From assembly GCF_032193765.1 (NCBI RefSeq), contig NZ_JAVBIJ010000001.1, positions 3,348,001-3,412,000 of the forward strand: 64,000 bases of DNA. The letters run 5' to 3'. The DNA is from Rhodoferax potami. Its GTDB lineage: Bacteria > Pseudomonadota > Gammaproteobacteria > Burkholderiales > Burkholderiaceae_C. The translations under genes and the position numbers were made by a program. A model generated the notes under the pieces. The model was not told where the DNA came from and made no database searches. It was given only the letters and a program-made list of their open reading frames with translations. Each line of letters opens with the position of its first letter. Positions within the stretch are counted from its first letter, which is position 1. This document shows positions 1 through 64,000 of the stretch, in pieces.

Positions 1-591
1 AGCGGTACCCACAGCGCAAGCCAAAGCCAGGGCCCACCACGACCACTGCCAGCCATGCGGTTGCGCGGCAAACGCCTCTAACAGCCAAGGCACCATCAGG
101 GCACTCAACACAATGCCCAGGCCGGTGCCACCGTAGTACATGCCCAGCAGCAAACCGTTATGGCGCGGAAAACGTGCGCCCAAGCGGGCTGCGAGCAAAC
201 CACCGGCCACAAACACCAGCGCACTCGCCACACCGGCCAACAAGCGCTGCGCCAGCAAGGCCGTGGTATCTGTAAAAAACCCGCTCAGGCCCATGAACAC
301 CGAGGCCAGCACCGCGCCGCGCCACAGCACCTCGCCCGGGCCGCGGGTGCGCAACAAACGGGGCGCCCACAGCGCCCCGATCAAGTAGCCCAGCGCGTTG
401 GCCGTGTTCATGGCGCCAGCCAGGGTGTAGCTCCAGCCCAGATCGGTGCGCATGGCTGGCAAAAGCAGGCCATAGGCAAAACGGGTAATCCCCAGAGAAA
501 CAGCAGCCCCCAAAGACAAAGCCAGCGCGAGGCACCAGCCTTGAAAAGAGATCGCTACAGGAGTGGCTAAGGGTTGGTCCGCGCCCGCCAT
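1..591 (-). CDS. MFS transporter, YbfB/YjiJ-like (3' part beyond window)
   Basis: The reverse strand is open from an ATG at 591 to the window edge, giving about 197 residues of a hydrophobic protein that starts [11 protein letters not shown]. The sequence reads as the N-terminal half of a major facilitator: an early segment with GITRFAYGLLLPAMR and then AGAMNTANALGYLIGAL, followed by further membrane segments and a loop with ARLGARFPRHNG. The ITRFAYG stretch is typical of the YbfB/YjiJ branch of MFS carriers, whose substrates are mostly unknown. Its ATG overlaps the TGA of the chemoreceptor gene by one base (TGATG), so translation is probably coupled. The C-terminal half is outside the window. 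Confidence 0.8.
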   Translation of the reverse strand, partial: MAGADQPLATPVAISFQGWCLALALSLGAAVSLGITRFAYGLLLPAMRTDLGWSYTLAGAMNTANALGYLIGALWAPRLLRTRGPGEVLWRGAVLASVFMGLSGFFTDTTALLAQRLLAGVASALVFVAGGLLAARLGARFPRHNGLLLGMYYGGTGLGIVLSALMVPWLLEAFAAQPHGWQWSWWALALACAVGTA

Positions 592-2165
592 CAGGCGGCA
601 CTGCCCTGCAAGCGGAACTGGCGCACCACCTGTGCCAAGGCATCAGCCTGCTCGCGCAAGCCCTGGGCTGCGGCTGCGCTCTGCTCCACCAAGGCGGCGT
701 TTTGTTGGGTCGCCTGGTCGATCAGGCCGACTGATTGATTGACCTGCGCAATACCACTGGACTGCTCGGTGGAAGACGAAGAAATTTCGCCAATGATTTC
801 GCCCACGCGCTGCACGCCGTCCACCATTTCTTTCATGGCGGCACCGGCCTCTTCCACCAGCTTGACCCCGCCATCCACCGCGTGCACGCTGGTGCTGACC
901 AGGCCCTTGATTTCTTGGGCCGCTGCGGCGGAGCGCTTGGCCAGCATCCGCACTTCGGACGCCACCACCGCAAAACCCCGGCCTTGCTCACCGGCGCGGG
1001 CGGCTTCCACCGCCGCGTTGAGCGCCAGGATGTTGGTCTGGAAGGCGATCGAATCAATCAGCCCGACGATGTCATTGATCTTGCTGCTGCTGGCGGCAAT
1101 CTCGTGCATGCTGCCCACCGCCTGGGTCACGACCTGGCCGCCACGGGCTGCCAGCTTGTAAGCCGAGTCGGACAACTGGCGCGCTGTCTGTGCCGCGTGG
1201 GCGGTTTGCTGCACGTTTTCGGTCAGCTCTGCCAGAGAGCCCACGGTGTCTTGCACGCTGCTGGCAGACTTTTCGGTGCGAATCGACAGATCCTGGTTGC
1301 CGGAGGCAATTTCCTGGCTGGCCGTGGCCACACTCTCACTCGCATTGCGCACCTGCGAAACCAGGGCGCTCAGGCCGTCTTGCATCGCCTGTTGGGTGCG
1401 CTGCAAATCAGCCACCTCGTCTTTGCCATGCACCACCACCCGTTGCGACAAATCCCCCCCGGCAATCGCCTGGGCCAACAACCGGGCTTGCTCCAAGGGT
1501 TGGCAAATCGAGTTCATGTTCAAAATGGTCAACGGCACCACCACCAGCGATGCCACTGCCAGTGCCGCAATAAAGACCCAGCGCACCACCTCGGCCACTT
1601 TTTGCTGGTCTTGCACCGACTCTTCGACCTCCCGGTTCAGAATGACTTCTAGCTCTGACACCTGCTTGTCGATCACCAAGAACTCGGCCAGTGCCTTTTG
1701 GCTCATGCGGTTGGCAGTGGTGGCAGATTCATAGCCACTGCTCTTGAGCTGCACGGTGACAGGCTCAAACAACTTGGCATAGCTTTGCAAGCGCAAAATC
1801 AGCTCACGCACCACCACGTTGTCCGGGTCTTCCTCGCCCTCCAAAAATCCATTGGCGACCTTCTCGGTCTCTGCGAGGTTCTGTTTCCAGCGGGTATAGG
1901 CTTTCTCGACCTCGTTGGGGCGCTCGTATTCGATGATCATGTCTTTCTCTGCCATGCGCACCATGGCGAGCGCGCCACGCAGGTGAGACAGGTGCTGCAC
2001 TTCTGCAAACGAGTGCGACAAGAAATCATCGCTCTGGTCTTTGATCTGCCCCATGCCCCACAGCCCCCCCAAGCCCAACATGCTGAGCAGCGCCAACACC
2101 ATAGCAATGGCACCCAGCATGCGCAGCCGGATCGTGAATTGGCGCATCATTGTCATCATGGTCAT
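591..2165 (-). CDS. methyl-accepting chemotaxis protein
   Basis: A 524-residue transmembrane chemoreceptor. A membrane segment lies at about residues 15-38, a periplasmic four-helix-type ligand domain at 39-195, a second membrane segment at 196-218, a HAMP domain at about 219-270, and the cytoplasmic signalling helices after that. The highly conserved hairpin tip [20 protein letters not shown] is intact, so it should bind CheA/CheW. The ligand cannot be read from the sequence. No CheR-docking NWETF-type pentapeptide is present at the C-terminus, which ends RLQGSAA. The N-terminus offers several Met codons (MTMMTMMRQ), so the exact start is uncertain by a few residues. The gene is translationally coupled to the downstream MFS gene. 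Confidence 0.93.
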
Positions 2166-2331
2166 GTGGTGTTCCTCGGGTGTGCCGATCGTGCGTGTTC
2201 AGCCATTCTTTCAGAGTCTACGGCGGGCTACAAGCGGCAATCCGAGGCAAAACCCCTGTGTTGCCCGCCATTTCCAACTGCTGCAGCGCTGCAAGAATCC
2301 CACAAGGGGCGGTGCCGTGTCTTGACCTACG

Positions 2332-2670
2332 TCATACCGGCGCGCGCGGCGCCCACACAATCACCGCCATGCCCGCCAGCGCGAGGCCGGCGCCCAGCAG
2401 ATCCCAGCGGGTCGGCGCAATGCCATCCACCCACCAGAGCCACACCAGTGCAGTGGCGACATACACACCGCCATAGGCCGCATACACCCGGCCGCTGGCT
2501 GCGGGGTGCAAGGTGAGCAGCCAAACAAACAAGGCCAATGACGCTGCCGCCGGCAGCAGCACCCACACCGGTGCGCGCTGCTGCAACCACAGCCAAGGCA
2601 GGTAGCACCCCACGATCTCGGCGACCGCGGTGAGCACATAGAGACCGGTAGTGAGCAGCAGGGATTGCAT
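2332..2670 (-). CDS. ynfA: YnfA family (UPF0060) membrane protein
   Basis: A 112-residue integral membrane protein with four hydrophobic segments, the size and layout of the YnfA/UPF0060 family, which resembles small multidrug resistance transporters. Family hallmarks are visible: an [12 protein letters not shown] stretch near residue 20, [12 protein letters not shown] in the middle, and a WW-DG-P-RWD segment before the last helix. Function in this family is poorly established; efflux roles have been proposed for relatives. The gene lies alone, downstream of copA on the same strand, and is separated from it by a dispersed repeat copy. Confidence 0.88.
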
Positions 2671-2693
2671 GGGCGCCTTGGAGTTTGCTCACA

Positions 2694-2742
2694 TTTTAGG
2701 AGCTAACTGCGCACATTCCATGAGCGCCAGAGGCACTTTTTA
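2694..2742 (+). repeat. dispersed ~50-bp repeat, copy 1
   Basis: Contains AGCTAACTGCGCA, then ATGAGCGCCAGAG, the two conserved blocks shared by eight elements in this window. It sits between the copA stop codon and the ynfA start. Confidence 0.75.
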
Positions 2743-2757
2743 CTACTATTCAGCGGC

Positions 2758-5013
2758 CTACTTGCCGCCCTTCTCGGGCGTCCAGCGCTTGAGCAACAGC
2801 GCATTGGTCATCACGCTCACCGAGCTCAGCGCCATGGCAGCACCTGCCACCACCGGGCTGAGGTAGCCCAGCGCTGCCAACGGAATGCCGGCCGCGTTGT
2901 AGGCAAAGGCCCAAAACAGGTTTTGCCGAATCTTGGCCACCGTGCGGCGGCTGATATCCAGCGCTGCGGCCACCAAGAGCGGGTCGCCGCGCATGAGGGT
3001 GATGCCGGCCGCATGCATGGCCACATCTGTGCCGCCGCCGTTGGGGTTGGCCATGGCTATGCCCACATCGGCCGCCGCCAACGCGGGCGCATCGTTCACA
3101 CCGTCGCCCACCATGGCAACCACTTTGCCGCCTGCTTTCAAGGCAGCTACTTTGGCCGCCTTGTCGCCGGGTAGCACCTCGGCCAACACATCTTTGGCAT
3201 CCAGCCCCAAGCGCTTGGCCATGGCCTCGGCCGCGCCACGGTTGTCGCCGGAGATCATCACAGTCTGGATGCCGCGGGCCTTTAGGGTGGCCAGTGCCTC
3301 CTTGGCACCGGGCTTGGGCTCGTCTGCAAACGCGAGCAACGCCAGCAGCTTTGCGCCGCCGGCTTGTTGCTCTGCCATGGCCGACACCGTGGCGCCACCG
3401 GCTTGCAAATCGGCCGCCTGCGCCGCGACAGGCGCCATGTCCACCCCCAGTTCCGCCATCCAGCGCAAGCTACCCAGCAATAACGTGCGCTCACCCACTT
3501 TGCCTTGGGTGCCACGACCGGCTACTGCTTGCACATCGGTAGGTGCTGTCACCGTGAGTGCTTTGTCTTTGGCCGCTTGCAGCACCGCGCGTGCCAAGGG
3601 GTGCTCGCTACCGCTTTGCAAACCGGCGGCCAAGGCCAGTGCTTCGTCATCGGTCAGGCCCACGGGCACCAAAGCGGTCAGGCGTGGCTGACCCACAGTA
3701 AGCGTGCCGGTTTTGTCAAAAGCCACCACGTTCACGGTGTGCGCCACTTCCAGCGCCTGGGCGTCCTTGATCAGAATGCCGAACTTGGCCGCTACCCCGG
3801 TACCCGCCATGATGGCGGCCGGCGTGGCCAAGCCCAGCGCGCAGGGGCAGGCAATCACGAGCACCGCCACCGCGTGGATCAGCGCCACTTCAAAGCTGTG
3901 GCCGGTGAAATACCAGCCCAACAGCGTGACCAGCGCAATCACCAGCACCACCGGCACAAACACCGCGCTCACCTGGTCCACCAGCCGCTGGATGGGCGCT
4001 TTGGCGGCCTGCGCGTCCTCCACCAGGCGGATGATGCTGGAGAGCACCGTGTCCACCCCCACCGCGCGTACCTCCAGCACCACGCGGCCTTCGCCGTTGA
4101 TGCTGCCACCCGTGAGCTTGGCGCCCACCTCTTTGGTGACCGGCAACGGCTCGCCAGTGAGCATGGATTCGTCCACCTGCGTGCGGCCTTCCAGCAGGGT
4201 GCCGTCTACCGGAAAGCGCTCGCCGGGTTTGACTGCCAGCTTGTCGCCCACCAATACTTCGGCCACGGGCACGTCCACTTCGCCATCACGGCCGATCAAG
4301 TGCGCCGTGTCCGGGCGCAAACCATGCAAAGCGCGGATAGCGGAAGTCGTCTGGCGCTTGGTGCGGGTCTCCAGCCATTTGCCCAACAACACCAAGGTCA
4401 CCACCACGGCGCTGCTCTCGAAATAAAGGTGCGGCTCCATGACCGCCATCCCGTGGGCCGCGTGTTCCGCTGCGCCCCCCCACAGAAAGCTGAGCCACAG
4501 CCACATGGACAAACCCCAGCCCGCTGAGGTACCCAGCGCCACCAGCAAATCCATATTGCCGGCGCGCGCCAGCAGTGCGTGCCAACCGGCTTTGTAGAAG
4601 CGTGCGCCCAACACAAACTGCACCGGCGTAGCCAACAAAAACTGCCAGAGTGCAGGCAGCATCCAGTCTTTGCCAAACAGGTCGCCAGCCATGGGCAACA
4701 CCAGCGGCAGACACAGCGCCAGGCCGATACCGACCGGCCCGAAACCAGCCCAGGCGGATGCATCCTTTGCATCTATTGCCGCGCTAGGCGCCAGCGGCTC
4801 GTAGCCCGCATCCCGCACCGCGCGGCGCAGGCGGGCCTCCATGCCGGCATCGTGCACGGCAATGCGGGCGGACTCGGTGGCCAGGTTCACGGTGGCGCTG
4901 TCCACGCCGGGCACCTTCTTCAAGGCTTTTTCCACCCGCATCACACACGATGCGCAGGTCATGCCGCCTATGCCGATATCGATGGTCGTGGGGGATGTGT
5001 TTTCAGTGCTCAT
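2758..5013 (-). CDS. copA: copper-translocating P1B-type ATPase
   Basis: A 751-residue copper exporter of the inner membrane. One heavy-metal-associated domain at the N-terminus carries GMTCASC (about residues 17-23). Membrane helices follow, then the metal-transport CPC motif in VIACPCALG, the phosphorylated aspartate in DKTGTLT, the SEHPLARA motif of P1B ATPases, and [16 protein letters not shown]. These mark a Cu(I) ATPase that pumps cytoplasmic copper to the periplasm. The gene is part of a split copper module with copZ and cueR. A CueR-type promoter sits immediately upstream, so close that the transcript probably starts at the ATG. A small acetyltransferase gene intervenes between copA and copZ. 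Confidence 0.96.
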
Positions 5014-5019
5014 GGCGCA

Positions 5020-5050
5020 AGCTTAGGGCTTGCCATGGTGGGAAGGTCAA
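5020..5050 (-). promoter_or_regulatory. CueR-type promoter of copA
   Basis: On the minus strand there is a -35 TTGACC (5050-5045) and a -10 TAAGCT (5025-5020) with a 19-bp spacer, the long spacing of MerR-family promoters. The spacer carries TTCCCACCATGGCAAG, almost the same core as at the copZ promoter. The -35 overlaps the stop codon of the acetyltransferase gene. Only six bases separate the -10 from the copA ATG. Confidence 0.75.
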
Positions 5051-5502
5051 GCGGTTAGCCAACGCATGGGCACAAAAGCAATGCCTTTGGCCTCCACCCG
5101 CGGTCCGGCGGCCACAAAGCCGAAGCGCTCGTACACCGGCTGGGCATAGGGCGTGGAGTTAACCGTGAAGTAACCCGGGTTCGCCTCGCCCACCGCTGCA
5201 CGGGCATGGTCCCACAGCAAACGGCTCAAGCCCCGGCGCTGGAATGACGCGTCCACAAACAAGTAATACAGGTGGCTGCTGTCGCGCACCGCCACCACGC
5301 CCGCCAGCGCGTCGTTGTCGACCGCCTTGAAATACGCGAAGCGCGGATCTGCCAGGTAACCGGCTAAAGCGTCGGGCGAAATCGTCTTCAGAAAGTCTTC
5401 CGCACCCGCGCCGTCTGGCTGCAAAGTGAAGAACCGGGCCACGCTACCGATCAGGCGGCTGATGGCAGGAGCGTCTTCGACCGTGGCTTTGATGATGTCC
5501 AA
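5047..5502 (-). CDS. GNAT family N-acetyltransferase
   Basis: A 151-residue protein of the GCN5-related acetyltransferase fold. The core is visible as a beta strand (HLYYLFVDASFQRRG) followed by the acetyl-CoA pyrophosphate loop QRRGLSRLLWDHA, which matches the Q/RxxGxG/A pattern loosely. The C-terminal part YERFGFVAAGPRVEAKG is typical of the final strands of the fold. Substrate unknown. It lies between copA and copZ, and the copA promoter overlaps its stop codon. No copper-related role is evident. Confidence 0.85.
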   Translation of the reverse strand: MDIIKATVEDAPAISRLIGSVARFFTLQPDGAGAEDFLKTISPDALAGYLADPRFAYFKAVDNDALAGVVAVRDSSHLYYLFVDASFQRRGLSRLLWDHARAAVGEANPGYFTVNSTPYAQPVYERFGFVAAGPRVEAKGIAFVPMRWLTA

Positions 5503-5589
5503 GTGATCCTCCCCTCTTCAACCCATGGGAAAACAAGCTTACGTGCATTTTTGTGTGCCCAAAGAGCGGCAGGCCACTGACACAGGCGC

Positions 5590-5620
5590 TTGACCCTCCC
5601 ACCATGGCAAGGTTCACAAT
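5590..5620 (+). promoter_or_regulatory. CueR-type promoter of copZ-cueR
   Basis: A -35 TTGACC at 5590-5595 and a -10-like CACAAT at 5615-5620 are separated by 19 bp. The spacer contains the dyad CCTCCCACCATGGCAAGG. This is the arrangement that CueR activates by DNA distortion in the presence of Cu(I). The core CCCACCATGGCAAG is shared exactly with the copA promoter. Confidence 0.8.
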
Positions 5621-5647
5621 GCTTTTATCTACCTTTCAGGAGTCCCT

Positions 5648-5845
5648 ATGAACCAGACCTTTACCGTCACCGGCATGACCTGCGGCCATTGCGAGAAGGC
5701 CGTGACCCGCGCCATCCAGGACGCGGACCCCCAAGCCCAGGTAAAAATCGACCGCAGCGCCAACTTGGTGGAAGTCGAATCCACCCAAGCCCGCGACATC
5801 CTTGCCAAGGCGATTGCCGAAGAGGGCTATGCCGTCAAAGACTAA
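5648..5845 (+). CDS. copZ: copper chaperone, heavy-metal-associated domain protein
   Basis: A 65-residue single HMA-domain protein beginning MNQTFTVTGMTCGHC. The CxxC pair (GMTCGHC) binds Cu(I). The length equals that of CopZ-type cytoplasmic chaperones, which hand copper to CopA and to CueR. It is preceded by a ribosome-binding site (TTTCAGGAGT) and the CueR-type promoter. Its 3' end overlaps the cueR start by 17 bases, so the two genes are one transcript. Confidence 0.93.
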   Translation: MNQTFTVTGMTCGHCEKAVTRAIQDADPQAQVKIDRSANLVEVESTQARDILAKAIAEEGYAVKD

Positions 5846-6281
5846 GTCAGCGGCGCTGTCCAGCCAACCCGTCAACATCGGCGAAGCTGCCCGCCAAAGC
5901 GGAGTGTCCGCCAAGATGCTGCGGCATTACGAGTCGCTGGGTCTGCTGGGCACCGTCACGCGCACCGACAGCGGCTACCGGCTCTACAGCCCGGCCGATG
6001 TGCACACCTTGCGCTTCATCAAGCGCTGCCGCGACCTGGGCTTTTCCATGGCCGAAATCGGGGAACTGGTGGGCCTGTGGCAAAACAAGCGCCGCGCCAG
6101 TGCCAACGTCAAGAAGATCGCCCAAAAGCACATGGACGAACTGAGCGAGCGCATCGCCGCCATGCAGGCCATGCAGCGCACTCTCTCCACCCTGCTGCAT
6201 GGCTGCCATGGTGACGACCGGCCCCAGTGCCCCATCCTCGACGATCTGTCGGGCGAGAGCCATCTGCTATCAAATCCATAG
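5829..6281 (+). CDS. cueR: MerR-family copper-responsive regulator CueR
   Basis: A 150-residue MerR-type activator. The winged helix-turn-helix is at about residues 14-80 (NIGEAARQSGVSAKMLRHYE) and a dimerisation helix follows. The metal-binding loop holds two cysteines in CHGDDRPQCPILDDL, the CxnC arrangement of CueR-like Cu(I)/Ag(I) sensors. The ATG at 5829 lies inside the end of copZ; an earlier ATG at 5802 would add nine residues. The last five residues (LLSNP) and the stop codon come from a dispersed repeat copy that begins around 6271, so the repeat seems to have replaced the original C-terminus. Confidence 0.93.
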   Translation: MPSKTKSAALSSQPVNIGEAARQSGVSAKMLRHYESLGLLGTVTRTDSGYRLYSPADVHTLRFIKRCRDLGFSMAEIGELVGLWQNKRRASANVKKIAQKHMDELSERIAAMQAMQRTLSTLLHGCHGDDRPQCPILDDLSGESHLLSNP

Positions 6282-6320
6282 CTACTTGCGCAGGTTTTAC
6301 GAGCGCTAGCGTGCAAAAAT
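6271..6320 (+). repeat. dispersed ~50-bp repeat, copy 2
   Basis: Shows TAGCTACTTGCGCA and ACGAGCGCTAG. Its left end supplies the cueR stop codon (TAG at 6279-6281). Confidence 0.85.
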
Positions 6321-6418
6321 GTCCATAAGTCGTGGCACCGCACCAGTGTGGTCCATAGCACCGACAGTGAGCGCACTCGCCGCTCCAATGAAGGCTTCCA
6401 CAACTTCTGGAGTGCAGC

Positions 6419-6610
6419 ATGCGTACCAACACCGGCAACGGGGATCGGCTTCTCCGCATTTGGGTGGGCGCCGTGCTGATCGGGCTGGCCGCCACCGACA
6501 TCATTGGCCCTTGGGGGTGGATCGGCGTCCTGCCGGTGCTCACCGGTTTCATCGGCTGGTGCCCCGCCTACGCTGTGCTGGGCATTAGTACCTGCCCTGC
6601 GAAAAACTGA
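6419..6610 (+). CDS. DUF2892 (YgaP-like) inner membrane protein
   Basis: A 63-residue protein with two hydrophobic segments and the conserved C-terminal pattern CPAYAVLGISTC, diagnostic of the DUF2892 family. Relatives are often fused to or next to rhodanese or metal-handling genes; function is not established. It follows the copper module by 137 bp and has GGAG shortly upstream of the ATG. Whether it belongs to the copper regulon is unknown, since a dispersed repeat and no clear CueR site lie between. Confidence 0.85.
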   Translation: MRTNTGNGDRLLRIWVGAVLIGLAATDIIGPWGWIGVLPVLTGFIGWCPAYAVLGISTCPAKN

Positions 6611-6755
6611 TTTGCCAAGTGAAGCGCCCTCGGCCAGACGTAAGCAAGTGGCCGCAGGTGTAAAGACCTGTAATCGGCGTCATCCGGGCAGACATCCACA
6701 CGTTGAAAGTGCATAAACCGTTACTTTTAACGGTACGGGCCTCGCCCCTTGTTGC

Positions 6756-7310
6756 ATGTTGAACTTGTTTACCCTTCGTCGTGCCTTGACACCTTCCCGT
6801 TGGATGGCGGCCCCCCTGATGGCCGCAGCCTTGTGTGCGGCGCCACTGTCGCACGCCAGTGACTGGACGCCTATCCTGGGCGGTGGTGCAGGCGCAGCGG
6901 CTGGCGCTGTACTGGGGCAAAGCGTCGGTGGCAAAAACGGTGCCGTGATTGGTGGTGCTATCGGCGGCGCAACAGGTGCGGCCGTGACCTCGCCCGGACG
7001 CAACCAGAGTGGCGCCATGATTGGCGGTGCAGTGGGTGGAGCTGCCGGTGCGGCGGTGGGCCAATCGGTCGGTGGCCGTTCAGGCGCCGTGGTGGGGGCT
7101 GGTATTGGCGGCGCTGCGGGCACGGGTATCGCACGCGGCATGAATGACCATGTACAAGCAGAGCGTTACGCACAGGGTGGCCCTCGCCACCCGGGTTACC
7201 AAACCGGCTACCGCGATGATGACCGTGGCTACCGCAAAGGCTTTGGCCATCACAAGCCGCACCATGGCCACCGCGGCAAAGGCCGCGGCCATGACCGGTT
7301 CCGCGACTGA
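6756..7310 (+). CDS. glycine-zipper exported protein with His-rich tail
   Basis: A 184-residue protein. Residues 1-35 form a signal peptide ending in SHASDW. Residues 40-130 are a long run of Gly/Ala repeats (GGAIGGATGAAV, GGAVGGAAGAAV, GAGIGGAAGTG), the pattern of glycine-zipper 2TM outer-membrane-associated proteins. The C-terminal 45 residues are rich in His, Gly, Arg and Asp (HHKPHHGHRGKGRGHDR), which could bind metal or surface polymers. Its role is unknown. A Tn-like or regulatory context is not visible; the gene is convergent with the hydrolase downstream, three bases apart. Confidence 0.75.
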   Translation: MLNLFTLRRALTPSRWMAAPLMAAALCAAPLSHASDWTPILGGGAGAAAGAVLGQSVGGKNGAVIGGAIGGATGAAVTSPGRNQSGAMIGGAVGGAAGAAVGQSVGGRSGAVVGAGIGGAAGTGIARGMNDHVQAERYAQGGPRHPGYQTGYRDDDRGYRKGFGHHKPHHGHRGKGRGHDRFRD

Positions 7311-7313
7311 GCC

Positions 7314-8204
7314 TTAGCTCTTTAAAGTCTGGCTGAAGAATGACAAGGTGCGTTCCCACGCCAGCTTTGCAGCAGTCGCGTCAAAGCGAGGCGTGGTGTC
7401 GTTGTTGAAGCCGTGTTGGGTTCCGGCGTATTGGTGCGCGGTGTACCGCGCGCCAGCTGCCTTCAGGGCGGCTTCATACGCGGGCCAAGCGGCATTGATG
7501 CGCTCGTCCACCCCGGCAAAATGAATCAACAAAGGCGCTTTGACTTTGACCGCATCCTCTGCCGCCGGGTGGTTGCCATAAAACGGCACGGCCGCTGACA
7601 GGCCGGGCAAACGCACAGACAGCGCGTGAGCCACACCGCCGCCATAACAAAAACCCACGGTACCGAGCTTGCCTGTGGAGTCGGGATGGGCTTGCAGCCA
7701 ATGGGCAGCGGCCACAAAATCTTCAGCTGTTTTCTTTTGGTCCAGCGTCGCAAACAGGTTGCGGGCTTTGTCTTCATCACCGGGGTAGCCACCGAGCGGC
7801 GCCAGAGCATCAGGCGCCAGTACCAAATACCCTTCCAATGCAACGCGGCGTGCAATGTCTTCGATATGCGGGTTCAAGCCCCGATTTTCGTGCACCACCA
7901 ATACCACTGGTAATTTGCCAGTCACACCCGCAGGCCGCACCAGATAGCCCTTGACCGTGTCGTAACCGGCGGCCGATGGCAGCTCCACCGTGCTGGTCAG
8001 CAGGCGTTTGTCATCCTTCGGTACCTGCTGTGCCGCCGCAAAGTTGGGGCTGAGCGCCGCCAACAAGCCTGCTGCCGTTAAACCACCGACTGCAAATTTC
8101 TGAGCCTTTTCCAAAAACCCCCGCCGGTCCACGATGCCATGCACATAGGCATCAAACAGAATGAGCAGTTCCTGGTCAAAGTCTTGGGCAGTTTTGCGTG
8201 ACAT
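7314..8204 (-). CDS. dienelactone hydrolase family protein, Tat-type leader
   Basis: A 296-residue alpha/beta hydrolase of the dienelactone hydrolase (carboxymethylenebutenolidase) family. The nucleophile elbow is GFCYGGG with the cysteine typical of this family; the histidine sits in QHGFNND near the C-terminus and the acid is likely in HFAGVDERI. An RRGFLEKA motif at about residue 28, followed by a hydrophobic stretch and AAAQQ, looks like a twin-arginine export signal, placed after about 26 extra residues. The true substrate is unknown. It is single, with its own upstream region. Confidence 0.87.
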   Translation of the reverse strand: MSRKTAQDFDQELLILFDAYVHGIVDRRGFLEKAQKFAVGGLTAAGLLAALSPNFAAAQQVPKDDKRLLTSTVELPSAAGYDTVKGYLVRPAGVTGKLPVVLVVHENRGLNPHIEDIARRVALEGYLVLAPDALAPLGGYPGDEDKARNLFATLDQKKTAEDFVAAAHWLQAHPDSTGKLGTVGFCYGGGVAHALSVRLPGLSAAVPFYGNHPAAEDAVKVKAPLLIHFAGVDERINAAWPAYEAALKAAGARYTAHQYAGTQHGFNNDTTPRFDATAAKLAWERTLSFFSQTLKS

Positions 8205-8292
8205 GCGGTCTCCCTTGAAAAAGCGACAGCGTAGCCGAGCCCGGCAGTGCCCGGGCTGCCGTCAGTCGGAAGCCCCTGCCTGCGTCGCGCCT

Positions 8293-9228
8293 TTATGGGG
8301 CAACGGGCATGCCGGGCATGGAACCCAAGGGGACTTCACCGCCCAGTGCTTCCATCAAATCCGGAATCAGTTGCGATAGCTCACCGGTAGAAATCACGAC
8401 GTCGGCATCAAAGTTGTCTTCTTTGCGGTCTCCTGCGGCTTTGGGCGAGTCTTCAAATACAGTATCCAGAAAAGTCACTTTCTTTAACTGCAGTGCCTCG
8501 GTCAACACGAAAGAGACGCGGTCGTTCCATGTCATGGCCAAGCGGGTCGGCATCTTTCCAAGTGCGATGTGTTGGCTCACCTCTTCGGTGTCCAATGGGT
8601 GGCGGGTGTAGCGGACCACGGCCTTGGATTCATCAGATGCCTTGAGTTCACATTCACGGTCTACTGAGAAGTCAGAGGGGGACTCGCGAGTCGACAACCA
8701 CACCGCCATCGCAGCGGCAGGTGAAATCTGGGTGTTCACCAATTGCACCGCAAAGCCGGGAATCACCTTGATCAGCGCAGTCATGACCTCATCCGCCTTG
8801 CTCTGGCTGCCTGCATCCAAAACGAGTAGGCCGTCTTTGGGATCAATCCAGACACCCACACTACCCTGCTTGGTAAACGCCATGGGGAGCAGGGTCAAGC
8901 GTGCTTCATCCCGCAGTTCACGCACCTCTTTTTTGCCGGGCTTGCGGCCTGTGCTTACCTCGATCTGTGCGACCTGTTCTTCCACCTTGCGCTTGACCAC
9001 CGAGCCGGGGACCGACTTCACCTCCATCATGAGTTTGAGTACCCATTGGCCGCCGACCACTTCGACCAGCGGGCCATGGGCTTGTCCACGTGGCTCCACC
9101 CAGCCTACGGACTTTTCTTGACTGGCACCGCACTCGACAAAGCGGTCCGGTTGCAAAGCGTCTTCTAAATCAACCTGGGTGACAGACCAGGGTGACGCCA
9201 AGCGGTACACGATCACGTTTTTAAACAC
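8293..9228 (-). CDS. rdgC: recombination-associated protein RdgC
   Basis: A 311-residue protein with the RdgC N-terminus (FKNVIVYRL) and characteristic segments such as LVLDAGSQSKADEV and TRHPLDTEEV. RdgC forms a ring-shaped dimer around DNA and modulates RecA filament assembly. The start is a GTG at 9228 (GTG TTT AAA AAC GTG). Length matches the family (about 300). The gene is monocistronic and divergent from the Spy-like gene. Confidence 0.95.
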   Translation of the reverse strand: MFKNVIVYRLASPWSVTQVDLEDALQPDRFVECGASQEKSVGWVEPRGQAHGPLVEVVGGQWVLKLMMEVKSVPGSVVKRKVEEQVAQIEVSTGRKPGKKEVRELRDEARLTLLPMAFTKQGSVGVWIDPKDGLLVLDAGSQSKADEVMTALIKVIPGFAVQLVNTQISPAAAMAVWLSTRESPSDFSVDRECELKASDESKAVVRYTRHPLDTEEVSQHIALGKMPTRLAMTWNDRVSFVLTEALQLKKVTFLDTVFEDSPKAAGDRKEDNFDADVVISTGELSQLIPDLMEALGGEVPLGSMPGMPVAP

Positions 9229-9378
9229 ACAACACCTATCGATTTGTTAATGGAGCATTTTCACGCATCTTTACAAAGCACCATGCTTCCTGCACATCGC
9301 AGTTACATGGCCGGACCACACTTGCTCTCAACCTGAACGCGATTCCCGCTGCCAGGTGCACCCCAAAAGGACAAACCT

Positions 9379-9864
9379 ATGAAACCCGCATTCAAAACTT
9401 TGGTAGTTGCAGGCTTGTTGGCAACGGCTGGCTTTTCAGCGATGGCACAAAAGCATGGAAATCCTGATGAAGCCATGGGCGGTCGCCCGGGCATGCACCG
9501 GATGGATCCCGCAAAAATGGAAGAAATGCACGCCAAGCGCAGCGCTGAACTGAAAGACAAACTCAAGATTACCGCTGCCCAAGAGGCTAACTGGACCACG
9601 TTCTCCAATGCCATGAAACCAGCAGCGCGGGCTGACAAGCCCAAAATGGACCGCGCTGAATTGGCGAAGTTGTCGACTCCTGAACGCTTGGACAAGATGA
9701 AAGCTATGCGCACAGAGATGACCAGTGAACACAACAGCCGCATGGAACAACGCGACCAAGCCGTAAAGACCTTTTACGCCACCCTGACACCTGAGCAAAA
9801 GAAGATTTTCGACACTGAATCTTCCAAGCACAAGGGTGGACACGGCGGGAAGTCCAAGCACTGA
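9379..9864 (+). CDS. Spy/CpxP-like periplasmic protein
   Basis: A 161-residue protein with a signal peptide (cleavage likely after AMA at residue 23). The mature part is highly charged, helical, Met-rich, and carries an LTPEQKK motif near residue 136, the LTxxQ motif of Spy and CpxP. These are ATP-independent periplasmic chaperones or stress-sensor partners. The tail is Lys/His/Gly rich (KHKGGHGGKSKH). Ribosome-binding sequence AAAAGGACAAAC lies upstream of the ATG. Confidence 0.82.
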   Translation: MKPAFKTLVVAGLLATAGFSAMAQKHGNPDEAMGGRPGMHRMDPAKMEEMHAKRSAELKDKLKITAAQEANWTTFSNAMKPAARADKPKMDRAELAKLSTPERLDKMKAMRTEMTSEHNSRMEQRDQAVKTFYATLTPEQKKIFDTESSKHKGGHGGKSKH

Positions 9865-9948
9865 CCTTGTGAAAGCTTCCGCTTTCAACCATTGAATTGA
9901 TTTTCGTCAATCGATGACGGGGAGGGGTGCCATAGACTGGTTTGCACT

Positions 9949-10761
9949 ATGGCCCCAACCCCCATTTCTCGCATCATCATTCGCCAAGTGGGTTTCTTGC
10001 AACCCTTGGCCTGGCTGGCTATGGGATGGCGGGACCTGCACAGGGCGGGAATTGTCAGCCTGACCCATGGACTAGCACTGACGTTTATCGGAGCCGCGAT
10101 GGTGGCCTTTGCCCGCCATCAATTTTGGCTTCTGGCGGGGGCACTGAGTGGATTTCTCGTCATTGCACCGGTTCTCGCCACCAGCTTGTACGCACTGAGT
10201 CGCGCCCTCGAGCGGGATGAGCCTGCAGATTGGGGCGTGATTTCTCAAACTTGGCTGAATTGGCAAGACCAGCGCCTGAACCGTTGGGGCGAAGACTACT
10301 GGCGCATGCTGCGCTTTGGCATCTTGCTGGCCGGTGCCGCCACGACCTGGGTATTGACGTCGGCCGCACTCATTACTTTGTTTGCACCTTCGCCTGTTCA
10401 CTCGCCCATCGACTTTGTTCACTTTGTCATCTTGGCCAAAGATGGCTGGCTTTTTGAAGTCTGGCTGGCCTTGGGTGCGGTGCTGGCTGCCCCGATGTTT
10501 GCATCGACAGTGGTCGCAATGCCTTTGCTACTGGACCAGCAAGTCACACTCAAAACCGCCATATTGACCAGTTGGCGGGTTGTCCTCGAAAACCCGGCAG
10601 TCATGGCGTGGTGGGCCGCCCTGATCATTGGCTTCACCTTGCTGGGATTGGCCTCCTTGCTGCTCGGATTGATTCTGGTGATCCCCATGTTGGGCCATGC
10701 CAGTTGGCATGCCTACCGGGATTTGGTGCGCGTCGAGCCCTTGTCTGACGAGGCGCCTTGA
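9949..10761 (+). CDS. DUF2189 integral membrane protein
   Basis: A 270-residue inner membrane protein with about six hydrophobic segments and an ALSRALERDEP loop after the second. The pattern matches the DUF2189 family found widely in proteobacteria, often next to cytochrome or energy-metabolism genes; biochemical role unknown. Its TGA overlaps the ATG of the next gene by one base (TGATG), so the two are translated together. Confidence 0.8.
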   Translation: MAPTPISRIIIRQVGFLQPLAWLAMGWRDLHRAGIVSLTHGLALTFIGAAMVAFARHQFWLLAGALSGFLVIAPVLATSLYALSRALERDEPADWGVISQTWLNWQDQRLNRWGEDYWRMLRFGILLAGAATTWVLTSAALITLFAPSPVHSPIDFVHFVILAKDGWLFEVWLALGAVLAAPMFASTVVAMPLLLDQQVTLKTAILTSWRVVLENPAVMAWWAALIIGFTLLGLASLLLGLILVIPMLGHASWHAYRDLVRVEPLSDEAP

Positions 10762-10976
10762 TGCTGGGTTTTTCTGAAGAACAGATTGCCACTTTCGGAC
10801 TCACGTTCGGAGTCGGCGCCTTTATTCTCTACATGCTGTTCATCATTGCTCAGCTGGCTTGGGAGTCAAAAGCCGGAAAGTTTGGCACCTTTGTCCTGTT
10901 CCTGGGGCTTGCTTTCGGCATGGTGGGTTTTATCGCCAAATTCCTGATTCAGTGGTTTCTTACTTCCGCACTGTGA
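10761..10976 (+). CDS. DUF2788 small membrane protein
   Basis: A 71-residue protein with two transmembrane helices (residues about 16-35 and 46-66), starting MLGFSEEQIATFGLTFGV. The size and the sequence AQLAWESKAGKFGTFVLFLGL match DUF2788, a small protein family of beta- and gamma-proteobacteria with unknown role. The ATG at 10761 overlaps the stop of the DUF2189 gene. The coupling suggests the two proteins act together in the membrane. Confidence 0.82.
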   Translation: MLGFSEEQIATFGLTFGVGAFILYMLFIIAQLAWESKAGKFGTFVLFLGLAFGMVGFIAKFLIQWFLTSAL

Positions 10977-10983
10977 AGCCGCC

Positions 10984-12543
10984 TCAGGCACCGAGTACCC
11001 GGTTTTTACCGGCTCTTTTGGCAAGGTACATCGCCTGATCCGCACGGCGTATCGCCTCAGCCGGTGTTTCACTTTCGGTCATTTGGGCGACCCCGGCACT
11101 GAAGGTGATCAACACCTTCTCAGTACCGGCCAGAAAGAACCGTTTGGTCAATTCACGCTGCAGACGGGTCATAGCCTCGATTCCCTTGTCGAGCACCGTA
11201 TCGGGCAGCAAGATCACAAATTCCTCGCCGCCGTAGCGGGCCAGAGTGTCTTGCGGTCGCATGCATTCACGCGCGACCGTGGCCAAATGGGTGAGCGCGA
11301 TATCGCCCGTAGCGTGGCCCATCGTGTCGTTGAGCTTTTTGAAGTTATCAATGTCCAACAGTGCCACACTCAACACACTGGCATTCCGCTTGGTGGTTGA
11401 CACCTCACGAATGAGCGCTTCGTCGAGGCCCTTGCGGTTCAAAGCCCCTGTCAACGCATCATGGCGAGCTTGCAGACTCACGCGGTCCAACTCTTTGTGC
11501 AGCTTGGCCAACTCGACTTCGGTTTGCTTGGCGCGCTCTTGCATGGCCCCCAGCTGTTCGCGCGATATCTGACTCTCTTGCGCCATACCGCGGGTAGTAC
11601 CCACAACATCTTTCAAAACAGGCGCAATGTCTGACAAGTTTTTCGCTTGCTCAATCAAGCGTGCACTTTCTTCCAATTTGCCCTGAAAACTACCGGTGGA
11701 TTGGGTCATCTGGGCCAAGCGCTCAATAAAGGTCGCCAGCATGGTACGCATTTCGTCCTGCGCCTCCAGCATTTTGAATTTGGCATCTTTTTGCTTGAAG
11801 ATCACATCGTTGAGCAATCGCTCCAGCTCGTCGATCCGGCGCAAGCTCAGAGGTGGCGTAGACACACTGATCAAGGCATCCATCTGGCCTTTGAGCCATT
11901 GCTCATCAATGCTGAGTTCGCCGATATTGACGAACACCAGGTGCAAAAGCTTAAGTAAGCCATTGCGGATTTCTGCCTGATCTTCGGCTGCAAAAGACAA
12001 ACGGTGACTGTATGCGGACAGCAAGTTTTTGAGGGTCAACGCCTCTGCCTTGGGATCGCGCATGGCTTGCAGCAACTGCTGTGTTTGCTCGCGGAATCGG
12101 GCATCATCAGTGTCAAGCGCAGGTTGTGCGTATTCGATCAAACGCGCTATCTGTACAAAAAACTCGCTGGTCAGCGCTGCCGGATTGGGGGTCGCGGCTC
12201 CAGTCGCATTCTCTGCGCCTGCCAGTGGAACACTGCCTGACGAATCTGTTGCCACCGTCGACACAAAACCACCATAGCCCACCAAGGCTGTTTTCACACC
12301 ATCCCAACTCAAGCGATCAATCGCGTAGTCCAGCAAGGCCTTTTGCTTTTGCTGTCCGGGCGTTTTGAGTGGCAAGGACTGCGACAGATCCCGAAGGAAA
12401 TCCGCCGGGAACGGTTGTATGGACGGAATGCCAGCGATCTCGTTGTAGACCGACTGGTAATTCGCAGGCGTAGGTACCAGCTTTCTGGCGGTGAGTTGCT
12501 TCAGCGTTTCTCTGGCAATTTCAAAAGAACGTTTTTCGACCAT
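10984..12543 (-). CDS. cytoplasmic diguanylate cyclase (GGDEF)
   Basis: A 519-residue protein without membrane segments. The C-terminal GGDEF domain (about residues 350-519) has the active-site signature RYGGEEF, and an RxxD inhibitory site (RPQD) lies five residues upstream, so the enzyme probably makes c-di-GMP with product inhibition. The N-terminal about 330 residues are mostly helical with a coiled-coil stretch before the catalytic domain; no known sensor domain is recognised. The start at ATG 12543 is preferred over a TTG two codons earlier. It is divergent from minC across the DnaA-box region. Confidence 0.9.
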   Translation of the reverse strand: MVEKRSFEIARETLKQLTARKLVPTPANYQSVYNEIAGIPSIQPFPADFLRDLSQSLPLKTPGQQKQKALLDYAIDRLSWDGVKTALVGYGGFVSTVATDSSGSVPLAGAENATGAATPNPAALTSEFFVQIARLIEYAQPALDTDDARFREQTQQLLQAMRDPKAEALTLKNLLSAYSHRLSFAAEDQAEIRNGLLKLLHLVFVNIGELSIDEQWLKGQMDALISVSTPPLSLRRIDELERLLNDVIFKQKDAKFKMLEAQDEMRTMLATFIERLAQMTQSTGSFQGKLEESARLIEQAKNLSDIAPVLKDVVGTTRGMAQESQISREQLGAMQERAKQTEVELAKLHKELDRVSLQARHDALTGALNRKGLDEALIREVSTTKRNASVLSVALLDIDNFKKLNDTMGHATGDIALTHLATVARECMRPQDTLARYGGEEFVILLPDTVLDKGIEAMTRLQRELTKRFFLAGTEKVLITFSAGVAQMTESETPAEAIRRADQAMYLAKRAGKNRVLGA

Positions 12544-13033
12544 GCGCAATTCTCTCTTTGACTCACGCCTTTACCAAGCGGGACCTCATTGTCGTTCGAA
12601 TGGATGGAGAGACATCTCTCCTCTTCGCCATTGTCACTCAGACCGCGAACCTTCGATGAGAATAACTCTGTGCATAAACTTCACAACAACTCAGAGTTAT
12701 CCACAAAATTTTTGAAAAACTCAAAGTTATTCAAGCTTTGGGTACAACTCAAAAGCAGAGTCACGCACAAGAGTGAGAAGACCGTAAGTTATTGATTCAT
12801 ATAGTGAAAATTTGCTTATCCACAGAAGAGGTCAATCCTTATCTACTACTACTATTTTGAATTTAAAGAATTAAGACAATAGCAAGCAACTTTTTTTCCA
12901 CTTTTTTGAGCTTGTTTTTTTTCACGAAAAAAACTTGTGTACATCTGAAATTTCGTGACTGAATCCGCTCAAACAGCACCATCGATCAAGTAAGATTTGC
13001 GTATTCGAATCCGTTCAGTACCTACAACCCTCC
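12544..13033. other. 490-bp AT-rich intergenic region between diguanylate cyclase and minC
   Basis: The stretch is clearly more AT-rich than its surroundings, particularly 12660-12960, with long A and T runs near 12890-12930. It holds three DnaA boxes (listed separately), an inverted repeat ATAACTCTG (12662-12670) / CAGAGTTAT (12692-12700), and a related TCAAAGTTATTCAAG at 12721-12735. No convincing coding sequence was seen. It should also contain the promoters of both flanking genes. Confidence 0.7.
12669..12824. promoter_or_regulatory. cluster of three perfect DnaA boxes
   Basis: TGTGCATAA at 12669-12677 is the reverse complement of TTATGCACA; TTATCCACA occurs at 12697-12705 and again at 12816-12824. 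All three match the consensus TTATNCACA. The first two overlap or abut the arms of a 9-bp inverted repeat. The cluster lies upstream of minC. Confidence 0.7.
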
Positions 13034-13798
13034 ATGCCAGCTACTCCTGCAGCGCAAACGCGTCAGACGTTTGAAATCAAAAGCGCTCAAATGAATCTGG
13101 TCGCTTTGCTGGTGAAGTCCGCAAACTTGGAAGAGTTGTCAGAAGAACTCGCGAAAGCTTTTGGACCTTCAGGTGAAACGCCTGATTTTTTTGACAACGA
13201 TGCGTTAGTCATTGATTTCTCACAGGTTCCCGACAATGAGCAGCCGCGGGATCTTGTGAAATTCACTGCATTTCTCAAAAGCTGTCGTTTGACGCCTGTT
13301 GCTGTCCGTGGGGGTCACCCTGCATGGAAAGAGTTCGGCCTGAAAGCCGGTTTAGCAGAAGCTGAACAAGACGTGCAACTGAGCAAACAAGTGGCCAGAC
13401 CGGTAGCAGCCAAAGAAACCGTTATTCAGGAAGTGATCCGGGAAGTACCCGGGCCTTCAACGATGGTGGTCGACAAACCTTTGCGATCTGGACAAAAAGT
13501 CTATGCGAGAGGCTGCGATCTTGTGGTGTTGGCCATCGTCAACCAAGGCGCTGAAGTCGTTGCTGACGGTAACATTCACGTGTATGCCCCCTTGCGTGGT
13601 AAAGCCATGGCAGGTGCGCGTGGAAACACCAAAGCGAGAATTTTTGCTTTGCAATTGGAACCTGAGCTGGTGTCTATCGCCGGGGTGTACCGCACCAGCG
13701 AGAATCCCTTACCCAAAGACATCCACGGGAAAACCGCCCAGATTCGCTTGAGCGAAGATGGGCAAGAAAAATTACTGATTGAAGCCCTCAAGGCTTAA
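13034..13798 (+). CDS. minC: septum site-determining protein MinC
   Basis: A 254-residue inhibitor of FtsZ polymerisation. The N-terminal domain (about 1-120) binds FtsZ; a linker (VIQEVIREVPGP) leads to the C-terminal beta-helix domain with RSGQKVYARGCDLVVLAIVNQGAEVVADGN and RGKAMAGARGN, typical MinC motifs needed for dimerisation and MinD binding. It is first in the minCDE operon, with 31 bp before minD. The upstream AT-rich region holds the DnaA boxes. Confidence 0.96.
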   Translation: MPATPAAQTRQTFEIKSAQMNLVALLVKSANLEELSEELAKAFGPSGETPDFFDNDALVIDFSQVPDNEQPRDLVKFTAFLKSCRLTPVAVRGGHPAWKEFGLKAGLAEAEQDVQLSKQVARPVAAKETVIQEVIREVPGPSTMVVDKPLRSGQKVYARGCDLVVLAIVNQGAEVVADGNIHVYAPLRGKAMAGARGNTKARIFALQLEPELVSIAGVYRTSENPLPKDIHGKTAQIRLSEDGQEKLLIEALKA

Positions 13799-13829
13799 CG
13801 TTCCACACCTTTTGAAAGATTAGCTTTTC

Positions 13830-14645
13830 ATGACCAAGATCATTGTTGTCACATCAGGTAAAGGGGGCGTTGGAAAGACAACGACCAGCGCAAGTTTTGC
13901 AACAGGTCTGGCGATGAGGGGCGCAAAAACAGCGGTTATTGACTTTGATGTGGGTTTACGGAATCTGGATCTGATCATGGGTTGTGAACGCCGCGTGGTG
14001 TACGACCTGATCAATGTGATCCAGGGAGAAGCGAACCTGAATCAGGCGCTTATCAAAGACAAGCAGTGCGACAACCTTTACATCCTGGCAGCTTCGCAAA
14101 CCCGGGATAAAGATGCACTGACCCAGGAAGGCGTAGAAAAAGTCCTGAAGGATTTGTCCGCTTTGGATTTCGAATTCATCGTGTGCGATTCACCCGCCGG
14201 TATTGAAACCGGTGCACTCATGGCTATGCATTTTGCCGATGAAGCCTTGGTGGTTACCAATCCTGAAGTGTCTTCTGTCCGGGATTCCGATCGTATTTTG
14301 GGAATGTTGTCGAGCAAGACCAAACGCGCCATGGAAGGCGGAACGCCCATCAAAGAGCATTTGCTGATTACCCGCTACAACCCTGCGCGAGTCGATCAGG
14401 GACAAATGTTGTCCTTGGACGATATCCAGGACATCTTGCGTATTCCTTTGATCGGCGTTATCCCTGAGAGCGAGTCTGTTTTGCAGGCATCGAACCAAGG
14501 TGTTCCTGCCGTCCACATGCAAGGCAGTGATGTGTCAGAGGCTTACAAAGACGTGATTGACCGTTTCTTGGGCACTGACAAGCCGATGCGTTTTACAGAA
14601 GCACCCAAACAAAGTCTGCTGAAACGCTTGTTTGGAGGCAAGTAA
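13830..14645 (+). CDS. minD: septum site-determining ATPase MinD
   Basis: A 271-residue deviant-Walker ATPase that recruits MinC to the membrane and oscillates with MinE. The P-loop is [10 protein letters not shown] (residues about 10-19), with the signature lysine of the ParA/MinD group. [21 protein letters not shown] and CDSPAGIE follow. The C-terminal amphipathic membrane-targeting helix is present ([11 protein letters not shown]). Distance to minE is four bases. Confidence 0.98.
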
Positions 14646-14649
14646 GGCC

Positions 14650-14910
14650 ATGTCACTTCTTTCCTTTTTGCTTGGTGAAAAGAAAAAAACAGCAAGTGTT
14701 GCCAAAGAGCGTTTGCAAATCATTCTTGCCCACGAGCGCAGCGGCCGCAATGCGGCCGAACCGGATTACCTGCCTGCATTGCAGCGCGACTTGGTCGCCG
14801 TTATCAGCAAATACATCCATATCAATCCGGATGACATCAAGGTACATCTGGAGCGCCAGGACAATCTTGAGGTTTTGGAAGTCAAGATCGAACTGCCTGA
14901 CGCTCGTTAA
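14650..14910 (+). CDS. minE: cell division topological specificity factor MinE
   Basis: An 86-residue protein: an N-terminal amphipathic membrane helix (MSLLSFLLG), the anti-MinCD region [13 protein letters not shown], and the C-terminal dimerisation domain ending KIELPDAR. MinE stimulates MinD ATPase and restricts the division site to midcell. The ATG at 14650 is four bases after the minD stop; an in-frame earlier codon at 14632 lies inside minD and is less likely. It converges with the Lrp gene, whose stop is six bases away. Confidence 0.96.
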
Positions 14911-14915
14911 GCGAT

Positions 14916-15380
14916 TCAGGTCACCGGCAGCGCAGTTCTGTCGATGACGCGGCGCAAGACAAAACTGGAGTGCACACCGGTAACGCCGTCGATACGGGTG
15001 AGCTTGTTGAGCAGCAAGGCTTGGTAATGGTCCATGTCCTTGACGGCGACTTTGATCTGGTAATCCGCATCCTGTCCGGTGATCAACAGGCACTCCAACA
15101 CTTCCGGCAGGACTGCAACACTGGCTTCGAAGTTGGCAAAACGCTCCGGTGTGTGCCGATCCATGGAAATGTGGACGAGCGCTATCAGTGATAGACCCAG
15201 CTTTTTCGCGTCCAGCATCGCCCTGTATCCCAGAATCAAACCAGACTCTTCCAAAGCGCGGACGCGTCTCAAACACGGTGATGGAGACAAACCAATGCGG
15301 TCCGCAAGGTCCTGATTGGCAATACGGCCATCTACTTGGAGAATTTCCAAAATTTGCTGGTCATAGCGATCGATATTCAT
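14916..15380 (-). CDS. Lrp/AsnC family transcriptional regulator
   Basis: A 154-residue regulator with an N-terminal winged helix (IDRYDQQILEILQVDGR, then LADRIGLSPSPCLRRVRALE) and a C-terminal RAM ligand-binding domain (ALVHISMDRH, CLLITGQDADYQIKV). Members bind amino acids and control amino acid metabolism or transport. The start shown is the ATG before NIDRYDQQ; an ATG six codons upstream (15398) is equally readable. No adjacent target gene is divergently arranged, so its target is unclear. Confidence 0.92.
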   Translation of the reverse strand: MNIDRYDQQILEILQVDGRIANQDLADRIGLSPSPCLRRVRALEESGLILGYRAMLDAKKLGLSLIALVHISMDRHTPERFANFEASVAVLPEVLECLLITGQDADYQIKVAVKDMDHYQALLLNKLTRIDGVTGVHSSFVLRRVIDRTALPVT

Positions 15381-15566
15381 TGGATTCCAATTTTTCATTG
15401 ATTATTGAAATATTGTGCCATTAATACGCGAAATCTCTGCAATTACGCTATAACCTGACTCACCCTCAGTTTTACACTTTAGCCATGGATTGAACAACGA
15501 TCCTGTTGAACGAAGTGATCCGATCAAGATCGCTTATTCGGGAAATCCGCAAACCGGATGACCCAT

Positions 15567-15608
15567 AAAAAATGCCCTGACCTCCACCCGGAGTCAGGGC
15601 ATTTTTTT
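15567..15608 (+). terminator. rho-independent terminator
   Basis: An 11-bp perfect stem AATGCCCTGAC (15571-15581) / GTCAGGGCATT (15593-15603) is followed by TTTTT and preceded by an A run, so it could work in both directions. No annotated plus-strand gene ends just before it, which raises the question of which transcript it stops. Confidence 0.85.
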
Positions 15609-15626
15609 CGCCGCTAGGATGTCAGC

Positions 15627-16112
15627 ATGACTGAACAAGCTCCTTACCAAACAGTTTTGCAAAATCTACTGTTTCAGCAACGGGTTGCCGCCTTGGGGAC
15701 CGTGGACGAACACGGGGATCCACAGGTATCGATGGTGCCGTTTGCCTTGGATCGCGAAACGGGTCATTTGGTCATCCATGTGAGTACCTTGTCCACGCAT
15801 ACAGCCAACTTGAGAAAACAAGCATCAGCTGGTTTGATGGTCATGCAGCCAGAACAAGCCGGCACAGGGGTTCATGCGCTGCCACGCGTATCACTGCAAT
15901 TGGAAGCTCGTTTTGTGGACCGCGATGCAGCACTCTATGAGAAAACGAAAGAGATCTATACCTCTCGGTTTCCGGACATGGCATTCATGACCGATTTCGC
16001 TGATTTTTCATTGGTACGTCTGGTTCCACGATCCGTACGCCTGATTTCAGGCTTTGGAGCAGCCCGAGCAATAGAACTCTCGCAATGGATGGGCGTTGTA
16101 GCCTCAGATTAG
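15627..16112 (+). CDS. pyridoxamine 5'-phosphate oxidase-fold (HugZ-like) protein
   Basis: A 161-residue split-barrel flavin-binding protein. It begins with the typical helix and strand RVAALGTVDEHGDPQVSMVPF, followed by LVIHVSTLSTHTANLRKQ, the FMN-phosphate-contacting segment of the PPOX family. It resembles the N-terminal domain of HugZ-type heme-utilisation proteins but is short and lacks their C-terminal heme-binding extension. Substrate unknown. It is convergent with and overlaps by four bases the amidotransferase gene. Confidence 0.83.
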   Translation: MTEQAPYQTVLQNLLFQQRVAALGTVDEHGDPQVSMVPFALDRETGHLVIHVSTLSTHTANLRKQASAGLMVMQPEQAGTGVHALPRVSLQLEARFVDRDAALYEKTKEIYTSRFPDMAFMTDFADFSLVRLVPRSVRLISGFGAARAIELSQWMGVVASD

Positions 16113-16816
16113 GCTTGTTCAATAAACTTGACCATCACTTTGGCAAAGTCCTGGCCTTCGTGCCCGTGCTCTAGGCTTTCCATACTCTCTGCGTAATGGG
16201 CTTCGCCCAAGACGTGTTTGCGTTTATTCAGCAGATAGGCGCTGTAATCTTCCACAAACTCCGGATGCGGCTGTATGCACAATACTTCATTTCCTTTTGC
16301 ATACGCAGCAATCGGGCAGCGGTCACTGCTGGCCAGGAGGCGGGCACCCTCCGGCAGTTCCAGAACCTGGTCTTGATGGCTTGCCAACAAGGCAAACTGC
16401 TCCCGGCCACTAGCTGCGAAATCCGCGTCATGCCATTGATAGGTGTTGCGACCAGTCACCCAGCCTTGGGGAGCTCTTGCCACCTTAGCTCCAAGACAAT
16501 AAGCAATTAATTGATGGCCAAAACAGATACCCAGCAATTTGGTGTCGGTCTTCAGGAGTTCGGTCACCCGACGACGCAGCTCGACGACCCAAGCTTCATC
16601 AGAAAATGAATCGGCTTTGCTGCCAGTTAGCAAGACAGCGTCGTAATCGTTAAAAGAGGCAGGGTATTGCTGGAGGGGGGTGCTGAAATGATCCATCGCC
16701 CAGTCTGTTGCGCCCGCCTGACGCAAAACCTTTTCCAGCATCGCACCGTAGCTACGATAGGTTGGAACCAGTGCTTCGTCGATTGTGTCGTTGTCCAGAA
16801 TACAAATTTTCATCAT
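16109..16816 (-). CDS. class I glutamine amidotransferase (GMP synthase-like)
   Basis: A 235-residue stand-alone glutamine amidotransferase. The nucleophile is the Cys in LGICFGHQLIA and the His/Glu pair is in QPHPEF, so the catalytic triad is complete. Such proteins hydrolyse glutamine or gamma-glutamyl compounds; the substrate is not known. The start is set at the ATG at 16816, preceded by AGGCGAG; an ATG 27 codons upstream would add a tail unlike the family. Confidence 0.87.
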   Translation of the reverse strand: MMKICILDNDTIDEALVPTYRSYGAMLEKVLRQAGATDWAMDHFSTPLQQYPASFNDYDAVLLTGSKADSFSDEAWVVELRRRVTELLKTDTKLLGICFGHQLIAYCLGAKVARAPQGWVTGRNTYQWHDADFAASGREQFALLASHQDQVLELPEGARLLASSDRCPIAAYAKGNEVLCIQPHPEFVEDYSAYLLNKRKHVLGEAHYAESMESLEHGHEGQDFAKVMVKFIEQA

Positions 16817-17352
16817 CTCGCCTGTCGCTGTTTCACTAAGAAAACCACACCCAATCGGCCGGGAATCCCCGCCGAATATCGCTTTTGAGCGCTCCATGCT
16901 ACATTAGCGAGTCGCCAAAAAGCGATTGGCAGTGTGAATGCGTGATGCAAAAACACAATTCTCCCGGCTGTGGAGAGTCCAATCCGGCTCCAATAAAGCC
17001 ACTTGCAGCGATAGATTCCACAAAACGGCAGTTTTTCTCCTCGTGAGCAACTTGCCTCTGCTGTGGCCAGCGTGTTTGTATTTTATTGATTCAGAACCGA
17101 AATTAGATTGACGATTTGCATCCAGTCATCACCGGCAAACACCGCATTGTTGCCCGCATCCAGTCACATTGTGTTGGAAGGCAGCTGCACAAGCACCGAT
17201 CGTGAGCGTTAACGCATCTACCGATCGAATCATGCGCAATCACGACAAATTTTTCACGCTGGATGCAACTGCAGTCGCTGCAATCGCATCAGGCAATCAT
17301 GGGGTTCTGGCCTTGTCGGTCCCCGGTAATACATAAGTTCAGAGGACGTTAT
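16817..17352. other. 536-bp intergenic region upstream of infA
   Basis: No credible coding sequence was seen in either direction beyond short unconserved frames. The region includes the promoter of the amidotransferase gene and a probable long leader of infA. A tandem similarity is present: GCATCCAGTCA at 17118-17128 and again near 17157-17167. No terminator or known riboswitch was recognised. Confidence 0.5.
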
Positions 17353-17601
17353 ATGGCTAAAGAAGATCTGATTGAAATGATGGGCGTAGTGAACGAAGTT
17401 CTGCCCGATACGCGTTTTCGCGTGACTCTGGATAATGGTCACCAGCTGATCGCTTATTCGGCGGGCAAGATGCGCAAGAACCACATCCGCATTTTGGCGG
17501 GTGACCGTGTGTCCCTCGAGTTGTCTCCTTACGACCTGAGCAAGGGTCGTATCAACTTCCGCCACATCGAAGGCCGCGGCCCGATGACCCCACGTCGCTG
17601 A
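17353..17601 (+). CDS. infA: translation initiation factor IF-1
   Basis: An 82-residue S1/OB-fold protein, [18 protein letters not shown] at the start, with [19 protein letters not shown] and [18 protein letters not shown] typical of IF-1. It occupies the A site of the 30S subunit during initiation. The gene stands alone and not in the ribosomal protein operon; betaproteobacteria commonly have two infA genes, and this is the free-standing type. AGAGGA lies upstream of the ATG at 17353. Frame extension further upstream is not conserved. Confidence 0.95.
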
Positions 17602-17715
17602 TCAGCGCAAAAGGAACCGGCCGCAAAGCGCTTTTTAGTGCGTCCAAGCCGGTACTTCAGTTCTCTTGCGTCTCCGCCAATTTTGATTGGTGGAGGAGTG
17701 CAAAAGCATGAATTT

Positions 17716-17735
17716 GCATGGGCCCTCGCCCATGC
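17716..17735. terminator. hairpin downstream of infA
   Basis: Perfect 8-bp stem GCATGGGC (17716-17723) / GCCCATGC (17728-17735), preceded at about 17674-17697 by a second hairpin (CTCCGCCAAT / ATTGGTGGAG). No T run follows, so termination is uncertain. Confidence 0.4.
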
Positions 17736-17811
17736 TCGACCGGGTGCAATGCCTTGGTCTACGGATTCTGGGCTACGTTCACCGTAGAAACTCCTGTTAA
17801 ATTTGCTCCTG

Positions 17812-17862
17812 ATTTGATAGCATCCTGCGCAGATTTCATGAGCGCTAGAACCCGATTTGGCT
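17812..17862 (+). repeat. dispersed ~50-bp repeat, copy 3
   Basis: Shows TAGCATCCTGCGCA and ATGAGCGCTAGAA followed by CCCGATTTGGCTC. Its right end meets the stop codon of the chemoreceptor gene on the minus strand. Confidence 0.85.
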
Positions 17863-19403
17863 CATAACTTGAAGGTTGCCACTACCTGTACCAGGTCATT
17901 GGCCTGACTCTTCAAGCTGCTGGCTGCGGCCGCCATTTCCTCCACCAAGGCGGCGTTCTGTTGGGTAGCTTGGTCCATCTGGGTAACCGCTTCTCCAACT
18001 TGGGAGACACCGGCACTCTGCTCAGAGCTCGCCGCGCTGATGGCTCCCATGATGTCGGTCACCCGGCGGATGCTGCTGACGACTTCGGTCATGGTCTCGC
18101 CAGCCTTGTCCACCAGGCTGCTGCCCTGCTCTACCCGTTCCACACTGGCGTTGATCAGGCTCTTGATTTCTTTCGCGGCTTCGGCGCTGCGGCCGGCGAG
18201 TAAACGGACTTCGGAAGCTACCACCGCAAAGCCTCTTCCCTGCTCACCGGCCCTGGCCGCTTCGACTGCGGCGTTCAGGGCCAGGATGTTGGTCTGGAAA
18301 GCGATGCCGTCAATCACGCTGATGATGTCTGCAATTTTGCGGCTGGACTCGTTGATGCCTTTCATCGTCTCCACCACTTGGCCCACCACTTCGCCACCTT
18401 GAATAGCCACGGTAGACGCATTCATGGCCAACTGATTGGCTTGGCGGGCAGAGTCGGCGTTTTGTTTGACGGTGGAGCCGAGTTCTTCCATGGAAGCTGC
18501 GGTTTCTTCCAAGGCGCTGGCTTGTTGTTCGGTACGTGCACTCAGATCGTGGTTACCTTGGGCAATTTCAGAACTGGCGGTGGCGACAGATTCGGAGCCC
18601 GAACGCACTTGGTAGACGACGCTGGCCAGTTTGGCTTGCATGCGCTGTAACGCAGCCAGCAGTTGGCCTGTCTCGTTCATTGAATCTACGGTAATGGTTT
18701 TAGACAAATCCCCATCTGCGATGTTGTCAGCCAAATCGATCACCGTCGATATGGGCCTAGTCACCGACTTGGTGACCCATAAGGTGGCGAAAACTGCAGC
18801 AATCGCACCCACCAGCAAGGCCGTGAGCATGGAAACGCGCGCGGTATGGAAGCTTTTCTCGGTTTTGCTGCTGGCACTCGTCGCACCGGTTTGGTTGTAT
18901 TCCGAGATCTTTTTGGTTGTGACGATGATCTTGTCAAACAAGACTTTCCCATCCCCTTCCAGCAGCTTGCGGGCCGGGAACTTTTCGCGTTTGGTGGACA
19001 TATCCATCAGCTGCGCGTGAAGTGCCTGATACGCTTTCCAATCGGTTTCCAAAGCAGCGAACAGGGCTTTTTCCTCAGGTTCGTTCACCAGCTTGCCGTA
19101 TTCCTGGCGTGTGGCCTCGACGGTCGCTACTGCTTGCGAAGCCAACTTGTCGATGCGTTCCATGGCACCTTCATCGGTGTTGAGCACGTGCTGGCTTTCC
19201 CATGCCCGCAAGTCCGCCAAGCCCGCTTTCAGATCGCCCACCAGTCCAATAGTGGGTAGCCAATTGGTGGTAATGGCGGTGGTGTCGTGGCGCATGGCTT
19301 GCATCTGTGAGATTGCAAGCACCACGACGGCAACCAGCAGTGCAGTCAGACCGCCCATCACGGCCATCAGGCGCGTGGAAATCTTCATATCTTTCATAGT
19401 CAT
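17862..19403 (-). CDS. methyl-accepting chemotaxis protein
   Basis: A 513-residue chemoreceptor with a membrane segment at about residues 12-33, a helical periplasmic ligand domain, a second membrane segment at about 192-214, HAMP, and a signalling domain with the conserved tip [20 protein letters not shown]. It is of the Tsr-like class with 4HB sensor; the ligand is unknown. It has no C-terminal CheR pentapeptide (ends VVATFKL). It resembles the chemoreceptor at 591-2165 only in the signalling half, so the two sense different signals. It is monocistronic. Confidence 0.94.
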
Positions 19404-19455
19404 GGCCTGTCTCCTTATGGTTATAGCGGGGCCAAATTAGCAAGCGTCGCAACGA

Positions 19456-19499
19456 CGAAAAAGGCCCATAACAACGGTGTTTCCGTCGCTATGGGCCTT
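19456..19499 (-). terminator. terminator of the dehydratase gene
   Basis: Stem AAGGCCCATA (19461-19470) / TATGGGCCTT (19490-19499), followed on the minus strand by a T run (from the A run at 19456-19462). It lies 26 bp after the dehydratase stop codon. Confidence 0.8.
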
Positions 19500-19524
19500 C
19501 AAGGCTTCAAACAGTACGCAATTT

Positions 19525-21249
19525 TTAGTGGGAATCGCGCGGAACAGCCGCTCCGCTTCCGCCCACCAAAAAGTCCAGGTCGGCACCCAAGTGCGCTTGC
19601 TGCACGGTCTCGACATAGAGCTTGTACCAACCGCGTTTCGGCTTTTCAGGCGATTTCCACAGGGCCAAGCGGCGCGCGAGTTCTTCGTCTGAAATCTCAA
19701 GATGCAGTTTGCGTTCCGGCACATTGAGTTCAATCATGTCGCCGTTCTGCACCACGGCCAATGGGCCGCCAGCCGCCGCTTCCGGAGAAGTGTGCAAAAC
19801 CGTTGTGCCGTAAGCGGTACCACTCATTCGGGCATCGGAAATGCGGACCATATCGGTGATGCCCTTTTTGAGCACCTTGGGTGGCAGGGGCATATTGCCG
19901 ACTTCTGCCATACCGGGGTAACCGCGCGGGCCACAGTTTTTCAACACCATGACACTGTTTTCATCGATGTCCAGGTCAGGATCATCAATCTTGGCGTGGA
20001 ACTCTTCAATCGATTCAAACACCACCGCAGGCCCACGGTGTTGCAGCAGATGCTTGGACGCGGCAGATGGTTTGATCACGGCGCCGTTAGGGGCCAGATT
20101 GCCACGGACCACTGCAATGCCGGCTGCCGGCATGAAAGGATCGTCGACGGTTTTGATCACGTCGCGGTTGTAGCAAGGGGCGTTGGCCACGTTTTCGCGG
20201 ATGGTTTTTCCGTTTACCGTGAGCGCATCCCCGTGCAGCATCGGCAGAATTTCGCGCATCACCGCGGGCAAGCCGCCGGCATAGCAAAAATCTTCCATCA
20301 GGTACTTGCCCGACGGTTGCAGGTTTAGGATGTTGTTGACTTCCGAACCCAGCTTGTCGAAGTCTTCGAGTTTTAAGTCGACGCCAATGCGCCCTGCAAT
20401 CGCCAGCAAGTGAATGACCGCGTTGGTGGAGCCACCAATAGCCGCATTGGTGCGGATCGCATTCTCAAACGCCTGTCGCGTCATGATCTGCGACATCTTG
20501 ATGTCTTGCTTGACCATTTCGACAATACGGCGGCCTGTCAATTGGGCCAAGCGTTTGCGACGTGTATCTGCGGCAGGAATGGCTGCATTTTCAGGCAGTG
20601 CCATGCCGAGCGCTTCCACCATGCTGGCCATGGTGGACGCAGTTCCCATCGTCATGCAGGTGCCGCTGGAACGGTGCATGTCGCTCTCGCAAGACGAAAA
20701 TTCTTCCATCGTCATCTCACCGGCGCGCACCATTTCTGACATTTGCCAGACACCTGTGCCGGAGCCCACATCTTTCCCACGGAACTTGCCGTTGAGCATG
20801 GGGCCGCCCGACAAACCGATGGTCGGCAGGTCACAGCTGGCTGCACCCATCATCAAGGAGGGGGTTGTCTTGTCACAACCCATGAGCAGCACCACGCCGT
20901 CAATCGGGTTGCCACGGATACTTTCTTCAACATCCATCGATGCCAGATTGCGGAACAACATGGCCGTGGGGCGAAGCTGGGTTTCACCCAGCGACATCAC
21001 TGGAAACTCGAGCGGGAAACCGCCTGCTTCGTACACCCCACGCTTGACGAATTCAGCCAACTCACGGAAGTGGCCATTGCAAGGGGTTAACTCGCTCCAG
21101 GTGTTGCAGATGCCGATGATCGGGCGGCCATCCAGCAAGTCGTGGGGATAGCCTTGGTTCTTGATCCAACTACGGTGCACAAAACCATCGCGGTCCTGGC
21201 GGCCGAACCATGCTTGGCTGCGGCGAAATGGGGGTTTTTCGGAATCCAT
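19525..21249 (-). CDS. IlvD/Edd family sugar-acid dehydratase, probably L-arabonate dehydratase
   Basis: A 574-residue iron-sulfur dehydratase. Conserved segments are present: CNTWSELTPCNGHFRELAE, the cluster cysteine in LLMGCDKTTPSLMMGA, and SSGTCMTMGTASTM. The N-terminus RRSQAWFGRQDRDGFVHRSW is characteristic of the aldonate branch (arabonate, xylonate, fuconate dehydratases) rather than dihydroxyacid dehydratase IlvD. It should remove water from the aldonate to give a 2-keto-3-deoxy acid. Neighbours (aldose dehydrogenase, 2-keto-3-deoxyarabonate dehydratase, semialdehyde dehydrogenase) favour L-arabonate. It is divergent from the dehydrogenase gene and ends in a good terminator. Confidence 0.88.
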   Translation of the reverse strand: MDSEKPPFRRSQAWFGRQDRDGFVHRSWIKNQGYPHDLLDGRPIIGICNTWSELTPCNGHFRELAEFVKRGVYEAGGFPLEFPVMSLGETQLRPTAMLFRNLASMDVEESIRGNPIDGVVLLMGCDKTTPSLMMGAASCDLPTIGLSGGPMLNGKFRGKDVGSGTGVWQMSEMVRAGEMTMEEFSSCESDMHRSSGTCMTMGTASTMASMVEALGMALPENAAIPAADTRRKRLAQLTGRRIVEMVKQDIKMSQIMTRQAFENAIRTNAAIGGSTNAVIHLLAIAGRIGVDLKLEDFDKLGSEVNNILNLQPSGKYLMEDFCYAGGLPAVMREILPMLHGDALTVNGKTIRENVANAPCYNRDVIKTVDDPFMPAAGIAVVRGNLAPNGAVIKPSAASKHLLQHRGPAVVFESIEEFHAKIDDPDLDIDENSVMVLKNCGPRGYPGMAEVGNMPLPPKVLKKGITDMVRISDARMSGTAYGTTVLHTSPEAAAGGPLAVVQNGDMIELNVPERKLHLEISDEELARRLALWKSPEKPKRGWYKLYVETVQQAHLGADLDFLVGGSGAAVPRDSH

Positions 21250-21382
21250 GGGGTTGCCTCTTTATGGGTGGAGGCGGGGCCTCCGGTTCTTGACAGCAGG
21301 CATGGTAACAATGCACAGTGATAATAGAAAATGAATTTAGAGACAGTTCATATATCTATATTGCAATCAAATTTGAGAAAAA

Positions 21383-22162
21383 ATGATGTCAGACCCCACA
21401 AAACTCGCCCGTTATCTCAGTCTGGAAGGTAAAAACGTTTTCATTACCGGTGGCGGCACCGGTATCGGTGCGGCCATCGTCACCGCCTTTGTCGAACAAG
21501 GTGCCCATGTGGCCTTTGTGGATGTGGCCGAGGCCGAAAGCCGCGCACTGGTAGAAAAGCTGGCAAGTAGTAGCAAGCCAAAAATCTGGTGGCGAACCTG
21601 CGATGTGCGCGATGTGGCAGCGCTACAGGCGGCAACCAACGATGCCGCCCGCGAACTGGGTGACTTTTCGGTATTGGTGAACAACGTGGCGCGCGACGAT
21701 CGCCACACGCTCGAATCGGTCACCCCCGAGTATTGGGATGAGCGCATGTCAGTCAACCAGCGTCCGGCGTTTTTTGCGATTCAGTCTCTGGTGCCCGGCA
21801 TGAAACGGCTCGGCGGCGGCTCCATCATCAATCTCGGCTCCACCGGTTGGCAAACCAAAGGGAGCGGCTACCCCTGCTACGCGATTGCCAAATCGTCAGT
21901 GAACGGCTTGACCCGGGGTTTGGCAGATAGCCTCGGCGCTGATCGCATCCGCATCAACACCGTGTCGCCCGGCTGGGTGATGACAGAGCGCCAGATCAGC
22001 ATGTGGCTCAATGCCGAAGGCGAAGCCGACATCCAGCGCAACCAGTGTTTGCCGGACAAACTCCAACCTTCCGATGTTGCGCGCATGGTCCTGTTCCTCG
22101 CGTCTGACGACGGCGCGATGTGCACCGCCCAGGAATTCAAAGTCGACGCAGGCTGGAACTGA
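21383..22162 (+). CDS. SDR-family aldose 1-dehydrogenase
   Basis: A 259-residue short-chain dehydrogenase. The cofactor motif is TGGGTGIG (residues about 21-28), NNVA follows at about 94, and the catalytic YAIAK is at about residue 170. Segments DDRH, YWDERM, a NAEGEAD stretch and the final DAGWN are close to those in pentose dehydrogenases such as Caulobacter XylB. It would oxidise an aldose (L-arabinose, D-galactose or D-xylose) to the lactone with NAD(P). A second ATG follows directly at 21386. It is divergent from the dehydratase across 133 bp, so the two steps are probably co-regulated. Confidence 0.86.
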   Translation: MMSDPTKLARYLSLEGKNVFITGGGTGIGAAIVTAFVEQGAHVAFVDVAEAESRALVEKLASSSKPKIWWRTCDVRDVAALQAATNDAARELGDFSVLVNNVARDDRHTLESVTPEYWDERMSVNQRPAFFAIQSLVPGMKRLGGGSIINLGSTGWQTKGSGYPCYAIAKSSVNGLTRGLADSLGADRIRINTVSPGWVMTERQISMWLNAEGEADIQRNQCLPDKLQPSDVARMVLFLASDDGAMCTAQEFKVDAGWN

Positions 22163-22178
22163 GCCCCGCAGGGCTCAG
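22159..22178. terminator. hairpin spanning two convergent stop codons
   Basis: Perfect 8-bp stem CTGAGCCC / GGGCTCAG with a CGCA loop covers both the TGA of the dehydrogenase (22160-22162) and the TGA of the LysR gene (22175-22177). There is no T run on either side. Confidence 0.5.
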
Positions 22179-23149
22179 ACCGCTGCGCTGGGCTCCACGC
22201 TGAAAGCTTTGCCGTAGACCGTCATGGCAGAGGCTTTCAGCGCGCGCAAAACCACCTCGCCGGCGGGCGACAAAAGCCGGTCCCTTCGGGTGATGAACCC
22301 GAAGGGCTCCATCTCGCAAGGCATGGCCACCGGCAAAATCGACATCAGTCCGTGGTTGGCGTAATACCGCGCGACGTCTACCGCCATCACGCTCACCATG
22401 TCGCTCTGCTGCATCATTTTGCTGATGAACAGCAGCGCGCTGGTCTCCACGCTATTCGATGGCTGCTCCAACCCGAGCTCCTGAATCATCAGGTCAAACC
22501 GGTGCCGCAGCATGCTGCCCGCCGGGGGCAAGATCCAGCCAAACTTGAAGACATCATCCAGGCTTGGCTTGATGGCGGTCAGCAAAGGGTGCCCCGGGCG
22601 GGCTACTGCACAAATGGGTTCTTCGGCCACCATTTCGTACCGCAAAGCCGCCTTGTCGTGCTCGGGTGACAAGCGGCCGACCACGATATCCAGGGTACCC
22701 CGGTTCAGTTTTTCGATCAGCACATTGCTGGGTTCGATCTGGATGGTGATCTGCAGGTTCGGGTGCGCTTGCTTGACCGCTGCCACTGTGGGTGGCAAAA
22801 GCGCCAATCCGGGTGCTGTGATGGAGCCGATGTTCACCTGCCCGAACTGTCCGTTTTTGGCGGCTTGCAATTCCTCGTGGGCCTGATTCAGGCTCGCAAG
22901 GGCAGCACGCGCGTGGCGAATCATGGTGTCGCCGTACCAGGTCGGGCGCATGCCGCGGGGCAATCGCTCAAACAGCGACACCCCCAGCACATCTTCCAGA
23001 TCTTTCAGCAATTTAGACGCAGCGGGCTGCGTCATGTTCAGTACTTGCGCCGCCCGGTGGATGTTGCCCTCCTCCGCCAATGCGACCAATAGCAAAAGTT
23101 GCCTGGTTTTGAGCCTTGCACGTAAGAACCAATGGGTGTAATTCGTCAT
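22175..23149 (-). CDS. gbpR: LysR-family regulator, GbpR-like
   Basis: A 324-residue LysR-type regulator. The N-terminal winged helix (LLLVALAEEGNIHRAAQVLNMTQPAASKLLKDLE at about residues 19-52, quoted here only by its ends) is followed by the periplasmic-binding-fold effector domain. It is divergent from chvE, the same arrangement as gbpR-chvE in Agrobacterium, where GbpR controls the sugar-binding protein in response to galactose, arabinose and related sugars. Assignment to GbpR rests on this context and the general sequence, not on a database match. It likely controls chvE-mmsAB and perhaps the divergent dehydratase and dehydrogenase genes. Confidence 0.85.
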   Translation of the reverse strand: MTNYTHWFLRARLKTRQLLLLVALAEEGNIHRAAQVLNMTQPAASKLLKDLEDVLGVSLFERLPRGMRPTWYGDTMIRHARAALASLNQAHEELQAAKNGQFGQVNIGSITAPGLALLPPTVAAVKQAHPNLQITIQIEPSNVLIEKLNRGTLDIVVGRLSPEHDKAALRYEMVAEEPICAVARPGHPLLTAIKPSLDDVFKFGWILPPAGSMLRHRFDLMIQELGLEQPSNSVETSALLFISKMMQQSDMVSVMAVDVARYYANHGLMSILPVAMPCEMEPFGFITRRDRLLSPAGEVVLRALKASAMTVYGKAFSVEPSAAV

Positions 23150-23295
23150 TTAGGGTTAGCACCAATCTGCATTTGCATATCGAATAAGCCTCAAACTATA
23201 TTGGAAATAAATCAATGTGGTAAGTAAGATTTGCCGCCTGAGCCGAAATGGCGAAGACGTATCTGACAGAAGCAATCAAACACAGGAGACATTTC

Positions 23296-24372
23296 ATGAC
23301 AGCACGTAGAACCACCCTCAAGGCGCTTGCAGCAAGCCTTGCCATGGGTCTGGCATTCGGCACCACCGTGGCCAATGCACAAGACAAGGGCCTGGTCGGC
23401 GTCGCAATGCCCACCAAGAGCTCTACCCGTTGGATCGCCGACGGCAACAGCATGGTCGCTGCTTTGGCAGCCAAGGGCTACAAGGCCGATTTGCAATACG
23501 CCGAAGACGACATCCCCAACCAGTTGGCCCAGATCGAAAACATGATCACCAAGGGCGCCAAGGTGTTGGTGATTGCCGCGATTGACGGCACCACCCTGAC
23601 CAACGTGCTGCAAAAAGCTGCAGACAAGGGCATCAAGGTCATCTCGTATGACCGCCTGATCGTCGGTTCCAAGAACGTCGATTACTACGCCACCTTCGAC
23701 AACTTCCAAGTGGGCGTATTGCAAGCCCAGTCCCTGGAAAAAGCGCTGGGTCTGAAAGAAGGCAAGGGCCCCTTCAACATCGAATTGTTCGGTGGCTCCT
23801 CTGACGACAACAACGCCTTCTTCTTCTACGACGGCGCCATGTCCGTGCTGGACCCGTACATCAAGTCCGGCAAGCTGGTGGTTCGCTCCAAGCAAACCGG
23901 CATGCAAAAAGTGGCAACCCTCCGTTGGGACGGCCAAGTGGCACAAGCCCGTATGGAAAACCTGTTGAGCGCCTTCTACGGCAAAGACAAAGTGAACGCT
24001 GTTTTGTCTCCGTATGACGGCATCTCCATCGGTATCCTGTCCGCACTCAAGGGAGTGGGTTACGGTACTGCGGCTCAGCCCATGCCTTTCGTGAGCGGCC
24101 AGGATGCAGAAGTGCCTTCCGTGAAGTCCATCATCCGCAAGGAACAGTACTCCACCATCTTCAAAGATACCCGTGAGCTGGCCAAAGTGGCTGCCAACAT
24201 GGTCGATGCTGTGATGACAGGCAAACAGCCTGAAATCAACGACACCAAGACCTACAACAACAAGATCAAGGTGGTGCCTTCCTACCTGCTCAAGCCAGTG
24301 GCTGTGGACTTGTCCAACTACAAACAAGTGTTGGTGGGTAGCGGATACATCAAAGAAGAGCAGCTGAAGTAA
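23296..24372 (+). CDS. chvE: multiple-monosaccharide-binding protein ChvE
   Basis: A 358-residue periplasmic binding protein with a signal peptide (cut after ANA at about residue 28). The mature sequence has [50 protein letters not shown] and [12 protein letters not shown], all hallmarks of ChvE, which binds D-galactose, L-arabinose, D-glucose and D-xylose and can also present sugars to a chemoreceptor or sensor. The ATG at 23296 has AGGAG upstream. A terminator-like hairpin follows, which would raise chvE mRNA over that of the transporter genes downstream. Confidence 0.95.
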
Positions 24373-24390
24373 TCTTTAGCGGCGGTAAAG

Positions 24391-24421
24391 AGGCCCTGTG
24401 CCCCACAGCACAGGGCTTTTT
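24391..24421 (+). terminator. intercistronic hairpin after chvE
   Basis: Stem GCCCTGTG (24393-24400) / CACAGGGC (24409-24416) followed by TTTTT. It probably allows partial read-through into mmsA. Confidence 0.8.
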
Positions 24422-24459
24422 ACATTCTTCTGGTTCAAGAGAACGATCGTTGAGGCACC

Positions 24460-25992
24460 ATGGCTGAACCCATTTTAGAAATGCGTGGAATGCGCAAGAC
24501 ATTCCACGGCGTAACCGCCCTAAGCAATGTGAACCTCACAGTGCAAGAAGGCCAGATCCACGCCGTCGTCGGCGAAAACGGCGCCGGCAAATCCACCCTG
24601 ATGAAAGTGCTGAGCGGCGTTTACCCCCACGGCGACTACGAAGGCACCATCCGCTACCAGGGCGAAGAATGCCGCTTCCGCGGTATTCAGGACAGTGAAG
24701 AAAAAGGCATCATCATCATCCACCAGGAGCTGGCCCTGGTGCCGCTGCTCTCCATTACCGAGAACATTTTTCTCGGTAACGAACAAGCCAAAGGTGGCGT
24801 GATTGACTGGAACGCGTCTTACGTCAAAACGCAGGCTTTGCTGAACAAAGTCGGTTTGAAAGAATCCCCCAACACCCTGATCACCAATCTGGGCGTGGGC
24901 AAACAGCAGCTCATCGAGATTGCCAAAGCGCTGTCCAAAGAGGTCAAGCTGCTGATCCTGGATGAGCCCACCGCCAGTCTGAATGAGACCGACAGCGATG
25001 CGCTACTGGAACTGCTGCTCGAACTCAAGCGCCAGGGCATTTCCTGCATCCTGATTTCGCACAAGCTCAATGAGATCTCCAAGGTCGCAGACGCCATTAC
25101 GGTGCTGCGCGACGGTGCGACGGTAGCCACGCTGGACTGCCGTGCAGAACCCGTCAGTGAAGATCTCATCATCCGCCACATGGTCGGGCGTGAAATGGCG
25201 GACCGCTATCCCAAGCGCACGCCCAATGTAGGTGACACCGTGTTTGAAGTGCGCGATTGGGTGGTGCACCACGCCATTCACCCCGAGCGCAAAGTCATCA
25301 AGGGTGTGAACCTGCACGTGAAACGCGGCGAGATTGTCGGCATTGCCGGCCTCATGGGCGCGGGGCGCACCGAACTGGCCATGAGCATCTTCGGCCGCAC
25401 CTATGGCCAGAACATCAGCGGCAAAGTGCTGCTCAATGGCAAAGAAGTCGACACCAGCACAGTGCAAAAAGCCATTGACCACGGCATTGCCTATGTGACC
25501 GAAGACCGCAAGGGCTATGGCCTCGTGCTGGACGAAACCATTGCCTGGAACACCACGCTGGCCAACCTGCCTGCGGTCTCCAACAAAACGGTGGTGGACG
25601 AAGGCAAAGAGTTCAGCGTGGCCCAGGATTTCCGCAAAAAGCTCAATATCCGCAGCCCCAATGTGTTTGCCCGCACCGTCAATTTGTCGGGTGGCAACCA
25701 GCAAAAAGTGGTGCTAAGCAAGTGGCTGTTTTCGGAGCCCGAAGTGCTGATCCTAGATGAGCCTACCCGCGGTATCGACGTAGGTGCCAAGTATGAGATT
25801 TACACCATCATCGCGCAGCTCGCCGCCGAGGGGAAATGCGTGCTGATGATCTCCAGCGAGATGCCCGAGTTGCTGGGCATGTGCGACCGGATCTGTGTGT
25901 TGAATGAAGGTGCTTTTGTGGCGGAATTCCCGGCTGCAGAGGCAACACAAGAAAAAATTATGCGTTCTATCGTGACGTCAGGAGTGAACTGA
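24460..25992 (+). CDS. mmsA: sugar ABC transporter ATP-binding protein MmsA (GguA-like)
   Basis: A 510-residue tandem ATPase of the ribose/monosaccharide importer class. The first half has Walker [11 protein letters not shown] (residues about 38-47), signature [15 protein letters not shown] and Walker [11 protein letters not shown]. The second half has a degenerate A site ([10 protein letters not shown]) and [15 protein letters not shown]. With mmsB and ChvE it forms a CUT2 importer for several monosaccharides. It is 87 bp from chvE and two bases before mmsB. Confidence 0.95.
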
Positions 25993-25993
25993 A

Positions 25994-27187
25994 ATGACAA
26001 GCACAACCCCGGAAACAAACGCCCCCGCCACCGGTGGCGGCATGGCTTTCCTGAAAAGCAATCTGCGCGAATACGGCCTGCTGATTTCACTGGTCATCAT
26101 CATGGTGTTTTTCCAGGTGCAGACAGACGGCACCTTATTCCAGCCCCTGAACCTGACCAACCTGATTTTGCAAAACAGCTACATCATCGTGATGGCCCTG
26201 GGCATGCTGCTGGTTATTGTCGCCGGCCACATTGACCTGTCGGTCGGCTCGGTGTGCGGCTTTATCGGTGCGGTGGCAGCCGTGCTGATGGTGAACTACA
26301 ACTGGCACTATGTGCCCGCCGCCATCGTCTGTTTGATTCTGGGCGGCGTTATCGGCGCAGCCCAGGGCTATTGGGTCGCGTTCTACAAGATCCCGTCTTT
26401 CATCGTGACGCTGGCTGGCATGTTGGTCTTCAAGGGTTTGGCTTTGGCCGTGCTCGAAGGCGCATCCGTCGGCCCGTTCCCGCCCGAGTTTCAGTTGCTC
26501 AGCACCGGCTTTATTCCTGATCCGTTTGCAGGCGAAACTTTGCGTGTGGCTACTCTGGTGATCGGCCTGCTGATTGCCTTGGTCATGTTGATTGCCAAGG
26601 TGCGCGGCCGTGCAGACCGTGCGGCACATGGCATGGAGAACGAGCCCATCGCTTTCTTCGCCATTGCCAACCTGATTTTTGTTGCCATGATCGTGGCCTT
26701 CAGCTACCAGCTGGCGTCGTACAAAGGCCTGCCCAACGTGCTGGTCGTCATGTTGCTGTTGATGCTGGTCTATGACTTTATCGCCTCCCGCACCACCATC
26801 GGCCGCCGCATTTACGCCTTGGGCGGCAACGAAAAAGCAGCACGCCTTTCCGGTATCCGCACCGAGCGTTTGACCTTCTACACCTTCATCAACATGGGTG
26901 TGTTGGCTGCGCTCGCCGGTCTGATCTTCGCAGCGCGCCTGAACACCGCCACCCCCAAAGCGGGCTTGGGTTTTGAGCTCGACGTGATTGCTGCTTGCTT
27001 CATCGGTGGTGCATCCGCCTCCGGTGGTGTGGGCAAGGTGCTAGGCGCGGTGATCGGCGCTTTCATCATGGGCGTCATGAACAACGGCATGTCCATCATG
27101 GGCATCGGTATCGACTACCAGCAGGTCATCAAGGGCCTGGTCTTGTTGGCAGCCGTCTGCTTCGACGTCTACAACAAAAACAAATAA
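25994..27187 (+). CDS. mmsB: sugar ABC transporter permease MmsB (GguB-like)
   Basis: A 397-residue permease of the CUT2 class with about ten membrane helices. Typical segments are AGHIDLSVGSVCGF, GYWVAFYKIPSFIVTLAGML, SRTTIGRRIYALGGNEKAARLSGI and IGGASASGGVGKV. It pairs with mmsA, with one base between stop and ATG. A cytoplasmic charged loop (VRGRADRAAHGME) in the middle is a feature of the GguB/MmsB subgroup. Confidence 0.95.
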   Translation: MTSTTPETNAPATGGGMAFLKSNLREYGLLISLVIIMVFFQVQTDGTLFQPLNLTNLILQNSYIIVMALGMLLVIVAGHIDLSVGSVCGFIGAVAAVLMVNYNWHYVPAAIVCLILGGVIGAAQGYWVAFYKIPSFIVTLAGMLVFKGLALAVLEGASVGPFPPEFQLLSTGFIPDPFAGETLRVATLVIGLLIALVMLIAKVRGRADRAAHGMENEPIAFFAIANLIFVAMIVAFSYQLASYKGLPNVLVVMLLLMLVYDFIASRTTIGRRIYALGGNEKAARLSGIRTERLTFYTFINMGVLAALAGLIFAARLNTATPKAGLGFELDVIAACFIGGASASGGVGKVLGAVIGAFIMGVMNNGMSIMGIGIDYQQVIKGLVLLAAVCFDVYNKNK

Positions 27188-27196
27188 GGACTCACC

Positions 27197-28126
27197 ATGT
27201 ATTCCGCCTCTAACGCCCGCTACAAGGGTGTGTTTCCTGTCGTCCCTACGACTTTCAACGACGCCGGTGAGCTGGACCTGGACAGCCAGAAACGCTGTGT
27301 CGACTTCATGATCGAAGCCGGCTCCACCGGCCTGTGCATCCTTGCCAACTTTTCCGAGCAGTTTGTACTGGCCGATGCCGAGCGCGAAGTGCTCACCAAA
27401 ACCATCCTCGCGCATGTGAATGGCCGGGTGCCGGTCATCGTGACTACCACCCATTTCAGCACTCAGGTCACCATCGCGCGCAGTGTGCAGGCCCAGCAGC
27501 TGGGTGCCTCCATGGTCATGGTTATGCCCCCGTACCATGGGGCCACTATCCGTGTACCTGAAGGTCAGATTTATGAATACTTCGCCCGCCTGTCGGATGC
27601 GATTGATATTCCCATCATGATCCAGGACGCACCGGTGAGCGGCACGCCGCTGTCGGTGCCTTTCTTGGCCCGCATGGCGCAAGAGATCAAGCAGGTGTCG
27701 TACTTCAAGATTGAAACAGCAGGTGCTGCCTCTAAGTTGCGCGAACTCATCCGCGTGGGCGGTGCGGCTATTGAAGGCCCGTGGGATGGCGAAGAAGCCA
27801 TCACCCTCATGCCCGATCTGGACGCCGGCGCCACCGGCGCCATGACTGGTGGTGCCTACCCCGATGGCATCCGCAAGATTGTGGACGCCTATGCCGCCGG
27901 CCGTCGTGACGAGGCCGCCGATCACTACCAGCAGTGGCTGCCGCTCATCAATTTTGAAAACCGCCAGGGCGGCATACTCACCGCGAAGGCCCTGATGAAA
28001 GAAGGCGGTGTCATCGCTTGCGAAGCCGGCCGCCATCCTTTCCCCGCCATGCACCCCGACACCCGCGCCGGTTTGATCGACACGGCCCAGCGTCTGGACC
28101 CCATGGTGTTGCGCTGGGGCCGGTAA
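27197..28126 (+). CDS. L-2-keto-3-deoxyarabonate dehydratase (DapA superfamily)
   Basis: A 309-residue (beta/alpha)8 enzyme. Motifs include GVFPVVPTTF at the N-terminus, CILANFSEQFVL, VIVTTTHFST, YFKIETAGAA with the Schiff-base lysine, IEGPWDGEEAITLMPDLDAGATG, and WLPLINFENRQGG. I recall nearly the same motifs in the Azospirillum 2-keto-3-deoxyarabonate dehydratase, which converts the acid to 2-ketoglutarate semialdehyde. This gene gives the strongest pointer that the block oxidises L-arabinose. It sits nine bases after mmsB, in the same operon. Confidence 0.88.
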   Translation: MYSASNARYKGVFPVVPTTFNDAGELDLDSQKRCVDFMIEAGSTGLCILANFSEQFVLADAEREVLTKTILAHVNGRVPVIVTTTHFSTQVTIARSVQAQQLGASMVMVMPPYHGATIRVPEGQIYEYFARLSDAIDIPIMIQDAPVSGTPLSVPFLARMAQEIKQVSYFKIETAGAASKLRELIRVGGAAIEGPWDGEEAITLMPDLDAGATGAMTGGAYPDGIRKIVDAYAAGRRDEAADHYQQWLPLINFENRQGGILTAKALMKEGGVIACEAGRHPFPAMHPDTRAGLIDTAQRLDPMVLRWGR

Positions 28127-28159
28127 ACCCGCTCACTACCCTGCAAGGACCTCGCCCCC

Positions 28160-29320
28160 ATGTCAGAAAACACCGTCTTCCAATTCCTGGGTCGCCGCTT
28201 GCGACTGGCCGTGATCGGTGGAGGCCCCGGTTCCTTCATAGGTGCGATGCACCGCCAAGCGGCGCGGCTAGATGACCGGTATGAGCTGGTGGCCGCAGCG
28301 CTGTCTTCAGACTCCGAGCGATCCAAAGCCGGTGGTCAAAGCATCGGTGTTCCGGTAGACCGCTGCTATGCCGATGGCAGCGCTTTGATTGAAGCCGAAG
28401 CCCAGCGGGCCGATGGTGCGGAGGTCGTGGCCATCATGACGCCCAATGACAGCCATTTCCGTTTTTCCATGCTCGCGCTGGAACACGGTATGGATGTCAT
28501 TTGCGACAAACCCATGACCAACACCCTGCAAGAAGCCGAGGCGCTGCACGCCAAGGTGCAGTCCAGTGGTCGGGTGTTTTGCCTTACCCATAACTACACC
28601 GGCTACCCCATGGTGCGCCAAGCCAAGGCCATGGTGATGGAAGGTTTGTTGGGTGACATCCGCCTGGTGCAAGTGGAATACGTGCAGGGCGGCCGCGCCA
28701 AAGGCGGCCCCGGTCGCAAGGCCTGGAAAGAAGACCCGGCCCGTGGCGGCCCCTCGCTCGTGATGGGCGATATCGGCACCCACGCCCACAACCTGCTGCG
28801 CTTTATCACCGGCCTCGAAGTGGTCGAAGTGGCTGCCGATGTAGGCACCATCGTGCCCGACCGCATCACCCACGACTACGCCGGCGCCATGCTGCGCATG
28901 AGCAATGGTGCCCGCGGCAGCTTCTGGGTCACACAGGCCGCAGCCGGTGTGGAAAACGGCCTGCGCATCCGCGTGAGCGGCTCACTGGGCAGTGTGGAAT
29001 GGCACCAGGAGCACCCGCAGGTGCTGCAGTTCAAACCGCTAGATGCCCCCGCCCAAGTGCGCACCCCCAACGGCCCCGGCACCCTTCCCCTGGCAGCCCG
29101 CGCCTCGCGCATCGTGGCCGGCCACCCCGAGGGCTTTCATGAGGCCTTTGCCAATCTGTACACCAATGCGGCAGACACCATTGCCGCGCAACGCAGTGAC
29201 AACACGCCTGACCCGCTGAACCAATTTTTCCCGAATGCGACCGACGGTCTGCAAGGCATCCGCTTTGTGGCCGCCGCCATCGAGTCCAGCCGTCACAACG
29301 GCGCCTGGACCACCGTTTAA
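28160..29320 (+). CDS. Gfo/Idh/MocA family oxidoreductase
   Basis: A 386-residue NAD(P)-dependent oxidoreductase. The Rossmann motif is VIGGGPGSFIG at about residues 17-27, and the family lysine motif appears as CDKPM (a variant of EKP). The C-terminal part has GDIGTHAHNLLRFITG with the catalytic-region histidine. The substrate could be a sugar or cyclitol; it is larger than and different from the Gfo-type arabinose dehydrogenase described in Azospirillum. Within this operon it may provide a second sugar dehydrogenase, next to the SDR at 21383. No lactonase was found in the block. Confidence 0.85.
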   Translation: MSENTVFQFLGRRLRLAVIGGGPGSFIGAMHRQAARLDDRYELVAAALSSDSERSKAGGQSIGVPVDRCYADGSALIEAEAQRADGAEVVAIMTPNDSHFRFSMLALEHGMDVICDKPMTNTLQEAEALHAKVQSSGRVFCLTHNYTGYPMVRQAKAMVMEGLLGDIRLVQVEYVQGGRAKGGPGRKAWKEDPARGGPSLVMGDIGTHAHNLLRFITGLEVVEVAADVGTIVPDRITHDYAGAMLRMSNGARGSFWVTQAAAGVENGLRIRVSGSLGSVEWHQEHPQVLQFKPLDAPAQVRTPNGPGTLPLAARASRIVAGHPEGFHEAFANLYTNAADTIAAQRSDNTPDPLNQFFPNATDGLQGIRFVAAAIESSRHNGAWTTV

Positions 29321-29336
29321 CTAACCTCATCACACC

Positions 29337-30776
29337 ATGACCACCCAACACAACAACCTGATCAACGGCGAATGGCTCGCCGGCACCGGCTACTCGGCCA
29401 ACATCAACCCGTCCAACCTCGCCGATGTGGTGGGCGAATACGCCCAAGCGGACGTCGCACAGCTGAATGCGGCGGTAGCGGCCGCCCAAAAAGCCTTCCC
29501 CGCCTGGTCCACCGGCGGCATCCAGGCCCGCGCCGACGCGCTCGACAAAATCGGCACCGAAATCCTGGCCCGCAAAGAAGAGCTGGGCACCCTGCTCTCC
29601 CGTGAAGAGGGCAAGACCCGCGCTGAAGGCATTGGCGAAGCGGCCCGTGCCGGCAACATCTTCAAGTTCTTCGCCGGTGAGTGCCTGCGCCTGGCCGGTG
29701 AAACATTGCCTTCGGTGCGCCCCGGCATCGGGGTGGAAGTCACCCGTGAGCCTTTGGGCGTGATCGGCCTGATCACTCCCTGGAACTTTCCTATCGCCAT
29801 CCCCGCCTGGAAGATTGCACCTGCACTGGCCTATGGCAACTGCGTAGTTTTGAAGCCTGCAGATCTGGTACCCGGTTGCGCCTGGGCGCTGGCCGACATC
29901 ATCCACCGCAGCGGCATCCCCGCCGGTGTGTTCAACCTCGTCATGGGTTCGGGCCGCGTGATTGGTGACGCCTTGGTCAACCACCCCGGTATCACCGCCG
30001 TGAGCTTCACTGGCTCGGTAGGCGTGGGCCAGCGTATTGCCGCCGCTTGTGCCGGTCACATGAAAAAAGTGCAGCTCGAAATGGGTGGCAAGAACCCCCA
30101 AGTGGTGCTGGACGATGCTGACCTCAACGTCGCGGTCGAACTCAGCGTGCAGAGCGCCTTTTATTCCACCGGCCAGCGCTGCACCGCATCCAGCCGCCTG
30201 ATCGTGACCGACAAGATTTATCCCGCCTTCATCGAAGCCATGCAAAAACGCATGGCCGCCATCAAGGTGGGTGATGCGCTAGCTGCGGGCACCGATATTG
30301 GCCCCGTGGTGTCCCAAGCCCAGTTGGAACAAGATTTGTCGTATGTGGAAATCGGCAAGCTTGAGGGCGCCACGCTGCTCACCGGTGGTGAACGTTTGAC
30401 GCGTGATACCGAGGGCTTCTACATGGCCCCCGCCCTGCTGGTGGACAGCACTCCGTCCATGCGCATTAACCGCGAAGAAATCTTCGGCCCGGTGGCAAGC
30501 GTCATCCGCGTCAAAGACTACGAAGAAGCCTTGGCCGTAGCCAACGACACGCCTTTCGGCCTGTCTGCCGGCATTGCCACTACCAGCCTCAAATACGCCA
30601 CCCACTTCAAGCGCCACAGCCAGGCCGGCATGGTGATGGTGAACCTGCCCACTGCGGGTGTGGACTACCACGTGCCCTTCGGCGGGCGCAAAGGCAGCAG
30701 CTACGGCTCGCGCGAGCAGGGCAAATACGCGGCTGAATTCTTCACCACGGTGAAGACGGCTTACACACTGGCATAA
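29337..30776 (+). CDS. 2-ketoglutarate semialdehyde dehydrogenase
   Basis: A 479-residue aldehyde dehydrogenase. Conserved parts: PWNFPIAIPAWKIAPAL, VLKPAD, FTGSVGVGQ, ELSVQSAFYSTGQRCTASSR with the catalytic cysteine, and EIFGPVASVI. Context makes it the last enzyme of the oxidative pentose route, turning 2-ketoglutarate semialdehyde into 2-ketoglutarate. It follows the Gfo/Idh gene by 16 bp and precedes the second ChvE gene by 17 bp. Confidence 0.9.
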   Translation: MTTQHNNLINGEWLAGTGYSANINPSNLADVVGEYAQADVAQLNAAVAAAQKAFPAWSTGGIQARADALDKIGTEILARKEELGTLLSREEGKTRAEGIGEAARAGNIFKFFAGECLRLAGETLPSVRPGIGVEVTREPLGVIGLITPWNFPIAIPAWKIAPALAYGNCVVLKPADLVPGCAWALADIIHRSGIPAGVFNLVMGSGRVIGDALVNHPGITAVSFTGSVGVGQRIAAACAGHMKKVQLEMGGKNPQVVLDDADLNVAVELSVQSAFYSTGQRCTASSRLIVTDKIYPAFIEAMQKRMAAIKVGDALAAGTDIGPVVSQAQLEQDLSYVEIGKLEGATLLTGGERLTRDTEGFYMAPALLVDSTPSMRINREEIFGPVASVIRVKDYEEALAVANDTPFGLSAGIATTSLKYATHFKRHSQAGMVMVNLPTAGVDYHVPFGGRKGSSYGSREQGKYAAEFFTTVKTAYTLA

Positions 30777-30793
30777 GCAGCAAGGCCCACCGC

Positions 30794-31858
30794 ATGCGCA
30801 CCCTTCGACGGATCTTTTTGAGCAGTTTGTTGTTGGTGTCCATGCCGTGGGCCCAGGCGCAGAACAACAAGGGCGGTGTGGGCATCTTGATGCCCACCGT
30901 CACCTCCCAGCGCTGGGTGGTGGATGGCCTGGCCATGGTGCGCGCCATGGACAAGCTGGGTTACCGCCCTGACCTCAAATACGCCAACGATGATGTGGCC
31001 ACCCAGATCACCCAAACCGAGGAAATGCTCAAAAGCCCCGACATGAAGGTGCTGGTCATCGGCGCTATCGACGGCAGCAAGCTCGCCCCCGTGTTGAAGA
31101 AAGCGGCCGACCGGCAAATCAAGGTCATCGCCTATGACCGCCTGATCCGCGACACCCCGTATGTGGATTACTACGCCACTTTTGACAACCTTCAGGTGGG
31201 CGTGTTGCAGGGCAGTTACATCATTGAGCACCTTGGCGTCGACAAAGGCAAAGGCCCGTTCACCATCGAGCTGTTTGGCGGCTCTTCCGACGACAACAAC
31301 GCCTTCTTTTTTTACGACGGCGCCATGTCGGTCCTCAAGCCGTATATCGACAAAGGTCGCTTGGTGGTGGGCTCCGGCCAAATGGGCATGGAGAAGGTAG
31401 CCACCCAGCGCTGGAGCGGCTCGGTAGCCCGCGCCCGCTTGGTGCAGATTCTGGACAAGCACTACACCAAGCAGCGCCTGGACGCGCTGCTCTCGCCCTA
31501 TGACGGCATCAGCATGGAGCTGATCACCGCCATGAAAAAAGCCAACTACGGCCAAGCCGGCCAGGCCTTGCCGGTGGTCACCGGGCAGGATGCCGAGATG
31601 CCCTCGGTGCGCTCCATCATCCGGGGCGAGCAAACGTCTACGGTTTTCAAAGACAACCGCGAGTTGGCCCAGGTCGTCACCACCATGGTGGACGCTATTT
31701 TGTCGGGCAAAAAACCCACCATCAACGACGAAAAAACCTACAACAACGGCCAAAAAATCGTGCCCGCGTTTCTGCTCAAACCGGCGGTGGTCGATATCAA
31801 CAACTGGCGCGCCACGCTGGTGAACTCGGGCTACTACAAGCCCGACCAGTTCCGCTAA
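30794..31858 (+). CDS. second ChvE-like sugar-binding protein
   Basis: A 354-residue periplasmic binding protein with a short signal peptide (cut likely after WAQAQ at residue 23). It has the same landmark segments as ChvE ([46 protein letters not shown]) but differs in many places, including PTVTSQRW in place of PTKSSTRW near the binding site. It is the last gene of the operon and is followed by a strong terminator. It may give the same MmsAB importer a second sugar specificity, or serve as a chemotaxis sensor. Confidence 0.9.
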   Translation: MRTLRRIFLSSLLLVSMPWAQAQNNKGGVGILMPTVTSQRWVVDGLAMVRAMDKLGYRPDLKYANDDVATQITQTEEMLKSPDMKVLVIGAIDGSKLAPVLKKAADRQIKVIAYDRLIRDTPYVDYYATFDNLQVGVLQGSYIIEHLGVDKGKGPFTIELFGGSSDDNNAFFFYDGAMSVLKPYIDKGRLVVGSGQMGMEKVATQRWSGSVARARLVQILDKHYTKQRLDALLSPYDGISMELITAMKKANYGQAGQALPVVTGQDAEMPSVRSIIRGEQTSTVFKDNRELAQVVTTMVDAILSGKKPTINDEKTYNNGQKIVPAFLLKPAVVDINNWRATLVNSGYYKPDQFR

Positions 31859-31882
31859 GCACGCCCCTGCCGGCCCCCGCAT

Positions 31883-31909
31883 AGCCCCCTCGTGCAGGGG
31901 GCTTTTTTA
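31883..31909 (+). terminator. operon terminator
   Basis: Stem AGCCCCCT (31883-31890) / AGGGGGCT (31896-31903) followed by a T run. It closes the sugar operon 24 bp after the last stop codon. Confidence 0.9.
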
Positions 31910-31983
31910 CGCGTGTGCCACGCGGTGCTGCTAAGGTTCGGTACTAGGCCCCGGTCACGGGCCGCGCACACAGGGGAACCCAC

Positions 31984-32743
31984 ATGACTATGGACGTGAT
32001 TGACTACCAAATCTTCGGCGCTGAAATGCAATACGTCGAGATCGAGCTCGACCCCGGCGAGGCCGCCATCGGCGAAGCCGGCGTGATGATGTACATGGAA
32101 AACGGCATCAGCCATGGACACCATCTTCGGCGATGGCTCGCAGCAAGGCGGCTTTTTCGGCAAGCTCATGGGCGTGGGCAAACGCCTGCTCACCGGTGAA
32201 GGTTTGTTCACCACTGTGTTTCAAAACGACGGCAATGCCAAACAACGCGTAGCGTTTGCCGCGCCCTACCCCGGCAAGATTGTGCCTATCGACCTGCGCC
32301 AACTGGGCGGCACCCTGATCTGCCAGAAAGACTCTTTCTTGTGTGCTGCCAAGGGTGTGGCGCTGGGCATTGCCCTGCAGAGAAGGCTGGGCGCAGGCTT
32401 GTTTGGCGGAGAGGGCTTCATCATGCAAAAGCTCGAGGGCGACGGCATGGCCTTTGTCCACGCCGGCGGCACCCTGATGGAGCGCACCTTGGCCCCGGGC
32501 GAGACCCTGCGGGTCGACACCGGCTGCGTGGTGGCCTTCCAGCCCTCGGTGGACTTTGATATCCAGTTTGTCGGCAAAGTGAAGTCTGCGATCTTTGGCG
32601 GCGAAGGCTTGTTTTTCGCGACCTTGCAGGGTCCGGGCAAGGTGTGGCTGCAAAGCCTGCCGCTCTCGCGCCTAGCCAACCGCATCATGCTGTCGGCCCC
32701 TGCAACCCGCAGCCTGGTCGGGGGTGGCGGCAACGACGACTAA
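31984..32743 (+). pseudogene. TIGR00266/AIM24 family protein, frameshifted
   Basis: Two overlapping frames together give one TIGR00266-type protein of about 250 residues. The first part, from ATG 31984, reads [20 protein letters not shown] and runs through [10 protein letters not shown]; at about 32107-32113 the frame must shift by one to continue [20 protein letters not shown], which runs to 32743. Removing one C from GCATCAGCCATGG would restore a single reading frame. In intact homologues these two segments are contiguous. The rest of the protein is well preserved ([25 protein letters not shown]). Either a recent frameshift or a base-calling error. Confidence 0.85.
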
Positions 32744-32826
32744 GCCCCGCGCAGAGGTGCCAAGCGGCCTGTCATCAGCGCATCAGGCCATTGGCGCACA
32801 ATGTTGTGCACTACCTACCGCGCCTT

Positions 32827-33624
32827 ATGGCCACAACCCCCCGATCCAAACGCCCGCAACTCACCGATGAGATCCGCAAACTGGTGGAAACCCACCAGCC
32901 TGTGGTGCATTCGGTGGCGCGCCACGTAGCCAAACGCCTGCCCCCCAATGTAGACCGGGCGGACCTGGTGCAAGACGGCATGCTCGGCCTGATGGAGGCG
33001 CTGCTGCGCTGGACCAAAGAGTCTTCGGGCTCGCACTTTGAGAACTACATTGCCCTGCGGGCCCAAGGTGCCATGATCGATGGCCTGCGCGCCGCTGATC
33101 CGATGAGCCGTAGCCTGCGCGACCAGATGCGCAAGGTCGAAAAGTCCCTCCAGCTCCTGAGCCACCAGCTCGGGCGTGCGCCCACTGAAGGCGAGCTGGC
33201 CGAGCACTTGGAAATGCCCTTGGCCGACTACCAATGCCTTTTGCAAGACGCACAGGGCTATGTGCTGCTCTCTTTGCAAGACCTGAGTGGCGACAACGTC
33301 GACCACTATCTGCAGCGCTGCATGGACGAGCACGAAGACCCCTTTGCCGTGCTGGAGCGCGCCAGCTTGCGCAAAGCGCTGGCCGAGTCGATCGAGTTGC
33401 TGCCCCGCAAGAGCCAGATACTGCTGACCCTGTACTACGAGCACGAGATGCGCATGCACGAGATCGCCCGGCACTTGGGCCTGTCAGAGGCGCGCATCTC
33501 GCAAATGCACACCCAGTCCATCGCCCAGCTGCGGGCCTCGCTGGCCATGCGAGACGTTCAGAGCCTGCTAACACCCCGCAAGCGGCCGCGCAACCAGCCG
33601 GATACCGCGTTTCAGAGCGTTTGA
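32827..33624 (+). CDS. FliA/WhiG-type sigma factor
   Basis: A 265-residue sigma-70 family protein with regions 2 (RADLVQDGMLGLMEALLRW), 3 (LGRAPTEGELAEHLEM) and 4 (LPRKSQILLTLYYEHEMRMHEIARHLGLSEARISQMHTQSI, given by its main parts). It resembles FliA, the flagellar sigma-28, but region 2 is divergent and no flagellar genes are nearby. It could be a flagellar sigma factor away from its usual cluster or a paralogue. The ATG at 32827 fits FliA-type N-termini; an in-frame earlier start at 32644 lies inside the previous gene. Confidence 0.82.
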   Translation: MATTPRSKRPQLTDEIRKLVETHQPVVHSVARHVAKRLPPNVDRADLVQDGMLGLMEALLRWTKESSGSHFENYIALRAQGAMIDGLRAADPMSRSLRDQMRKVEKSLQLLSHQLGRAPTEGELAEHLEMPLADYQCLLQDAQGYVLLSLQDLSGDNVDHYLQRCMDEHEDPFAVLERASLRKALAESIELLPRKSQILLTLYYEHEMRMHEIARHLGLSEARISQMHTQSIAQLRASLAMRDVQSLLTPRKRPRNQPDTAFQSV

Positions 33625-33669
33625 GGCAAGTGCACACGGCCTAGGCACGATGTTTGCTGCCCGGATTGC

Positions 33670-34863
33670 ATGCACTCCAATGCCGCAACCGTCGCTCTCT
33701 CCGGCCCGATTCAGCCCCTGTGGCGTGACCGCCTCTCGTTGCTGCTGGAGTCCACCGGTGAAGGCATCTTCGGTATCGATATGGATGGCTGCTGCACCTT
33801 CATCAACCGCGCCGGTGCAGCCATGTTGGGCTACGAACCCCACGAAGTGCTGGGGGCCAACATGCACGAGCTGGCCCACCACAGCCATCCGGGTGGCGAA
33901 CACTACCCCGAACACACCTGCCCCATCTTCAACGCCTTTCGCAAGGCATTGCCCTGCCGGATAGACACCGAGCAGTTCTGGCGCCGCGATGGCTCAGCCT
34001 TTGCCGTGGAGTACTCGTCGTACCCGATCGTCGATAGCGGTGTGGTGCAAGGTGCGGTTGTCACCTTTGTAGACATCTCGGCCCGCCGTAACGCCGAAGA
34101 CGCTTTGCGACGCGCCCACACCGAGCTGGAGCAGCGGGTGGAGGAGCGCACCCTGGCACTCTCCGAAGCCCTGCAGCAGCTGCGCGAACTCACTGCCCAC
34201 AGCCACTCGGTGCGTGAAGAAGAGCGCACCCGCATTGCCCGTGAAGTGCATGACGAGCTGGGCAGCCTGCTGGTCGCCTTGAAGATGGATGTTGGCTGGC
34301 TCGAAAAGCGCTTAGGGGAGCAACCCGGCCGGGCGCCGGATGCTGCCCAAGCCATGCGCGAGCAAATGCAGCACAAATGCCGCAATATGAGCCAGCTGAT
34401 TGAAGCCGCGGTGGACAACGTCGGCCGCATCATCACCGACCTGCGCCCCAGCATCCTCGACCACCAGGGCCTGTGGGTCGCTCTCGACTGGCAGGCCCAT
34501 GAGTTTGTGCAGGCGGCAGAGCTGGGGCTGGACTGGTCCATGGACGTGAGTGCTGCGCAGCCTGTGCCCGATACCCACACCATCGCTATCTTCCGCATCT
34601 TTCAGGAAATGCTCAGCAACGTAGGCCGCCACGCACAAGCCAGTCACCTCACTATTGAAATCCGCGCCGATGCCAGTGATATCACTATCTCCGTCAAAGA
34701 CAACGGCCGGGGCGCCCCCCTGCAGGCCTTTGATGCGCCCGACGCCTACGGCATCATGGGCATGCGGGAGCGGGCAAGGCACTTGGGCGGAAGCCTGGAG
34801 ATTACAAGCCAAATCGGCCTCGGGTCCTCATTCAATCTGCGCGTGCAGCTACCAAAATCATAG
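33670..34863 (+). CDS. PAS-domain sensor histidine kinase (HisKA_3 type)
   Basis: A 397-residue kinase without clear membrane segments. An N-terminal PAS domain (about residues 18-135; GEGIFGIDMDGCCTFINRAGAAMLGY) is followed by a coiled coil and the phosphoacceptor helix EEERTRIAREVHDELGSLLVALK, with the His typical of NarX/NreB-type kinases. The ATPase domain has the N box EMLSNVGRHA and G box DNGRGAPL. It precedes its response regulator by two bases. Location upstream of the cyanate operon may mean it controls it, but this is inference. Confidence 0.92.
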   Translation: MHSNAATVALSGPIQPLWRDRLSLLLESTGEGIFGIDMDGCCTFINRAGAAMLGYEPHEVLGANMHELAHHSHPGGEHYPEHTCPIFNAFRKALPCRIDTEQFWRRDGSAFAVEYSSYPIVDSGVVQGAVVTFVDISARRNAEDALRRAHTELEQRVEERTLALSEALQQLRELTAHSHSVREEERTRIAREVHDELGSLLVALKMDVGWLEKRLGEQPGRAPDAAQAMREQMQHKCRNMSQLIEAAVDNVGRIITDLRPSILDHQGLWVALDWQAHEFVQAAELGLDWSMDVSAAQPVPDTHTIAIFRIFQEMLSNVGRHAQASHLTIEIRADASDITISVKDNGRGAPLQAFDAPDAYGIMGMRERARHLGGSLEITSQIGLGSSFNLRVQLPKS

Positions 34864-34865
34864 CA

Positions 34866-35537
34866 ATGCCAAGCTCCACCACCCACACACCCTACCGCAT
34901 CTTGATAGGTGACGACCACCGTATCGTGCGTGAAGGGCTCAAGCAAGTGCTGGCCGACGCGGCTGACCTGCACGTGGTGGCAGAGGCCGCCAGTGGCCCG
35001 GAGGTGTTGGACGCGGTGCAGGCTCTGGGCGGTACTGCAGGCCTGTCCGCCGTGTTGCTCGACATTGCCATGCCCGGGCGCGACGGGTTGGATGTGCTGC
35101 AAGCCCTCAAGGCCGCATGGCCCAAGCTGCCGGTGCTCATGCTCAGCACCTACCCCGAGAAGCAATACGCCGTACGCTGCATCAAACTGGGCGCGGCGGG
35201 CTATCTGAATAAGGGTGCAGACCCCGACGACATGATTGCCGCGGTGCGCAAGGCGGCCAGCGGCGGCGTCTATGTGTCTGCACAAGCGGCTGAGGCATTG
35301 GCCAGTGCGGTAGCCAATGCGGCCCATCAGGGTGCGGAGGCGCTCTCTCACCGCGAGCACCAGGTGTTCAGGCTGCTTACCGCCGGCAAAACCGTGGGCG
35401 AAATTGGTGCACAGCTGGGGCTTGCATCCAACACGGTCAGCACCTACCGGCAGCGCATCCTCGAAAAAACCGGCACCAAAAACGACGTGGAACTCGCGCT
35501 TTTCGCCCAACAACAGGTCAACAACGGGCATTTGTAG
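34866..35537 (+). CDS. LuxR/NarL-family response regulator
   Basis: A 223-residue two-domain regulator. The receiver domain has DDH at residues 16-18, the phosphorylated Asp in VLLDIAMPG, and a Lys near LNKG. The LuxR-type helix-turn-helix is at about 158-215 (LSHREHQVFRLLTAGKTVGEIG). It is the partner of the kinase just upstream. The cyanate operon begins 110 bp after its stop codon. Confidence 0.94.
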   Translation: MPSSTTHTPYRILIGDDHRIVREGLKQVLADAADLHVVAEAASGPEVLDAVQALGGTAGLSAVLLDIAMPGRDGLDVLQALKAAWPKLPVLMLSTYPEKQYAVRCIKLGAAGYLNKGADPDDMIAAVRKAASGGVYVSAQAAEALASAVANAAHQGAEALSHREHQVFRLLTAGKTVGEIGAQLGLASNTVSTYRQRILEKTGTKNDVELALFAQQQVNNGHL

Positions 35538-35604
35538 GGCTGCCCCTACAACGAGCTGCTGAAACTCCCGCCACTTTTTGCAAGGCCTGCGTTCCGGCAC
35601 TTTC

Positions 35605-35620
35605 TGGCCCGCTCATTGCA
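35605..35620 (+). promoter_or_regulatory. sigma-54-type promoter of the cyanate operon
   Basis: TGGCCC-N5-TTGCA with GG at 35606-35607 and GC at 35618-35619, exactly ten bases between them. This matches the -24/-12 consensus TGGCAC-N5-TTGCW closely. The ATG of the first gene is 28 bp downstream of the -12 element. Confidence 0.65.
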
Positions 35621-35647
35621 ACGCGGCTGCATCTTCCAACCCGAAAG

Positions 35648-37072
35648 GTGCCTGCCATGTCCGTTGACTTTTCTCCCTACGATGCTGATCGCCCCTTGTT
35701 GATGCGCTGCACTTGCGGCAAAGAGCACACGGTGGCAGAGCACCACAAAGAACAAGCAGCCCTGAGTGCCACCGCTGAACTTACACGCCGCAGCGAGACC
35801 GCAGAGTTCGAGGCTTACTCCAACGCGTTTGTAGAGGCATCGCTCATCAAGGCCATCTTTCCGCAGGAGCGCGAGCGGCGCAACTTCCTGCGCGCGGTGG
35901 GCAAAGGTACTGCCATGGCCGCCATTGCCAGTGTGCTGCCCATTGCCAGCATGCAAGCCATGGCGCAAGAGGCCGGCAAGAAGCCCGGCACGCTGGAAAA
36001 AACCAACCTCAAGATCGGCTTTATCCCGATCACCTGCGCCACCCCGCTCATCATGGCCCACCCCTTGGGCTTCTATAGCAAGCAGGGCCTGAATGTAGAG
36101 GTCACCAAGACCGCAGGCTGGGCGCTGATCCGCGACAAGATGATCAACAAGGAATACGACGCCACGCATTTCTTGTCGCCCATGCCGCTGGCTATCTCCA
36201 TGGGGGTGGGCTCCACCCAGGTGCCCATGAACGTGGCCACCATCCAGAACACCAACGGTCAGGCTATCACCCTGGCCAACAAACACAAAGACAAGCGCGA
36301 CCCCAAGCTCTGGAAGGGCCTCAAATTCGCCGTGCCCTTTGAGTTCAGCATGCACAACTTTTTGCTGCGCTACTACGTGGCAGAAGCCGGCTTGAACCCC
36401 GACACCGACATCCAAATCCGCGTGGTACCCCCACCTGAAATGGTGGCCAACCTGCGCGCAGGCAACATCGATGGCTACCTTGGCCCCGATCCGTTCAACC
36501 AGCGCGCGGTGTTTGAGGAAATCGGCTTTATCCACATCCTGACCAAAGAGCTGTGGGATGGCCACCCCTGCTGCGCCTTCGGCACCAGCACCGAGTTCAT
36601 CCAGAGCAACCCCAACACCTTTGCCGCGCTGTACCGCGCAGTGCTCACTGCGGCGGCCATGGCGCGCGGCCCCGAGAACCGCGAGCTGATTGCCAAAGTG
36701 ATCGCGCCGCAGGCCTACCTCAACCAACCCGAAACCGTGCTCACCCAAGTGCTCACCGGCCGCTTTGCAGACGGCTTGGGCAACATCAAAACCGTGCCCG
36801 ACCGGGCGGACTTCAACCCCATCCCTTGGCAGTCCATGGCGGTGTGGATGCTCACGCAAATGAAGCGCTGGGGCTACGTGAAGGGCGATGTGAACTACAA
36901 ACAAATCGCTGAAAAAGTCTTCCTGCTCACCGACGCCAAAAAGCGCATGACCGAACTCGGCATGAAGGCCCCCGAAGGCGCCTACCCCAAGTTCACCATC
37001 ATGGGCAAAGTGTTTGACGCGGCCAAGCCTGACGACTACGTCAAGAGCTTCCCCATTCACAAAATGGGCTGA
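35648..37072 (+). CDS. cynA: cyanate ABC transporter substrate-binding protein (CmpA/NrtA family)
   Basis: A 474-residue NrtA/CmpA-type binding protein. A twin-arginine signal ERRNFLRAVGKG lies at residues 73-84, after an unusual 72-residue N-terminal extension that carries a CTCGKEHT motif (residues 18-25). The mature part has the family segments GFIPITCATPLIMAHPLGFY, GNIDGYLGPDPFNQRAVF and LTKELWDGHPCCAFG. These proteins bind nitrate, bicarbonate or cyanate; the cyanase gene in the same operon argues for cyanate. It would work in the periplasm. Confidence 0.88.
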   Translation: MPAMSVDFSPYDADRPLLMRCTCGKEHTVAEHHKEQAALSATAELTRRSETAEFEAYSNAFVEASLIKAIFPQERERRNFLRAVGKGTAMAAIASVLPIASMQAMAQEAGKKPGTLEKTNLKIGFIPITCATPLIMAHPLGFYSKQGLNVEVTKTAGWALIRDKMINKEYDATHFLSPMPLAISMGVGSTQVPMNVATIQNTNGQAITLANKHKDKRDPKLWKGLKFAVPFEFSMHNFLLRYYVAEAGLNPDTDIQIRVVPPPEMVANLRAGNIDGYLGPDPFNQRAVFEEIGFIHILTKELWDGHPCCAFGTSTEFIQSNPNTFAALYRAVLTAAAMARGPENRELIAKVIAPQAYLNQPETVLTQVLTGRFADGLGNIKTVPDRADFNPIPWQSMAVWMLTQMKRWGYVKGDVNYKQIAEKVFLLTDAKKRMTELGMKAPEGAYPKFTIMGKVFDAAKPDDYVKSFPIHKMG

Positions 37073-37074
37073 GC

Positions 37075-37932
37075 ATGGGCACGAATCTGAACCTACGGGC
37101 CCTGCTGATCTCGGTCTTGCTGCTGTTGGCGCTATTGGGTATCTGGCAAGTGGCTTCCCAGTCCAGTGCCAGCGCCAGTGCTAGCAACTTGAGTGCAGAG
37201 CAGGCTGAGTACCTCAAGATGCTGGGCAAAGACCCCGGTGCGCAAAAGCAGGGCGGTTTTCCTACCCCTGCCGAAATGGGGCAAGCCGCCTGGAAGCACT
37301 TGGCAGATCCCTTTTATGACAAAGGCCCCAACGACAAAGGCATCGCCATCCAGCTGGGCCACTCGCTGGCGCGGGTGGGCCTGGGCTTTTTGCTGGCGTG
37401 TGTGGTGGCGATACCGTTGGGGTTTGTGATCGGCATGTCGCCTCTGCTGCACAGGGCGCTGGACCCGTTTATCCAGATCCTCAAGCCCATCTCGCCGCTG
37501 GCTTGGATGCCGCTGGCGCTCTACACCATCAAGGACTCGTCGGCCTCCGGCATCTTTGTGATCTTCATCTGCTCGGTGTGGCCCATGCTGATCAACACGG
37601 CGTTCGGCGTGGCCAGCGTCAAGCGCGAGTGGCTGAATGTCGCCAAGACCCTGGAGGTCAAGCCCCTGCGCAAAGCCTTTCAGGTGATATTGCCTGCAGC
37701 CGCGCCCACCATCCTGACCGGCATGCGCATCTCCATGGGTATTGCCTGGCTGGTCATTGTGGCGGCTGAAATGCTGGTGGGTGGCACCGGCATCGGCTAC
37801 TTTGTCTGGAACGAGTGGAACAACCTTTCACTCACCAACGTGCTGTTTGCCATTGGCGTCATCGGCGTCATGGGCATGCTGCTGGACCTGGTGTTTGCCC
37901 GCCTGCAGAAATGGGTGACCTATGCAGACTGA
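37075..37932 (+). CDS. cynB: cyanate ABC transporter permease (NrtB-like)
   Basis: A 285-residue inner membrane permease with an N-terminal membrane anchor, a periplasmic segment, and five to six further helices. The EAA-type loop is near LNVAKTLEVKPLRKAFQVILPAAAP. FIQILKPISPLAWMPLALY is typical of the nitrate/taurine/cyanate permease class. It starts three bases after cynA and overlaps the start of the ATPase gene by 11 bases. Confidence 0.9.
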   Translation: MGTNLNLRALLISVLLLLALLGIWQVASQSSASASASNLSAEQAEYLKMLGKDPGAQKQGGFPTPAEMGQAAWKHLADPFYDKGPNDKGIAIQLGHSLARVGLGFLLACVVAIPLGFVIGMSPLLHRALDPFIQILKPISPLAWMPLALYTIKDSSASGIFVIFICSVWPMLINTAFGVASVKREWLNVAKTLEVKPLRKAFQVILPAAAPTILTGMRISMGIAWLVIVAAEMLVGGTGIGYFVWNEWNNLSLTNVLFAIGVIGVMGMLLDLVFARLQKWVTYAD

Positions 37933-38827
37933 GCCCACCACCACAATGACAACGCCCCGCCCCTTTTTGCAAATCGAGGGCTTGGCCAAGAGCTATCCCG
38001 GCGCTACTGAGCCCGTGTTTGATCAGGTGAACTTCACCGTGGCCAAAGGCGAGTTTGTTTGCATCATCGGCCACTCGGGTTGCGGCAAAACCACCATCCT
38101 CAATGTGTTGGCCGGTCTGGAGCAAGCCAGCGCGGGTCACGTGTTTATGGATGGCCGGGAGGTCAATGCGCCCGGCCTGGAGCGTGGCGTTGTGTTCCAA
38201 GGCCATGCCCTCATGCCGTGGCTCACAGTGCGCCACAACATTGCGTTTGCAGTCCGCTCCAAGTGGCCCGATTGGTCTGCTGCACAAGTGCAAGCGCAGG
38301 TCGAAAAATATGTGGCTTTGGTGGGGCTGAGTGCCGCTATAGACAAAAAGCCTGCAGCGCTTTCGGGCGGCATGAAACAGCGCGTGGGTATTGCCCGTGC
38401 GTTTGCCATCGAGCCCAAAATGCTGCTGCTCGACGAGCCCTTTGGCGCACTGGATGCGCTCACCCGGGGCACCATTCAGGACGAGTTGCTCACCATCGTG
38501 CGTGACACCGGGCAAACCGTTTTCATGATTACCCACGATGTGGACGAAGCCGTGCTGCTCGCCGACAAAGTGCTGCTCATGAGCAACGGCCCCACCGCGC
38601 GGGTAGCCGAGATCGTGCACAACACCATGCCCCGCGACCGGCAGCGCGCCACCGTGCACCACGACCCGCAGTACTACCCGCTGCGCAACCATCTGGTGGA
38701 CTTTCTGGTCAGCCGGTCCAAAGACCTGTCCAACGGCCGCGCGCCTGCACACCCGCCGGTGGTGCAGCCCGGGCTGGCCGCACTCACACCGACCGCACCA
38801 GTAACCCTAGACGAGGCCTCGTCATGA
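37922..38827 (+). CDS. cynD: cyanate ABC transporter ATP-binding protein (NrtD-like)
   Basis: A 301-residue ATPase with Walker [12 protein letters not shown] (about residues 53-63), signature [16 protein letters not shown], Walker [13 protein letters not shown] and the switch His in VFMITHD. It belongs to the nitrate/sulfonate/taurine class of importers. The C-terminus is about 40 residues longer than the ATPase core and Pro-rich. Start at 37922 overlaps the permease; another ATG exists at 37946. Its end overlaps the next start (ATGA). Confidence 0.9.
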
Positions 38828-39270
38828 GCAGCCCCTTACTCAGCCGCCCGCCCCTGCCACCGTTCACGCTGGAGACAGCCAAAGAAAAGGTGCAAAAGGC
38901 CGAAGACGCCTGGAACAGCTGCGACCCCGACCGTGTGGCTCTGGCTTACACCGAAGACTCGGTGTGGCGCAACCGCGCCGATTTCTTGTCGGGCCGCCCC
39001 ATGATCCGCGAGTTCTTGAAACGCAAGTGGGCCAAGGAGCTGGACTACCGGCTCAAGAAAGAGCTGTGGGCCTTTACCGGCAACCGCATCTCGGTGCGCT
39101 TTGAGTACGAGTGGCACGACGACGCGGGCTTTTGGTTCCGCTCGCACGGCAACGAGCAATGGGAGTTTGACGATCACGGCCTCATGCGCCGCCGCGAAGC
39201 CAGCATCAACGATGTGCCCATCCAAGCAGCCGATCGCAAGTTCCACTGGCCACGCCCGGTCGCGGCCTAG
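38824..39270 (+). CDS. NTF2-like (DUF1348) protein in cyanate operon
   Basis: A 148-residue protein of the NTF2/SnoaL fold, DUF1348 type. Landmarks are [26 protein letters not shown] at the first helix-strand unit, FLKRKW, and [23 protein letters not shown]. It overlaps the ABC ATPase gene by four bases and precedes cyanase by 43 bp, so it is made together with them. Function is unknown. The pocket of this fold could bind a small metabolite such as carbamate or cyanate, but the sequence alone does not show this. Confidence 0.85.
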
Positions 39271-39313
39271 CCCATTACCCCTTTTTATCTATCAACACCC
39301 AAAGGAGCACTCC

Positions 39314-39757
39314 ATGAACCGCAACGACATCACTGAAAAAATCATTACCGTCAAAGTCAGCAAAGGCATCACCTGGGAATCGGTGGCCAAAAAAGTGGGC
39401 TTGAGCAAAGAGTGGACTACCGCCGCCTGCCTGGGCCAGATGACGCTGGACGACAAGCAAGCCAAGATCGTGGGCAAAATCTTCGGCCTGACGGTAGAAG
39501 AGCAAAAGTGGTTGCAAGTGGTGCCCTACAAAGGCTCGCTGCCCACCCCCGTGCCCACCGACCCGCTGATCTACCGCTGGTATGAAATCGTCAGCGTGTA
39601 CGGCACCACCATCAAAGAACTCATCCACGAAGAGTTTGGCGACGGCATCATGAGCGCCATCGACTTCTCGATGGACATCGTGCGCCAGCCCGACCCCAAG
39701 GGCGACCGGGTGAACGTGGTGCTGTCGGGCAAGTTCTTGCCCTACAAGACGTACTGA
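39314..39757 (+). CDS. cynS: cyanase
   Basis: A 147-residue cyanate hydratase (cyanate plus bicarbonate to carbamate and CO2, releasing ammonia). The C-terminal catalytic domain holds IYRWYEIVSVYGTTIKEL and EEFGDGIMSAIDF, containing the Arg, Glu and Ser of the active site. Length matches the family (about 150-156). AAAGGAG precedes the ATG. No carbonic anhydrase gene (cynT) accompanies it. Its TGA directly abuts the stop codon of the convergent aroG gene. Confidence 0.97.
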   Translation: MNRNDITEKIITVKVSKGITWESVAKKVGLSKEWTTAACLGQMTLDDKQAKIVGKIFGLTVEEQKWLQVVPYKGSLPTPVPTDPLIYRWYEIVSVYGTTIKELIHEEFGDGIMSAIDFSMDIVRQPDPKGDRVNVVLSGKFLPYKTY

Positions 39758-40858
39758 TTAAGCAGCAGCTTTCTGGCGGCGCGCACGCACAGCGGCCGCC
39801 AGTTGTTCCAGCACCGGCACGGTTTGCGCCCAGCTGATGCAGGCGTCGGTCACGCTCACGCCGTGCTGCAGCGGCTTGCCGTCCACGATGTCCTGGCGGC
39901 CCTCGTTGAGGTGGCTCTCGATCATCAGGCCGGTAATGCGCTCATCGCCAGCGGCAATCTGTGCTGCCACGTCTTGCGCCACCACGATCTGGCGGGCATG
40001 CTGCTTGCTGCTGTTGGCGTGGCTCACGTCAATCATCACCTGCTCGCGCAGGCCGGCGGCTTTGAGCAGCGCGCAAGCTGCGTCCACATCGGCGGCGGAG
40101 TAGTTGGGCGCCTTGCCGCCGCGCAAGATCACGTGGCAATCGTTGTTGCCGCGTGTCTCGAAGATGGCGGCCTGGCCCATCTTGGTCATGCCCATGAAAG
40201 CGTGCGCGCCTTGCGCGGCCTGAATCGCGTCGGTCGCTACCTTGATGCCGCCGTCCGTCCCGTTCTTGAAGCCCACGGGGCAGCTCAGGCCGCTGGCCAG
40301 CTGGCGGTGGCTCTGGCTCTCGGTGGTGCGCGCACCAATGGCACCCCAGCTCACCAGTTCGCTGATGAACTGCGGCGAGAGCAAATCCAAAAACTCGGTG
40401 GCTGCAGGCAAGCCGGTGTCCAGCACGTCCAGCAACAAGCGGCGCGCCATCTCCAGCCCTTGGTTGATGGCAAAGCTGCCGTCCAGGTGCGGGTCGTTGA
40501 TATAGCCCTTCCAGCCCACGGTGGTGCGCGGCTTTTCAAAGTACACGCGCATCACCACCAGCAGGTCGGCGCTCAGTGCATCCGCCTGCGCCTTGAGCAG
40601 GCGGGCGTATTCCATGGCCTGGCTGTGGTCGTGGATGGAGCAGGGCCCCACCACCACCACCAGCCGGTCGTCCTGCCCCTGCAGGATGCGAGAGATGGCC
40701 GCACGGCTGCTCTCCACCAGCGCCTCGGCCGCGGCCGGCACGGGCAGCTTTTCTTCCAGAAGCGCGGGGGTGATGAGCGGGCGCACCGCGCCGATGCGCA
40801 CATCGTCAATGCGGGTGGTGTCGTGGGTGGTCAGGGCGGCGATGGTGGAGGTGGTCAT
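39758..40858 (-). CDS. aroG: 3-deoxy-7-phosphoheptulonate synthase (class I, AroG-type)
   Basis: A 366-residue DAHP synthase, first enzyme of the shikimate pathway. Motifs: VVVGPCSIHD, RVYFEKPRTTVGWKGYINDP, GARTTESQSHRQLASG, NGTDGG, and DVSHANSSKQ. It is the E. coli AroF/G/H type, normally feedback-regulated by one aromatic amino acid; which one cannot be told. A dispersed repeat copy begins seven bases upstream of its ATG, in the position of the ribosome-binding site, and no purine-rich RBS is visible. Confidence 0.95.
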   Translation of the reverse strand: MTTSTIAALTTHDTTRIDDVRIGAVRPLITPALLEEKLPVPAAAEALVESSRAAISRILQGQDDRLVVVVGPCSIHDHSQAMEYARLLKAQADALSADLLVVMRVYFEKPRTTVGWKGYINDPHLDGSFAINQGLEMARRLLLDVLDTGLPAATEFLDLLSPQFISELVSWGAIGARTTESQSHRQLASGLSCPVGFKNGTDGGIKVATDAIQAAQGAHAFMGMTKMGQAAIFETRGNNDCHVILRGGKAPNYSAADVDAACALLKAAGLREQVMIDVSHANSSKQHARQIVVAQDVAAQIAAGDERITGLMIESHLNEGRQDIVDGKPLQHGVSVTDACISWAQTVPVLEQLAAAVRARRQKAAA

Positions 40859-40864
40859 ACTATG

Positions 40865-40918
40865 AATTTGATAGCTACTCGCGCAGGTAATACGAGCGCT
40901 AGAGGGTGATTTGGCTTG
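40865..40918 (+). repeat. dispersed ~50-bp repeat, copy 4 (left border of RM island)
   Basis: Shows TAGCTACTCGCGCA and ACGAGCGCTAGAG followed by GATTTGGCTT. It forms the aroG leader on the minus strand and the left border of the low-GC island. Confidence 0.88.
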
Positions 40919-40986
40919 TATTTTAGACGGTGCGTAGTTTGGGGCGTTTGAAATAAATTACTGTATAAATTCACAAAGGGACAAAA

Positions 40987-41004
40987 ACCGGACAAATGTC
41001 CGGT
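40987..41004 (+). promoter_or_regulatory. palindromic operator in front of the methyltransferase gene
   Basis: ACCGGAC-AAAT-GTCCGGT, 7-bp arms, lies 14 bp before the ATG at 41019. A -10-like TATAAA is at 40964-40969. The inner GGACAAATGTCC resembles the operator GGACAAATTGTCC bound by the N-terminal domain of M.SsoII in autorepression. Confidence 0.7.
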
Positions 41005-41018
41005 AGTATTCCCGCCGT

Positions 41019-42278
41019 ATGACAAGCCCAATCACCACCGAAGACAACTCCGCCGCCCTCCAATACTTGCAGGCGGCACGCAAATCCCACTCACAAGCTG
41101 ACCTAGCCAAGCATCTGAAATTTGGTGAAAGGCAGGTACGACGTTGGGAAAAGGGTGAACAACCAATACCGGCCCATGTAGCCGAAGAGCTTCAGCGCCT
41201 TCTCGACTTTGGGATTGACTCCAAGCCAACCAGTGACTTCACCTTTATCGATCTCTTTGCCGGTATCGGCGGGATCAGATTGGCTTTTGAAGCGATTGGT
41301 GGCGAGTGCGTCTTCACCAGCGAGTGGGATAGCTATGCGCAGAAGACCTACGCTACCAACTTCCCCAGTTCGCACGTCATCAACGGAGACATCACCCAGA
41401 TTGATGCGGAAGACATCCCGGACCATGACGTGCTTCTGGGCGGCTTCCCCTGCCAGCCCTTCTCTATCGCGGGTGTGTCAAAAAAGAATGCGCTTGGCCG
41501 TGCGCACGGCTTCGCTGATGAAACACAAGGCACGCTTTTCTTTGATGTGGCACGCATCATTGCGAAGAAGCGGCCCAAGGCGTTCATGCTCGAGAACGTC
41601 AAGAACCTGCAATCGCATGACAAAGGTCGCACCTTTGACGTGATCCATCGGACGCTTCGTGATGATCTTGGCTACAACGTTTTCTTCAAGGTGATTGATG
41701 GCGCTCACTTTGTGCCACAGCATCGCGAGCGGATCATCATTGTTGGCTTCAGGGACGATGTTGACTTTGATTGGGACAAAGTGAAATTGCCCGGAAAAGG
41801 CAACGTCACTCTTGGCGAGATTCTTCACAAACCCAAGCTCGAGGCAGCAGCGAAAGTCGATGGCAGCAATTACTTTGACTATGAGAACAAGAAGCTGCTG
41901 AGCAAGTACACGCTGACAGACAACTTGTGGACGTACCTGCAGAACTACAAGAAGAAACACCAAGCCGCTGGCAATGGATTTGGCTTTGGGATGGTCAACG
42001 AAGGAAGCGTCACTCGCACACTTTCTGCACGCTATTACAAGGACGGATCAGAAATTCTTGTGGATCAAGGTGATGACAAAAATCCTCGTCGCTTGACCCC
42101 AAGGGAATGCGCCCGATTGATGGGATTCCCTGACACTTTCAAGATTCCTGTGTCAGATACCCGCGCCTACAAGCAGTTCGGAAACTCCGTAGTGGTCCCA
42201 GTCATGGAGGCTGTTGCGAAGGCGATGCGACCACATATCTGCAGCCCAGCCAGTGCTGCAAAGGCAAAGAAGAAATAG
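41019..42278 (+). CDS. C5-cytosine DNA methyltransferase with N-terminal HTH
   Basis: A 419-residue m5C methyltransferase. Residues 10-65 form a helix-turn-helix ([23 protein letters not shown]) like that of M.SsoII, M.EcoRII and Dcm. The catalytic domain has motif [17 protein letters not shown], motif [11 protein letters not shown] with the nucleophilic Cys, motif VI ENVKNL, motif [15 protein letters not shown] and motif [11 protein letters not shown]. By family and partner (MvaI/BcnI-type nuclease, Vsr) the likely target is CCWGG or CCNGG. The HTH probably represses its own promoter at the palindrome upstream. Confidence 0.92.
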
Positions 42279-42299
42279 TCACTTTTCAAGGAGTCCAAC

Positions 42300-42575
42300 A
42301 TGCAGACAACATCGCGCATTCCATCACTGCCAAATAAGTCTTACTTTGCAATGAACAGGTGGTTCCAGCAGATGCAACTGGCGGGCCTGCTCTATCACCC
42401 TGATGAACGCGCTGAAGACATCGTTGACATTGAAACGGATACGCAAGTGTTTGACCCAGCTGAATGTGAACTACTTGATGCGCTGATCGACCAAATGTTT
42501 GAGGTCCATGGAGATAAGGTTTACGACGTTTGCATAAAGCACGTTCACAAGGCCATGGGCATTAAGCCAGAGTGA
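42300..42575 (+). CDS. 91-aa unknown protein in RM operon
   Basis: A small acidic protein starting MQTTSRIPSLPNKSYFAMNRW, not recognised. It has no cysteine pair, membrane segment or obvious HTH; the second half (FDPAECELLDALIDQMFEVHG) looks helical. It lies 21 bp after the methyltransferase gene (with an AAGGAG-type RBS) and overlaps the GTG start of vsr (GTGA), so it is translated with the system. It could be a partner of Vsr or of the nuclease, or a controller-like element. Confidence 0.7.
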   Translation: MQTTSRIPSLPNKSYFAMNRWFQQMQLAGLLYHPDERAEDIVDIETDTQVFDPAECELLDALIDQMFEVHGDKVYDVCIKHVHKAMGIKPE

Positions 42576-43000
42576 TTGATATTGTTGACCCTGCTACCCG
42601 CAGTCGAATGATGGCGGGTATCAAGTGCAAGGACACCAAGCCGGAGGTTTTCTTGCGAAAAGCCTTGCATGCACAAGGCCTGCGTTACAGGCTTGGCGGC
42701 TGCGGACTACCTGGCAAGCCTGATCTAGTCTTCCCATCAAGAAAAGCGGTTGTATTCGTGCACGGGTGCTTTTGGCATCGCTACGAATGCAGGTACTTCA
42801 AATGGCCTCAAAGCAATGGCGCTTTTTGGAAAACCAAACTCGACAGAAATGTAAAGCGCGACATGTGCGTGAAAGCAGCATTGAAACAGCTTGGATGGTT
42901 AGTCTTTACTGTCTGGGAGTGCGAGCTACGAGAAACAAGGTTTCAGCTTCCCAATGAATCTATAGAGCAACTGCTTCTCGAATTGAAGTCGATTAAATGA
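42572..43000 (+). CDS. vsr: very short patch repair endonuclease Vsr
   Basis: A 142-residue Vsr enzyme, nicking 5' of the T in T:G mismatches that arise by deamination of m5C. Segments: DPATRSRMMAGIKCKDTKPE, GKPDLVFPSRKAVVFVHGCFWHRYEC with the catalytic Asp and His residues and the zinc ligands, and LGWLVFTVWECEL. It starts with GTG at 42572 overlapping the previous stop. Presence of Vsr fits a C5 methyltransferase on CCWGG-type sites. Confidence 0.94.
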   Translation: MIDIVDPATRSRMMAGIKCKDTKPEVFLRKALHAQGLRYRLGGCGLPGKPDLVFPSRKAVVFVHGCFWHRYECRYFKWPQSNGAFWKTKLDRNVKRDMCVKAALKQLGWLVFTVWECELRETRFQLPNESIEQLLLELKSIK

Positions 43001-43042
43001 GACGAAGGATGGTTTTAAGATCGCCATAAAAAGGGGGAAGAA

Positions 43043-44335
43043 ATGGCGATTGAGACTGTCGAAAAATTGCTTCTGCGTTTTCGTGCACTGGGAGCCGAGC
43101 GAGTTTTTTTTAAGAAACTGGCTGAGAACGACAACAGAAAGCAACAGATCTATCTGGGTAGTAGTTTTGCCGCGCTGAGTTTTTTCCCTTATGGGGAAAT
43201 TGTTGCCTACCCGGATCTGAAGGTACCCAATTTCAAAGCCCCTTTGGATTTTTTTTGGTTTGACGAAAGCACGGTAGAGAAGGCGCGCGGTGCTCAATTA
43301 ATTCTTTATCCAGCATATCCAGAGGTTCGCCTTTCAGGTTTTTTGACTGGCTGCCGAATAGCGCCAAGTGAACATATGCGCGAAGTACCCGAAGAATGTC
43401 GCCGAGGGTTCGATGGGCGGGTATTGATTTTTGGAACAACGGCAGATGGAAGGACGTTTGCCTATTTGGCCGCCGAGAACACACATCTTTCCAAAGAGCT
43501 ACGCGCCCATCCCAGTGCATCCGATGAGCTACTGATCGAACTAACACTCCCAGTTGGCTCTCAAGAAAACAAGCAAAAACTTCTGGACGCTCTGCGGGAG
43601 ATACATCAGACAGGGCCGCACAGCTCCAAACGTATGTACTCGGATGGGACAGTTAAACCTTATACAGCGCGCAATGGTGGCGGCTATACCTTGGAAGCGC
43701 TGCTTGGCATTGCTCCCAATTCTCGAGCAGAGCCCGATTACATGGGCTGGGAAATTAAGGCCTACACGAAATCCCGTGTGACACTGATGACGCCCGAACC
43801 GAATGGAGGGTTTTACGGACGAGAAGGTGTCCGCGCTTTTGTTGAAAAGTATGGACATTTGTCAGCTGCTGGGGATAAATACTTCACCGGCGCGCATAAG
43901 GTTGATAAACCAACAGAACTGGCTGGAACCACTTTGAAGTTGAGGGGATACAACCCTGATTTACCAGACAAGATGGCGGTAGACGGTGCAATCTATCTTG
44001 TGGACGCACTAGGCGAAGAAATCGCAGTGTGGGATTTTTCGAGCCTACTCACACATTGGAATAGAAAACATGCGTTTGCAGCCTATGTCCCTACTGAGAG
44101 GTATAGCGCTACTAATGAGTACCACTACAAAAGTCCGATATTGATGGGCGAGCAAACGGATTTCAGTAAATATCTGCAAGCCTTGGCGAGGGGGATGATT
44201 GTTTTTGATCCAGGCTCAAAGATCTATGGTCCCGATTCCGAAAAAGCTGGGACAGTAAAAGCCAGAAGCCAATTCAGAATTACGGTTAAGGATTTAAGCA
44301 AGCTGTATACCCACTTTTCTGCTGAAGATCTGTAG
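43043..44335 (+). CDS. MvaI/BcnI-family type II restriction endonuclease
   Basis: A 430-residue endonuclease. The C-terminal half has the MvaI/BcnI core: YTARNGGGYTLEALLGI, NSRAEPDYMGWEIKAYTKS with the D...E-x-K catalytic residues, and later VWDFSSLLTHWNRKHAFAAYV. MvaI cuts CCWGG and BcnI CCSGG as monomers. The N-terminal about 190 residues are an extra domain absent from the small family members. Base composition is clearly less GC-rich than in the surrounding genes, which suggests transfer. It is the last gene of the RM operon, 42 bp after vsr. Confidence 0.85.
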   Translation: MAIETVEKLLLRFRALGAERVFFKKLAENDNRKQQIYLGSSFAALSFFPYGEIVAYPDLKVPNFKAPLDFFWFDESTVEKARGAQLILYPAYPEVRLSGFLTGCRIAPSEHMREVPEECRRGFDGRVLIFGTTADGRTFAYLAAENTHLSKELRAHPSASDELLIELTLPVGSQENKQKLLDALREIHQTGPHSSKRMYSDGTVKPYTARNGGGYTLEALLGIAPNSRAEPDYMGWEIKAYTKSRVTLMTPEPNGGFYGREGVRAFVEKYGHLSAAGDKYFTGAHKVDKPTELAGTTLKLRGYNPDLPDKMAVDGAIYLVDALGEEIAVWDFSSLLTHWNRKHAFAAYVPTERYSATNEYHYKSPILMGEQTDFSKYLQALARGMIVFDPGSKIYGPDSEKAGTVKARSQFRITVKDLSKLYTHFSAEDL

Positions 44336-44369
44336 AGAATATGTAACGTGAAATACATCAAATGCTTCC

Positions 44370-44422
44370 ATTTTGATAGCTGCTTGCGCAATATCCACGA
44401 GCGCTAGAGCCCGATTTGTCTC
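44370..44422 (+). repeat. dispersed ~50-bp repeat, copy 5 (right border of RM island)
   Basis: Shows TAGCTGCTTGCGCA and ACGAGCGCTAGAG followed by CCCGATTTGTCTC. Same orientation as copy 4, 3.5 kb away. Confidence 0.9.
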
Positions 44423-44842
44423 TTAAACCAACCCATGCCGCTCCATCACCTCCCGCCAAGCCGCCAGCTTGCGCTCAAAGCTCCAGCTGGCGTTGGCCGG
44501 GCTGGTGCTGGGTAGTTGGTAAACGGGCACGCCCAGGGTGCGGGTGTGGCGGGCGTGTTTGAAGCTCTCGCCGCCGTTGTGGCCGATGGCCTGTAGCTGC
44601 GGCAGGTGCAGTGCGGCAGTGTCGTTGGGCACCGCGTTGCGGATGGCACTGGCCAGGCTGCCTTCGCGCTCGCAGCGGGCGTACACATCCCACACGCCTG
44701 AGCCGCGCTCCAGCAGCCATGCACTATGGATTTCATAGCTGCTGGTACGTATTCCATGTGGGCCAAAGCCCCAAAAGATATGCGCTTGCATTCCAGAGCC
44801 AGTGCCGCCTACCTGACCTGAAACGCTGTAGGCGCGCTGCAT
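44423..44842 (-). pseudogene. truncated duplicate of DNA glycosylase gene
   Basis: The minus strand encodes 139 residues whose last about 95 (from WLLERGSGVWDVYARCERE to the C-terminal ERHGLV) are nearly identical to the intact glycosylase at 45607-46110. Similarity stops near 44780, just past the dispersed repeat inside the gene; the N-terminal catalytic part (GSFPG region) is missing and replaced by unrelated sequence. The two copies are direct repeats of about 350 bp, 1184 bp apart. Probably non-functional. Confidence 0.85.
44728..44780 (+). repeat. dispersed ~50-bp repeat, copy 6 (degenerate)
   Basis: TAGCTGCTGGTACGTATTCCATG is a decayed form of the first block, and the second block is changed to TGGGCCAAAG. 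It is the duplicate of copy 7 inside the truncated glycosylase gene. Confidence 0.65.
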
Positions 44843-44940
44843 GGTTCGTTTGGACTATTGATAATCACGGATCCACGGCCATAGCATGCTCACGCTCAAC
44901 ATGTTTTTCAAGTCACTCAACATAGGGAGATATTTGAAGT

Positions 44941-45593
44941 ATGCAAAACGCAAAAAAACTGATGTCCGTAGTTGCAACAGCGCTACTTTTTGCAGCACCC
45001 GTAGCTTCACATGCTGTGGACCTGGACTTCAATGGAGCTGTTAGTAACGGCGTAAGGCTGTCCCAAAACTATGGCGACGGACCAACGTGGGACGTCACCT
45101 ATCGGGACTTAACGACTCCCTCCTTCTCACTCTTGGGTTGGACCACGGGTTACCAAGGAACGCGGGATGTACTCTATTCAGGTGTCACCGACGCCGGCTC
45201 GCATGGTCGCATCACTATTGCCCCCTATGCGGGCTACCAAGTTACGCTCAACTCTTTTGACTTAACTCCATATCTGACGGGTGCCCCACGCACTTTTTCC
45301 TCGCAATGGGCGGTCTACTCTGTAGGGGGGGGGGCCTCATTCGCATCCGTCGGCCCTTTGGCTACTTTGACTACGTATAGCCCAGCGTTGTCGTCAACCA
45401 CCGGTGTCATCATTGAGTGAAGGCCAGTGCTTACTATGTGGGTATCGACAACATTCGTTTCTCAGTGACTGCTGTCCCTGAACCCGAAACCTATGCGTTG
45501 CTGTTGGCGGGCCTAGGCGTGGTTGGGGCTATAGCGCGCCGCAAAAAGCCCGCCGCTCAAGCAATCGCTCTGTGGCGAGGCACGCGGGGGTAG
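44941..45593 (+). pseudogene. PEP-CTERM sorted exoprotein, frameshifted
   Basis: From ATG 44941 a 159-residue exported protein (signal peptide ending SHAVDLD) runs to a TGA at 45418-45420. The coding sense continues in another frame from 45423 as ASAYYVGIDNIRFSVTAVPE and then a PEP-CTERM signal: VPEPETYALLLAGLGVVG, then ARRKK, ending at 45593. One missing G (TGG to TG at about 45419) would fuse the two parts. PEP-CTERM proteins are processed by exosortase and secreted with exopolysaccharide. A run of ten G lies at 45325-45334 but the frame break is not there. Confidence 0.82.
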
Positions 45594-45606
45594 TTAAAGA
45601 GCAACG

Positions 45607-46110
45607 TCAAACCAACCCATGCCTCTCCATCACCTCCCGCCAAGCCGCCAGCTTGCGCTCAAAGCTCCAGCTGGCGTTGGCCGGGCTGGTGCTGGGGAGT
45701 TGATAGACGGGCACGCCCAAGGTGCGGGTGTGGCGGGCGTGTTTGAAGCTCTCGCCGCCGTTGTGGGCGATGGCCTGTAGCTGCGGCAGGTGCAGCGCGG
45801 CGATGTCGTTGGGCACCGCGTTGCGGATGGCACTGTCCAGGCTGCCTTCGCGCTCGCAGCGGGCGTACACATCCCACACGCCCAGGCCGCGCCCCAGCAG
45901 CCATTTGCTACGATTTTCATAGCTGCTAGCGCATATTCCATGAGCGCCAGAGGGCCAAATGGCTTGCAATATCTTCCAGAACTGGTTTTGCGGGTGGCCG
46001 TAATACTCTTGCGCCTGCAATGAGCGCACACCGGGAAAGCTGCCCAGTATCAGCACCTTGGTGGCGGGTGACACCAGCGGCGGCAGGCCGGTGAGCAGAG
46101 TGGTCGTCAT
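45607..46110 (-). CDS. DNA-deoxyinosine glycosylase (uracil-DNA glycosylase superfamily)
   Basis: A 167-residue enzyme of the mismatch/hypoxanthine DNA glycosylase branch. The catalytic-site region LILGSFPGVRSLQAQEYYGHPQNQFW is present (GSFPG motif and the YYGHPQN stretch), and the C-terminal VPVYQLPSTSPAN loop matches the substrate-intercalation loop of the superfamily. Between ILQAIWP and KWLLGRG lies a dispersed repeat copy (45913-45965) that reads through in frame as SGAHGICASSYENR, replacing or extending the loop normally found there. Whether the enzyme is active is unknown. A second truncated copy is at 44423. Confidence 0.87.
   Translation of the reverse strand: MTTTLLTGLPPLVSPATKVLILGSFPGVRSLQAQEYYGHPQNQFWKILQAIWPSGAHGICASSYENRSKWLLGRGLGVWDVYARCEREGSLDSAIRNAVPNDIAALHLPQLQAIAHNGGESFKHARHTRTLGVPVYQLPSTSPANASWSFERKLAAWREVMERHGLV
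45913..45965 (+). repeat. dispersed ~50-bp repeat, copy 7, in frame inside a gene
   Basis: Shows TAGCTGCTAGCGCA and ATGAGCGCCAGAG followed by AAATGGCTT. On the minus strand it is translated without a stop codon as part of the glycosylase. Confidence 0.88.
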
Positions 46111-46153
46111 GGGGAGATCCTCAAGGGCATTGCTGCGCTATTCTCGTCAATCT

Positions 46154-47185
46154 ATGCCCCGGCTTCCTGCTCTTCCCTCCATGCTTATCTTGAAAACATG
46201 GGCTGCACTGTATGCCCTCGCGCTCTCTGGCGTGGCGCACGCCCAAGTCTTTGCCTTCAAAGACTGGGCGGTGGCCTGCGACAACACGCGCCACTGTGAA
46301 GCCGTCGCTTACCAAAGCGAGGAATTGGACTCCGCGCCTGTGGTGCTTTGGTTGTCGCGCGACGCGGGCCCGGATACGCCAGTGCGCGTGCAGGTGGACA
46401 TGGATGAGAGCGAAGACCCCAAGCAGCTGGGCTTGCGTCTCGGCACGACCACCTTGAAGGGCATCTCCCGCGGGCAAGACCTGAGCCCGGCCCACACCAA
46501 ACAGTTGCTGGCGCATGTGCTGGCCGGGCAAACACTCACGCTTGCAGATGGCGCCAAACGGTGGGAATTGTCCTTGGCGGGCAGCCATGCGGCACTGCTC
46601 AAAATGGACGATGTGCAGGGCCGTGTGGGCACACCGGGTGCGTTGGTTCGCAAAGGCAAGAAGCCTGAGGCCACGGTGTTGCCCGCAGTATCCGCGCCAA
46701 AGGTGCATGCCGCCACTTTGCCCAAGACCACCAAGGCAGATGAAGCGCTGTTGCAGCCCATTCTGAAATCCATCACGCCGCGGGACTGTTGGGACGACTT
46801 GCCCGACGACAGTAGCCCTGACACATCCCTCGTGCGTGTGTCGAGCACGCAGGTGCTGGTGATGCGCGAATGCGGGCGGGGGGCGTACCAAGGCGGGAGC
46901 GGCGTTTGGCTGGCCAATAGCAAACCGCCCTATGCGGCCAAGCGCTTGGAGTTGCCTTTGCCGCAGGGCAAGACCAGCGACTATGTGATGAACCTCAGCG
47001 TTACCGATGGCCGCTTTGCCTCGTATGAAAAAGGCCGTGGTGTGAATGACTGCGGCGCCGGTTACGACTGGGCTTGGACTGCCAAGGGTTTCGCGCTCAC
47101 CGGCGCCTGGAGCGCGCCACTGTGCCGGGGAATGCCGGGCGGTGGCTACAGCTTGCGAACCTTCACCGCAGACATCGCGCCCTGA
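46154..47185 (+). CDS. DUF1176 exported protein
   Basis: A 343-residue protein with a signal peptide ending GVAHAQVFAFKDW. The first domain (VFAFKDWAVACDNTRHCEAVAY) and the conserved C-terminal segments such as RECGRGAYQGGSGVWLA and DCGAGYDWAWTAKGFALTG are those of DUF1176, a periplasmic family with paired cysteines and unknown role. The start may instead be the ATG at 46181. It is divergent from the glycosylase gene. Confidence 0.85.
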   Translation: MPRLPALPSMLILKTWAALYALALSGVAHAQVFAFKDWAVACDNTRHCEAVAYQSEELDSAPVVLWLSRDAGPDTPVRVQVDMDESEDPKQLGLRLGTTTLKGISRGQDLSPAHTKQLLAHVLAGQTLTLADGAKRWELSLAGSHAALLKMDDVQGRVGTPGALVRKGKKPEATVLPAVSAPKVHAATLPKTTKADEALLQPILKSITPRDCWDDLPDDSSPDTSLVRVSSTQVLVMRECGRGAYQGGSGVWLANSKPPYAAKRLELPLPQGKTSDYVMNLSVTDGRFASYEKGRGVNDCGAGYDWAWTAKGFALTGAWSAPLCRGMPGGGYSLRTFTADIAP

Positions 47186-47209
47186 ACAGGGCTTAGACGA
47201 GGCGCAGCT

Positions 47210-47536
47210 TTACTTCTTGGCCAGGGTTTTGCGGGCCTGCTCGATGCCGCCCACGTTCTCGGCTTTGCTAAAGCCCATACCTTTGAGGGTGTCCAGCGCG
47301 ATGCCGCTGCGCCGGCCACTCTGGCAGTACAGCAGCACCGTGTCGTCTTTGCCCACGCCGGCTTTGGCAATCTCTTGGGCGATGTTGCCGTGCTCGATGT
47401 TGATGGCGCCTTCCACATGCCCGGCTGCAAATTCCTGCGGGCTGCGCACATCGATGATGACGTCTTTGGCCTGGGCCGAGAGGGCCGCCAAGGACATGGT
47501 GAGGGCGAGGGTGATGTTGGCGACGAGTGTTTTCAT
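47210..47536 (-). CDS. exported rhodanese-like protein
   Basis: A 108-residue protein: signal peptide (cut after AQA at residue 23), then a single rhodanese domain with VIIDVRSPQEFAAGH and the active-site loop LYCQSGRRSG holding the cysteine persulfide site. It is a periplasmic sulfurtransferase of the PspE type. It lies 60 bp downstream of the alpha-galactosidase gene on the same strand; co-transcription is possible but functionally unexplained. Confidence 0.9.
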   Translation of the reverse strand: MKTLVANITLALTMSLAALSAQAKDVIIDVRSPQEFAAGHVEGAINIEHGNIAQEIAKAGVGKDDTVLLYCQSGRRSGIALDTLKGMGFSKAENVGGIEQARKTLAKK

Positions 47537-47596
47537 GCGGGGGCCTCAGGAGATGGTGGGTTCCTAGGAATTGTCGCCGCCTCGCGCCAACCCGGT

Positions 47597-49780
47597 CTAC
47601 TGCGGGATAAACCGCAGCCGGTAGATCAGCGCGCTCTCGGCGTACATGCGTGGCAGCGGCAGGCCCACTGCGGCGAGCCACGCGCCGTGGGCGGTGGGCG
47701 GCAGGGCGGCTTGGGCACCGGAGGCCAGCGCCGCGTCGTTGAGCGGGCTGCTGGTCCACTCAGGCGGTGTCGGGTCCAGCCGCTCGATGGTGTAGTGCGC
47801 CGCCGGGCGCAGCATGGGCAGGCGCAGGGGCGGTGTGTTGCGGTGGGTGGTGGGCGCGGTGCGGTACACCAGCAGCAGCACTTCGCTGGCACCGGCGTCG
47901 CCATGGGCTTGCCAGACTACGCCGTCGCTCGCCTCGCCCAGCCACACCTGGCCGGTGTGCAGGCGGTTGCGCAGCTGTTTGTACATGCCCACCCAGCGGC
48001 CCAGGGCCATGCGGTCCTCGTCGCTCATGTGGCGCACGTCGGCCTCTATGCCCAGGTGCCCGCTGATCGCGACACCGGCACGGAAGTTCAGGCTCTGACT
48101 GCGGCCGGTGGTGTGCGCGGGCGCGGGGCCGATGTGGGCGCCCAGAATCTCGGGCGGCAAAAACTGCAGCGCGCCACGCTGGATGGCCACGCGGGAGAGT
48201 GCGTCGTTGCAGTCGCTGGTCCAGACGCGGTGGGTGTGGGCGAGCACGCCCATGTCCAGCCGCGCGCCGCCGGAGGCACAGCTTTCAATTTCCAGCTGCG
48301 GGTGGGCGGCGCGCACCCGGTCCACCAGCGCATACAGCGCGTGCACAAAGCGGCGGTAGGCCGGGCGGCCCAGTGCGTCGCCGGCGGTGGTGAGGTCGCG
48401 GTTCATGTCCCACTTGAGGTAGGCAATCGGCACGTTGCTCAAGAGTGCGTGCAGCTTGGCAAACAGGTAGTCGGCCACCTCGGGGCGGGCTACGTCCAGC
48501 ACCAGCTGGTTGCGCATGGTGAGCAGGGGGCGGCCCTCCAGCTGCAGCGCCCAGTCAGGGTGGGTGCGGAAGAGCTGGCTGTCGGGGTTGACCATTTCGG
48601 GCTCGACCCACAGGCCGAACTCCATGCCCAGCTGGTTCACATGGCGGGCCAGGGGTTGCAAGCCGTTGGGGTATTTGGCGGGGTCGGGCCACCAGTCGCC
48701 CAGGGCGGCGCGGTCGCTGTGGCGGCCCTGGAACCAGCCGTCGTCCAGCACAAATCGCTCCACACCCACGCTGGCGGCGGCTTCGGCCAGTGCGTTGATG
48801 TCGTCGGTGCGGTGGTCAAAGTACACCGCTTCCCAGGTGTTGAGGTGCACCGGGCGCGGGCGCATGCGGCCACTGGGCCAGGGCAGGCGGCTGCGCACCG
48901 TGGCGTGAAAGTTGGCGGCCAGGCCGTTCAGGCCCTGCACCGAGCAGCTGGCAAACAGGGTGGGCGTTTGCAGGTGCTCGCCTGCGCCCAAGCGCACTTC
49001 GCCGGGGGCCAGCCATTCGCCCGTTTGCCATTGGTATTGCCCGTCGTGCAGCCACTCGATGGCCTGGCGGTGGTTGCCCGACCAGGCCAAGTGCGCGCCA
49101 TACACGGTGCCGGCGTGTTCGGTGCTGCCAGGTGTGGTGACCACGGCACCGGGAAAGCTGTCGTGTGACGTGCGGCCGCGCCGGTTCTCACGCTGCCAGG
49201 TGCTGCGCGAGAGGGCATCCACCTGCAATTGAAATTCGTTGGCCCATTGGCCGGTGTAAGAGCGCACCGCCTGGGCGTTGCCGGGCAGCGGCACAGTGCC
49301 TGCGGCCAGCCACTGCACGTCCAGCACATTGGGCCCGTCGTTCACCAGCGTGCTGCTGAGTTGCAGCACATCGTGCGCGTCTAGCGCCATGTGCAGCGTC
49401 AGGCGCAGTTGCGCCACGCTATCAGTGAGGTGGATGGCAATGCGCTTGCCGGTGAGCAACGTTTCCACTTCGCAGTGGGTGAACTGTTGCGCAAACTGCT
49501 GGCCGCTACGGTGGGCGAGCAAGGCGCTTTGCATGTACCAGCCCACGCCGAAAGTGGGGGCCACGGTCAGCGGCTGGTCGAACTCCATGCTGCTGGGCGG
49601 GATGGCCCGGCCATCGCGCAGCGGAGCCAGGGGCACGCAGTGTTCCGGCAGGCGGGGGCCCCAGTAGCGCCACAGCGGCGCCTCACCCGGGCGCACCTCC
49701 AGCACCACGCTGGTGTGGGTGCCGTGCAGGGTGGTGAAGGTGGCAGAAGCCTCAGGTGCGTGGGTGGACATGGCGGACAC
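47597..49780 (-). CDS. alpha-galactosidase (GH36)
   Basis: A 727-residue GH36 enzyme without signal peptide, so cytoplasmic. The catalytic nucleophile is the Asp in YLKWDMNRD and the acid/base Asp is in WTSDCNDA, with ESCASGGARLDMG between. The N-terminal beta-sandwich domain ends before the WEAVYFD start of the barrel. It would release galactose from alpha-galactosides such as melibiose, raffinose or galactosyl-glycerols. The GTG at 49780 abuts the stop of the ABC ATPase gene; an ATG lies three codons inside. It is the last gene of the galactoside operon. Confidence 0.93.
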   Translation of the reverse strand: MSAMSTHAPEASATFTTLHGTHTSVVLEVRPGEAPLWRYWGPRLPEHCVPLAPLRDGRAIPPSSMEFDQPLTVAPTFGVGWYMQSALLAHRSGQQFAQQFTHCEVETLLTGKRIAIHLTDSVAQLRLTLHMALDAHDVLQLSSTLVNDGPNVLDVQWLAAGTVPLPGNAQAVRSYTGQWANEFQLQVDALSRSTWQRENRRGRTSHDSFPGAVVTTPGSTEHAGTVYGAHLAWSGNHRQAIEWLHDGQYQWQTGEWLAPGEVRLGAGEHLQTPTLFASCSVQGLNGLAANFHATVRSRLPWPSGRMRPRPVHLNTWEAVYFDHRTDDINALAEAAASVGVERFVLDDGWFQGRHSDRAALGDWWPDPAKYPNGLQPLARHVNQLGMEFGLWVEPEMVNPDSQLFRTHPDWALQLEGRPLLTMRNQLVLDVARPEVADYLFAKLHALLSNVPIAYLKWDMNRDLTTAGDALGRPAYRRFVHALYALVDRVRAAHPQLEIESCASGGARLDMGVLAHTHRVWTSDCNDALSRVAIQRGALQFLPPEILGAHIGPAPAHTTGRSQSLNFRAGVAISGHLGIEADVRHMSDEDRMALGRWVGMYKQLRNRLHTGQVWLGEASDGVVWQAHGDAGASEVLLLVYRTAPTTHRNTPPLRLPMLRPAAHYTIERLDPTPPEWTSSPLNDAALASGAQAALPPTAHGAWLAAVGLPLPRMYAESALIYRLRFIPQ

Positions 49781-50881
49781 TCAGTGCGCGTAAATGCGCT
49801 GGCCGTCTTTGTGGAACAGCAGGGCTTTGCCGGCGTCAAACCGGGCTTCCAGAGCCTGGCCCGAGCGCAGGCTGCGGCCGTGTTTGCTTTCAATGACCAC
49901 CATGGCGTCGCCGCTGGAGCGGGCGTACATAAAGGTTTCGCCGCCCAGGTGCTCCAGCATGTCGATGGTGACGGGCAAGACCGCGTCGCCGTCGTCTTGA
50001 AAGTGCTCAGGACGCACGCCCACTGACACCTCGGTACCCACGGCCGGCACAGCGCCGGCAAAGGGCAGGTTCACTACGGTGTCGTCAAAACCCTTGAGGG
50101 TGACTTCGCAGTAGTTGGTGCCATTGAAACGCGGCTGGCCGGTTACGGTGCCTTCCAGAAAGTTCATGCGCGGCGAGCCGATGAAGCCGGCCACAAAGGT
50201 GTTGGCCGGGTTGTCATACAGCTCCAGCGGTGCGCCCACTTGCTCGACCACACCGGCGCGCAGCACCACGATTTTGTCGGCCAGGGTCATGGCCTCTACT
50301 TGGTCGTGCGTCACGTAGATGATGGTGCTGCCCAACTCGCGGTGCAGGCGCGCAATTTCGATGCGCATGTGCACGCGCAGTTCGGCGTCGAGGTTGGAGA
50401 GCGGCTCGTCAAACAAGAAAACCTGCGGGTCGCGCACGATGGCACGGCCGATGGCCACGCGCTGGCGTTGCCCGCCCGACAGGGCCTTGGGCTTGCGGTC
50501 CATCAGCGGCTCCAGGCCCAGAATCTTGGCGGCGGAGTCCACCTTGCTCTTGACCACGTCTTTGGCCACACCGGCGTGCTTGAGGGCAAAGCCCATGTTT
50601 TCGCGCACCGTCATGTGGGGGTAGAGCGCGTAGCTCTGGAACACCATGGCAATGCCGCGCTTGGACGGGTCCACATGGTTCATGACCTGGTCGCCGATGC
50701 GCAGCTCGCCGCTGGTGATGTCTTCCAGGCCCGAGATGGCGCGCAACAGTGTGGACTTGCCGCAGCCCGAGGGGCCCACGAACACCACGAACTCGCCGTG
50801 TTTGATGTCGAGGTCCACGCCCCGGATGATGTCGATCTCGCCGAATGATTTGCGGACCTGGGTGAGTTTGACGTCTGCCAT
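49781..50881 (-). CDS. sugar ABC transporter ATP-binding protein (UgpC/MsmK type)
   Basis: A 366-residue CUT1 ATPase. Walker A is [11 protein letters not shown] (about residues 36-46), signature [16 protein letters not shown], Walker [13 protein letters not shown], switch [13 protein letters not shown]. The C-terminal MOP/TOBE region ([10 protein letters not shown]) is present as in MalK and UgpC. It energises the binding protein and the two permeases upstream in the same operon. Confidence 0.94.
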
Positions 50882-50907
50882 GTTCTATTCCTCGTCGACT
50901 CAGTAAT

Positions 50908-53154
50908 TTACGCAGCTTGCAGCGTCACGCGCTGCTCGCCCATGCGGCGGGTGGATACGCACAAGCTGATGTCACCCACCGCGCCGGTGGTTTCCAGCCA
51001 GAAGCCGGTAGTGCCGCCCTTGAGTGTGAGCAAATCGGGGCCCAGCAGCTTAGCTGCGCCGGTGACTTCCACATGCACCACGTCGTCCATAAACGGCAGC
51101 AGGCGGCCCGCTTGGTCCAGCGCGCGCACGATGACGCGGGTGGCGTCCTTCTCGTGGGCGTGCAATTGCGTGTCGTCCACTTCCACTTGCAGGGTTGTGG
51201 GCACTGGGTTGCCCGAGAGCTTGACGGTGGAAACCGCTTTGCCGTCGATGTATCCCGTTACCGTGGCATCGCGCCACAGCATGCCCCAGGCGCCGAGGTC
51301 GTTCATGTTGACGTGGCGGCTGTCAAAAACAACCGGTGCATGTGGCAGGTGGGGGTACAGCGCGCGGTCAGGCTCGGCGCGTTTGGGCGCAAAGTCGCCT
51401 ACTTGCAGTTCCACGTAGTCGCAGTTGGTGAGCACGATCAGGGGCAGTACTTCGCAGCGGTCTTTCTCGCCACGGGCCCAGTAGGTCACGGGTTGCAGCA
51501 CCACTTGCTCTGCAGGGCTGCACTGGCTGGTGTAGCCCCAAGCGGCGAACTTGGGTTCGCGGAAGATGTCCATCACGCCGTGGTGGCAGATGCGGTCGCC
51601 CGCGCCGAAGTCTTTGTGGGTGTTGTAGTCAAACATGCACCAGCCGATAGCGCCGCTGATGACCGGGTTTTCATACGCCTTGTTCAGCACATCCAGATGC
51701 CGGCGCACATGCTCGGCCTGGCGGTCTTCGGGGTCGATGCGCTTGGTGGGGTACATGTGGCCGTTGAACTCGGTCACCAGGTACGGCACCTCGTGGGCCA
51801 GGCCTGTCACTTGGCGGGGCTGGCGCAGCGGGGTGGGGGCAATGCCCTTCATCCACTCCGGGGGGGCCACGTGGCAAAAGTCGTTCACGGTGTACACGTC
51901 TTCCAGCAGCTCGCTGTTCTCGATGTAGCGCACGCCACCGGTCTGGCGGGTGCTGTCCAGGCTGCGGGCCATCGCGTTGGTGCGTGTGTAGAAGTCGTGG
52001 TTGTCCTGCGACTCGTTGATGCGCACGCCCCAGATGATGATGGAGGGGTGGTTCCAGTCGCGCTCGACCATGCGGCGCACGTTCTCCACTGACTCGTCCT
52101 GCCAAGCCTGGCCACCGATGTGCTGCCAGCCGGGGATTTCTTCAAATACCAGCAGGCCGATCTCGTCGCAGCGGTCCAAAAAGTAGGTGGACTGCGGGTA
52201 GTGCGAGGTGCGAACCAGGTTGCACTTGAGCACGTCTTTCATGACGTCGGCATCTTTGGCCTGGGCGCGCTGGCCCATGGCGTAGCCCACGTAGGGGTAG
52301 CTCTGGTGGCGGTTGAGGCCGCGGATTTTGAGCGGCTTGCCATTGAGGAAAAAGCCCTCGGTGGTGAAGCGCGCGGTGCGGAAGCCGAAGCGGGTGCTGT
52401 GCTGGTCGCTGCCGGCGCTGGTGTTCAGCGTGACGCGGGCGACATACAGCACCGGGCTGTCCAGCTCCCACAGCGAGAGGCCTGCCAGTGACTCCAACGA
52501 GGCGCTGAACTCCGCGCCAGACACGTCTACGGTTTGCTGGTGCAGCACGGCGCCATCCACAGTGCACAGCTCCACCAGCGCGGTGCCGGTGAAGGCCGCT
52601 TGCGTGGGGTTGGCCAGAAAGCCTTTGACGGTGACGCCCTTGGCGTCGCTCAGTTCGTTAGCGGTTTCGACCTTGAGGTTGGTAATCGACACCGCGTCGG
52701 TCACTTGCAGCCACACGTCGCGGTAAATGCCGGCGTAGGTCAGGTAGTCGATCTGGCCGCCGAAGGGGGGAATCTCGGGGTTCTCGCTGCCGTCCACCTT
52801 CACAGTGATGAGGTTGTCGCTTTCTTTCAGCAAACCGGTGAGGCGGGCGCTGAACGGGGTGTAGCCGTCTTTGTGCGCAGCTACTTGCTGGCCGTTGACC
52901 CAGACCACGCTGTTGGCCATGGCGCCGTCAAAGCGCAGGGCTACTTCGCGGCCGGCAAATGCGGGCTGCCAGGCCAAGGTGTACTGGTAGGCAAATTCCT
53001 TTTGAAAGCAGCGCTCGTCGAAGTAGGTCATGTCCATGTCGACGGCGTTGTGCGGCAGGCGCACGGCCTCGCCGGCAGCGGCCTTGGCGACGAGTTCAGA
53101 CGAAAAAGAGGTGTGAAAGGTCCAGCCCGAGACGAGCTTGGTAACGGTGCGCAT
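50908..53154 (-). CDS. beta-galactosidase (GH2)
   Basis: A 748-residue GH2 glycosidase with the usual order: sugar-binding jelly roll (LRFDGAMANSVVWVNG), immunoglobulin-like domain, and the TIM barrel. The acid/base Glu is in IIIWGVRINESQDN and the nucleophile Glu in YLVTEFNGHMYP. No signal peptide, hence cytoplasmic. Family members split lactose or other beta-galactosides; substrate not fixed by sequence. In this operon its partner is an alpha-galactosidase. Confidence 0.9.
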   Translation of the reverse strand: MRTVTKLVSGWTFHTSFSSELVAKAAAGEAVRLPHNAVDMDMTYFDERCFQKEFAYQYTLAWQPAFAGREVALRFDGAMANSVVWVNGQQVAAHKDGYTPFSARLTGLLKESDNLITVKVDGSENPEIPPFGGQIDYLTYAGIYRDVWLQVTDAVSITNLKVETANELSDAKGVTVKGFLANPTQAAFTGTALVELCTVDGAVLHQQTVDVSGAEFSASLESLAGLSLWELDSPVLYVARVTLNTSAGSDQHSTRFGFRTARFTTEGFFLNGKPLKIRGLNRHQSYPYVGYAMGQRAQAKDADVMKDVLKCNLVRTSHYPQSTYFLDRCDEIGLLVFEEIPGWQHIGGQAWQDESVENVRRMVERDWNHPSIIIWGVRINESQDNHDFYTRTNAMARSLDSTRQTGGVRYIENSELLEDVYTVNDFCHVAPPEWMKGIAPTPLRQPRQVTGLAHEVPYLVTEFNGHMYPTKRIDPEDRQAEHVRRHLDVLNKAYENPVISGAIGWCMFDYNTHKDFGAGDRICHHGVMDIFREPKFAAWGYTSQCSPAEQVVLQPVTYWARGEKDRCEVLPLIVLTNCDYVELQVGDFAPKRAEPDRALYPHLPHAPVVFDSRHVNMNDLGAWGMLWRDATVTGYIDGKAVSTVKLSGNPVPTTLQVEVDDTQLHAHEKDATRVIVRALDQAGRLLPFMDDVVHVEVTGAAKLLGPDLLTLKGGTTGFWLETTGAVGDISLCVSTRRMGEQRVTLQAA

Positions 53155-53164
53155 GTGAAAAACC

Positions 53165-53983
53165 TTATTTGACGGAGCCCAGCATGCCCTGTACGAACTG
53201 CCGTTGCATTGCGAAAAAGACGACCAGGGTGGGCAAGGTGGCCAGCATGGCCGCCAGCATGATCACGCCGAAGTCAGGGAAGTAAGCCGAGCCCAGCGAG
53301 GACAACACCAAAGTAATGGTTTTGAGCTCGGGGGACTGCAGCACGATGAGGGGCCAGAGGAAGTTGTTCCACGCCGCCATGAACACGATGATGAAGGCCG
53401 CCGCGTACGTGGAGCGCATGACCGGCACATACACAAACAGGAAGATCTGCCACTCTTTGAGGCCGTCCAGACGCGCGGCTTCGCGAAGCTCTGGCGGGAA
53501 GGCTTTGGTGCTCTGGCGGAAGTAAAAGATGATGTAGGCCGAGGCCAGCGCCGGCAGGATGACGGCGAGGTGCGTGTCCAGCAAGTCAAACTGCGCCATC
53601 AGGATGAACAGCGGGATCATCAACGCGGCAAACGGCACCATCAGCGTGAGCAGCATGCCGTTGTAAAGGCGTTCGCGGGCTTTGGAGCTGAACACTTCAA
53701 AGCCGTAGCCCGCCAGGGACGAAATGAGCAGCGTGAAGAAGCCGCCGATGATGGCGATCTTTCCGGAGTTCCAGAAGACCTGGGCCACGTCGAAACTCTT
53801 GTTGAGTTTTTCGAAGTTCTCCAGCAGCGCGCTGCCGAAGGTGAACTTGCCCTTGGTCACATCCACCGACGCGTTGGTGGAGCTGATGACCATCCAGGCG
53901 AAGGGGAACAAGGAGACAAAGGCCATCACCCCCAGAAAGAGGTAGACGCCGGCCATGCGGAATTTTTCAGCCCAGTTGGTCAT
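53165..53983 (-). CDS. sugar ABC transporter permease (MalG-like)
   Basis: A 272-residue CUT1 permease with six membrane segments and the EAA-type loop ELREAARLDGLKEWQIFLFVY. The start is taken at ATG 53983, one base after the end of the previous gene; the longer upstream frame belongs to the neighbouring coding sequence. It ends in QRQFVQGMLGSVK, typical of MalG-type subunits. Confidence 0.93.
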   Translation of the reverse strand: MTNWAEKFRMAGVYLFLGVMAFVSLFPFAWMVISSTNASVDVTKGKFTFGSALLENFEKLNKSFDVAQVFWNSGKIAIIGGFFTLLISSLAGYGFEVFSSKARERLYNGMLLTLMVPFAALMIPLFILMAQFDLLDTHLAVILPALASAYIIFYFRQSTKAFPPELREAARLDGLKEWQIFLFVYVPVMRSTYAAAFIIVFMAAWNNFLWPLIVLQSPELKTITLVLSSLGSAYFPDFGVIMLAAMLATLPTLVVFFAMQRQFVQGMLGSVK

Positions 53984-53984
53984 G

Positions 53985-54881
53985 TCAGTTGCGCTCCCGG
54001 GCGGCATAAAACTGGATGGCGGCCAGTGCGGCGACCAGCAACACGATGACGTAAGACACCGTGGCGGCATAGCCGAAGTTGGGCACAAACTTGAATGACA
54101 GGTTGTAGATGTACATGGACAGTGTGAGCGTGTTGTCGGAGAACACGGTGCCCACGGTGGTGATGTTCATGGGTTCATCAAACAACTGCAGGGTGCCGAT
54201 GGTGGAGGTCACCGTGGTGAACAGAATCACCGGCTTCAGATTCGGGATAGTGATGGAGACAAACCGGCGGTAGGCCGAGATGCCATCAATGCGCGCAGCC
54301 TCGTAGATCGACTTGTCGATGTTCTGCATGGCCGCGAGATAGAAGATCATGTTGTAGCCGGTCCAGCGCCAAGTGATGGCGATGATGATGACCACCTTGG
54401 ACCAGAACGGGTCGTTGAGCCAGGGAATAGGCTCAGCGATGAGGCCCAGCCACGCCAGCGCGTGGTTGACCAGGCCGTCATACGAAAACATGCTCTTGAA
54501 CACCACCGAGTACGCCACCAGCGAGGTCACGCAAGGCAGAAAGACTGCCGTGCGCAACAGCCCGCGAAAGCGCAGGTTCGGCATGTTGAGGCAACTGGCC
54601 ATGACCAGCGCCAGCAACAGCATGATGGGCACCTGAATCACCAGAAAGATGCTGGTGTTCTGCAGCGCTTTCAGGAAGACAGGGTCACTGGCCAGACGCA
54701 CGATGTTGCCCACGCCTACGAACTCAACCACCGTTCCTTGTCCGGCGTGTAGAGACATCCACAGCGAGCGGACGATCGGGTAGGCCATGAAGACCCCGAT
54801 CAGCCCGAGTGCAATGGAAACAAATAGCCAACCGTTGACGTCGTAAAAACGCCGGTAGCTGGTCGTAGGCTTGGACGCCAT
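53985..54881 (-). CDS. sugar ABC transporter permease (MalF-like)
   Basis: A 298-residue CUT1 permease with six membrane segments. The EAA loop is YEAARIDGISAYRRFVSITIPNLKP. It sits between the binding-protein gene (30 bp upstream) and the MalG-type gene (one base). The pair forms the membrane channel of the galactoside importer. Confidence 0.93.
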   Translation of the reverse strand: MASKPTTSYRRFYDVNGWLFVSIALGLIGVFMAYPIVRSLWMSLHAGQGTVVEFVGVGNIVRLASDPVFLKALQNTSIFLVIQVPIMLLLALVMASCLNMPNLRFRGLLRTAVFLPCVTSLVAYSVVFKSMFSYDGLVNHALAWLGLIAEPIPWLNDPFWSKVVIIIAITWRWTGYNMIFYLAAMQNIDKSIYEAARIDGISAYRRFVSITIPNLKPVILFTTVTSTIGTLQLFDEPMNITTVGTVFSDNTLTLSMYIYNLSFKFVPNFGYAATVSYVIVLLVAALAAIQFYAARERN

Positions 54882-54911
54882 GGTGCTCCTTGGGTGCAGT
54901 GTTGCCGTGAC

Positions 54912-56198
54912 TTACTTGATTTGCGAAGCGAGCTGGTTGTGGATGTTTTCCAGCGCCTTCTCAACCGGCAGGCCTTGGGCCAGACCCGGCAGTTGGGCTG
55001 CCACCGCAGCGTCACCTTCGGCGGTGTAGATGCCGTAGTTCACGCTAGGCACCTTGCTCATCCAGTCGCTGTATTTCTGCCATACCTTGTCGCCACCGAA
55101 GAAGGGGTCGGCTTCCGAGTAAGCCTTGCCATTGCGTGAGGCCAACAAGGAGCCCACCGCACCGCGGGATTGCAGAATGGTCTGGTAGAAGTCCACATCC
55201 TTGGCGTAGATCTGGTTCAGGAAGTCGGCAGCGGCGGCTTTTTCTTTGCCAGCAGCCAGCACATACCAGCTGGATCCGCCCAGGTTGGATGCGTTGGTGG
55301 AGCCCGGCACGTTCAGGCGGGGTGTGGCAGCCACAGCCCATTTGCCGGACTGGCTGGCTTCAGCCTTCACGGAGCCGGTGATCCACACGCCGGTAATCAC
55401 GGAGGCCACGTCACCCTTGTTCAGCGCGCCGACCCACTCGCCCCAACCGGAGGTGGGCTTGTAGACGCCGGTCTTCATGAACTTGACCTGGGTTTCCAGC
55501 GCGGCCTTCAGGGCGGGGTTGTTCTTGATGTCGAGCTTGCCGTCTTTGTCAAAGTACCAGCGGCCTGCGGACTGCATCATGATGCGGATGCTGGCGATGT
55601 CTTGCGGGTCCATGGCGAACATCTTCTTGCCGGTCTTGGCTTCGACTTGCTTGCCGATTTCCAGGTAACGGTCCCAGGTGATGTTCTGCATGTCCTTGTC
55701 GGTGAAGCCGGCCTGCTTGATCAGGTCGCTGCGGTAGTACATGCCGGTGGTGCCGGTGTCAAAAGGCAAGCCGTAGACCTTGCCGCCCATGGTCATCAGG
55801 TTGACCTTGTAGTTGGCAAACGCCTTGTGGTCCACCTTGCCGGACAGGGATTCAAACGCGCCGGGGAAAGAGCGCAGGTACTTGGGGGCGTTGTAGTCTT
55901 CGACCAGCACGATGTCGGGCAGGTTCTTGGTCACGCCGGAGGCCAGGGTGGTTTGCAGTTTTTGCTCCACATCGGCCTTGGCCATGTCCACGATCTTGAA
56001 AGTCACGCCGGGGTTCTTGGCGGTGTAACGCTTGGCCGCCTCTTGCATGATGGCGATGTTGAAGTTCGGGTCCCATGCCCAAATGGTGACTTCGCCGGCG
56101 TTGGCGGCGTGGCTGGCCATCAGGCCGGTGGTGCCCAGGGCCAGGCCCATCATGGCGGCTGCGGTGCTGCGGATCGTGAAGCGTTTGGCGAAATTCAT
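54912..56198 (-). CDS. sugar ABC transporter substrate-binding protein
   Basis: A 428-residue family-1 solute-binding protein. A signal peptide (cut after ANA at about residue 35) precedes the mature VTIWAWDPNFNIAIMQEAAK start. DIVLVEDYNAPKYLRSFPGAF and GLPFDTGTTGMYYRSDLI are typical of the CUT1 oligosaccharide binders. The ATG at 56198 has AGGAAG upstream. It is the first gene of the six-gene galactoside operon and is divergent from lacI with two operators between. Confidence 0.92.
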   Translation of the reverse strand: MNFAKRFTIRSTAAAMMGLALGTTGLMASHAANAGEVTIWAWDPNFNIAIMQEAAKRYTAKNPGVTFKIVDMAKADVEQKLQTTLASGVTKNLPDIVLVEDYNAPKYLRSFPGAFESLSGKVDHKAFANYKVNLMTMGGKVYGLPFDTGTTGMYYRSDLIKQAGFTDKDMQNITWDRYLEIGKQVEAKTGKKMFAMDPQDIASIRIMMQSAGRWYFDKDGKLDIKNNPALKAALETQVKFMKTGVYKPTSGWGEWVGALNKGDVASVITGVWITGSVKAEASQSGKWAVAATPRLNVPGSTNASNLGGSSWYVLAAGKEKAAAADFLNQIYAKDVDFYQTILQSRGAVGSLLASRNGKAYSEADPFFGGDKVWQKYSDWMSKVPSVNYGIYTAEGDAAVAAQLPGLAQGLPVEKALENIHNQLASQIK

Positions 56199-56380
56199 AG
56201 TCTGTCTTCCTGTTGATATGGGGTCAGGCGCGTGGTGCAAGGGGTGCACCGTAGCACGCGTTTCTGTTGTCTCCAGAGTCCTGAGCCTGCCTTGTGAAAG
56301 GGGCGGGCCTGGCTCTGCCTTTGTGAATGAAACCAGAGTGTGTTGGGGTTGAATCCTGGTACCGGCTGGCGTCCTTTCGT

Positions 56381-56400
56381 AAATTTAAGCGGTTAAATTT
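56381..56400. promoter_or_regulatory. LacI-family operator 1
   Basis: AAATTTAAGCGGTTAAATTT is a palindrome around a central CG with only the two bases flanking it unmatched, the form of LacI-family operators. It lies about 180 bp upstream of the binding-protein ATG. Confidence 0.75.
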
Positions 56401-56483
56401 CTGACTGAAACACATGCCGATATTCGCACCGCCACCGGTCCGGCAGGGCTTGCAGACCCGCCGGGGAGACATCCGTTAAATAG

Positions 56484-56501
56484 AAATTTAAGCGGTTAAA
56501 T
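56484..56501. promoter_or_regulatory. LacI-family operator 2
   Basis: AAATTTAAGCGGTTAAAT is the same palindrome as operator 1. The centres are 103 bp apart, close to an integral number of helical turns, so looping by one tetramer is possible. It is nearer to the regulator gene. Confidence 0.75.
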
Positions 56502-56618
56502 CCGACAATTTTTGTAGTATACCTATGGGTATTGCAGAAAAAACGCTGGACTAGGGTATGTCCTAGGATTCAAAAAAACGTATCGAACGATGCCAATTCA
56601 CATGAAAACCTTGCCTTT

Positions 56619-57638
56619 ATGGCCACATTGAGCGAAGTCGCCCGTCTGGCCGGGGTCACCACGGCCACCGTGTCCAATGTGCTGCGCAACACCCAGAAGG
56701 TGAAGCCCGCCACGGTGCAAAAAGTGCAAGACGCAATTGCCGCGACCGGTTACCGCCCCAACCTGATGGCGCGTGCATTGGCCGAGGGCAAGTCGTCGAT
56801 GGTGGCGCTGGTGCTGCCCGATATCAACAACCCCTTCTACCCCGAGTTCGTGCGGGTGGCCGAGCGGGTGGCGCGCCACCGCAACTACTTTTTGATGGTG
56901 TGTAACACCGACGAACGGCCCGACATCGGCCGCGCCTATCTGCACCAGATCGCCGGCACCTTGGCTGACGGCGTGCTGGTGCTGCACACCGGTATCAGTG
57001 CGGACGACATCAATGAGCTCAAAACCCGCCGCTCGCCCATCGTGCTGGCGTCGGAAGAGCATGTGGACCTGGCCGACCGTATTCCGCACGTGGTGGTGAA
57101 CTTTCACCGCGCGGGTGAAATTGCAGGCCAGCACCTATTGGCGTTGGGTCACACGCGCATTGGCGCCATTGTGGGTTGCGGCCTCGAGGGTATGCAGCTC
57201 GGGCGCCTGAATGGGTTCAAGGGTGCACTGGCTTCTGCCGGCATCACCGTGGACGATGCGCTGGTGCGCAATGTCAGCGATACCGTGGCCGGGGGCCATG
57301 AGGCCACCGACTCACTGCTGGAGCAGCACCCCGACCTGACCGCCATTTTTTGCACCAACGACCTGATGGCCTATGGCGCGAGCCAAGCGCTGGCAGACCG
57401 CAACATCCGGATTCCGCAAGACATCTCGCTGATCGGCATTACCGACATCCAACTCGCACGCGACATGCGCCCCGCCCTCACTACGGTCGCGCTGGGCATC
57501 GAGCAGGTGGCGACCATGTCGATCAACCTGTTGCTGGACCTGATTGAAAACCCGCAGCACGAACCGACCATCATGCATGTGCCTGACCCGGTGCTGGTGG
57601 TGCGCGCTTCGACCGGGCCGGTACGCAGCGCGCCTTAA
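56619..57638 (+). CDS. LacI-family repressor
   Basis: A 339-residue regulator. The DNA-binding domain is TLSEVARLAGVTTATVSNVL at residues 3-22, with the hinge LMARALAEGKS, followed by the periplasmic-binding-protein-like sensor domain (VALVLPDINNPFY, FCTNDLMAYGA). It is divergent from the galactoside operon and should bind the two palindromes between. The ATG at 56619 starts directly before the HTH; a longer in-frame upstream start would add 29 atypical residues. Confidence 0.93.
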   Translation: MATLSEVARLAGVTTATVSNVLRNTQKVKPATVQKVQDAIAATGYRPNLMARALAEGKSSMVALVLPDINNPFYPEFVRVAERVARHRNYFLMVCNTDERPDIGRAYLHQIAGTLADGVLVLHTGISADDINELKTRRSPIVLASEEHVDLADRIPHVVVNFHRAGEIAGQHLLALGHTRIGAIVGCGLEGMQLGRLNGFKGALASAGITVDDALVRNVSDTVAGGHEATDSLLEQHPDLTAIFCTNDLMAYGASQALADRNIRIPQDISLIGITDIQLARDMRPALTTVALGIEQVATMSINLLLDLIENPQHEPTIMHVPDPVLVVRASTGPVRSAP

Positions 57639-57640
57639 AG

Positions 57641-59110
57641 CTAAGCGCTGGCCAGTCGCTGCTGAGTTGCCGCTAGCACGGCGTCCAGCAGCATCTGCAC
57701 ATCTTCCTGCCGGGTGCGGTGGTTCACCAGTGCCACGCGGATGGCCAGCACCCCACCAATGCGCGTGGTAGATGGCACCGCGATGCCGGACTCCTGCACA
57801 TCGGCCACGATGTCGGCGTTCAGCGCGTCCAGGTCCACCCCCTGGGCCTTCACCCGAAAACACACCACATTGAGCGTCACGGGTGCCAGCCGCTCTAACT
57901 GCGGCTCAGCGTCCACACAACGGGCCAGGTGCTGCGCCAGGCTGCAGTTGTGGGCCACTACCTGCCCCAGTTTGGCTGCGCCATAGGTTTTGAGTGTCAT
58001 CCAGACCTTGAGCGCCCGGAAACCGCGCGACAGGTCGGGCCCGAAGTCGGTGGGCCACGGCTGGTTGCCCGCCATACCGCGCACGCTGCGTTGCAGATAG
58101 GCCGGTTGGCTGGCAAAGGTGGCAGCGTGCAGCGCGGCATCGCGCACCACAATGCAGCCCGCGTCGTAAGGCACTTGCGCCCATTTATGAAAATCAAAGG
58201 CCACCGAGTCCGCTTCGCTCAGGCCCTGCAACAGCGGGCGCTGTGCAGGCGAAAGCATGGCCAGCGCACCGTAGGCGGCGTCCACATGAAACCACAGGCC
58301 TTGTGTGCGCGCCAGTGCGGCCAGGGCCGACAAGTCGTCTACCGAGCCGGTATCCACCGTGCCCGCGCAGCCCACCACCATAAAAGGCTGCAGGCCTGCT
58401 GCCGTGTCTTGCGCAATGGCGGCTTGCAGGGCGTGCAGGTCGATGCGGTGGTGGGCGTCCACACCGATCAGGCGCAGCGCATCGCTACCCAGGCCGGCCA
58501 TGTCCATGGCGCGGGCCACACAGTTGTGGGCTTCGACCGAGGTGTAGGCCACCAGCCGGCGGCCCTGCAGTCCGGTCCGCCGCACGTCGGTGCCTAGCGC
58601 CCGCGTGCGCGCCACCAGCACGGCAATCAGATTGGCCATGGAGGTGCCGGTGACCAGCACACCGCTGGCATCCTGCGGGAAACCCAGCATCTCTGCCGCC
58701 CAGCGGATCACCTGGCGCTCTACCTCAATCGGTGCGTGGTCGCGCCCGCCGAGGTTGGGGTTGGTAGCGGCAGCCAGCAGTTCGGCCAACATGCCCACCG
58801 GGTTGCCCCCGCCCTGCACCCAGCCCATGAAGCGGGGGTGGCTGTTGCCGCTGCCGTAAGGCTGCACCAGAGTTTGAAAGTCTTGGTACACCGCATCCAG
58901 GTCGCCGGGCTCTGTAGGTAGGGCACCGCCGCGCAGTGCCTGGCGAGCCTCTGGTGGCATGGGCTGCCACACGGGGGTTTCGCGCAGGCCGGCCAACATG
59001 TCGACCATGTCGTCGAGCATCCGGTGGCCCATCTGCCGCACCGAATTCCAGTCGGTCGGGTCCAGGCTATCGGCGGAGGCTTGGAAGGGGGGCTGAGTTG
59101 TCGCCGTCAC
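57641..59110 (-). CDS. pyridoxal-dependent decarboxylase (group II)
   Basis: A 489-residue PLP enzyme of the aromatic-L-amino-acid/glutamate decarboxylase group. The PLP lysine is in FDFHKWAQVPYDAG, the preceding VDAAYGA holds the PLP-ring Asp, and HPRFMGWVQGGGN is the substrate-side loop. It should decarboxylate an amino acid; aromatic substrates are plausible. A GTG at 59110, four bases after the RidA stop, is the most likely start; the longer frame upstream overlaps ridA and is spurious. It is convergent with lacI. Confidence 0.87.
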   Translation of the reverse strand: MTATTQPPFQASADSLDPTDWNSVRQMGHRMLDDMVDMLAGLRETPVWQPMPPEARQALRGGALPTEPGDLDAVYQDFQTLVQPYGSGNSHPRFMGWVQGGGNPVGMLAELLAAATNPNLGGRDHAPIEVERQVIRWAAEMLGFPQDASGVLVTGTSMANLIAVLVARTRALGTDVRRTGLQGRRLVAYTSVEAHNCVARAMDMAGLGSDALRLIGVDAHHRIDLHALQAAIAQDTAAGLQPFMVVGCAGTVDTGSVDDLSALAALARTQGLWFHVDAAYGALAMLSPAQRPLLQGLSEADSVAFDFHKWAQVPYDAGCIVVRDAALHAATFASQPAYLQRSVRGMAGNQPWPTDFGPDLSRGFRALKVWMTLKTYGAAKLGQVVAHNCSLAQHLARCVDAEPQLERLAPVTLNVVCFRVKAQGVDLDALNADIVADVQESGIAVPSTTRIGGVLAIRVALVNHRTRQEDVQMLLDAVLAATQQRLASA

Positions 59111-59114
59111 AAGC

Positions 59115-59468
59115 TCAAGCCACCGCGGCGGTGAAGGCAATTTCCAGCAGGTAGTCCGGACTGGCCATCTCGGCGCTGACACATACGCGGGCCGGTGCGC
59201 AGCCTTCGGGCAACCAGGCTTGCCACGCGGCGTTAAAGGCGGCGCGGTCAGCCATGTGTTTGAGGTAAATGGTGGCAATCAACAGGCGGCTTTTGTTACT
59301 GCCGGCCAGCGCCAGCGTGCGTTCTGCCTGGGCAAACACCGCCTGCGATTGGCTGGTGATGTCGGTGCCGCTCTCAGGCACTTCTACAAAATACGCGGTG
59401 CCGTTGTGCACCACTGCGTCCGACCATTGGGCGGCGGGGTTGATGCGTTGGATCGCGGAGCTGTTCAT
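59115..59468 (-). CDS. RidA family protein
   Basis: A 117-residue YjgF/YER057c/UK114-type protein. Hallmarks are VHNGTAYFVEVPE, QAVFAQAERTLALAGS, LIATIYLKHMADRAAFNAAW and PARVCVSAEMA with the conserved Arg. RidA proteins hydrolyse reactive enamine/imine intermediates made by PLP enzymes. It is directly upstream of the PLP decarboxylase gene and likely deals with its by-products. Confidence 0.92.
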   Translation of the reverse strand: MNSSAIQRINPAAQWSDAVVHNGTAYFVEVPESGTDITSQSQAVFAQAERTLALAGSNKSRLLIATIYLKHMADRAAFNAAWQAWLPEGCAPARVCVSAEMASPDYLLEIAFTAAVA

Positions 59469-59610
59469 GGTGTGTATCTGTGCTAGTGAAATTGGGTGCG
59501 GCGGATACTACTAGAACCCCGCCGCAACCAAGCCCAATGGCAGAATGCGCCGTAGCCCCCGCAACGCAGATTGCGCGGTACTAAAAGCAAGGCAGGGAGC
59601 CCGCAAAAGC

Positions 59611-62136
59611 ATGGATAAACACGCGCTATCCGAGAGCGACATCAGCGACAAATACGTTCGCCCTGCCATGGTGCAAGCCGGCTGGCACACACTGGACCAG
59701 ATTTACGCCCAGTTCCCCCTGCGCGCAGGCCGTGTCGTGGTGCGGGGCAACAAGTCCCACCGCGACAAAGACACGGTCCTCAAAGCCGATTTCGTCTTAT
59801 TCCTCAAGCCCAATATCCCGCTGGCGGTGGTTGAGGTCAAGAAGGCGCGCCTCTCGCCCCAAGCGGGCATGCAGCAAGCGCTGAACTACGCCACGCTTTT
59901 AGATGTGCCTTTCAGCTTTGCCAGCAATGGCGACAGCTTCATCTTCCGCGACGCCACGCTGGCCACCGGCGTGCTGGAGCAAGCCCTTACGCTGGACCAG
60001 TTCCCAACCCCGCATGAGCTGTGGGCGCGCTACTGCACCTGGAAAGGTTGGAGCGCTGAAGTGCAAAGCGTGGCTGCCTATGACTACGCGCCGGACCCGA
60101 GTGGCAAAAAAGTGCCGCGCTACTACCAGCTCAACGCCATCAACCGCACGGTAGAAGCCATTGCCGCCGGACAAAACCGCGTGCTACTCGTCATGGCCAC
60201 CGGCACCGGCAAAACCTACACCGCCTTCCAAATCATCCACCGGCTGTGGAAGTCCAGCTGGCGCGCTAACAAACCCCTTGGCCAAAAGCGCATCCTGTTT
60301 CTGGCGGACCGCAACATCCTCATTGACCAAACCATGGTCAACGACTTCCGCCCCTTCAAGGGCGCCATGGCCAAGCTCAGCGCTAATGCGAAGGGCGTGG
60401 AACGCGTCAACGCCCAAGGCCAGATTGAGGTGGATGACGTAGACCTCGCGGTGGACAAAACTACCAAGGCCGTCAACAAAAGCTATGAGATATACCTCTC
60501 GCTCTACCAGGCAGTGACAGGCACCGAAGAAGAGCAAAACATCTACAAGCAGTTCAGCCCCGACTTCTTCGACCTCATCGTGGTGGACGAGTGCCACCGT
60601 GGCAGCGCTAATGAAGACTCCGCTTGGCGCGACATCCTCACCTACTTTGTCAGCGCCACCCATGTGGGGCTGACCGCCACACCCAAAGAAACCAAAGACA
60701 CGTCCAACATCGCCTACTTCGGCGAACCCATCTACACCTACAGCCTCAAGCAAGGCATTGAAGACGGCTTTCTGGCGCCCTACAAAGTCATCCGGGTGGA
60801 CCTGGACAAAGACACCTTCGGCTGGCGCCCCACCGCAGGCATGACTGACAACAAGGGCCAGCTCATCGAAGACCGCGTCTACACCGGCCGCGACATGAAC
60901 CGCAAGCTGGTCATGGAGCCGCGCGACGCGGTGGTGGCCGAGCGCATCACCGCCTACCTGCGCGCCGCCGACCGCATGGCCAAAACCATCGTGTTTTGTG
61001 AAGACATAGACCACGCCGCCCGCATGCGCCAGGCGATCAGCAACGCCAATGCCGACATCTGCGCCACCCAACCCAACTACGTGGTGCAAATCACGGGTGA
61101 TAACTTGGAGGGCAAGCGCGAGCTGGACAACTTCATCGACCCCGAGAAATCCTACCCGGTCATTGCCACCACCTCCAAACTCATGAGCACGGGGGTTGAC
61201 GCGCAAACCTGCAAGCTCATCGTGCTGGACCAGAACATCAAGTCCATGACGCTGTTCAAGCAAATCATTGGCCGCGGCACCCGCCTGCGCGAAGATCTGG
61301 GCAAAAGCTGGTTCACCATCCTCGACTTCAAGCGCGCCACCGACAACTTTGCCGACCCCGCCTTTGACGGCGAGCCTGTGCAAATCTACGAACCCAAAGG
61401 CAGCGACCCCATCGCGCCACCGGACACGCCGCCTGAACCGTTAGCCCCCGCTAACCCTGGCCTGCCCGGAATTGATGGCACGCAAGGCCCCCAAGATCCA
61501 CTGGATCCCCTCGGTCCCTTCGGCGGCGCAGGCGGCACGCCGCCCATCAAATACGTGCTCGGCAACCAGGTCACCGTCGCGGTGGCCCGCGAGCGGGTGC
61601 AGTACCTCAACGCCCAGGGCAAGCTCATCACCGAGAGTCTGCGCGACTACACCCGCATCAACCTCACCAAGCAATACGACTCTTTGGACAAGTTCCTGCA
61701 AGCCTGGAACGACGCAGACCGCAAAGCCGCTCTGCTGGAAGAGCTGGAGTCGCGCGGTGTGCTGGTGGAGGCAATGCAAGAGGAACTCAGCGCCCAAGGA
61801 CACACCGGGCTGGACCCGTTTGATGCGCTTTTGCACGTGGCCTACAACATGCCGCCCCTCACCCGGCGCGAGCGCGCCCGCAGGGTGAAGAAGCGCAATG
61901 CCAAATACAACATATTCACCCACTACGGCCCGGTGGCCCGCCAGGTCATCGACGCCCTGCTCGACAAATACGCCGACGAAGGCATTGCCACCATCGAGGC
62001 CGACACGGTCTTCAACGTACAACCCTTCACCGACATAGGCCGCCCAGCTGAAATCATCAAGAGCTTCGGCGGCCGCCCCCAGTACAAAACCGCCCTGCAG
62101 ACGCTGGAGCGCGAGCTTTACGCGGCAAGCGAGTAA
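59611..62136 (+). CDS. hsdR: type I restriction endonuclease subunit R (EcoEI-type)
   Basis: An 841-residue HsdR subunit. The N-terminal nuclease has ADFVLFLKPNIPLAVVEVKKA (D...E-x-K). The translocase has Walker A MATGTGKTYTA, Walker B VVDECHRG, LTATP and QIIGRGTRLRED. A Pro/Gly-rich linker (about residues 600-660) separates these from a C-terminal EcoEI_R_C-type helical domain that ends LQTLERELYAASE. Start at ATG 59611. It is the first gene of a type I locus whose hsdM follows after an inserted ATPase gene. Confidence 0.94.
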   Translation: MDKHALSESDISDKYVRPAMVQAGWHTLDQIYAQFPLRAGRVVVRGNKSHRDKDTVLKADFVLFLKPNIPLAVVEVKKARLSPQAGMQQALNYATLLDVPFSFASNGDSFIFRDATLATGVLEQALTLDQFPTPHELWARYCTWKGWSAEVQSVAAYDYAPDPSGKKVPRYYQLNAINRTVEAIAAGQNRVLLVMATGTGKTYTAFQIIHRLWKSSWRANKPLGQKRILFLADRNILIDQTMVNDFRPFKGAMAKLSANAKGVERVNAQGQIEVDDVDLAVDKTTKAVNKSYEIYLSLYQAVTGTEEEQNIYKQFSPDFFDLIVVDECHRGSANEDSAWRDILTYFVSATHVGLTATPKETKDTSNIAYFGEPIYTYSLKQGIEDGFLAPYKVIRVDLDKDTFGWRPTAGMTDNKGQLIEDRVYTGRDMNRKLVMEPRDAVVAERITAYLRAADRMAKTIVFCEDIDHAARMRQAISNANADICATQPNYVVQITGDNLEGKRELDNFIDPEKSYPVIATTSKLMSTGVDAQTCKLIVLDQNIKSMTLFKQIIGRGTRLREDLGKSWFTILDFKRATDNFADPAFDGEPVQIYEPKGSDPIAPPDTPPEPLAPANPGLPGIDGTQGPQDPLDPLGPFGGAGGTPPIKYVLGNQVTVAVARERVQYLNAQGKLITESLRDYTRINLTKQYDSLDKFLQAWNDADRKAALLEELESRGVLVEAMQEELSAQGHTGLDPFDALLHVAYNMPPLTRRERARRVKKRNAKYNIFTHYGPVARQVIDALLDKYADEGIATIEADTVFNVQPFTDIGRPAEIIKSFGGRPQYKTALQTLERELYAASE

Positions 62137-62153
62137 GTCGGTTTCGCCGGAAA

Positions 62154-62210
62154 TTATCCAAAATTATCCAAATTCAGATAAAATATCTGAACCAAGATAT
62201 TTTTGGATAA
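62154..62210 (+). promoter_or_regulatory. repeat- and palindrome-rich leader of the AAA ATPase gene
   Basis: Two direct copies TTATCCAAAA (62154-62163) and TTATCCAAAT (62164-62173), a palindrome TCAGATA-AAA-TATCTGA (62174-62190), and an inverted TTTTGGATAA (62201-62210) sit between hsdR and the ATPase ATG at 62215. The stretch is AT-rich against a GC-rich background. It looks like a dedicated regulated promoter. Confidence 0.6.
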
Positions 62211-62214
62211 ACCC

Positions 62215-63393
62215 ATGCTTTACTACCCGCGTACGCCCTTGGCATCCAGCTTGGCCGATGCTTTGCAGGGTAAAGACGTCTTTAGCGATGCGCCCAACGG
62301 ACTGTTTCTGGCAGCGCCCCGCCGCACAGGCAAATCCACCTTCCTGCAAGCCGACCTCATGCCCGAGTTGCAGCGCCGCCAGGTGGTGGTGGTGTACGTG
62401 GACCTGTGGGCGGACCAGAAGCGTGACCCCGGCAGCCTCATTGCCGAGGCGGTGGGCCAAGCTTTGCTAAAGCAGTTGGGCGTGGTGGCCAAGACTGCCA
62501 AGTTGGCGGGGCTGGACAGCATCAGCGTCGGGGGTATCAAAATCGACACCTCAAAAATCGGCAAGGTCGACGGCAGCACCCTCACCGATGCACTGCGCGC
62601 CCTGTCCGAAGCTAGCAAAGCCCCCGTCGCGCTGGTGATAGACGAGGCCCAGCATGCACTCACCAGCGAGGCGGGTGAAACCGCGATGGCGGCACTCAAG
62701 TCCGCCCGTGACCAACTCAACCGCCCCGGCGAGGTGCGGCTCATGCTGGTGATGTCAGGCTCCGATCGCGACAAGCTCCTGCGGCTGGTCAACACCAATG
62801 CGGCCCCTTTCTACGGCTCCCAAATCCACCGCATGCCCGAGCTAGGGGCTGACTTCATTGCCCACATCGCGCAACTCATAGTCCGCCAGCGTGCCGACCT
62901 TGCCCCAGTCAACGAAGCTACCTTGAGCGAAGCCTTTACGCGTTTCGGCCAGCGTCCCCAGTTTTTTATGGAGGCCCTCGGGCAGGTGCTCAGCCCTTTG
63001 GCCACCAACACCGGCAGATTTGAAGACGCCATGCTGGATAAAGCCCTGCAGAAACAAGACGCTGACGAGTCGCAGATGGAAAGCGACTTCACCGCCCTGC
63101 GTCCGCTGGAGCAAGCCGTGCTCTGGCGCATGCTGGAACTGGGCCAACGCTTTCGCCCGTATGACGCCGACGCGCTTCAGTTCTACAACGAGAAAACGGG
63201 TGAAAAAGTCACCGTGGCCAAGGCGCAAAAAGCCTTGGAAGGTTTGCGCGCCCACCAGCCCAGCCTGATCTGGAAATCCGCCCGCAGCGAATACGCGGTC
63301 GAGGACGCCGCCATGCTCCGCTGGTACACCCAGCGCGTCGCAGCGGGCTCATGGCCGCCAGCAAGTCCGCAACTTGATTGGGTAGATGAGTGA
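62215..63393 (+). CDS. AAA ATPase (ATPase_2/Orc-like) inside a type I RM locus
   Basis: A 392-residue protein. Walker A is APRRTGKSTF (about residues 34-43) and Walker B VALVIDEAQHAL (about 138-149). The C-terminal part (about residues 300-375: FRPYDADALQFYNEKTGEK to YAVEDAAMLRWYTQR) looks like a winged-helix domain, as in Orc/Cdc6-type and archaeal ATPase_2 proteins. Function is not recognised. It lies 78 bp after hsdR with its own AT-rich leader and is followed by a dispersed repeat before hsdM, so it is probably a recent insertion or an accessory module. Confidence 0.75.
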   Translation: MLYYPRTPLASSLADALQGKDVFSDAPNGLFLAAPRRTGKSTFLQADLMPELQRRQVVVVYVDLWADQKRDPGSLIAEAVGQALLKQLGVVAKTAKLAGLDSISVGGIKIDTSKIGKVDGSTLTDALRALSEASKAPVALVIDEAQHALTSEAGETAMAALKSARDQLNRPGEVRLMLVMSGSDRDKLLRLVNTNAAPFYGSQIHRMPELGADFIAHIAQLIVRQRADLAPVNEATLSEAFTRFGQRPQFFMEALGQVLSPLATNTGRFEDAMLDKALQKQDADESQMESDFTALRPLEQAVLWRMLELGQRFRPYDADALQFYNEKTGEKVTVAKAQKALEGLRAHQPSLIWKSARSEYAVEDAAMLRWYTQRVAAGSWPPASPQLDWVDE

Positions 63394-63402
63394 ATTGCTA
63401 CT

Positions 63403-63453
63403 AAATTCATAGCTGCTTGCGCACATTCCACGTGCGCTAGAGCCATATTTCAT
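63403..63453 (+). repeat. dispersed ~50-bp repeat, copy 8
   Basis: Shows TAGCTGCTTGCGCA and ACGTGCGCTAGAG. It lies 20 bp before the hsdM ATG, in its leader. Confidence 0.85.
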
Positions 63454-63472
63454 ACCAAAACAAGAACAAACC

Positions 63473-64000
63473 ATGTCCAACCTCTCGGCAACCATCAAAT
63501 CTATCCAAGACGTCATGCGCCAGGACGCCGGCATCAACGGCGACGCCCAGCGCATCGAGCAAATGGTGTGGCTGCTCTTCCTCAAAGTGTTTGACGCGCT
63601 GGAAGAAGAGCTCGAACTCACCCGCGACAGCTACACAAGCCCCATCCCCGAGCCCCTGCGCTGGCGCAACTGGGCGGCAGACGCTGAGGGCATCACCGGC
63701 GACGGCCTGCTCAAGTTCGTGAACGACGACCTGTTTGGCGCACTCAAAAACCTAGGGGGCGACGCCCAGCGCAACCCGCGCGGCTACGTGGTGCGCAGCG
63801 TGTTTGAAGACGCCAACAACTTCATGAAAAGCGGCCACCTGCTACGCCAGGTCATCAACAAGCTCGCGGCTATCGACTTCAACCGCCAGGCCGAGCGCCA
63901 CCAGTTCAACGACCTGTACGAGAAGATACTGCGCGACCTGCAAAGCGCCGGCAACGCGGGCGAGTTCTACACCCCCCGCGCCGTCACCCAGTTCATGGTG
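63473..64000 (+). CDS. hsdM: type I restriction methylase subunit M (N-terminal part)
   Basis: The first 176 residues of an N6-adenine type I methyltransferase are present; the rest lies past the window. The N-terminal HsdM helical domain starts MSNLSATIKSIQDVMRQD, with QRIEQMVWLLFLKVFDALEEE. The catalytic lobe begins at AGNAGEFYTPRAVTQFMV, the conserved GEFYTPR motif just before the SAM-binding motif I. Specificity subunit hsdS would be expected further downstream. Confidence 0.93.
   Translation, partial: MSNLSATIKSIQDVMRQDAGINGDAQRIEQMVWLLFLKVFDALEEELELTRDSYTSPIPEPLRWRNWAADAEGITGDGLLKFVNDDLFGALKNLGGDAQRNPRGYVVRSVFEDANNFMKSGHLLRQVINKLAAIDFNRQAERHQFNDLYEKILRDLQSAGNAGEFYTPRAVTQFMV

Follow-up and report, generated by a model that had tools for sequence, protein, structure and literature searches.

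A dispersed repeat in the 64,000-nucleotide stretch of DNA analysed here (the window) was reported in a preliminary description to lie within the coding sequence of a DNA glycosylase gene, with the reading frame kept on both sides. This arrangement raises the question of whether repeat DNA has become part of an enzyme and, if so, whether it was added to the protein or took the place of native residues. The open reading frame (ORF) at 45607-46110 matches the TIGR04274 profile along its full length (positions 1 to 150 of 150) with an E-value of 1.1e-43 and 148.9 bits, above the curated cut-off of 80, and by this measure its predicted product is a full-length TIGR04274 DNA-deoxyinosine glycosylase. 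An AlphaFold model of this protein (mean pLDDT 90.9) yields PDB 2l3f, a putative uracil-DNA glycosylase, as the best Foldseek match (E = 1.3e-14).

The glycosylase frame is indeed open on either side of the repeat (...ILQAIWP-SGAHGICASSYENRSKW-LLGRG...). A profile prepared from six window copies, with the in-gene copy left out, detects the latter at 45904-45958 with an E-value of 5.8e-14 (nhmmer), and a genome scan with a model likewise built without it gives 8.0e-16. When a matrix derived from 29 copies of the same genome, again excluding the in-gene copy, is used for scoring, this copy receives 74.8, a value bracketed by those of the seven other full copies in the window (47.3-83.9), and a degenerate copy in a truncated gene receives 36.5. 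Nine decoy matrices applied to 568,411 bases (the window plus 80 orthologue loci) return no match scoring at least 20, versus 41 for the real matrix, whose training set included five of the window copies. Third-position GC is 0.43 in the 21-codon repeat segment versus 0.85 elsewhere in the gene. These findings confirm that dispersed-repeat DNA sits in frame within the glycosylase gene. The extent originally assigned to the element (45913-45965) is revised to about 45901-45962, and one S had been left out of its peptide.

In the AlphaFold model, residues 51-60 form the block of lowest pLDDT (67) and are located between helices 44-51 and 64-73. The in-gene repeat is therefore predicted to encode what is now a loop between two helices, preceding helix 64-73. 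It also supplies the glycosylase residues SY..R, which are likewise present in repeat-free relatives.

A matrix search locates nine repeat places in the window (Table 1). The other copies had been described as intergenic, and this holds in that the seven other full copies have no coding frame spanning them. However, the copy at 40853-40914 touches a start codon, and the degenerate copy is inside a truncated gene copy. The first of these ends on the start codon of an ORF judged by eye to be aroF-like, and it may form the leader of that ORF.

Table 1. Coordinates of the glycosylase gene, its truncated copy and the repeat copies in the 64,000-nucleotide window.
Feature	Position	Strand	Remarks
DNA-deoxyinosine (hypoxanthine-DNA) glycosylase gene, holds repeat	45607..46110	-	167 aa; TIGR04274, PF03167
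In-gene copy of dispersed repeat	45901..45962	+	minus-strand reading is SGAHGICASSYENRSKW
Repeat copy, no spanning coding frame	2681..2742	+	score 72.0
Repeat copy, no spanning coding frame	6260..6321	+	score 47.3
Repeat copy, no spanning coding frame	17799..17860	+	score 74.2
Repeat copy, no spanning coding frame	34809..34870	-	score 54.2
Repeat copy at start codon of ORF 39758-40858 (-), aroF-like by eye	40853..40914	+	score 65.6
Repeat copy between REase gene and truncated glycosylase copy	44358..44419	+	score 76.7
Degenerate copy of in-gene repeat, inside truncated glycosylase copy	44717..44778	+	score 36.5; nhmmer E 0.0019
Repeat copy, no spanning coding frame	63391..63452	+	score 83.9
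Truncated second glycosylase copy (3' part)	44423..44775	-	322/351 identities with full gene

The repeat is approximately 57-60 bp in length (62 model columns, flanks included), and at least 150 copies are present in the 4.0 Mb Rhodoferax-group genome, the weakest among the matches listed having an E-value of 7.9e-8. An alignment of 62 copies, taken from seven genomes, needs no gaps in its 62 columns, and the copies carry two hairpins, in columns 7-23 and 26-50. Given this structure, which was specified by hand, the proposed pairs are standard in 87.0% of cells among the 62 copies, versus 18.0-51.6% when the partners are slid. There is little covariation: 6 of 500 shuffles equal the score, a +3 slide surpasses it (0.104 versus 0.096), and three covariation measures are near chance (reached by 57-277 of 500 shuffles). 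Columns 30 and 46 form A-U instead of C-G in five of six Curvibacter copies, and RNAalifold analysis of the first 18 copies gives a 4-bp stem lacking two-sided changes. The GC content is about 47% in 29 own-genome copies and 60% in 29 Xenophilus copies.

A search of Rfam 15 with both strands of window positions 34000-64000 produced no match at E <= 1, which speaks against a known RNA family for the repeat in the 30 kb searched. No target-site duplication was evident at the repeat sites. The only candidate for a RAYT partner is one weak Y1_Tnp match (G000:C1:2402826-2403086; 28.4 bits versus a cut-off of 23), located about 13 kb from the nearest repeat among the 150 copies listed. At one locus of a relative (L027, G034:C2, positions 1495-1550), the repeat seems to give a downstream ORF its start codon and the stretch MSTRRRFLSQ, which we take to be twin-arginine-like; this ORF has no family match.

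The glycosylase is not the only protein gene that carries the repeat. The 150 listed copies were subjected to a coding test that asks for an ORF open for at least 60 nucleotides on each side and, in that one frame, a codon score above zero for the two flanks. Among these matches, 29 of 150 copies lie in frames that are coding-like on both sides, and 23 of the 29 use only two frames (14 in R1 and 9 in F1). The other four frames account for six copies: two in R0, the glycosylase reading frame, and four in F2, F0 and R2 together, which may include chance cases. Frame R2 is open in none of the other 121 listed copies. Family and PDB searches identify among the hosts PurL, MetG, Tex, KdtA (for which the best NCBIfam match is below its cut-off and the Pfam kdotransferase domain is above), PepN, ThiL, Maf, RfbD, GluQRS, HpnE, GDPD and two outer-membrane efflux proteins. 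Alignment to relatives in the PDB shows the repeat site to be longer by a net 20 residues in GDPD (PDB 2otd), by about 12 in ThiL and by about 8 in PurL. Maf, RfbD and PepN show almost no gain, and these three were set aside as evidence for insertion; they are also the lowest-scoring in-frame copies (RfbD 34.4, PepN 40.1 and Maf 49.2).

Two further loci in relatives appear to carry the repeat in coding sequence. In L025 (G060:C324, 368-2242), which encodes an SbmA/BacA-like ABC transporter, it lies in frame after one of the two parts, membrane and ATPase, and before the other. Two repeat peptides, each in a different frame, seem to be present in one ORF of L059 (1184-2842), the second recognized by eye; this ORF resembles by eye a Y-family polymerase accessory protein ('ImuB-like') and has no Pfam or NCBIfam match.

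Occupied and empty versions of four host genes were compared within one GTDB genus. At the GDPD site, 12 of 30 loci are occupied (10 by a matrix match at the site; the other two, of which one is decayed, by peptide), 16 are empty and 2 were unread; the loop is 54-56 residues when occupied versus 41-50 when empty, most commonly 42. For KdtA, 19 of 25 loci are occupied, with 3 empty and another 3 unread; loops with the repeat are 44-52 residues and the empty forms are 29 (L416), 40 and 45. The apparent gain of 15 residues in KdtA is therefore one that, in these alignments, a single empty form (L416) provides, because the other two match or nearly match the occupied lengths. In Tex, 16 of 25 loci are occupied, 8 are empty and 1 was unread; the corresponding loop is 59-70 residues when occupied versus 57-62 when empty. 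For HpnE, with 21 of 30 loci occupied (one barely, with a score of 3.4), 9 empty and none unread, the loop is 38 residues versus 34-38, a difference of 0 to +4. Judged by the lengths, occupancy has two outcomes: a length gain, which is clear in GDPD, and a near-neutral replacement, as judged for HpnE and the glycosylase.

An extra 12-17 residues unique to this glycosylase had been expected, and such a simple insertion is ruled out by repeat-free orthologues of the same length at this site. For example, Variovorax orthologues lacking the repeat have a peptide of equal length there (QAVWPDHPLPTGADSYAKKKAWLL), and repeat-negative genes from 20 genomes of 16 other genera, hand-picked and in some cases chosen for being long, have a stretch of 40-45 residues versus 43 in the window. 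Same-length peptides without repeat DNA had been named beforehand as grounds for abandoning an insertion here; the repeat origin of the DNA stands nonetheless. With repeat-free loops of nearly equal length, the event in the glycosylase is best read from these alignments as a replacement in which about 20 codons were exchanged and the length hardly changed. One longer form was seen, solely in Curvibacter CHRR-16, whose glycosylase has 12 additional amino acids: the repeat peptide comes after WPDTVPAGFYDKSA, a sequence similar to the native loop, and the full repeat end is kept in the DNA. In this one genome, the gene looks like an untrimmed insertion in which the extra 12 residues would be the old native loop.

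We consider it likely that this two-hairpin Comamonadaceae repeat enters tolerant loops of genes and that the product ends at, or is trimmed to, the native length. A copy would settle in a gene when it is free of stops in the host frame and falls within a tolerant loop. For the glycosylase, the route may have been that the element entered the loop, and that the native loop became redundant and was then lost, leaving a net length change of zero. The settling of the repeat in genes, as distinct from this route, is supported by the DNA match, the open frame, the occupied and empty orthologues, the correlation between gene copy and genomic repeats (see below) and the low third-position GC. Insertion followed by trimming is weakened by the near absence of length change at both the glycosylase and HpnE, and by the restriction of the longer glycosylase to Curvibacter CHRR-16. 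The general explanation is further weakened because the KdtA gain depends on one form, covariation in the repeat is weak, and the distribution among relatives is less than fully consistent.

A second reading, which we regard as a tentative competitor, is that a repeat copy overwrote the native segment in one step through homeologous recombination or template switching at short chance similarity, leaving the length constant. In the glycosylase itself, such a length-neutral replacement is nearly as likely as insertion and trimming. It would account directly for the near-zero change at the glycosylase and the change of 0 to +4 at HpnE, and the repeat-like stretches of RfbD and Maf align gapless or nearly so to their PDB relatives. 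In addition, gene copies are best fitted by the repeat matrix of their own group in six of seven Rhodoferax glycosylases tried (L070 being the exception), in the one from Curvibacter and in both from the Xenophilus group. Polaromonas argues against this pattern: of nine glycosylases tried, three were read; two of these favour the matrix of their own group, by less than 2 bits, and the third does not. The clear length gain in GDPD and the longer Curvibacter glycosylase also speak against replacement in one step.

The probable entry of the repeat into tolerant loops can be examined further through its distribution in the glycosylases of relatives. A same-genus sample contained a glycosylase match in 20 of 61 genomes, and 19 orthologues, including that of the window, were aligned. 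Eleven of these (L001-L009, L011 and L012) carry the repeat at the same codons (nhmmer E <= 1.4e-5), and L010 carries it weakly (E = 0.00085). No repeat is among the nhmmer matches listed for L013, and the more distant L014-L019 (40-51% identity) are without the repeat and four residues shorter at the site. In a set of 81 named sequences, made up of the window and the best 80 of 263 relatives, 37 glycosylases score above 0 for the repeat. They come from the Rhodoferax/Curvibacter group, from Polaromonas (19 of 24), from two records of Xenophilus E41, from one Ramlibacter bin and from a small number of others. A synonymous null with 400 encodings each equalled the observed score in 0 of 400 for 31 of the 37 positives and in 1-15 for the other six. 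This null was given no weight because the site was chosen as the best-scoring one and because 0 of 400 was likewise obtained, at a different place, for three negatives (L080, L081 and L085).

Among 26 genomes scanned with the repeat model at E <= 1e-6, matches occur in all 12 with a positive glycosylase (1 to at least 150 each, where in some, such as Curvibacter (L198), the gene copy itself may be a match) and in none of the 14 with a negative one (about 87 Mb). Another set of 26 genomes, some of them shared with the first, was searched at E <= 1e-5, and the glycosylase was read in 24. Repeat matches are present in 19 of the 20 with a positive glycosylase, four of which (G354, G193, G124 and G318) have one each; G220 has a positive gene copy and zero matches. 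The four negative glycosylases come from two genomes with one match each and two with none. Because such genomes with a gene copy and 0-1 matches exist, either the gene copy can outlast the repeat family or divergent copies escape the Rhodoferax-trained model. A glycosylase tree with the loop masked permits an ancestral repeat that was lost in Variovorax, with the direction left unfixed. This tree, G220 and the four genomes with one match each are the points in the distribution that weaken the explanation we favour. Three Variovorax glycosylases (L104, L108 and L121) keep AGCTATCAAAAGCGTAGC codons in genomes that have no repeat match at E <= 1e-6, and these codons are possible relics.

The same distribution bears on the idea that the glycosylase segment is the source from which the repeat family descends, which we judge to be improbable. 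The gene copy is old, extends across several genera and is present in genomes with few or no other repeat matches, and the SY..R codons supplied by the repeat are conserved in the gene family. In contrast, the segment has a low third-position GC within a GC-rich gene, the 20 genomes of 16 other genera are negative, and gene copies resemble the local repeat variant in most cases tried. Moreover, the intergenic consensus ends in GGCCGATTTGG, whereas the window gene has GGCCAAATGG there. The weakest reading, that ordinary coding sequence converged on the repeat by chance or at the codon level, is very hard to credit: although the conservation of SY..R in repeat-free orthologues means that part of the match is protein constraint, and although RfbD, PepN and Maf combine the three lowest in-frame scores with almost no insertion, the in-gene copy reaches 8.0e-16 in the genome scan, the 14 repeat-negative genomes hold no match at E <= 1e-6, and the nine decoy matrices find nothing.

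The surroundings of the glycosylase gene also hold a truncated second copy. The ORF at 44423-44842 matches TIGR04274 with an E-value of 6.3e-18 and 65.3 bits, below the cut-off of 80. The similarity of this copy to the full gene stops at the outer edge of the in-gene repeat, and because the duplication ends there, recombination at the repeat is suggested. Window positions 44423-45608, comprising the truncated copy and a PEP-CTERM-type gene, are absent from the relative L002, in which a single glycosylase copy is joined directly to the same REase side; in G007 and in G053, by contrast, a part copy is found close to the full gene. These arrangements indicate that the part copy and the PEP-CTERM-type gene were either gained in the line of the window or lost in L002. 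The PEP-CTERM-type gene is split over two frames (44941-45420 and 45417-45593), and a run of ten G is found at 45325-45334. Relatives L002, L003, L005 and L006 carry a repeat copy just downstream of the glycosylase, at the place that matches 44358-44419. A restriction-modification cluster (41019-44335) adjoins the glycosylase and includes a C5 cytosine methyltransferase (dcm family), a Vsr endonuclease and an MvaI/BcnI-family endonuclease.

Several known systems resemble the Comamonadaceae repeat. Rickettsia palindromic elements (RPEs) are described in the relevant part of PMC10969869 as small palindromic repeats of about 150 bp that occur between genes and in frame in unrelated protein genes; RPE-4 and RPE-6 are counted among REPs in a section of PMC3733652, and RPE length may thus not be uniform. 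The likeness consists of in-frame copies in unrelated protein genes, here 29 of the 150 listed together with occupied and empty orthologues. The differences, drawn from these published descriptions, are host and length (Rickettsia and about 150 bp, versus Comamonadaceae and 57-60 bp) and the replacement of native residues at two sites with little or no length gain. GTAG/CGTC REPs, as characterized in PMC3733652, are hairpin repeats of 20-40 bp that are mostly intergenic, with some copies in genes, including those for DNA repair and tRNA synthetases. REPs of this type are further marked by an unpaired GTAG or CGTC tag at one end and by a RAYT transposase gene that the repeat flanks. The repeat described here is likewise a short hairpin element, mostly intergenic and in part within genes, but is longer, has two hairpins (columns 7-50) and has no demonstrated transposase partner. 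A search of the main text of PMC3733652 for six Comamonadaceae genus names found none.

BRE, according to the portion of PMC3110155 that presents it, is a dispersed repeat of Betaproteobacteria, including Rhodoferax and Polaromonas, with some copies wholly in coding sequences. This makes it comparable to the present repeat, but its full length is 75-91 bp, its GC content is 69% in Bordetella, it is sometimes tandem, and R. ferrireducens has 4 copies, versus 57-60 bp, about 47% GC and at least 150 copies here. Judged by that description, BRE was rejected as the identity of our repeat on the basis of length, GC and copy number. Our literature searches found no description of this repeat, and a search with short repeat strings returned no title on Comamonadaceae or repeats among the matching papers. 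RPEs were named at the outset as the precedent; Rickettsia is not alone, given the in-gene short repeats reported in PMC3733652 and PMC3110155. On these comparisons, we regard the repeat as the same kind of phenomenon as RPEs, intragenic REPs and BRE, with the apparent novelty residing in its host, length, two-hairpin form and near-neutral replacements.

The proposal that the element spreads into protein genes with the frame kept is partly supported, by the 29 of 150 listed copies in coding-like frames and by occupied and empty orthologues, with the exception of the insertion envisaged for the glycosylase. The repeat family might perhaps edit proteins both through inserted residues and through loops overwritten at native length, and be recycled as protein in many genes of a bacterial family, possibly being kept like local repeats by recombination; we offer this only as a speculative view. 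Rickettsia, an obligate intracellular group, provides the best-known case of small repeats spreading in frame into protein genes, and a comparable pattern is now seen in a Rhodoferax-group genome. Because many relatives have been sequenced, named strains among them, occupied and empty versions of one enzyme can be directly compared, and how non-coding repeats turn into protein sequence becomes a testable question. The findings also carry a warning: when a peptide such as PLAPVEYAQAAPKTIA is met in a Comamonadaceae protein, it derives from the repeat and is no sign of homology.
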